A stretch of 20,974 bases of DNA, from positions 1 through 20,974 of IMG/VR virus record IMGVR_UViG_3300037070_000483; one strand, given 5' to 3'. Under the pieces are notes generated by a model that saw nothing but the letters and a program-made list of their open reading frames with translations, searched no databases and was not told where the DNA came from. The position numbers were made by a program, and so were the translations under genes. Each line of letters starts with the position of its first letter. Position 1 is the first letter of the stretch. Positions 1 through 20,974 of the stretch are shown here, one piece after another. The DNA comes from a virus.

Positions 1-112
1 AAGTACAGGTGCCAAGTCGCTTGACGAGTCCGCGATTATTGCCCTCAGCGGCACTAGCTAGCAGCCTAATGTACTCTAAGCTCTGTCGTCGCTCTTCTAG
101 AATGTCAGTCAC
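1..112 (-). CDS. hypothetical protein, N-terminal part, runs off the left edge
   Basis: An open frame of 37 codons starts with GTG at 112 and continues past the window edge. A GGAGA sequence lies just upstream (116-120) and supports the start. The first residues read VTDILEERRQSLEYIRLLAS, a charged, probably helical opening. The start overlaps the stop of the preceding 84-aa gene by 8 bp, the same compact junction style seen elsewhere in the window. No family is recognisable from so short a piece. That it is a gene at all rests on the SD, the overlap and the open frame. Confidence 0.55.
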   Translation of the reverse strand, partial: MTDILEERRQSLEYIRLLASAAEGNNRGLVKRLGTCT

Positions 113-359
113 GGTTCTCCCTCGCGTCATCTAGTTGGTAGATCTTAGCGTCTTCACCGAGGTTACGTACTCGCATACTAAAGATCGGTGAATCATCTGA
201 GTCATAAACGATCAACTCTAAATCACTTGGATCAAACCCAGGGCTGAATGTTCGCGCTGCCTCCATATGAAAGATCGCGTCATCTACCGATGGAAAGTCA
301 CCTATCGTATTGATGCGGTTGTCACCTTTGTACGCCGCTACGTAATACCCGTCCGTCAT
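105..359 (-). CDS. hypothetical protein, 84 aa
   Basis: The open frame extends further upstream to 515, but that extension lies inside the 3' end of the preceding 801-aa gene. The ATG at 359 has a good SD (GAAGGGAAAAGC before ATG), so I place the start there. The 84-aa product begins MTDGYYVAAYKGDNRINTIG, is acidic and shows no membrane segment or signal peptide. I do not recognise a family. A likely promoter (TGGTATAAT) sits about 25 nt upstream, so this gene may begin a new transcript rather than depend only on readthrough from the large gene upstream. Confidence 0.75.
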   Translation of the reverse strand: MTDGYYVAAYKGDNRINTIGDFPSVDDAIFHMEAARTFSPGFDPSDLELIVYDSDDSPIFSMRVRNLGEDAKIYQLDDARENRD

Positions 360-383
360 GCTTTTCCCTTCGCATACCACAAG

Positions 384-396
384 GGCATTATACCAC
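384..396 (-). promoter_or_regulatory. putative extended -10 promoter
   Basis: In the 38-bp gap between the 801-aa gene and the 84-aa gene, the minus strand carries TGGTATAAT, a perfect bacterial extended -10 (TGn-TATAAT). There is no clear -35, which extended -10 promoters can do without. The expected start of transcription, near 380, would give a leader of about 20 nt containing the SD of the 84-aa gene. This is one of very few non-coding gaps in the left part of the window. The role is inferred from the consensus alone. Confidence 0.45.
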
Positions 397-397
397 A

Positions 398-2803
398 CTA
401 GCCGTGCGGGCGCTGAATAAACGGGGTGTTCTGGTTCGGGATCAGCCGGATGTCCTTCGGTTCGACCCACGCTTTGATGAGATGGTGCTGTAGTTTGCCG
501 AACGGCGTAGACCAAGCGACTAGGATATAGCGCGTAGTTTCGTCTACTGACCAGACTTCTAGACGGGCACCAGCAGGGATCTCTCCGAACTGTCCTCTAG
601 CCTCAGGTCCAGATTTCGGCGGGTTAGCCTGCATACCTGTCTGAGGGTCCCAGCCTAGGTTCCACCAGTGGTGTAACTCATAGTCGCCATGGTGATCGTA
701 AGGCTCTGCACCAGGCACAGGAATCTTGCCGCCACTGTACTCACCAAAGATAGGCTGGATCGCCTGTACGATAGGAGTTTTGCCTGCGTTTGATAGCTCT
801 AGAATTTTCTGGAAGTCGTCATCTTCGCGCCCGGCGATAACCACCATCACAGGGATGTCGTCTATATTCTGTAGATGTGTATATCGCTTAGACAATGCGC
901 CAGGCAAGTTGAAGAGCCTTTCTTTCTGTGGGTCCCCAGGCATGAACATCGGTCGGTTAACGTACGGGTCAGGCAGCGGGCCAATAGGCTTGACCATCGC
1001 GCCAGGTGACTGAGGTATCGTCAGGTCTTGCATTGTAGCAGGTACAGGTGACGTAGGATCGTAGCCCATCCCTACAGGCACCGGCTGACCAGGCATCGGT
1101 GGTGCTGGTGCAGGCATAGTAGAGGCAGGATCGAATAGCTGCTGCTGTTGTGCCATAGGATCTACAGGAGCCGCCTGACCTGGGGTAGGCGCTGTACCTT
1201 GTGCATCTTCGTCTAGAGGCGTGCTAAGGGCCTTCCAGTACGTCGCTAAAACATGGGAGCAGGGTCGGCCCTCATACTTTTTCCACTGGCGTGTGCGGCC
1301 CCATGCGTACTGATCCCAGTCGCACTCACAGGTCCACTGTGAGATAGCTCGTGAGTTAGGGTCATCGCGTGAGATCTCAGGCTGATAGACACCATGATCT
1401 CCGATCACAGTAGCTACGATGTTGTTGTATCCATTACGGTGTAGTGTGACGCGACCATCCTGGATCATACGCTTAGCTTTAGCCATAACGTCAGGCCATG
1501 ACGCTTCGTGACGCATCTTAGCGACACGATCTAGCTCAAAGCTACGACGCTCTATCTTTTCTGCCGCGTCGGCACGACGATCTGCGTCGCTCTGCTTCTG
1601 ACCTAGCTCATCAGTAATGTAGATCATGGTTGGCACATCTTGTCTGTGATTGCGAACAGGGACCTCGTTCTCTGTCGCCCACTTGATCGCGGCCTTGTAT
1701 CGCATCGGCAAAACTGTGTTCTCAAATATATGAAGCTCTTCCATAGCATTGAGTATATTCTGACGATAGCCTCTAAGGCTAGCTTCTTCTACGCGGCGGT
1801 CTTCGCCCCACGCCAGCATGTCCTTATGATTTTCAATCGCATTGTTTAGTCGCTCGTGCTCTGACTCCATGTTGACCTCAGGATTGAACTCGATAGCCTC
1901 AGGAGGAATTGGCCCAAAGTGAGATACACTACCGCGACTCAATGAGTGTAGCGTGTTATGCGGCGCATCGAGCTTATCGGCGTGTGCGTCAGCCCAAGCT
2001 CCTAGATGAACACCGTGCTCCCTCCACTTAAATTCATCAGGGGCAGGAGGAATATCGTCCCCTGAATGAAGGATGAAGTGGTCTTCATCAGCACCAAAAT
2101 TGTTAGGATCTAATTTGCTAAGATCAATACGATGCCAAGGCGTATCGAAGTTTTCAACTATCCGCCTGTCGCCTAGGTATACTCGGTTATGTCGCGGCAC
2201 CGTGAAGTCACCTTCATACCGGCTCGCTGTAGGGTTGTTAGGATGATCGAAAGGAAGCAAACCATGCTGGTGAATGGTCTCGACTGCTCGCATTGGTGAA
2301 CCGTGATAGAGATAGCGACTCGCATCGCCTTTCCAATCTGTTCCTTGACGCGGCGAACGTAGGATCTTATCCCAATCATCAGGCGCAAAGGCCGCTTGCT
2401 TCTTGTTGACCTCATAAGGCTGTGTGACAAACTTGCTAGGCTCTTCACCTGAACTAGCACGTTCCTTAATGCGGCGCATGATCTCTAGCGCTCGCTTAGA
2501 AGGGTGGGCTGTGAGGAATCCTTTACCTTTGCCTAGGTGATAAGGCACAGGCGTAGTGAACTGGTCAGCCGTAGGGTCTAGATCCTGACCGTTACTGAGG
2601 TCCCTAACCCACCAGTGTGACTCACCTTCATGTGGTAGCTGCATAGGCACAAAACCTTCTTCTTTGCCGCCTAACATATGATAGAGAGCTTCGCTCGCAG
2701 CATAGCAATGACCACCCATTGGATGTGGGTGGTCACGATACTTCGGCTTACGTAAGTCCTCAGAGAGAACGCCTCGTACTGCCTTGATTAGGTGCTGGCT
2801 CAT
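398..2803 (-). CDS. multidomain protein: Cys/His/Asp peptidase-like start, ADP-ribosyltransferase-like domain, SWIM zinc finger
   Basis: 801 aa; SD GGTGAG precedes the ATG, which overlaps the previous stop by 4 bp (ATGA). Residues 30-82 hold GHCYAASEAL (C33), ESHWW (H63) and GQDLDPTADQF (D74/D76), arranged like a papain/NlpC-type Cys-His-Asp site. Residues 163-306 look like an ADP-ribosyltransferase (ART) fold: YLYHGSP (H167), AVETIHQHGLLP, RVYLGD (Y209), ADEDHF (E240) and a closing GPIPPEAIEF. A charged, probably coiled-coil stretch follows (312-440). Residues 490-520 form a SWIM finger: CEC (492-494), then CSH (515-517), CxC-x20-CxH. A Pro/Gln-rich linker (535-615) leads to a C-terminal domain (645-790) I do not recognise. 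SWIM fingers bind nucleic acid or protein; ART folds modify proteins or RNA, or remove RNA 2'-phosphates (KptA/Tpt1). The SWIM call is firm, the ART call good, the peptidase-like call tentative. It could be a virion-carried effector or a nucleic-acid enzyme. Confidence 0.85.
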   Translation of the reverse strand: MSQHLIKAVRGVLSEDLRKPKYRDHPHPMGGHCYAASEALYHMLGGKEEGFVPMQLPHEGESHWWVRDLSNGQDLDPTADQFTTPVPYHLGKGKGFLTAHPSKRALEIMRRIKERASSGEEPSKFVTQPYEVNKKQAAFAPDDWDKILRSPRQGTDWKGDASRYLYHGSPMRAVETIHQHGLLPFDHPNNPTASRYEGDFTVPRHNRVYLGDRRIVENFDTPWHRIDLSKLDPNNFGADEDHFILHSGDDIPPAPDEFKWREHGVHLGAWADAHADKLDAPHNTLHSLSRGSVSHFGPIPPEAIEFNPEVNMESEHERLNNAIENHKDMLAWGEDRRVEEASLRGYRQNILNAMEELHIFENTVLPMRYKAAIKWATENEVPVRNHRQDVPTMIYITDELGQKQSDADRRADAAEKIERRSFELDRVAKMRHEASWPDVMAKAKRMIQDGRVTLHRNGYNNIVATVIGDHGVYQPEISRDDPNSRAISQWTCECDWDQYAWGRTRQWKKYEGRPCSHVLATYWKALSTPLDEDAQGTAPTPGQAAPVDPMAQQQQLFDPASTMPAPAPPMPGQPVPVGMGYDPTSPVPATMQDLTIPQSPGAMVKPIGPLPDPYVNRPMFMPGDPQKERLFNLPGALSKRYTHLQNIDDIPVMVVIAGREDDDFQKILELSNAGKTPIVQAIQPIFGEYSGGKIPVPGAEPYDHHGDYELHHWWNLGWDPQTGMQANPPKSGPEARGQFGEIPAGARLEVWSVDETTRYILVAWSTPFGKLQHHLIKAWVEPKDIRLIPNQNTPFIQRPHG

Positions 2804-3531
2804 GCTATGTACTCACCTGTTATCTTAGAGATCTCAGGGTGAAGACCAGCATTGGCGATCCATTTATAGATGATGTTACTCTCTACGAAGTCACCTTTGC
2901 CGTCTGCCTGGTCACGCTGGCGGCGCTTATGTACTTGCTTCCAGAACTCTTTGGCTCCTGGTGGATCGTACTTGAGTAGAAGCCGCATCTTGTCTTCCTG
3001 CATCTTAGCGTAAGTGATTAGTGCAGGCATCTCCTGGTAGATATCGATGGTACGGTCACGCTCAGGCGGTACGATCCAGTGGTCGATGTCTAGGTCATAG
3101 GCTGAGCGTAGCCCTGCCTGATAGAGTGTATCTTGTGTGATGCCCTCAGGTACGACGTAACACTGTAGAACATGCGTCGTTCCTGGAACCTTAAGGCCGT
3201 CGATATGGTCTACCATGACGCTGATGATGTCTGCTCTTACAACCTCAGGTAGCTTACCCCACTCTACGAATAGACTAACATCGAAGTCACTCTTTTCACT
3301 CCACTGATAGGTTGTGAGAGACCCGGTGAGAACGAGGCGAAACTTTGCCTCCGGGTCTGCCCACCCCCTAGACTTGAGCAAATTGTAGATCGTCTTCGAT
3401 ACCCACTTACGTACTCGTGGCTTGAGCCGTGGAGCAGGTGACTCAGGCTTGTCGAACACATCAGGGTCTAAGCCTGTTCTAATATTATCAAGAATATTAG
3501 AAACCTTTGTGCTTACGTCAGACGGCTGCAT
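2800..3531 (-). CDS. nucleotidyltransferase-fold protein, 243 aa
   Basis: Starts at ATG 3531 behind GGGAG, overlapping the 3' end of the CCA-enzyme fusion by 14 bp; its stop overlaps the next start by 4 bp. Residues 66-88 read LVLTGSLTTYQWSEKSDFDV, the pol-beta-type nucleotidyltransferase signature: a GS pair (70-71) followed by DxD (D82, D84). The third acidic residue expected on a later strand is not obvious; the candidate strand reads THVLQCYVVPEG. The C-terminal part is basic and helical (KQVHKRRQRDQADGKGDF). Such proteins transfer a nucleotide to RNA, protein or a small molecule; the substrate here is unknown. Its neighbours, a CCA-adding enzyme and an ART-like protein, suggest an RNA-directed role, but this is inference. 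Confidence 0.85.
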   Translation of the reverse strand: MQPSDVSTKVSNILDNIRTGLDPDVFDKPESPAPRLKPRVRKWVSKTIYNLLKSRGWADPEAKFRLVLTGSLTTYQWSEKSDFDVSLFVEWGKLPEVVRADIISVMVDHIDGLKVPGTTHVLQCYVVPEGITQDTLYQAGLRSAYDLDIDHWIVPPERDRTIDIYQEMPALITYAKMQEDKMRLLLKYDPPGAKEFWKQVHKRRQRDQADGKGDFVESNIIYKWIANAGLHPEISKITGEYIA

Positions 3532-6500
3532 TGTACTCCCTCGCCATTTGCAGGAGAGTCTCTCGCTGGTTGAGCGCAGGGTTCTCTAGCACCATGTCTA
3601 GCAGGTGCTTGAGGATACCGCCCATGCCTGGTCCTGGTGGTACGCCTAGAGCGATCAGGTCCTTACCATTGATAGCAAGGTTCGCTGCACCGGTAGGATC
3701 AGCCTTAGCGCGGACTGACTGGATCAGGTTACGCATGTTGCCTACGTCATTCTGTGCAGGCTTGCCCTTGAGGTCACCTTCACGCATCAGCATCAGGTCA
3801 TCAGCATGGTCAGGACCTACGCGGTTAATGAACTTACGAGCACCGGCCTCTGATTTAAACTCAGGGAACATATGGTGTCGCACAAGATGTTCTACACGCT
3901 CTGTACGAGCACGAGGGAACTTGAGCCGCTGTAGAGCCTCACGAGTCAGGTCAGCGCCGTGATGCTCGTGGTCGAGACCCTGACCATGCTCATTCTGGTA
4001 GTAGTGTGCCCACCCTTCATCATCGATCCACTTCGCATCAGGCTTACCGATATCATGTAGCATAGCCATGTAGCGTAGATCCTTGTCATCGCTATTCTTG
4101 GCCACATGATCTAGCACCGTCATGGTGTGATCGAATAGCTCCTGGTTATGATACTTGTTCTGCTGATCGAACTGGTGTGTGCGTGAAAGCTCAGGCAGGA
4201 AGTGCTCTAGCACTCCTGTCTCTTGGGCTAGACGGATAGCGTCAGCCGGATGATCTCCACCCATCAGCTTATCTAGCTCTGCCTGGATACGCTCCGCAGG
4301 CAGATGCTTGAGGTTCGGTGCGTTCTTCCGCATAGCAGCCTTAGTCTCTTCGTCAGGGATAAGACCGTGCCTCGACCTCGATGCTAGCCCTCGCATGATA
4401 CGTAGCGGATCGTCAGGGAAAGAGAACTCGCTAGTGGTACGTAGCTTACGCTGTTGCAGATCGTCCCAGCCACCGTAAGGATCGATCAGTTCGCCTCGCT
4501 TGAGGTCGAACGCCATAGCATTGCCTGTGAAGTCACGACGAGATAGGTCTGTCTCGATAGGTAAAGTTGGATCTGTCTTGACCTCAAAATCCTTATGGCC
4601 TGCGCCTGTCGATGCCTCTGTGCGAGGCATGGCGATCTCTACGTCGAAACCTTCCTTGGTACGGTAGCGGAATACGCCGAAAGCTTTACCAGTAAAATCT
4701 ACACGACCAGGAAGTTGCTTAAGGATCTTCTCGATGGTATCAGCGTCAATACCCTGCACCATCAGGTCGATGTCCTTAGGCTCTCGGCCTAGCGCCAGGT
4801 CACGGATAGCTCCACCTACGACGTAGACGTTACCATGATGACCAAGGGCTAACGCAGCGGTATGAGCCGCTGGGTCTGCTACTAGGAGTTGATGTACTTT
4901 CGCAGCCACGTCTTCTGCCGCCAATTTCTGTCGCTTCTTGACTCCACCGAGATCAGTGAATTCTAACATTACTTTCTTGACCTCAAGCTCAGGGTGCATA
5001 TAGTACCAGAGCTTGATTAGGTGACGGATAGTGATAGGGATGTTGGATGTCTCCATGATCCTTAGCTCACCGTCAGGGAAGTAGTAACCTTCGACTACAC
5101 CGAATGTGTTGTAGTCAGGAGCCTGGATGTCCTGCGGGCCATCACCAGGGTGGCCTACGTACAGCTTATCACCTTTCTCGTCGTAGAGCCAGGGGATCGG
5201 TCCAGCGATAGGAGCCTCAGCCGTTAACTTGAACTGCTGTACCCATCCTGGCCGTTGTACCTTAGCATCCCAGTCGTCATAACCCGGAACCGTATTCCAT
5301 CTCGCTGGCTGATGAGTCTGACCCTTGGATACCTGCTTACGCCACTCCATCATTTTCTGCCGCGCTTTCATGTAAGGCTCGGTAGCACGAGGATGAGTAT
5401 GTGGGAGCCGGTCTCCGTCACCGAAGTGAACGACCGGAGATCCAAAATTTGAAAAGATGACTTCGCCTCCGTACGCACCATCAGCGAATAGACGATTCGA
5501 TGCGTCATCTGTGCCGTGGTGATCGCCTGGATTCCCCACCCATCGGATTTTACCATCTTGTTCATAAAAAGGAACGCGAATAGCGTCATCGCCAGTATAG
5601 TTGTCGGCCCATACTCTTTCGCCGCCTTCTATATTTCCGTCATTTGGGACGCTGGGATTATTCCAGTCGTTGCTAAATCTAAATGAGTCTACCCAGCCTG
5701 GCTGATGGACCATCTTTGCCCATTCTGACCCGTATCCATCTACCACTAAGTCACCTGTATAGTTGTCATAATCTGTGCGTGTATCTAACTCAGGTGTCTC
5801 GCCTCGCTTGATCTGATTCCGAAAATCGATCATCTTCTTGCGAGCCTTCATAAGAATCGGCGTGGCGCGAGGATCGTCATTCGGCAGTACATCACCTTTA
5901 CCAAAGGTATAGTGAATCTGTGGCGGACCAAAGTTAGAATAGACAACCTCGCCAGAGATCCATTCCTCTTCCTCTAGTACCGAGGTAGCGTGCCAGTCTC
6001 CTGGCGTACCCATCCATTTAACCTGAAAATTTTTATCCATGTAGAAAGGAACGCGGATAGCATCCTCGCCTATATAGGTGTCCATCCACTTAGCATTCGG
6101 ATTGTCACGCTGAGAGCCTGATGCCCAATCGGTATAGCTGCCCGCCTCTCTTCCTACGGCGGATAGTCTAAATGCGTTAGCCCATCCCTCAGGCCGAGGA
6201 TTGTTGTAGTAATTGTGAGCAGTGTTATCAGGATTGTGTTTAAAATCAATCATCTTACGCTTAGCAAGATTCATAAGAGTAGAGTAACGAGGATCAGTTG
6301 GCTCTGCGTGGGTTACAGTTAGCGAACGCCCTATGAGATGAATTTGCGGAGGACCAAATGTTGTGAATACAACTTCGCCAGAATCTCGTGAAAAATCTGG
6401 ATTTACATTTGTACCATAAACATCAGAGTGCATTCCACCTGGGTTACCAATCCACTTTACAGGCAAAATTGGAGACTTGTCATTCTGCCAATCTGCTAGA

Positions 6501-7267
6501 AAGGGGATTCGAATAGCGTCGTCACCTGAGTAGGTGTCGAACCAGTTATCTTTGTTCACGCGCTCCGAGACTTTGCCGGTAGTGATACCAGGCTCGCCAC
6601 CAGGACGAGAGACCTCGTTATAGCCTGCTGGTAGCTGTGCGTCAAGATCGACTACAGGTGCCGCAGGCTTCGGTGGATTCTCATGGTGAGCGTACATCTG
6701 ATGTACAAGCCACTCAGCCTGGTTCTCTAGCTCGATACCACAGTGGCGGCACTTCATCGGAGTGTCTTTGAAATCAATCGAAGGCTCGTTACCGCGTACA
6801 GGGTCCTGGAACCCAGGATAGTCGGTGTCGAGAGAGTCTTCTGCCCATTCCTTGTTCATCCAGTCCATTACGCCAGGATTACGTTCACCGATACCTACTG
6901 CTTCGGCTGTCTTGTTCCAGGGAATGAGGTTACCTTCACGATCCACGATCTGCTTCAAGAGCATATTGTGTTCGGAGCACCACTTCTTAAGGATCTTGCC
7001 GAGAATCTTGAGAGCAACGCCTGAGTGCAGTACAGTGAATGTGCAATGCCAATTGTGCTCAATCTCCATTGTACCGGCTGCGTCCTCATGTGGGACCTGC
7101 TCGTCTACAAATAATTTATCCTCAGAGACTACCCAAGTCTTTTTCTCAGGCGCTCTGTAAGGCTTGGCGGTGTCTGTATAGTCACGCTGGAAAGCTTTGG
7201 CCTGTGGTTCTTCGCCAGGGTATGCATCCCCGCCCCAACCAAAGTCTGATGTGATAAGATTCGCCAT
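3518..7267 (-). CDS. giant fusion: C2H2 finger, four tandem repeat modules and a tRNA CCA-adding enzyme with HD domain
   Basis: 1249 aa. Residues 1-165 are of unknown type. C173/C176/H189/H194 form a C2H2 finger (CRHC ... HQMYAHH). Residues 242-760 hold three clear repeat units and a degenerate fourth. Residues 782-1249 form a full tRNA nucleotidyltransferase: head VVGGAIRDLALGREPKDIDL (D832, D834 as the metal ligands), the class II signature RRDFTGNAMAFD (910-921), DPLRIMRG (953-960), AERIQAELDKLM (991-1002), then an HD domain with FDHT (H1047), LHDIGK (H1071-D1072), HEHHG (1100-1104) and VRHHM. The family adds or repairs the 3' CCA of tRNA, and many bacterial members carry an HD phosphohydrolase; family members are usually around 400-500 aa, so roughly 780 extra residues are fused here. 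The ATG at 7267 has no SD, and a terminator-like hairpin ends 5 nt upstream, so the start or its control is unusual. It heads a three-gene overlapping cassette. Confidence 0.93.
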   Translation of the reverse strand: MANLITSDFGWGGDAYPGEEPQAKAFQRDYTDTAKPYRAPEKKTWVVSEDKLFVDEQVPHEDAAGTMEIEHNWHCTFTVLHSGVALKILGKILKKWCSEHNMLLKQIVDREGNLIPWNKTAEAVGIGERNPGVMDWMNKEWAEDSLDTDYPGFQDPVRGNEPSIDFKDTPMKCRHCGIELENQAEWLVHQMYAHHENPPKPAAPVVDLDAQLPAGYNEVSRPGGEPGITTGKVSERVNKDNWFDTYSGDDAIRIPFLADWQNDKSPILPVKWIGNPGGMHSDVYGTNVNPDFSRDSGEVVFTTFGPPQIHLIGRSLTVTHAEPTDPRYSTLMNLAKRKMIDFKHNPDNTAHNYYNNPRPEGWANAFRLSAVGREAGSYTDWASGSQRDNPNAKWMDTYIGEDAIRVPFYMDKNFQVKWMGTPGDWHATSVLEEEEWISGEVVYSNFGPPQIHYTFGKGDVLPNDDPRATPILMKARKKMIDFRNQIKRGETPELDTRTDYDNYTGDLVVDGYGSEWAKMVHQPGWVDSFRFSNDWNNPSVPNDGNIEGGERVWADNYTGDDAIRVPFYEQDGKIRWVGNPGDHHGTDDASNRLFADGAYGGEVIFSNFGSPVVHFGDGDRLPHTHPRATEPYMKARQKMMEWRKQVSKGQTHQPARWNTVPGYDDWDAKVQRPGWVQQFKLTAEAPIAGPIPWLYDEKGDKLYVGHPGDGPQDIQAPDYNTFGVVEGYYFPDGELRIMETSNIPITIRHLIKLWYYMHPELEVKKVMLEFTDLGGVKKRQKLAAEDVAAKVHQLLVADPAAHTAALALGHHGNVYVVGGAIRDLALGREPKDIDLMVQGIDADTIEKILKQLPGRVDFTGKAFGVFRYRTKEGFDVEIAMPRTEASTGAGHKDFEVKTDPTLPIETDLSRRDFTGNAMAFDLKRGELIDPYGGWDDLQQRKLRTTSEFSFPDDPLRIMRGLASRSRHGLIPDEETKAAMRKNAPNLKHLPAERIQAELDKLMGGDHPADAIRLAQETGVLEHFLPELSRTHQFDQQNKYHNQELFDHTMTVLDHVAKNSDDKDLRYMAMLHDIGKPDAKWIDDEGWAHYYQNEHGQGLDHEHHGADLTREALQRLKFPRARTERVEHLVRHHMFPEFKSEAGARKFINRVGPDHADDLMLMREGDLKGKPAQNDVGNMRNLIQSVRAKADPTGAANLAINGKDLIALGVPPGPGMGGILKHLLDMVLENPALNQRETLLQMAREYNAAV
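4988..5200 (-). repeat. degenerate fourth repeat module next to the CCA-enzyme domain
   Basis: Residues 690-760. Only part of the pattern remains: IPWLYDEKGDKLYVGHPGDG matches the R/K-W-x-G-N-P-G segment, and TFGVVEGYYFPDGELRI matches the SGEVV...FGPP strand pair. The DAIR core is missing. It ends in a helix (RHLIKLWYYMHPE) that takes the place of KARKKMIDFR, and it may act as the hinge to the enzyme domain. Confidence 0.55.
5219..5611 (-). repeat. protein repeat module 3 in the CCA-enzyme fusion
   Basis: Residues 553-683. It shares WADNYTGDDAIRVPF, RWVGNPGDHH, GGEVIFSNFGSPVVH and KARQKMMEWR with the other modules, and closes with PGWVQQFKLTA. The DNA of the modules has diverged much more than the protein, which points to an old duplication under selection. 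Confidence 0.8.
5672..6088 (-). repeat. protein repeat module 2 in the CCA-enzyme fusion
   Basis: Residues 394-532. It shares WMDTYIGEDAIRVPF, KWMGTPGDWH, SGEVVYSNFGPPQIH and KARKKMIDFR with module 1, and closes with PGWVDSFRFS. The linker after KMIDFR holds an extra DYDNYTGDLVVDGYGSEW segment that partly echoes the module start and makes this unit the longest. Confidence 0.8.
6158..6544 (-). repeat. protein repeat module 1 in the CCA-enzyme fusion
   Basis: Residues 242-370. Key positions: WFDTYSGDDAIRIPF, KWIGNPGGMH, SGEVVFTTFGPPQIH, a basic helix ending KRKMIDF, then the unit-closing GWANAFRLSA. It aligns with modules 2 and 3 without much effort. The W-x-D-x-Y-x-G-[DE]-DAIR core and the NPG turn look like a small beta-rich domain. 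I do not recognise the family. Confidence 0.8.
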
Positions 7268-7271
7268 AGAT

Positions 7272-7309
7272 AAACAAAAAGCCCAATAGATATGCTCTAT
7301 CTATTAGGC
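7272..7309 (-). terminator. intrinsic terminator or attenuator just before the CCA-enzyme fusion
   Basis: On the minus strand GCCTAATAGATA pairs with TATCTATTGGGC around a 5-nt loop (12 bp, one U.G wobble) and is followed directly by TTTTTGTTT. The wobble becomes a C.A mismatch on the other strand, which fits minus-strand function. It ends 5 nt before the ATG at 7267. It should stop transcripts from the small-gene operon, or act as a conditional attenuator for the cassette downstream. Confidence 0.75.
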
Positions 7310-7330
7310 GACCGCTCTCTTAATAAGAAA

Positions 7331-7403
7331 TGCCAGCCAGGCATATCCCTGTCTGTTTGAAACCGAATGGATTGGGAACCTTCGGAGACACACCTAGCTG
7401 GCA
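7331..7403. ncRNA. candidate structured RNA with a 7-bp closing stem and two inner hairpins
   Basis: TGCCAGC (7331-7337) and GCTGGCA (7397-7403) pair perfectly and enclose 59 nt. Inside are CAGG/CCTG (7338-7351) and CCGAA/TTCGG (7363-7385), the latter extended by GG/CC, giving a three-way junction. The strand is uncertain because all the pairs are Watson-Crick. The total of 73 nt matches tRNA size, but no TTCRA T-loop or 7-nt anticodon loop is present. It may be a regulatory aptamer or a small RNA. Confidence 0.4.
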
Positions 7404-7476
7404 GTTCCATAGTAGTGGGTTAAGTACACACCACCCGTCATCGTACAAGCTAGTAGGATCACCACCCCATTACTTC

Positions 7477-7524
7477 GGCTTCGGTTCCTCTCATCTATTG
7501 AGGGACCGGAGCCTTCATAATTTT
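7477..7524 (+). terminator. 14-bp hairpin, best read on the plus strand
   Basis: GGCTTCGGTTCCTC (7477-7490) pairs with GAGGGACCGGAGCC (7500-7513) around a 9-nt loop. Read as plus-strand RNA it has 14 pairs including two G.U wobbles; read as minus-strand RNA the same positions become C.A mismatches. TTCATAATTTT follows on the plus strand, a weak U-tract. It could be a plus-strand terminator of a small RNA, or a barrier between the convergent sides. Confidence 0.4.
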
Positions 7525-7532
7525 AGGCTACC

Positions 7533-7808
7533 TTAGTTCAGATTGAATTTTTGCGGTCGGCGCTCGCGAAGACTCATCAAATAGAGAGCCGTTTCCTCAG
7601 CCTCTACACCACTAAGATCGCTAGTCAGAACGCAGGACAACGCCTTAAGCGCAAAGTCTGAGTCTAGTGTACCGATATGGGCAAGCTCTGAGGCAACGTC
7701 AGGCGAATAACCGCCACGCATGAGCTTGTCGATACGATAGTCGAGTAGCTCTTTGCCTTTATCCCGAGGACCGGGATTGGGCGATGTTTCTGTCTTAGTC
7801 ATTGCCAT
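7533..7808 (-). CDS. hypothetical protein, 91 aa
   Basis: The ATG at 7808 is preceded by GGAAGG at a usable distance; a second ATG at 7802 is also possible. The product is soluble, with a polar start (residues 1-20) and two or three helices (KELLDYRIDKLMRGGYSPDV, DFALKALSCVL, EETALYLMSLRERR). I do not recognise a family. It is the last gene of the small-gene operon before the structured gap and terminator, and it lies about 60 bp after the zinc-ribbon gene. Confidence 0.75.
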   Translation of the reverse strand: MAMTKTETSPNPGPRDKGKELLDYRIDKLMRGGYSPDVASELAHIGTLDSDFALKALSCVLTSDLSGVEAEETALYLMSLRERRPQKFNLN

Positions 7809-7867
7809 TTGAAGACCTTCCGCTCTCCATTTTCTATTAACCAGCGTATGCTTTAATAGACTAGTAA

Positions 7868-8029
7868 TTACTTGACGCTCTTCTTCTGCATCAGGTCACA
7901 TTGGGGGCAAGCGTACACTACGAGCCGTCGCGTTACAGTTTTCTTTTCAAAAACGTACATCTTCGTAGGAATCTTCCCTGGCTTGACACACAGGCTACAA
8001 TCTACGTTAGACTCCTTGTAGGTTCCCAT
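7868..8029 (-). CDS. zinc-ribbon protein, 53 aa
   Basis: A short gene in a stretch that looks empty in long-ORF views. The product starts MGTYKESNVDCSLC and ends ACPQCDLMQKKSVK. Two CxxC knuckles (C11/C14 and C41/C44) are separated by a basic beta-like segment (KMYVFEKKTVTRRLVVYA), a typical zinc ribbon. The ATG at 8029 overlaps the stop of the preceding gene as TAATG, and AAGGCG lies 7 nt upstream, so translation is probably coupled. Zinc ribbons of this kind bind nucleic acid or act as protein adaptors; the specific role is unknown. Confidence 0.8.
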   Translation of the reverse strand: MGTYKESNVDCSLCVKPGKIPTKMYVFEKKTVTRRLVVYACPQCDLMQKKSVK

Positions 8030-8199
8030 TAGTTCGCCTTACGGGAAGGGCTACCGCCTGCTCCTGGCACTGATCCGATAGCCACTGAGTATACTCGCTT
8101 CCACTCACCGGATTCATCTGGGGCGGTAGTCGGAGAGTAGGTCAACTCACGCTTGCCGGTCTTTATATTCTTCCATTCATATTGAGCTACAAAACTCAT
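8029..8199 (-). CDS. hypothetical protein, 56 aa, weakly like a cysteine-free FmdB-type protein
   Basis: Another short gene, starting at ATG 8199 as TAATG with the stop of the 139-aa gene and ending as TAATG with the zinc-ribbon start. It begins MSFVAQYEWKNIKTGKRELT and ends WKRVYSVAIGSVPGAGGSPS followed by RKAN. The aromatic start and the glycine-rich basic end recall small phage FmdB-like proteins, but the cysteines of that family are absent. The function is unknown. Confidence 0.72.
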   Translation of the reverse strand: MSFVAQYEWKNIKTGKRELTYSPTTAPDESGEWKRVYSVAIGSVPGAGGSPSRKAN

Positions 8200-8618
8200 T
8201 ACACAATATCCTGTCGCAAATCGTCGTTGTGTACTGGCACGTACTGCTTGAGGTAACGGTTGATGAGCTTGTAGCCGTTCTCAATCTGCGTAAGTGCTGC
8301 GTCCGAATTACCTTCACGTAGTTCACGGATCGCTTTAAGCATATCTTTCTGCACGTCAAAAAGTAGACGAGAGTCAGGCACCTGGCCTGGTCGTCTACGT
8401 GGGCGGTGCGCTCCACCGGGACCGTGGAAAGGATCGAATGCATCCTGTGACCACGGGTTAGAGGGGATAGCCGTATGTGGCATAGGTGCCGCCGTCTTAC
8501 TCATAGTCTGCGGCACCTGATCGTATACGCCTGCCTCTACATACTTAGCGTGTAACTGCTGTGCGTGCTTGACTAGGTTGGCAGCCCATGCCGCTTCTTC
8601 TTCTGGCGTACGTTCCAT
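8199..8618 (-). CDS. hypothetical protein, 139 aa
   Basis: Starts at ATG 8618, coupled as TAATG to the stop of the acidic-tail gene upstream. Residues 1-30 form a helix (EEEAAWAANLVKHAQQLHAK); residues 40-80 are Pro/Gly/Arg-rich (GPGGAHRPRRRPGQ); residues 84-139 form a predicted helical domain (LLFDVQKDMLKAIRELREGN). There is no membrane segment or cysteine motif. I do not recognise it. The charged disordered middle between helices would suit a small accessory or scaffold-type protein, but there is no direct evidence. Confidence 0.8.
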   Translation of the reverse strand: MERTPEEEAAWAANLVKHAQQLHAKYVEAGVYDQVPQTMSKTAAPMPHTAIPSNPWSQDAFDPFHGPGGAHRPRRRPGQVPDSRLLFDVQKDMLKAIRELREGNSDAALTQIENGYKLINRYLKQYVPVHNDDLRQDIV

Positions 8619-8896
8619 TACTCGTCTTCGTTCACTTCGTTATCGTCGCCGTCTTCTTCCTCAGGCTCTTCCATCATACGGTCATACTCTGTTGCCGCCG
8701 CTTCACGATAGAGACCCTCAGCACGATCTAGTGCATTCTGCATCGCCTTCGTGTAAGGCGTATGAGGGATATGCTCTAGCTGATGCTCGATCATCATAGT
8801 AACGTCGCGTGACTGACCGAGGTTACGACCTAGGCTGATAGCATCTCGCATCAGCGTAAGGTCGTCCATCGAGACAAAAATCCCTGGGCTACTCAT
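8618..8896 (-). CDS. hypothetical protein with acidic tail, 92 aa
   Basis: The frame is open from a TTG at 8917, but ATG 8896 has GAGG about 7 nt upstream and gives only an 8-bp overlap with the preceding gene, so I choose it. The product is helical (DDLTLMRDAISLGRNLGQ ... KAMQNALDRAEGLYREA) and ends in a strongly acidic run (EEPEEEDGDDNEVNEDE). The family is unknown. The upstream gene also ends in an acidic run. Confidence 0.78.
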   Translation of the reverse strand: MSSPGIFVSMDDLTLMRDAISLGRNLGQSRDVTMMIEHQLEHIPHTPYTKAMQNALDRAEGLYREAAATEYDRMMEEPEEEDGDDNEVNEDE

Positions 8897-9212
8897 CTTC
8901 GTCCTCGTCACCGTCAAGCGTTACCAACTGGTACTCAGGTAGTGCGTCCGGTGCAGGAATGAATACAGATCTAATGTCTTCTGCCTTCTGGACTACCTTC
9001 GAATGGTTTGCCGATTCTAACGTAATCGTATAAACTGATCTATCGTTCAACTGCTTATTGATCCAGTTAGTGGCTAGATCAGTTAATTCTTCTACTGTTT
9101 CTGGGTACTTGTCTTTCGGGAAAAGAAACTGAGTTGGCGCGAACACCGGCATTTCTCGTCCTTCTACCGTAAGATAAAAATGTACCTCCATTGCTACCAT
9201 CTGTAATGCCAT
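8889..9212 (-). CDS. hypothetical protein with acidic tail, 107 aa
   Basis: The ATG at 9212 lies behind AAGGGTAACT, with the upstream stop (TAA at 9215-9217) inside this leader. Residues 5-25 are beta-like (VAMEVHFYLTVEGREMPVF), residues 37-56 helical (ETVEELTDLATNWINKQL), followed by a beta-like stretch (VYTITLES) and an acidic end (DGDEDEDE). I recognise no family. It belongs to the chain of small coupled genes. Confidence 0.8.
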   Translation of the reverse strand: MALQMVAMEVHFYLTVEGREMPVFAPTQFLFPKDKYPETVEELTDLATNWINKQLNDRSVYTITLESANHSKVVQKAEDIRSVFIPAPDALPEYQLVTLDGDEDEDE

Positions 9213-9214
9213 AG

Positions 9215-9466
9215 TTACCCTTCTGCTGCTGGTCTCCCGAACGGGTCAACGAGATACAGAAGTTCTCTACATACGCCGCACTGGAAAAGATTAGTTGGTC
9301 GGGCATAACGCTCACGCCCTGGTTCCTCGTCTACAAATTGCTCAATGGCTGAGATAGGATGCGGGCAGGCTGTAGCCTGCTTACGTCCGTCTAGTGCTGC
9401 GGCAATGGCCTGGTCGCGCAAAATGATCGGATCAGGGTTGCCGATGTGGGTTACGATATCTGCCAT
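9215..9466 (-). CDS. small putative zinc-binding protein, 83 aa
   Basis: C34 and H36 (ACPHPIS) and C63/C66 (FQCGVCRELLYL) give a CxH...CxxC arrangement that could hold one zinc ion. The N-terminal part (NPDPIILRDQAIAAALDG) is helical. The start ATG 9466 lies 5 nt after the upstream stop but has no clear SD, so it is probably translated by re-initiation. No specific family is recognised. Confidence 0.75.
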   Translation of the reverse strand: MADIVTHIGNPDPIILRDQAIAAALDGRKQATACPHPISAIEQFVDEEPGRERYARPTNLFQCGVCRELLYLVDPFGRPAAEG

Positions 9467-9471
9467 ATAAG

Positions 9472-10026
9472 TTAAACCGCAGCTTTCTGTGGAACCCTGG
9501 TAAGGGCCTCTTCAATAGCGTTTTTATATACCTCAATTGCGAGGATCGGACTAGCCAGGTAAGTCATCGCCTGAGGATACATACGCTCTGTCAGACGTAG
9601 AGCTTTGCCGTTTGGATTAGGCCAAGTTTCTTTAGCCTGCGAGTGACCTAGTACCTCGGCCTCTGCTCCTAAGGCTGCTTCGTCAGCGTGCTTTACCGCT
9701 TCGATCTCCTGCGGGTTCGGTAGCTCGATATTTAATTCATCGTAGATCCGACCCAGGATCATATTTTCGCGCTTCCTTGCAGCTACCGTCTTCCATGGCG
9801 TAGGAACATCTGAGACACACGACTCAGGCGCGTCATGGAGTAGCCCATGAATCCGTAGCTTGACCGGCATCATCTCAGCTACCACGAGGGTATGACATAG
9901 AACGCTGTACCAGTCTCGCGTATGCCCACAGAAGCGAGGGATACGAGATAGCGATACAGCGATAGATTCGATGGACGGCGCGACGTTGTTCTTAGGCCAT
10001 ACTGACTCACCCGTATACGTAATCAT
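9472..10026 (-). CDS. HD-domain phosphohydrolase, YfbR-like 5'-nucleotidase candidate
   Basis: The frame is open from a TTG at 10041, but ATG 10026 has the strong SD GAGGGTGAG just upstream, giving 184 aa and a 20-bp overlap with the dNMP kinase gene. HD-family metal ligands are visible: H45 in SVLCHTLVVAE, H64-D65 in RIHGLLHDAPES and D115 in VKHADEAA. The pattern SRIPRFCGHT...YSVLCHT...LLHDAPES...DVPTPWK matches YfbR-like deoxynucleoside 5'-monophosphatases and related phage HD proteins. Such enzymes dephosphorylate dNMPs and shift the dNTP pool. Pairing with the dNMP kinase suggests they jointly tune nucleotide supply in the infected cell. The exact substrate is inferred. Confidence 0.87.
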   Translation of the reverse strand: MITYTGESVWPKNNVAPSIESIAVSLSRIPRFCGHTRDWYSVLCHTLVVAEMMPVKLRIHGLLHDAPESCVSDVPTPWKTVAARKRENMILGRIYDELNIELPNPQEIEAVKHADEAALGAEAEVLGHSQAKETWPNPNGKALRLTERMYPQAMTYLASPILAIEVYKNAIEEALTRVPQKAAV

Positions 10027-10573
10027 AAAGCTCACCCTCAATCTGTCGATCTAGATTTGCAAAGTTGTCATCACGAACTGTGTTGTCAATGATGAAGTCA
10101 AATACATCGTCAGGAAAATCCTGCTCGCTAGCGTGACCATCAGACTTATCGTTAGGTCCAACTACCTTCCACATGTAGCCGCCGAGATCCTTGATCCGCT
10201 CAATCTCATTCGGGAACCGGACATCTGTAGCGACAAGGAATTCGAAACTGTGATTGTAGTCGAGAGGTAGAATTGCATCAAGCCAGAAGTCATCGCCGAA
10301 AATGTCACGATGTCCTTCTGTACCGAACAACTGTAGGTACTTGCGTACCGATAGCTGGGCGACCTCATCACCATCTGCGTCACCGACAAAAAGAAAACCG
10401 CCCTCTTCCTTGAGGCGCTCTAGCTCTTCGACGCTGATATTGAGACAGGCCGCTGCGGAAAGCTTGAGCTTGTCAGCGAATGCCACACGCTCAGCTTTAG
10501 CACCACGAGCCGCGATGCGCTGGTAGACCGTATCCTTACCGCTACGCAGCTTACCGTTGAGTCCAATTAACAT
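10007..10573 (-). CDS. deoxynucleoside monophosphate kinase, T4 gp1-like
   Basis: 188 aa, starting at ATG 10573 behind a near-ideal AGGAGG. A Walker A loop lies at residues 4-15 (GLNGKLRSGKDT). AFADKLK (residues 32-38) and the later ATDVRFPNEIERI segment are typical of the phage dNMP kinase family, which phosphorylates dNMPs to dNDPs using ATP. The length fits a minimal kinase of this type. Its neighbours are an HD nucleotidase (20-bp overlap) and a 92-aa unknown gene. The strong SD suggests it is made in larger amounts than its neighbours. Confidence 0.9.
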   Translation of the reverse strand: MLIGLNGKLRSGKDTVYQRIAARGAKAERVAFADKLKLSAAACLNISVEELERLKEEGGFLFVGDADGDEVAQLSVRKYLQLFGTEGHRDIFGDDFWLDAILPLDYNHSFEFLVATDVRFPNEIERIKDLGGYMWKVVGPNDKSDGHASEQDFPDDVFDFIIDNTVRDDNFANLDRQIEGELYDYVYG

Positions 10574-10581
10574 GAGTCCTC

Positions 10582-10860
10582 CTAGTTCGCGAAGAATGAA
10601 TGCTCGGCGTAGAATTCCTCTGCCTTCTTATCTAGCACATTCTTCAATTTCTGCCATTCAGCATCAGCGAAAGCATCTACCTCTTCCTCGGTAGCCTTAG
10701 GCGGGATAGGAAATTCCTTGGTGCGCGAGAAATGACCATCGACAGACTCATAGGTCTGTACGACTTTGCCATTAGCATCACGGAAATTACCGTTACACTT
10801 AACTCCAATAGAGTAGCTTACGGTAACCGATGTTGGTGTAATTACAATTCCTTCCTTCAT
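10582..10860 (-). CDS. hypothetical protein, 92 aa
   Basis: The ATG at 10860 overlaps the upstream stop as TAATG, with GGTGAG upstream. The N-terminal half is beta-rich (EGIVITPTSVTVSYSIGV); the C-terminal half is helical and charged (EEVDAFADAEWQKLKNVLDK). I recognise no family or catalytic motif. It is coupled to the 59-aa gene upstream and lies 8 bp before the dNMP kinase start. Confidence 0.8.
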   Translation of the reverse strand: MKEGIVITPTSVTVSYSIGVKCNGNFRDANGKVVQTYESVDGHFSRTKEFPIPPKATEEEVDAFADAEWQKLKNVLDKKAEEFYAEHSFFAN

Positions 10861-11039
10861 TACGTTCTCACCACCGATACGACCAGGCGAGGATGCTCTT
10901 CTACCACGGCCTGAAAGTCCTTGTCTACGATGCCGGTGAGCTTAGCCACGGCCTCCTTAGACAGGGGTGCGCCATTCAGGCTCGACACGGTTACGCAGAA
11001 AGCGTTAGACCGGTTAGGGTTCTTGTTATCAGTAGACAA
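10860..11039 (-). CDS. hypothetical protein, 59 aa, TTG start
   Basis: The frame is open from 11102, but the upstream part lies inside the metallophosphoesterase gene. A GGAGG sits 6 nt before the TTG at 11039, so I place the start there. The product begins STDNKNPNRSNAFCVTVSSL after the initiator and ends VVEEHPRLVVSVVRT. It looks like a small alpha/beta protein. The family is unknown. It overlaps the previous gene by 11 bp and couples to the next by TAATG. Confidence 0.7.
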   Translation of the reverse strand: MSTDNKNPNRSNAFCVTVSSLNGAPLSKEAVAKLTGIVDKDFQAVVEEHPRLVVSVVRT

Positions 11040-12084
11040 GTGCAGCCTCCATAGATTCGACAGTTCCGTAGGTCTTACCGCCGAAGATGAAAGCATCGCC
11101 AATGGCAGCTACCAACTCGACGTTAAAGATTGCATCCTTCTTGGTGTGGAAGTGAGCCACTGCAACACCAGGCTGCCAGTTAGCTTCACCGACAACGTAG
11201 TCAGGTGACTGCTGGCAGAGACAACCGCCCTCAAACCAGCGGAGGTCACGGTAGCCGGTACGGCGAGCATCACCCAGGCGATGGGTGTGACCCATGAACC
11301 CGGAGATGAGCGTATCATTGAGGCGGCTCTTAGCACTAGCACCAGAGTCCTTGCGGACTACGTGACCATGCTCAAAGACGAACTCAGGCCGGATACGGTG
11401 TCCTTCACGACCGTAGAGAGTAATCTCTAGCTCGTCATGCATGAACAACTTCTCAGGCTTGAGAGCACGAAGGCTATGAAGCTGCTTCGCGTTAAGCTCA
11501 ATGTAGGTAACGACACGCTCGTCATGATTTCCAAGATTCTCTCGGATGACTGCGTTCGGTGCCGCCTTGCGGATAGCTGCGCGGATATCGTTACCGATGT
11601 CGAGGTCAGACTGTAGTTCGTCTGCTCGCTCGTTGCTCTTGTTGAAGCGTGAAATTCCAAAGAAGTCGTTGGTATCTCCGTTGATAACAACAACATGTGG
11701 CTGGAGGTCTGCGATCAGTTCCAGCGCCGCCTTCAACTGAGCGGAATTATGGTATGGTGCATGGATGTCGGTTAGAATGACAACAAGCTCAAAAAGCTCA
11801 TTCGTCGTAACCTGGACGATAGGGGCGAGTCCGCCGTCCCATGTCTCTGACTTCGGTACTACGACGCCCTTACCAGGAATGTACTGCTTGAGTCGGTCCT
11901 GATTCAGACGGTACTCGGAGATCCGGCTACGGAGTCCGGCAACGCTACCATAGAGGCTGCCTTTGTTCTCTTCCCGGATCACATCTTCGAACTTGTCGTT
12001 GATGTCGTCTAGTAGCTCGGCCCACGATGGAGGATCTTCCATCTCACGCTGCGCTACGCAATACTCTAGAATGTCTCTATTCAA
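11029..12084 (-). CDS. calcineurin-like metallophosphoesterase with HTH-like N-terminus
   Basis: 351 aa from a TTG at 12084, chosen because AGGAG lies 7 nt upstream; the frame is open slightly further. The metallophosphoesterase signature is complete: LTDIHAPYH (D106, H108), INGDTND (D137), LGNHDER (N186, H187), FEHGHV (H239, H241) and GFMGHTHR (H266, H268). Residues 1-70 are helical and could form a DNA-contacting domain. Members of this fold cleave phosphodiesters or phosphomonoesters in DNA, RNA, nucleotides or proteins; the substrate here is unknown. The position right after the portal and just before nucleotide-metabolism genes favours a nucleic acid or nucleotide substrate. Confidence 0.9.
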   Translation of the reverse strand: MNRDILEYCVAQREMEDPPSWAELLDDINDKFEDVIREENKGSLYGSVAGLRSRISEYRLNQDRLKQYIPGKGVVVPKSETWDGGLAPIVQVTTNELFELVVILTDIHAPYHNSAQLKAALELIADLQPHVVVINGDTNDFFGISRFNKSNERADELQSDLDIGNDIRAAIRKAAPNAVIRENLGNHDERVVTYIELNAKQLHSLRALKPEKLFMHDELEITLYGREGHRIRPEFVFEHGHVVRKDSGASAKSRLNDTLISGFMGHTHRLGDARRTGYRDLRWFEGGCLCQQSPDYVVGEANWQPGVAVAHFHTKKDAIFNVELVAAIGDAFIFGGKTYGTVESMEAALVY

Positions 12085-12094
12085 GACTAAACTC

Positions 12095-14209
12095 CTAATC
12101 TTCAATCATTTTATACTTGCGGGCACGATCAGCGTCCTCACCTACACTTGCATCACCCCCTTCGTCCGTGGAATCGCTTGCGGAAGAGACTGTATTATAC
12201 TCTAGTCCCTTCCGACGCTCGTTAGATATCTCCGGGACAGGTCCGCCACCGACGCCTTCTGGCCTCGTAACGGCTGGCCCGCCGCCTGGTACGCTCGGCG
12301 TTAAATCCCCAGGTGGTGGAGGCATCAGAATATTTCCCCCGCCAGGAGTGGCTGGTCCTACGGGACCGCCGTCTGTTTCTGTAGGTCCCATTGTACCAGA
12401 TCCCGCAGCATTCGGGTCAGAAATTGATCCTGCCGCTGCAATTTCCGCAACAAGATCAGGCGGTACAGGCAACCCTTGCTTGGTAAGCTGCTCGTAGGTT
12501 TCTAGCTTCGCACGCTGCTGAGCAACGGTCTTCCACTTCATTTCCTCTTCCATCTCGTTCAAGCTATCCTTGTACTCCTTGCTCACACCAATCATCATGC
12601 TTCGGTCTGAGATAGGAACGCCCATAGCGCGTAGCTGCTGTAGGAACTGTCGCTCCGTAGCTTCGTCACGCATGTCGAGTACCGCCATTTCCAGGTCAGG
12701 TACGAGTAGCTTGTTCTTACGAACGATTTGGATATTACCTTCTTCATCAATCTCCGCAATGTCTTCCATGATAGGTACGCGAGTAGCGCCCTTCTTCTCA
12801 TAGTCATAGTGACCCTGAGCCTCTGCAACGATCAATGCACGCTCACGGGCGTGCTTCTTTAGGTACTTCTGGTAGGTGCGTAGCATCTGGTTCATGAACT
12901 CAGCCTGTAGCGCCGATGAAGCGTAAGGCTGTGAGTTAGAACCGGCTGATAGGAGTGATGGGTTGATACCGAATACCTGCATCAACCGACGCTCTACTCG
13001 ATCAAAGTCATCGTAGAGATCAGGCATCTGCTCACGACCGAACACACTTGTTACCTCGACACCAAAATGGTGTACCATGAGGCGGAAGTCTGACGACAGA
13101 GCAATATCCATCTCGTCACGGAACGCATCGAGATCTTCTGGGCCAGGAATCCATGGCGGCATACCGTCGCCTAGGTCCTGGAAGCCTAGCTTAGCTAAGA
13201 TCAGTGGACTGTATAGACGCTCAGCGATAGCATCTTGTGACGCTAGTAGCTTTTCCTCGTGGATAAGCGTACGAAGACCACGGAGTAAGATAGGTGTTCC
13301 GTGATCGTCCCAAGGTGTAACGCCGAACTTAACCTGCTTGATAAGCACGTCAGATACAGGAAATGGTTCTCCCCGCTCTAGATATGGAATCAGGTCAGGG
13401 AAGTTGATCTGTAGCTGCTTGTACTCCTTAGCAGGCATCTTGTTTTGCACGAGCCGCTTTAGGTACTCAGGCGGCACTACCTTTAGCTGGCTACTACCAA
13501 GGATCGGAAAGTTCTCGACCGTGATATCCTCAGGGTTAAGCAACTGCTCATCTTCCCAGACACCTAGCGACTCATTGAATTGACCAAGCGGAAAAGCCTC
13601 ACCTACGGTCCAGTATTCGCGACCAAGATGAGTCAGAAATGAAGGATAGTCTAGCTTGTCTAGGAACTGATCCGTGTAGAATTCGGTTAGCTTCTCGTCC
13701 TTGCACTCAAAGTGCATTTCCGAGAGGGGGAACCGTGTGAAGATGTCTACGAGTGAAGGGACGAGGTAATGCGTTGCGTAGAACAGACGGAGCCACTTGT
13801 GTAATTTGTGACGGTGACCTTCGTCAGCCATATTCCAGGGGAGACCTGAGAGATCCCAATATTCCATAGGATCGTAGAACCGTGGGATAGCTGCATAGAC
13901 ATCACCCCCGCCCGCCGTGGAACGCTTTTGCATAGACCCATTGGCTACTCTCGACCCGCCCATCGCCCTCGCTAAGCGCGAATTTTCTCGCACCATCGAT
14001 AGCGTTGCTTCGTTTTGGGACGGGCCTCCCTGGGATGACATTGAGATACGCGATAAATCTTTTCGCAACATCCCCGGTGTATGGGACATGTGTGCCATTT
14101 CCGTTGCTGCTGCCGTTGCCCTCATGGGATTCTTCGGTAGAACTAGACCCTGCCGACGCAAGTCTGCTATTGCCTCGTTCGACGCCCTGATATTCCTCTT
14201 GATAGCCAC
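12095..14209 (-). CDS. phage portal protein
   Basis: 704 aa from a GTG at 14209. A typical portal opening follows a variable leader: PRFYDPMEYWDLSGLPW (109-125), then YATHYLVPSLVDIFTRFPL (144-162). Later segments (GTPILLRGLRTLIHEEKLLA, SPLILAKLG, PSLLSAGSNSQPYASSALQA) also fit portal proteins, which form the dodecameric ring at one capsid vertex through which DNA passes. The C-terminal 130 residues are Gly/Pro-rich and probably disordered. The first 100 residues share DNA with the HNH endonuclease in another frame and use codons such as AGG and TCG more than other genes here, so the exact start is uncertain; ATGs at 14125, 14098 and 14089 are alternatives. Confidence 0.92.
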   Translation of the reverse strand: MAIKRNIRASNEAIADLRRQGLVLPKNPMRATAAATEMAHMSHTPGMLRKDLSRISMSSQGGPSQNEATLSMVRENSRLARAMGGSRVANGSMQKRSTAGGGDVYAAIPRFYDPMEYWDLSGLPWNMADEGHRHKLHKWLRLFYATHYLVPSLVDIFTRFPLSEMHFECKDEKLTEFYTDQFLDKLDYPSFLTHLGREYWTVGEAFPLGQFNESLGVWEDEQLLNPEDITVENFPILGSSQLKVVPPEYLKRLVQNKMPAKEYKQLQINFPDLIPYLERGEPFPVSDVLIKQVKFGVTPWDDHGTPILLRGLRTLIHEEKLLASQDAIAERLYSPLILAKLGFQDLGDGMPPWIPGPEDLDAFRDEMDIALSSDFRLMVHHFGVEVTSVFGREQMPDLYDDFDRVERRLMQVFGINPSLLSAGSNSQPYASSALQAEFMNQMLRTYQKYLKKHARERALIVAEAQGHYDYEKKGATRVPIMEDIAEIDEEGNIQIVRKNKLLVPDLEMAVLDMRDEATERQFLQQLRAMGVPISDRSMMIGVSKEYKDSLNEMEEEMKWKTVAQQRAKLETYEQLTKQGLPVPPDLVAEIAAAGSISDPNAAGSGTMGPTETDGGPVGPATPGGGNILMPPPPGDLTPSVPGGGPAVTRPEGVGGGPVPEISNERRKGLEYNTVSSASDSTDEGGDASVGEDADRARKYKMIED

Positions 14210-14447
14210 GTAAAATTCTCTCTTGTACTAAGTAGTATAGGTAGTCATGGGGTAACATGCCCTTGTCCGCTTCACTGTGGTGGTTCGGACAAAGAGCAAT
14301 TACGTTACCGAGTACGTACGACCCACCTTCTCTACCAGGATTTATTCTGTGTTTCTGAACAGTTGTGGTATAGCCACATCCTGGAACTTCGCAATGGTGG
14401 GGAGCAAGCTTGGAAACCTTCTTGCGAGATCCACCCCGCTTACTCAT
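13902..14447 (-). CDS. HNH endonuclease overlapping the portal gene
   Basis: 181 aa from ATG 14447, 5 bp after the stop of the 398-aa gene. The HNH zinc motif is clear: C19 and C24 (HHCEVPGC), H33 in QKHRINPGREGG, N48 in LGNVIALC, C53 and H56-H57 (CPNHHSEAD). Small HNH proteins next to terminase and portal genes often act as homing nucleases or aid packaging with the terminase. The core ends near residue 88; the remaining 93 residues (Ser/Asn/Gly-rich, then a basic stretch) are read from DNA that also encodes the portal N-terminus. No strong SD is present. Either the long tail is real and the two genes share 308 bp, or one of the frames is only open by chance. Confidence 0.8.
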   Translation of the reverse strand: MSKRGGSRKKVSKLAPHHCEVPGCGYTTTVQKHRINPGREGGSYVLGNVIALCPNHHSEADKGMLPHDYLYYLVQERILRGYQEEYQGVERGNSRLASAGSSSTEESHEGNGSSNGNGTHVPYTGDVAKRFIAYLNVIPGRPVPKRSNAIDGARKFALSEGDGRVESSQWVYAKAFHGGRG

Positions 14448-14451
14448 TATA

Positions 14452-15648
14452 TCAGATGAGTCTCCACTTAGAAGTTCGCTCGTCCTCGGGAAGGTCTTCG
14501 ACCGAAGGATCAGCCTTGTCACCTTGAACGTGCATAGCAGACAGGTCCTCATCACTGAGGCCCATAGGCTCTTCCGGTGCGTCTGCTGCATTGTGTGCAT
14601 CTTCTGTCTTACGCTGGAAATGATCGGTAATAGCCTTCCATGCGTCCTCAGGGGATAGTCCCATCTGATCTAATTGTGAGGCCCATCCTTGAATAGACCC
14701 TGGTGTGTAGTCTCTACCAGCTAGCTCTTCTGCCGCTGGGTGTGTAACCATATCGCCGCGCTGATACTCTCCTGGCGTAGCCTCAGTCGGATCGTAGTTC
14801 TGGATCTCAAACCCATAAGGATCATGAGCCTGAGCACTCGTAACAGGTGCCGCCATGTTGCCTGCTGGGAAGACGCCTGTCTCACCCTTGGTAAGCTCAG
14901 GCTGTAGTGGCTTCTCGATATCAATGGTATCAATGAGACCAAGATCCTTAGGGTTAAAATCGCTAGCAAGATCTCCTACGTCATCGATACCCTGGTGCTC
15001 GGTCGGATGCTCTGCTGATGGTACTTCAATAAAAGGCTCGTTGTCTGCTAGACTCTTGTCCATAACAGTAACGGTATCACCGAAGTCGCCACTCTCTGAG
15101 CTAGGTAGATCGATGTGGTCCTGGGTATATGTGTCGCCGTCGTTAATTGCTGCGCCGGTAACACCGTGACCAATATCTACGACCTCAGGATGGTTCTTCA
15201 AGACATGTGCAGGGTCAGCGTACTTAAAGCCGCCGCCTGGGAAGATTACCATGCCCCAGTCCTCGCCTGCCTGTGGACGCTTACCGGTGAACTGGCACTG
15301 CTCGTTGTATGAACCTGGCTTGCCTCGGGCAGGGTAGTGCTTCAAACGTACTTGGTCGGGACCCTGCGGTGTCGTCGGGTCAGTGTCGAAGGCAGTACGC
15401 ATGTTCTCAGCGACCACCGTAAAGATTTCCGCAGGGTCATTATACCCTACTTCGGAGCAAGTCTGTGCGACCATGTTACGGAAATCGTCCGCTACGAGCG
15501 CAAAACGTGCCTCCCACTCTTCTTTTTCAGCCGGTGCGAGGAAATTCGCGAAGCGCGCCTTAGCTCGTGTCTGTGAAAGTGAAGCGGCCTGTCGGCGCTC
15601 CCTGTTATCGTCCTGGTTTGTTAGTTCTAGGTTTTCGAATAGAGTCAT
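14452..15648 (-). CDS. hypothetical protein, 398 aa, probably head-related
   Basis: The ATG at 15648 lies 6 bp after the upstream stop with a weak SD (TAGG). Residues 15-75 are helical and charged (AKARFANFLAPAEKEEWEAR). Residues 100-150 hold a compact segment, YNEQCQFTGKRPQAGEDWG then MVIFPGGGFKYADP. The rest is acidic and low in complexity. I recognise no family. Its place between the 723-aa acidic protein and the portal suggests a head-assembly or virion-associated role, but no motif proves it. Confidence 0.8.
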   Translation of the reverse strand: MTLFENLELTNQDDNRERRQAASLSQTRAKARFANFLAPAEKEEWEARFALVADDFRNMVAQTCSEVGYNDPAEIFTVVAENMRTAFDTDPTTPQGPDQVRLKHYPARGKPGSYNEQCQFTGKRPQAGEDWGMVIFPGGGFKYADPAHVLKNHPEVVDIGHGVTGAAINDGDTYTQDHIDLPSSESGDFGDTVTVMDKSLADNEPFIEVPSAEHPTEHQGIDDVGDLASDFNPKDLGLIDTIDIEKPLQPELTKGETGVFPAGNMAAPVTSAQAHDPYGFEIQNYDPTEATPGEYQRGDMVTHPAAEELAGRDYTPGSIQGWASQLDQMGLSPEDAWKAITDHFQRKTEDAHNAADAPEEPMGLSDEDLSAMHVQGDKADPSVEDLPEDERTSKWRLI

Positions 15649-15654
15649 TATGGC

Positions 15655-17826
15655 CTACATAAACATAGCTTCGTCGGGACCAGTTACTTCTGGCTGCGCT
15701 GATGCTGCCTTAGCCATGCTCTGCTTTAGTGCTGCGAACCGATTACGACGTGAAGCCTCTACTAGTGCAACGAACTTAGAAACGACTGCCGCCGGATCTG
15801 GTGTAGTGCTAGCGAACCCTTCGATGTTCTGCTCAGCAATGTTCTGTACCGCTGGCTGGTCGCCTAGTACCTCAGACGGTAGCTCTGCGGTTAGGAGGTC
15901 GGCCTGCTCAGGTAGGAACGTAGCCTGGTCGATGCCAGAAGCCTCGTCCTGCATATCGTTGTAAGCTCCGTCGATCCAGCCGCCTTCGCCCTGGTAAGCG
16001 TCATTACCTGCTACGCCTGCACCGAACTCGTACTGTGGCTGTGTCTCAAGATAAGCAGCGCCCTGGTCTAGCTCAGCTTGCTTCTTCATCTTGCTCAGCT
16101 TACCGACCTCTAGCTTACAGTTGAGGTTGATCGCATCTAGCCGGATCTGCTCTTTGAGCGATACCTTGTTAGCTGTGACGAGATTGTGGGTTACGTTGAT
16201 GACCTCAGTGAGGTTCTCGATACGAGCAGTGATAGATGCTGGATCTGATCCTGCCTGATCGATCTCACTTAGATAAGTCTCGATCTCGTCGGCTGGGCTA
16301 ATTGGAGCTACAGGCTCAGCCGGTGTAACCTGATCGAATGGGACATCAAAGACGCCGCCCTCTGTCGAGAAGCGGGCAAGTTCCTGACCCCATACATCAC
16401 TGTGTCGGGCGATAACCTTGCCAGTCACGCCATTAAATGTTCCGTCCATACCTACAGTTACCTTTGAATCCTTTTTCTTTGGCTTTTCTTTTGTCTCGCC
16501 GGAACGATCCCAAGCGATAGACATAGCTTTTTCTTTCCCATACTCTGGGTGTTCACGCATTATGGCGTTGTAAATCTCATTAACCTTGTCTGGCAGATGA
16601 TGACCTTCCGCAGAATGATCGGGTGCGTTCTTGTGAGAGTCCTCAGGATAGTTGCCCTTAGCCTTATGATCTGTGACGCCTTCATCGAGGTTGTCATCGG
16701 GGAAGTCTGCCGTCTTGTGACCGACGTGGCGCTTCATCTGCATCAGGTGGTCAACTGCATCATGTGCATCATCAAACGTGCCCGAATAGCCTTCGTCAGG
16801 TCCATTAGGGTCGATCCACAGCGGGGTAGCTGGGAGGGGTCCAGGAGCGTCGTGGTGATACTGGTTCATAGGCATCTGCGTCCAACCCTGCTGCTGTAGA
16901 TAAGCCTCTGGATTAGCGTATGCCTCGTCCTCTTCATCACGGTTCTGATCCTGTAGCATGTCACCCGCGTCCTGCTGCCACTCAGGGTAGCCGACAGGCT
17001 CGCCTGATCCGTCTTCAAATCCCTGGTGACCGTGGTCGCCTCCATATGCAGCCAAGTGCTCTTCCTCCAAGATGTTGTTAGGAACAAAACTATGTCGAGG
17101 TTCATCATAATCAAAGTGACGCTGAGGATACTGGTCATCAAGGTACTCGTTATGGTGCTCTCGCTGCCTATCTAGGTCGTCAAGATGATGAGGACCTTGA
17201 GTGCGAGCCATTTCTTGCGCTGCCTGGTCATACATGTGTGTATGATCCTGTGCGCCTTCTGCCGCGATCTCAGCGTTATGTGCCGCTGCTTCTTCCTGCT
17301 CGATGCGTGTGAAGTAGTCTGCGTCGCTCTCGCCAGGCTGCTGTCCCTCGTAAGCCGCCATGCGGGCTACGTGTGACTTGTAAAATTCTTCTTCCTCGGG
17401 CGGGACCGGCTGATTATTTGGGTCCTCAGGAGGCTGTCCTACGGCGGTAAGCTGCTCAGGTGGTGTCGGCATCACAGGAGGGTCCTGTGGTGGCGCAGGC
17501 TGCTCCTGCTGCTCATTAGGATCATCCATCGGAGTCTGAGTCAACTCCATGTTGTTATCTAGGTTAGCTAGATTGTCATAGGCCGCCATGATCTGCTCTG
17601 GGTTAGGGCAACCCTTAGCAGTGAGCATAGCCATAGCCTCACCTGGACCTGCCGCACGACCGCTATTGACCCAGTGACGTACATCGTTCACCCACTTATG
17701 GAGTGCTCGTGTCTGGTCAGGACTATTCTGTGCATTATCTACAGCCGGACCTGCGACTGGAGCTACGTCCGCAGTCTTAAATGTGACTTGCGGGAATGGT
17801 TGATCTACTATGCGCCAAGAAGACAT
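15655..17826 (-). CDS. large low-complexity acidic protein, 723 aa, possible scaffold or virion protein
   Basis: Residues 95-150 are Pro/Gln/Glu-rich (EQPAPPQDPPVMPTPPEQ); residues 190-330 are rich in His, Asp, Gln and Tyr. A conserved-looking helix lies at 411-441 (PDKVNEIYNAIMREHPEYGK, then EKAMSIAWDR), a pattern I associate with phage head proteins. Residues 455-500 are beta-like (VTVGMDGTFNGVTGKVIARH), and 510-590 form a probable coiled coil (EIETYLSEIDQAGSD ... QIRLDAINLNCKLEVGKLSK). The end holds a basic helix (VEASRRNRFAALKQSMAKAA). The start ATG has no SD within normal distance, and the 57-bp AT-rich gap before it could hold a promoter. The function is unproven. Confidence 0.82.
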   Translation of the reverse strand: MSSWRIVDQPFPQVTFKTADVAPVAGPAVDNAQNSPDQTRALHKWVNDVRHWVNSGRAAGPGEAMAMLTAKGCPNPEQIMAAYDNLANLDNNMELTQTPMDDPNEQQEQPAPPQDPPVMPTPPEQLTAVGQPPEDPNNQPVPPEEEEFYKSHVARMAAYEGQQPGESDADYFTRIEQEEAAAHNAEIAAEGAQDHTHMYDQAAQEMARTQGPHHLDDLDRQREHHNEYLDDQYPQRHFDYDEPRHSFVPNNILEEEHLAAYGGDHGHQGFEDGSGEPVGYPEWQQDAGDMLQDQNRDEEDEAYANPEAYLQQQGWTQMPMNQYHHDAPGPLPATPLWIDPNGPDEGYSGTFDDAHDAVDHLMQMKRHVGHKTADFPDDNLDEGVTDHKAKGNYPEDSHKNAPDHSAEGHHLPDKVNEIYNAIMREHPEYGKEKAMSIAWDRSGETKEKPKKKDSKVTVGMDGTFNGVTGKVIARHSDVWGQELARFSTEGGVFDVPFDQVTPAEPVAPISPADEIETYLSEIDQAGSDPASITARIENLTEVINVTHNLVTANKVSLKEQIRLDAINLNCKLEVGKLSKMKKQAELDQGAAYLETQPQYEFGAGVAGNDAYQGEGGWIDGAYNDMQDEASGIDQATFLPEQADLLTAELPSEVLGDQPAVQNIAEQNIEGFASTTPDPAAVVSKFVALVEASRRNRFAALKQSMAKAASAQPEVTGPDEAMFM

Positions 17827-17883
17827 ATCGTTTTTCGTTAAAACCTCAAAAATTAGAGCGGCGTATCAATTCACAATTAAGTG
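17827..17883. other. short AT-rich gap between the large terminase and the 723-aa gene
   Basis: The 57-bp gap carries no hairpin with a T-tract and no consensus promoter. On the minus strand GAGG lies too far (about 17-21 nt) from the ATG at 17826 to be a normal SD. A TGGTATAAT sequence occurs about 250 bp upstream, inside the terminase gene (18071-18079), and could drive this gene. Confidence 0.4.
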
Positions 17884-19860
17884 CTAGTTACGGCCTCTAC
17901 GCATCCGGTAGTCCATCGATCTCGATGCCGGTGCGTCGATTCTAGATCGCCCTGCACGGATAGAGTCAGTGAGAGGATGGTCGTTCTGATTAGCCGCTAA
18001 GCCGCCGATCTGGAACCCGCCCTGTGAACCGAACGAAGGGCTGCCAAATTCAGGGTTCATGCCGAAACCCATTATACCACCCATGAGGACACGAGTACAC
18101 TCAGCGATACAGTCCGCGATGTCCTTAGTCTGAACAGGGCCGATACTCTGCTTGTCTACTGAGCCTTGCTTCTCCTGGAGAAACTTTAACTCCAGAGAGG
18201 AATACTCTGAGTCTACACAGTCCGGTGGAATATGGACACGGCCTAAGTTGAGTGCAGTCTTGAAGAACTCCCATTTGTTGCGGTTACGTAACTTGGTGGC
18301 AGTCTCCATATAGACTTGAACGCTTAGGCCCTTTTCAGCCAAATTTTTCTGGAGCCATTGAATTGGGGCCACAGAGTTGAACTGGTCGAAGGTCAGTGAA
18401 CGTGGGCGGTAAGCCTCACAGTAGCGTAGTAGCTCTTCCATGACCTGCATGTAGTCGATGGTGCTGTTCGGAAAGTCTGCCGGATTCCAGCGCTTCACGA
18501 GATCGAATACAACGTGGCCTTCCATTAGCTGCGTGTCAGGGTCCATGAACTCTTCTACGTGTGCGATAGCAAACCCGAAACCTGCTGTAGTGCTAGAAGG
18601 GTCGCAGTGCATGACGTAAGGCATGTTGTTGTAGTTACCCATCTGCGTACCCTGGATTTCCTTGCCGCGATAGGATGGAGCGTAAGCTTCATTGACGCGC
18701 TCAGGGTTGAGGTAAGCGTTGACTACCTCTGACCACTCAGCACGACGCTCGACCTTGAACTTGTCAGGGTTAGCTTTTTCAGACAGCTTTGCACGTAGAC
18801 AGAGGTCTTTGTCGATAGGGTTCTCGATAGTCTCAGGATCGATGTCTGGGCTGACCATCAGCGCCCACTTGAACTTGTCGCCTTCCATCTCATAGTCACG
18901 GTACAATTCCCATGAAGGGAACTTGAAGAACATGAGTGTAGGGAATGACGGCGACCCATCTGCCTCCATCATCTGTGAGTCAGAGTATCTATCGAAGAAC
19001 TTACCTAGCTTGGTATACGGTGAGCTATTCAGGAAGATGATACCGTCTTTACCGAACTGCGCGAGTGAAGGCTCAGCGGCAGAGTAGCACTCATCGGCTG
19101 AGGATCTGTTGCCCTCAGTGGTCTCCATGAATGCCATCTCGTCAAAGACGATAGCCATGGTAGCTGATCCTCGGATGGTGTCAGCGTTAGCCGCTAGTGG
19201 GGTGACTCGGATCTTCGCGAAGTTACGACCGACCGGGATACCTTGACGCTTAAGCTCAGCGATATAGGAAGAGTCACCTAGGGTGTGTACCGATAGGCTC
19301 TCTTCCTGCACCTTGCCTAGCCCGTGCTTCGACTCAATGAGAGGCTTACACTTGGTAGCTGTGTTAACTACATCAGCGAACTGGAACTTCTTAGCCTGAT
19401 CGAGGGAGGACGCCACACAAGAGAAGTAGATTTCCTTGTCAGGGTCTACTCCGTAGTAACGGCCAGGGTCGCCTAGCTTCCAGGTATCGTGTAGGATACG
19501 GGTTATGGCGATGCCGGTGACGTATCCTTTAGATGAACGTCGGCCTCCTACGAAGCCTACCTCAGGGAAATGCTTATAGCCGTGGTCACGTAGCCACTGG
19601 CGACGCTCACGGATACCAGGGCTGATCTCTACGCCGCCTTCGCCTGCAATCCAACTATCGAGTACACCTTCCTCGTACTCGTCCATCTCTTCCAAGAAAA
19701 TAAGCTTTAGCAGGACGCGCTGACGCGGGTAGAGTGGCTTCTGACAATATTCCTCAGCGAACTCTACGATCCCTACCTTGTAGCTATCCAGCCCTTGCCG
19801 GATTTGCTCTCGGAAGTCAATGCCTGGCACTAAACGATCTTGCCCTTCTGTCCAAGCCAC
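17884..19860 (-). CDS. terL: terminase large subunit
   Basis: 658 aa from a GTG at 19860 behind GGAGAGAA, overlapping the upstream gene by 31 bp. ATPase domain: Walker A GFVGGRRSSKGY (102-113, K111), Walker B MAIVFDEMAF (D237, E238) and a coupling motif LNSSPYTKLGKF (274-285). Nuclease domain: MHCDPSSTTAGFG (D417), LTFDQFN (D489) and VQTKDIADCIAE (D577/D580), as in RNase H-like terminase nucleases. The protein drives ATP-dependent DNA packaging through the portal and cuts concatemers. In Walker A the residue after K111 is Gly rather than the usual Ser/Thr. The length is within the family range, and the end (RMRRGRN) is basic. Confidence 0.95.
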   Translation of the reverse strand: MAWTEGQDRLVPGIDFREQIRQGLDSYKVGIVEFAEEYCQKPLYPRQRVLLKLIFLEEMDEYEEGVLDSWIAGEGGVEISPGIRERRQWLRDHGYKHFPEVGFVGGRRSSKGYVTGIAITRILHDTWKLGDPGRYYGVDPDKEIYFSCVASSLDQAKKFQFADVVNTATKCKPLIESKHGLGKVQEESLSVHTLGDSSYIAELKRQGIPVGRNFAKIRVTPLAANADTIRGSATMAIVFDEMAFMETTEGNRSSADECYSAAEPSLAQFGKDGIIFLNSSPYTKLGKFFDRYSDSQMMEADGSPSFPTLMFFKFPSWELYRDYEMEGDKFKWALMVSPDIDPETIENPIDKDLCLRAKLSEKANPDKFKVERRAEWSEVVNAYLNPERVNEAYAPSYRGKEIQGTQMGNYNNMPYVMHCDPSSTTAGFGFAIAHVEEFMDPDTQLMEGHVVFDLVKRWNPADFPNSTIDYMQVMEELLRYCEAYRPRSLTFDQFNSVAPIQWLQKNLAEKGLSVQVYMETATKLRNRNKWEFFKTALNLGRVHIPPDCVDSEYSSLELKFLQEKQGSVDKQSIGPVQTKDIADCIAECTRVLMGGIMGFGMNPEFGSPSFGSQGGFQIGGLAANQNDHPLTDSIRAGRSRIDAPASRSMDYRMRRGRN

Positions 19861-20186
19861 TTCTCTCCACGATCAATAGACTTGTTAACTTCCCAAGCCT
19901 TCTTATCGTGGTCAGTCTCTTCCTTGCGCTCTTCAATTGGGCCGAGGATGTCAAGGATAGCGTCACCACCATAGAGGCAAGGTGTCCAGTCTACACGAGC
20001 ACGGAAGCCTGCGTGGACCATCTTACCTTCCATCTCAGTAGCCATTTCCCGCAGGTTAGCCATGGTGTTTGACTTGAGCCGCCACTTCTCAGATACCTCA
20101 CGGTACACCTTACCTATGGCTGCAATGTCTTCGTCGTAAATGTCTTTAAATGCCTCTTCGGCAAACTTGTCTAGATTATTACTCAT
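19830..20186 (-). CDS. hypothetical protein between small and large terminase, 118 aa
   Basis: The frame is open from 20210, but ATG 20186 has GAGGA 5 nt upstream and gives an 8-bp overlap (ATGAGTAA) with the stop of the preceding gene, so I choose it. The product is helical with an acidic start (DKFAEEAFKDIYDEDIAAIG), a middle beta-like segment (HAGFRARVDWTPCLYGGDAI) and a lysine-rich end. I recognise no family. Translational overlaps on both sides place it in the packaging operon; a terminase accessory role is plausible but unproven. Confidence 0.82.
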   Translation of the reverse strand: MSNNLDKFAEEAFKDIYDEDIAAIGKVYREVSEKWRLKSNTMANLREMATEMEGKMVHAGFRARVDWTPCLYGGDAILDILGPIEERKEETDHDKKAWEVNKSIDRGEKWLGQKGKIV

Positions 20187-20856
20187 CTGATTCCTCATAG
20201 ATGTCGTCAATGCCAGGGAACTCTAGTTCTAGTGGCGGTACTTCTACGGCGTAAGAATTCTTCGCCTTGTTGTTCTCCATAAGACGATCAAACTCTGTCA
20301 GGATACCAGCGAATAGATGCTCAGGAACAACCTTACGTACAGCGTCCATGAAGTAGTTCATCTGCCGCTGTAGCTCATCCATCTGTACGCTAGCGCTGAA
20401 CTCGTCCATCTTCTCTAGCTGCTGGACGATACCGATAAGGTCACGGGCCTCGACAGGAACTTCGCCTGCGATGATACCTCCATAACCTTTGAGCATAGCA
20501 ACTTCAAGAACGCCCTTACGTGTAAGGTGAATCTTCTTCGCGTTCTCGATGTCTTCGCCCATCTGGTAGGCGCGCTCTTCGATGATCTGACGTACAGCCG
20601 CTTGCTCCACACTCAGGTGGCGCTTACGGTGGTTAGCGATACCTTTGCGGGTAAGGCCCTCTGACTCAAACTGTCGTGCGACCTCCGAGTAGGAGATACC
20701 CATGACTAGTAGCTGATCGATAGCTCGCCGGTACTGACTCTTACAAGTAGCACATCGCGGTTCGCTGATTTCCATAGTCGGCGTACGGGTAGGCAACTTG
20801 TTGTCGCCATTCCCGTCGTCGCCAGGATTATTTCGCCCTCTATTAAAAGATGCCAT
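20179..20856 (-). CDS. candidate terminase small subunit (Cys/His HTH protein)
   Basis: 225 aa from ATG 20856 with GGAA upstream. After a disordered N-terminus, residues 34-80 read like a zinc-stabilised HTH: CATC (C35, C38), AIDQLLVMGISYSEVARQF as the helical part, and NHRKRH with H76/H80. The middle and end are helical and acidic (MDELQRQMNYFMDAVRKVVP), suitable for oligomerisation and for contact with the large subunit. Small terminases recognise phage DNA and start packaging, and they commonly sit just upstream of terL, as here with one gene between. The assignment rests on fold pattern and position; a general DNA-binding regulator is the alternative. Confidence 0.7.
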   Translation of the reverse strand: MASFNRGRNNPGDDGNGDNKLPTRTPTMEISEPRCATCKSQYRRAIDQLLVMGISYSEVARQFESEGLTRKGIANHRKRHLSVEQAAVRQIIEERAYQMGEDIENAKKIHLTRKGVLEVAMLKGYGGIIAGEVPVEARDLIGIVQQLEKMDEFSASVQMDELQRQMNYFMDAVRKVVPEHLFAGILTEFDRLMENNKAKNSYAVEVPPLELEFPGIDDIYEESDE

Positions 20857-20896
20857 ATCAAAGATTCCATGGCAGATAGCGGCAGTTTAGTAGGAG

Positions 20897-20974
20897 CTAC
20901 TTGTAATAGCTCGCACCATGCTTCTGACGTGCCTCTTTAGAGTTAATCTTGCGACCCTCCGGGTGAGTCCGTCC
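20897..20974 (-). CDS. C-terminal fragment of an upstream gene
   Basis: An open frame enters from the right edge and ends with TAG at 20897-20899. The 25 residues end NSKEARQKHGASYYK and are strongly basic, an unusual and gene-like composition. The 40 bp between this stop and the start of the candidate small terminase hold its SD and nothing else of note. The function cannot be judged. Confidence 0.5.
   Translation of the reverse strand, partial: GRTHPEGRKINSKEARQKHGASYYK

Follow-up and report, generated by a model that had tools for sequence, protein, structure and literature searches.

The DNA that we analyzed (here called the window) is a linear virus record of 20,974 bases. Its minus strand carries, at 3518 to 7267 (stop included), a frame of 1249 codons with zero internal stops, and the open reading frame and Pfam searches identify the product as a 1249-residue multidomain CCA-enzyme protein. 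From the N terminus, and all on the minus strand, this protein contains an N-terminal domain that we call the core (residues 38 to 115; 6923 to 7156), a C2H2-type finger (residues 173 to 195; 6683 to 6751), and three modules delimited by repeat comparison: module 1 (residues 240 to 370; 6158 to 6550), module 2 (residues 392 to 531; 5675 to 6094), and module 3 (residues 548 to 685; 5213 to 5626), which end in FRLSA, FRFSN, and FKLTA, respectively. These are followed by a domain that we call m4 (residues 686 to 783; 4919 to 5212) and by a class II CCA-adding enzyme with an HD domain (residues 786 to 1249; 3521 to 4912). The joint between m4 and the enzyme bears the motif KLAAE (residues 781 to 785; 4913 to 4927), a candidate protease site. 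The original prediction had placed extra N-terminal residues, a C2H2 finger, and a complete CCA enzyme with an HD domain in this gene, and the uninterrupted frame and the agreement between Pfam and the motifs bear this layout out. The CCA junction has no in-frame start codon with a convincing ribosome-binding site. We also saw no Shine-Dalgarno-like sequence at 7268 to 7300, before the ATG of the gene; neighboring genes have one, and it is possible that the gene is leaderless or has its own promoter.

The enzyme part was recognized by four Pfam families: PolyA_pol (residues 814 to 943, E 8e-24), PolyA_pol_RNAbd (971 to 1028, E 4e-19), HD (1045 to 1137, E 4e-8), and tRNA_NucTran2_2 (1110 to 1242, E 8e-8). 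It also matches the PHROG tRNA nucleotidyltransferase family (E 9e-77). All CCA active-site motifs are present (VGGAIRD, DID, RRDFTGNA, DDPLR, and LHDIGK), and nearly all are matched in 16 relatives. The catalytic head typical of class II enzymes, GG-x2-RD followed by DxD, reads VGGAIRD...KDIDLMV, and the nucleotide-template motifs RRDFTxNA and ED/DDxxR read RRDFTGNA and DDPLR, although motifs alone cannot separate CCA-adding enzymes from CC- or A-adding ones. The solved structures nearest by sequence are 1miv (the CCA-adding enzyme of Geobacillus) and 3h37 (the Thermotoga enzyme); the alignment with these two spans the active-site motifs, and DDxxR also occurs in the 3h37 sequence. Judging by these matches, the enzyme domain of the window is complete and its motifs are intact.

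Class II CCA enzymes with an HD domain, both the E. coli type (PRK10885) and the actinobacterial type (TIGR02692), share with the window protein the head, RNA-binding, and HD domains and the motifs. The window protein differs from them in scoring below the equivalog cutoffs (206.3 bits against 438.8 for TIGR02692, the host actinobacterial enzyme), in carrying about 780 extra N-terminal residues, and in belonging to a phage clade of its own. In our tree, 18 phage-clade enzymes form one clade (support 97) apart from the host actinobacterial enzymes, with the window beside L101, its closest relative (57% identity in the enzyme).

The genes around the CCA gene, all on the minus strand, place it in the late region of a phage. 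The window encodes a large terminase (17884 to 19860) and a portal protein (12095 to 14209), the latter placing the phage near cluster-C-like actinobacterial myophages: it is 38 to 45% identical to the portals of Rhodococcus phages Finch and E3, Gordonia phage Stormageddon, and cluster C mycobacteriophages, and 53 to 67% identical to those of many metagenomic contigs. The gap between portal and CCA genes is occupied by metabolic genes (9472 to 12105), namely a metallophosphoesterase (11029 to 12105) and a YfbR-like phosphatase (9472 to 10041), both from Pfam and PHROG searches, and a dNMP kinase-like gene (10007 to 10573), named from its sequence and conserved in relatives. Since these metabolic genes share the stretch, position alone does not prove that the CCA protein is a virion protein. 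On the other side lie a second nucleotidyltransferase-like gene (243 residues; 2800 to 3531) and a gene for an 801-residue protein (398 to 2803) with YunG-like, ART/KptA-like (1871 to 2320), and SWIM zinc-finger (about 1223 to 1540) domains. The CCA gene overlaps the second nucleotidyltransferase gene by 14 bases (3518/3531), which in turn overlaps the SWIM gene (2800/2803), as in an operon.

This order recurs in relatives as TerL, portal, metallophosphoesterase, nucleotide-metabolism genes, the core-to-m4 part, CCA enzyme, second nucleotidyltransferase, and SWIM protein, with G008 and L107 as exceptions. The second nucleotidyltransferase was present in every CCA-positive contig mapped for gene order and was not found in L005, L010, and L011, contigs without the CCA enzyme; family searches gave it no named family. 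The ART-like domain of the window (1871 to 2320, minus strand) is 34% identical to the domain that lies between m4 and the enzyme in L087 and weakly resembles RNA 2'-phosphotransferase (E 0.06). Several other features of these regions caught our attention. The SWIM gene of G007 (L089:636-3011, minus strand) contains an apparent intein, CILPGGKIIMADGSTKAVEDMREGDRV ... YVMAPGIACHNC, that splits the SWIM finger. In G005, a frame of 1484 codons downstream of the CCA protein (L087:1-4452, minus strand) appears to be a string of ART-, GNAT-, and ParB-like domains with RTAS/RQAS-type joints. RNA ligase genes lie in the portal-capsid region of E3 (L262:16865-17374) and Phabba (L004:24022-24555), another RNA-repair gene where this clade has the CCA enzyme and second nucleotidyltransferase.

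We found m4 and the CCA enzyme in a single reading frame in 15 viral contigs (G005/L087, G007/L089, G018/L088, L094, L095, L100 to L103, L111, L115, L116, L117, L142, and the window), a count that includes L115, whose m4 frame is broken. In L115 (5215-9455), m4 is split across two open frames that lie about 390 bases apart, for which an insertion, a frameshift, and an assembly error are candidate causes. Most fused contigs have the end of m4 about 10 residues before the enzyme; G005 and G007 have an ART-like domain in between, and G007 also a ParB-like one (both named by eye). The search for joins of the modules to CCA enzymes elsewhere succeeded for m4 and found modules 1 to 3 in the window only. 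Moreover, the module adjoining the enzyme is not the oddity that it was first taken for: m4 is a regular partner of the phage CCA clade, and only modules 1 to 3 are specific to the window. Sequencing error, a concern raised with the original prediction, is countered by the recurrence of the fusion in independent contigs from other samples, whose CCA domains form one clade. From this recurrence, we consider the CCA fusion to be real and conserved in one phage clade, and not an error.

The sister phages L005, L007, L009, L010, and L011, whose portals are 61 to 67% identical to that of the window, encode a protein of ~360 residues that corresponds to window residues 1 to 230 plus m4 and then stops. 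Because these phages have the core, finger, and m4 alone, the window protein is best described as the sister-phage protein that has gained three modules in the space from finger to m4 and a CCA enzyme behind m4. The flanking domains are joined in some phages and separate in others. In L101, the core, finger, m4, enzyme, and second nucleotidyltransferase form one frame of 1067 codons; in L113, the m4 protein and the enzyme are on separate genes; and in L107 to L110 and L122, the enzyme lacks m4 and is fused to a SWIM domain. Conversely, m4 occurs without the CCA enzyme in L005, L007, and L011 (fragments), phages in which we detected few tRNAs or none. The G008 enzyme is preceded, in a frame of 2163 codons (L086:5779-12267, minus strand), by about ten other repeats. 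Most of these repeats end in DFKFGA-like motifs, and two match the N-terminal half of m4 (E 7e-6 to 7e-5; hhalign P 1e-4). G008 also encodes a core-plus-m4 protein (L073:17595-19598, L086:16478-18481), about 9 kb from the full enzyme, whose tail aligns with the enzyme start up to window residue 869 and looks like the remnant of a decayed older fusion.

Homologues of the core are present in L005 to L011, L101, and others. The finger has the spacing C173-x2-C176-x12-H189-x4/5-H194/195; in 14 aligned homologues its first three ligands are invariant and the fourth varies in some, and the Pfam score of the relatives' finger is below threshold. Modules 1 to 3 share 33 to 48% identity with module 3 and score 28 to 42 standard deviations above shuffles in pairwise comparison, so that by sequence they are clearly repeats of one another. 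The original prediction had counted three clear copies and one degenerate fourth copy; the three stand, and the supposed fourth copy, m4, is a distinct conserved domain that has orthologues of its own. Comparison of m4 with modules 1 to 3 (hhalign P 0.001 to 0.0045; shuffle z 1 to 3) is no more than suggestive of a relationship, possibly a distant one. Direct scans of viral contigs with modules 1 to 3 and the whole protein found nothing beyond the window, searches of phage and plasmid records with the modules gave no match at E up to 10 and 1, and PDB sequences gave chance-level matches only. Third-position GC is 0.45 in modules 1 to 3 versus 0.54 to 0.61, and this lower value, together with the lack of detected relatives, suggests that the modules may be a recent insertion.

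AlphaFold2 predicted small alpha/beta folds for the extra region: bb-bb-a-b for the core (pLDDT about 90), bb-bb-a-bb for m4 (about 85), and, more modestly, bb-bbb-a for module 3 (61). The model of 785 residues had a mean pLDDT of 51, reaching about 85 to 90 in the core and m4. Foldseek returned no match at E <= 0.001 for this model or for module 3, and fold searches of known structures and viral models returned no relative of m4 or the modules. Profile searching and structure prediction, as proposed for this region, therefore yielded folds and no known relative. The top matches, at E 0.12 to 0.4, included tRNA splicing endonucleases and were too weak to be used as evidence. We do not unite the core and m4 in a single repeat family, as they share a predicted order of strands and helices without a sequence signal (hhalign P 0.62).

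The presence of the enzyme is associated with large tRNA arrays. Among related records of at least 75 kb, 10 of the 11 that encode the enzyme have at least 11 tRNA genes (11 to 35), versus 1 of the 9 that do not (Fisher P 0.0009; the threshold of the second tRNA search was stricter, making its counts conservative, and the related phages are not fully independent). There are two exceptions: G008 has the enzyme and only 3 tRNAs, and G019 has 12 tRNAs and no enzyme that we could find, in a record that is possibly incomplete. ARAGORN detected 30 to 46 tRNAs, a nearly full set, in each of four phages with the fused enzyme; 136 of these 145 tRNAs lack an encoded CCA, and therefore need a CCA-adding enzyme, and 9 end in CCA. 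In the window, a 21-kb fragment, no tRNA genes of its own were seen. The association points to maturation of the phage's own tRNAs as the plainest function. The HD domains of E. coli-type enzymes act on 2',3'-cyclic phosphates, and with the HD motif LHDIGK intact, repair of damaged tRNA ends is a likely second use. One array tRNA (L264; G028:34000-48500) has the anticodon TTA and, as an ochre-suppressor type, would decode the stop codon TAA.

We also observed a recurrent motif at the joints between domains. Of 43 distinct joints, 33 have a short K/R-x-A/S-like motif ahead of the domain, whereas windows drawn at random from these proteins would give 3.3, with the caveats that the pattern was chosen post hoc and that the sequences share descent. 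The domains that follow these joints are of four unrelated kinds (core, CCA, SWIM, and second nucleotidyltransferase). At the place of KLAAE, relatives have KLAS, KVAS, KLAT, KVAA, or KLAG, and the motif is kept where a domain opens its own gene, as in the CCA gene of L113 (MNMRRLSAAE). A general excess of the motif was looked for elsewhere in the clade's proteins and not found. In phage Finch (L002:6105-18483, gp12 to gp17), [KR]TA lies between small domains at 3.3 per 1000 residues in the terminase-to-capsid genes versus 0.5 to 0.7 elsewhere; observed and expected counts are 9 and 0.47 in gp12, 4 and 0.39 in gp13, 4 and 0.48 in gp16, and 5 and 0.64 in gp17. E3 gp77, which resembles the corresponding Finch protein in sequence and position, is annotated as a prohead protease. 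The motif at the joints and the Finch/E3 pattern fit a string of domains cut by a head protease, making the joints candidate cut sites, and polyprotein processing is possible in cultured cluster-C-like phages such as Finch.

Both halves of this architecture have precedents. Large phages are known to encode stand-alone CCA enzymes, which are regarded as RNA repair or translation genes (PMC7824862, PMC7162821). Those of Mycobacterium phages Phabba and Myrna and of jumbo or huge phages are likewise phage coded, and Myrna and its relative G024 have arrays of more than 30 tRNA genes, as in the fused clade. Unlike the window protein, these enzymes have about 390 to 400 residues (28 to 38% identity), and that of Phabba is its own gene far from the structural genes, whereas that of the window is in the late region. 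Polyvalent proteins are a named class of multidomain late-region phage proteins (PMC5512222), which also carry several unrelated domains per chain; their known parts include GNAT, ART, ParB, and NTase domains. The window protein, with its finger, repeats, and CCA enzyme, likewise combines two or more unrelated domains in a single chain, and its gene lies near late virion genes (TerL-portal-...-CCA-NTase2-SWIM, with metabolic genes between). Relatives add YunG-, GNAT-, and ART-like domains, several of them subthreshold matches. Pfam recognized neither a domain of the polyvalent seed set (Alt, DarA/B, MuF, Ard, N4 RNAP) nor the metallopeptidase common in that class in the window protein, and the weak ART- and GNAT-like matches are confined to the neighbor gene and relatives. 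The Pol-beta NTases of polyvalent proteins are minimal and mainly from Firmicute conjugative elements, whereas the window's is a class II CCA enzyme, and "CCA" is absent from the main text of that study (PMC5512222). The head-region proteins of cluster-C-like actinobacterial phages (Finch gp12 to gp17, E3 gp76/gp77, Phabba gp233/gp234) share the SWIM protein in the same region and [KR]TA motifs but, unlike the window, have no CCA enzyme fused. We did not detect the core, m4, or the modules in any phage record of the searched collection. That no described system has this architecture held for all libraries, phage records, and papers searched, and within them the presence of a CCA enzyme as one domain in a multidomain late-region phage protein is apparently undescribed. 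Multidomain late-region proteins and stand-alone phage CCA enzymes were already known; the combination is new within the range of these searches.

Based on these observations, we propose that the gene probably encodes a phage protein of the polyvalent type, in which the CCA module would mature the phage's own tRNAs, m4 and the repeats may be a binding scaffold, and the joints may be cut by a protease. The domain string, subject to shuffling and with the CCA enzyme at its C terminus, would be encoded among the late genes of a cluster-C-related phage. The enzyme would use CTP and ATP to extend the 3' ends of phage tRNAs and could repair trimmed ends, and the HD domain would perhaps clear blocked ones. 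The string of m4 and repeats could serve as a scaffold that keeps the enzyme close to the RNAs on which it acts or to other proteins of the phage, a role that is a guess because no relative emerged from the fold searches. The string would be cut at its K/R-x-A/S joints by a protease, with the head-maturation protease as the likeliest candidate.

A tenable if doubtful alternative is that the protein acts whole and unpackaged inside the cell, where m4 and the repeats would be accessory RNA- or ribosome-binding domains aiding tRNA maturation. It agrees with the tRNA-array association and with the regular place of m4 directly before the enzyme; yet m4 is not specific to the enzyme, because it occurs without CCA (L005, L007, L011) and CCA without it (L107), and the junction motif would be left without a role. 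Delivery in the virion is unlikely but deserves consideration: the protein or its CCA piece would be packed in the head, enter with the DNA, and restore tRNA 3' ends at once, as a start-up aid or a counter to host defenses that damage those ends. Such defenses exist (MenT and toxSAS; PMC11541572, PMC11559606), although a CCA enzyme alone is not expected to remove added pyrophosphate or extra Cs. Late-gene position and neighbors fit delivery, despite the ordinary metabolic enzymes in the same stretch, as do the relatives' fusions to domains characteristic of polyvalent proteins (GNAT-like, ART/KptA-like, and ParB-like; several weak or assigned by eye) and the SWIM protein homologue that adjoins prohead protease and capsid genes in E3. 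Iyer 2017 (PMC5512222) argues that polyvalent phage proteins are packaged and sometimes processed, and packaging of the CCA protein is possible. A sequencing, assembly, or frameshift artifact or a decayed, functionless fusion, which the single metagenomic contig, the orphan modules of lower third-position GC, and the enzyme-like tail in G008 might suggest, is very improbable and largely refuted by the same join in independent contigs from other samples, by the single frame from core and finger through m4 to CCA in L101, and by the intact motifs.

Our preferred reading, of a processed string that matures phage tRNAs, can be joined with delivery in a bolder form that we regard as rather improbable: in a tRNA-rich new phage lineage, the CCA enzyme would be a module of a head-region polyprotein, cut by the head protease at K/R-x-A/S joints, packed with its partner nucleotidyltransferase, and injected. 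Maturation of phage tRNAs and repair of host tRNA ends could then start in the first minutes after injection. Phages with dozens of tRNAs are well known, but the question of how tRNAs without an encoded CCA are made functional in the infected cell is seldom addressed. In the phages studied here, the enzyme co-occurs with tRNA arrays and a second nucleotidyltransferase and forms part of a multidomain late-region protein, and m4 emerges as a new domain to characterize. If the joints are protease sites, the naturally fused and split versions of this domain order would allow a direct test of whether such phages make a polyprotein.

What the first reader, a model, noticed from the sequence alone, without database searches (positions are those of the whole stretch)
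7268..7532. Riboswitch-like leader: aptamer-like fold, terminator, then start codon
Seen on the minus strand in order: a hairpin, a 73-nt element closed by a 7-bp perfect stem with two inner hairpins, and a strong terminator hairpin with T-tract 5 nt before the CCA-fusion ATG. Known: transcription-attenuating riboswitches and tRNA-sensing leaders have this layout. Inference: expression of the CCA cassette may respond to a ligand or tRNA state. A plus-strand small RNA would explain the same stems.
Basis: partly seen in the sequence, partly recalled or inferred. Interest (0 to 1): 0.66.

Follow-up and report, generated by a model that had tools for sequence, protein, structure and literature searches.

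The report
Conserved phage RNA ending in terminator
Just before a large gene in an uncultivated phage, probably one of actinobacteria, lies a folded non-coding RNA with its own stop signal, kept at the same place in at least four related phages and absent from RNA catalogues; it probably limits transcription of the next gene, but nothing ties it to tRNA or to a ligand.

Summary
On the minus strand, 7532-7268 folds far better than chance (z -5.45). It holds a 5' hairpin, a 73-nt element closed by a 7-bp stem, and a strong terminator just before the ATG at 7267. It is more than a chance fold. Four related phage contigs (L002, L006, L007, L008) carry a non-coding RNA of about 165-185 nt at the same place, between homologues of the same two genes. 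Shared features are a GGnGGUGAUC block, a hairpin, a long P3 stem and a diverged terminator at the ATG. In the three closest, P3's loop can pair with the 5' strand as a pseudoknot. P3 and the pseudoknot keep pairing through compensatory changes. Substitutions and indels are not codon-like, so the element is RNA rather than a small gene. Rfam and ARAGORN find nothing. The window's copy is much diverged: the relatives' model only just finds it. The tRNA/CCA reading fails: none of the four relatives has a CCA domain or a detected tRNA, and the one phage that shares the CCA domain lacks the gap. Best reading: an intercistronic transcription attenuator. A stand-alone phage sRNA is a close rival. 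A ligand-sensing riboswitch is untested and unsupported.

The parts
7466..7527 (-). 5' hairpin (CCU...AUUAU GAA GGCU...AGCC GAA GUAAU...GGGG); only in the window's copy, overlaps the pseudoknot 5' strand
   Evidence: MFE fold; not seen in relatives
7474..7482 (-). candidate 5' strand of pseudoknot PK1 (GAAGCCGAA), complementary to the P3 loop
   Evidence: p=0.055 in the window, and the strand is also used by the 5' hairpin
7456..7466 (-). GGTGGTGATCC, the best conserved block (GGnGGTGATC in all five phages); complementary to the 3' end of 16S rRNA (GGAUCACC...), with no start codon at usual spacing in relatives
   Evidence: 16S complement from general knowledge
7411..7436 (-). P2-like hairpin
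   Evidence: MFE fold; relatives have a P2 hairpin at the same place
7331..7403 (-). P3: 73-nt element closed by TGCCAGC/GCTGGCA, extended inside by CTAGG/CCTGG
   Evidence: relatives have a 15-17 bp P3 at the same place
7359..7367 (-). candidate 3' strand of PK1 (TTCGGTTTC) in the P3 loop
7276..7309 (-). intrinsic terminator hairpin (7309-7281) plus T-tract
   Evidence: diverged terminator at the same place in L002, L006, L007, L008
7533..7808 (-). upstream gene (91 aa, unknown); positional counterpart of the relatives' 65-68 aa gene
3518..7267 (-). downstream gene (1249 aa): GWGGDAYP N-terminus and repeats, C-terminal CCA-adding domain (PolyA_pol, RNA-binding, HD); no clear Shine-Dalgarno

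Best explanation
The gap encodes a structured non-coding RNA of a new, unnamed kind. It is transcribed with the late genes (minus strand) and ends at an intrinsic terminator a few bases before the next ORF. Because the terminator stands between upstream late transcription and the next gene, it most likely works in cis as an attenuator: most polymerases stop there, releasing an RNA that ends in the folded element, and a fraction reads through into the 1249-aa gene and what follows. Whether the fold upstream (P2, P3, the GGnGGUGAUC block and, in relatives, a pseudoknot) changes that fraction is inference. Shown: structure above chance, conservation at the same place, compensatory changes, non-coding pattern, terminator at the ATG. 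Inferred: termination, read-through, regulation.
For: Fold z: window -5.45, L006 -6.10, L008 -4.93, L002 -2.77. Same syntenic gap in L002, L006, L007, L008. P3 has three positions with both-sided changes between L002 and the others, and PK1 two to three among L006/L007/L008. PK1 complementarity beats shuffles in L006 (p=0.0007) and L008 (p=0.0003), less in the window (0.055), not in L007 (0.13) or L002 (0.44). Terminator hairpins of different sequence but the same place and T-tract in all five. Not protein: substitutions 5/5/5 and 5/8/4 by codon position, 1-nt indels, frame not kept in L006. In the window the relatives' model has its best hit of 21 kb exactly in the gap, right strand, though weak (10.3 bits, E 0.38). 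Weak SD before the downstream ATG in the window, L006 and L007.
Against: Five sequences only, three of them close, so the covariation is thin. The window's copy shares little sequence with the others; its PK1 is only borderline and its 5' strand is also used by the strong 5' hairpin. No conserved antiterminator: each copy has some pairing that would compete with the terminator, but with different partners. L004 has both flanking genes and lacks the RNA, so it is dispensable. No transcript data.
Confidence: 0.5

Rival explanations
1. A stand-alone phage small RNA with its own promoter at the 3' end of the upstream gene, ending at the terminator and acting in trans (on host or phage mRNA, a protein or the ribosome); the next gene is merely its neighbour.
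For: A promoter-like site sits just before the first helix in L007 (TTGTTA-16-CATAAT, 9/12) and L002 (TCTACA-18-AATAAT, 9/12); L006 and L008 have AATAAT and the window TAAAAT at the same spot. Unit length of about 165-225 nt; lost as a unit in L004.
Against: The -35 is poor in L006, L008 and the window, and the scan finds no promoter on the right strand in the window; the AT-rich stretch overlaps stop codons and L004, without the RNA, also has one. The position hard against the ATG is kept in all five.
Confidence: 0.32
2. A ligand- or tRNA-sensing riboswitch controlling the CCA gene.
For: Layout (fold, terminator, ATG) and pseudoknot potential.
Against: Relatives keep the RNA before a gene with no CCA domain and have no PF01743 in their contigs (contigs incomplete) and no tRNA in the loci read; no Rfam riboswitch or T-box; no conserved switch helix.
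Confidence: 0.05
3. A 3'-end or mRNA-protecting element of the upstream transcript (terminator plus exonuclease-blocking fold), with no regulation of the next gene.
For: Stable stem plus terminator after the upstream gene; such a fold would protect a 3' end.
Against: The conserved GGnGGUGAUC block and pseudoknot potential are more than a plain terminator needs.
Confidence: 0.13

Closest known systems
Transcription-attenuating riboswitch leaders (general)
   Same: Structured RNA followed by an intrinsic terminator next to the start codon
   Different: No known aptamer class matches; no conserved antiterminator; intercistronic in a phage late operon; no tie of the downstream gene to a metabolite
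HK022 put RNA (phage RNA acting in cis on RNA polymerase; PMC9378689, abstract only)
   Same: A phage RNA element that could change termination downstream of itself
   Different: put suppresses pausing and termination in early genes; here the element sits in the late region directly before one terminator; homology to put was not tested beyond the Rfam scan
VrrA (RF01456), Vibrio sRNA
   Same: Long GC-rich hairpin followed by a terminator; sub-threshold match in L007 (33.7 bits, cut-off 50) and L006 (21.4)
   Different: Below the gathering score, no such match in L008, L002 or the window, different host group; most likely a generic hairpin-terminator match
trpB ncRNA motif (RF04312)
   Same: Sub-threshold match over P3 and terminator in the window (28 bits, cut-off 59)
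   Different: Half the cut-off; not found in the relatives

Membership tests
T-box / tRNA-sensing leader | Match to the T-box covariance model | tested here: not met
   No match at gathering score in the window or at E<=10 in the gap
T-box / tRNA-sensing leader | Downstream gene for aminoacylation or tRNA supply, kept with the RNA | tested here: not met
   CCA domain is in the window only; relatives with the RNA lack PF01743 in their (incomplete) contigs
Known riboswitch class | Match to any Rfam riboswitch model | tested here: not met
Known riboswitch class | Mutually exclusive terminator and antiterminator | tested here: inconclusive
   Competing pairings exist in each copy (p 0.018-0.45 for the 3' arm) but with different partners
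Known riboswitch class | Ligand binding | not testable with these tools
   Needs in-line probing
tRNA or tmRNA | ARAGORN detection | tested here: not met
Intrinsic terminator | GC-containing hairpin followed by a T-tract, same place in homologues | tested here: met
Structured non-coding RNA | Compensatory changes and absence of coding signal | tested here: met
   few sequences, hand alignment
Phage sRNA gene | Own promoter and discrete transcript | tested here: inconclusive
   Promoter-like site in L007 and L002 only, none on the right strand in the window; transcript not testable

The most novel reading that the evidence does not exclude
A phage non-coding RNA that touches the ribosome: its best conserved block, GGnGGUGAUC(C), is an unusually long complement of the 16S rRNA 3' end with no consistent start codon behind it, held next to a fold ahead of a terminator. 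It could capture 30S subunits, in trans as a decoy or in cis so that ribosome occupancy sets read-through into the next late gene.
Probability: 0.1. Interest if true: 0.75.

Novelty: new variant of a known kind. Interest (0 to 1): 0.42.

Why it matters
Structured RNAs in late operons of uncultivated actinobacterial-type phages are little charted, and this one has a fixed position, pseudoknot potential, a ribosomal-RNA complement and a terminator at a start codon, with no catalogue match. If it controls read-through it would show how such phages set the dose of late proteins; if it is a free sRNA it would be a new phage effector RNA.

Tried and rejected
Rfam at gathering score and at loose E-values in the window and four relatives: nothing above cut-off; VrrA, trpB and microRNA matches judged generic hairpins. 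tRNA-like reading of the 73-nt element: ARAGORN negative. Small-protein reading (GGD... frame open in L007, L008, L002 and partly the window): rejected, substitutions not codon-like overall, 1-nt indels, frame broken in L006, no common start codon. Plus-strand sRNA: no T-tract on that side, G-U pairs suit the minus strand. DNA similarity to named phages: none. Close-relative searches with the CCA fusion and the 91-aa protein found nothing; portal, downstream-protein and phosphoesterase alignments gave only the same small clade. RNA model over 20 related records: only L002, L007 and L008 of those; a wider set of loci gave no new member. Conserved antiterminator: not found. Literature searches on phage structured or small RNAs, phage CCA enzymes and put RNA brought nothing on this element (titles and abstracts only).

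Full report
What the window is. The window is a 20,974-nt virus record with late genes on the minus strand: terminase, portal (PHROG 2833), a phosphoesterase, a dNMP kinase, then small genes, then a 1249-aa protein with a C-terminal CCA-adding module. Terminase and portal are mostly 33-45% identical to Mycobacterium, Gordonia and Rhodococcus phages, and a portal relative lies in a Solirubrobacter genome, so an actinobacterial host is likely but not shown.

The observation. The gap 7532-7268 folds on the minus strand at -101.7 kcal/mol against -75.9 for shuffles (z -5.45). The hairpin, the 73-nt element (7403-7331, TGCCAGC/GCTGGCA) and the terminator (7309-7281 plus T-tract) are all there. The plus strand folds nearly as well, but only the minus strand has the T-tract.

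Relatives. Portal searches found a small clade. In L002, L006, L007 and L008 the same place, between the homologue of the small upstream gene and the homologue of the N-terminus of the 1249-aa protein (GWGxDAYP), holds a non-coding gap of about 165-185 nt. L004 has both genes and no such RNA. More distant phages (L013, L014, L018, L023 and others) have an additional domain or gene there and no gap. Scans with the downstream protein, the phosphoesterase and an RNA pattern returned only the same contigs with the RNA, as did a covariance model over 20 related records.

Anatomy. Common to the relatives: a 5' strand; the block GGnGGTGATC(C/T); hairpin P2; long stem P3 (15-17 bp); in L006-L008 the motif GCATTCTATTAT; a terminator whose T-tract runs to the ATG. 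In L006, L007 and L008 the P3 loop can pair with the 5' strand (AGAGCGGT/ACCGCTCT; GAAGAA(U)CGGU/ACCGUUCUUC). This pairing beats shuffles in L006 (p 0.0007) and L008 (p 0.0003), is borderline in the window (0.055) and not significant in L007 (0.13) and L002 (0.44). P3 keeps pairing with three both-sided changes between L002 and the rest, PK1 with two to three within L006-L008, and terminator stems differ in sequence but not in place. The counts were made on a hand alignment, so they lean towards the structure.

Not a gene. A frame beginning at GGTGAT is open through L007, L008 and L002, but substitutions between the copies are 5/5/5, 5/8/4 and 4/6/11 by codon position, most indels are single bases, L006 breaks the frame, and there is no common start. 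The third comparison alone would look mildly codon-like; the others and the indels do not.

The window's copy. It has drifted far. The relatives' model, run without filters, has its best hit of the whole window in this gap on the right strand, but at only 10.3 bits, E 0.38. The block GGTGGTGATCC occurs once in the window, at the right place (0.06 expected). Its 5' hairpin, absent in relatives, competes with the pseudoknot strand. That it is a homologue therefore rests on position, order of parts and the block, and is likely rather than proven.

Mechanism. The terminator hairpin ends 13 nt before the ATG, so any transcript from upstream must pass it; the downstream start has a weak Shine-Dalgarno in the window, L006 and L007. 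An intercistronic attenuator is the simplest reading. A free sRNA is a close rival, because L007 and L002 have promoter-like sites right before the first helix; but the window has none on that strand and the AT-rich stretch overlaps stop codons. Competing pairings for the terminator arms exist in each copy, but with different partners, so a conserved switch is not shown.

CCA and tRNA. None of the relatives with the RNA has the PolyA_pol domain in its contig or a tRNA in the locus read; their downstream protein matches only parts of the window protein outside the CCA module. L009, which shares the CCA domain and has tRNAs, has overlapping genes there and no RNA. Contigs are partial, so absence elsewhere in those genomes is not proven; but the RNA goes with the N-terminal protein, not with CCA addition.

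16S complement. GGAGGUGAUCC (L002, L007) is the full reverse complement of the 16S rRNA 3' end GGAUCACCUCC (general knowledge); the window and L006 agree with it at 10 of 11 positions and L008 at 9. No start codon follows at usual spacing in L006-L008, and in L002 the block pairs with AUCACC inside the RNA. It may be structural; I keep ribosome binding as the novel case at 0.1.

Verdict. A real, conserved, structured non-coding RNA of unknown family; attenuator most likely, sRNA next; riboswitch for tRNA or CCA unsupported.

Noticed in passing
3518-7267 (-): CCA-adding enzyme module fused to the end of a 1249-aa protein with a repeated domain (NWFDTYSGDDAIR...); a comparable fusion in L009 only (47% identity over the module), other relatives have the N-terminal part without it.
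   Followed up: partly
398-2803 (-): 801-aa protein with a SWIM-like zinc finger near cut-off and a YLYHGS stretch that looks like an ADP-ribosyltransferase motif (from memory, not tested).
   Followed up: no
L021:4293-4350 and L052:728-790: Another GGGGGTGATCCG followed closely by a strong terminator (GCCCGCCATTTTGGCGGGC) in a related phage, behind two tiny ORFs; not matched by the RNA model.
   Followed up: no
7281-7309 and 7493-7501 (-): The loop of the window's 5' hairpin (CAATAGAT) is an 8-nt perfect complement of the terminator's 3' arm (ATCTATTG) and nearly repeats its 5' arm; a possible antiterminator seen only in this copy.
   Followed up: partly
7868-8199 (-): Two small genes (53 and 56 aa) fill what looked like a second gap; the 56-aa one (QYEWKN...GAGGSPSR) has counterparts in L002, L006, L007 and L008.
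   Followed up: partly
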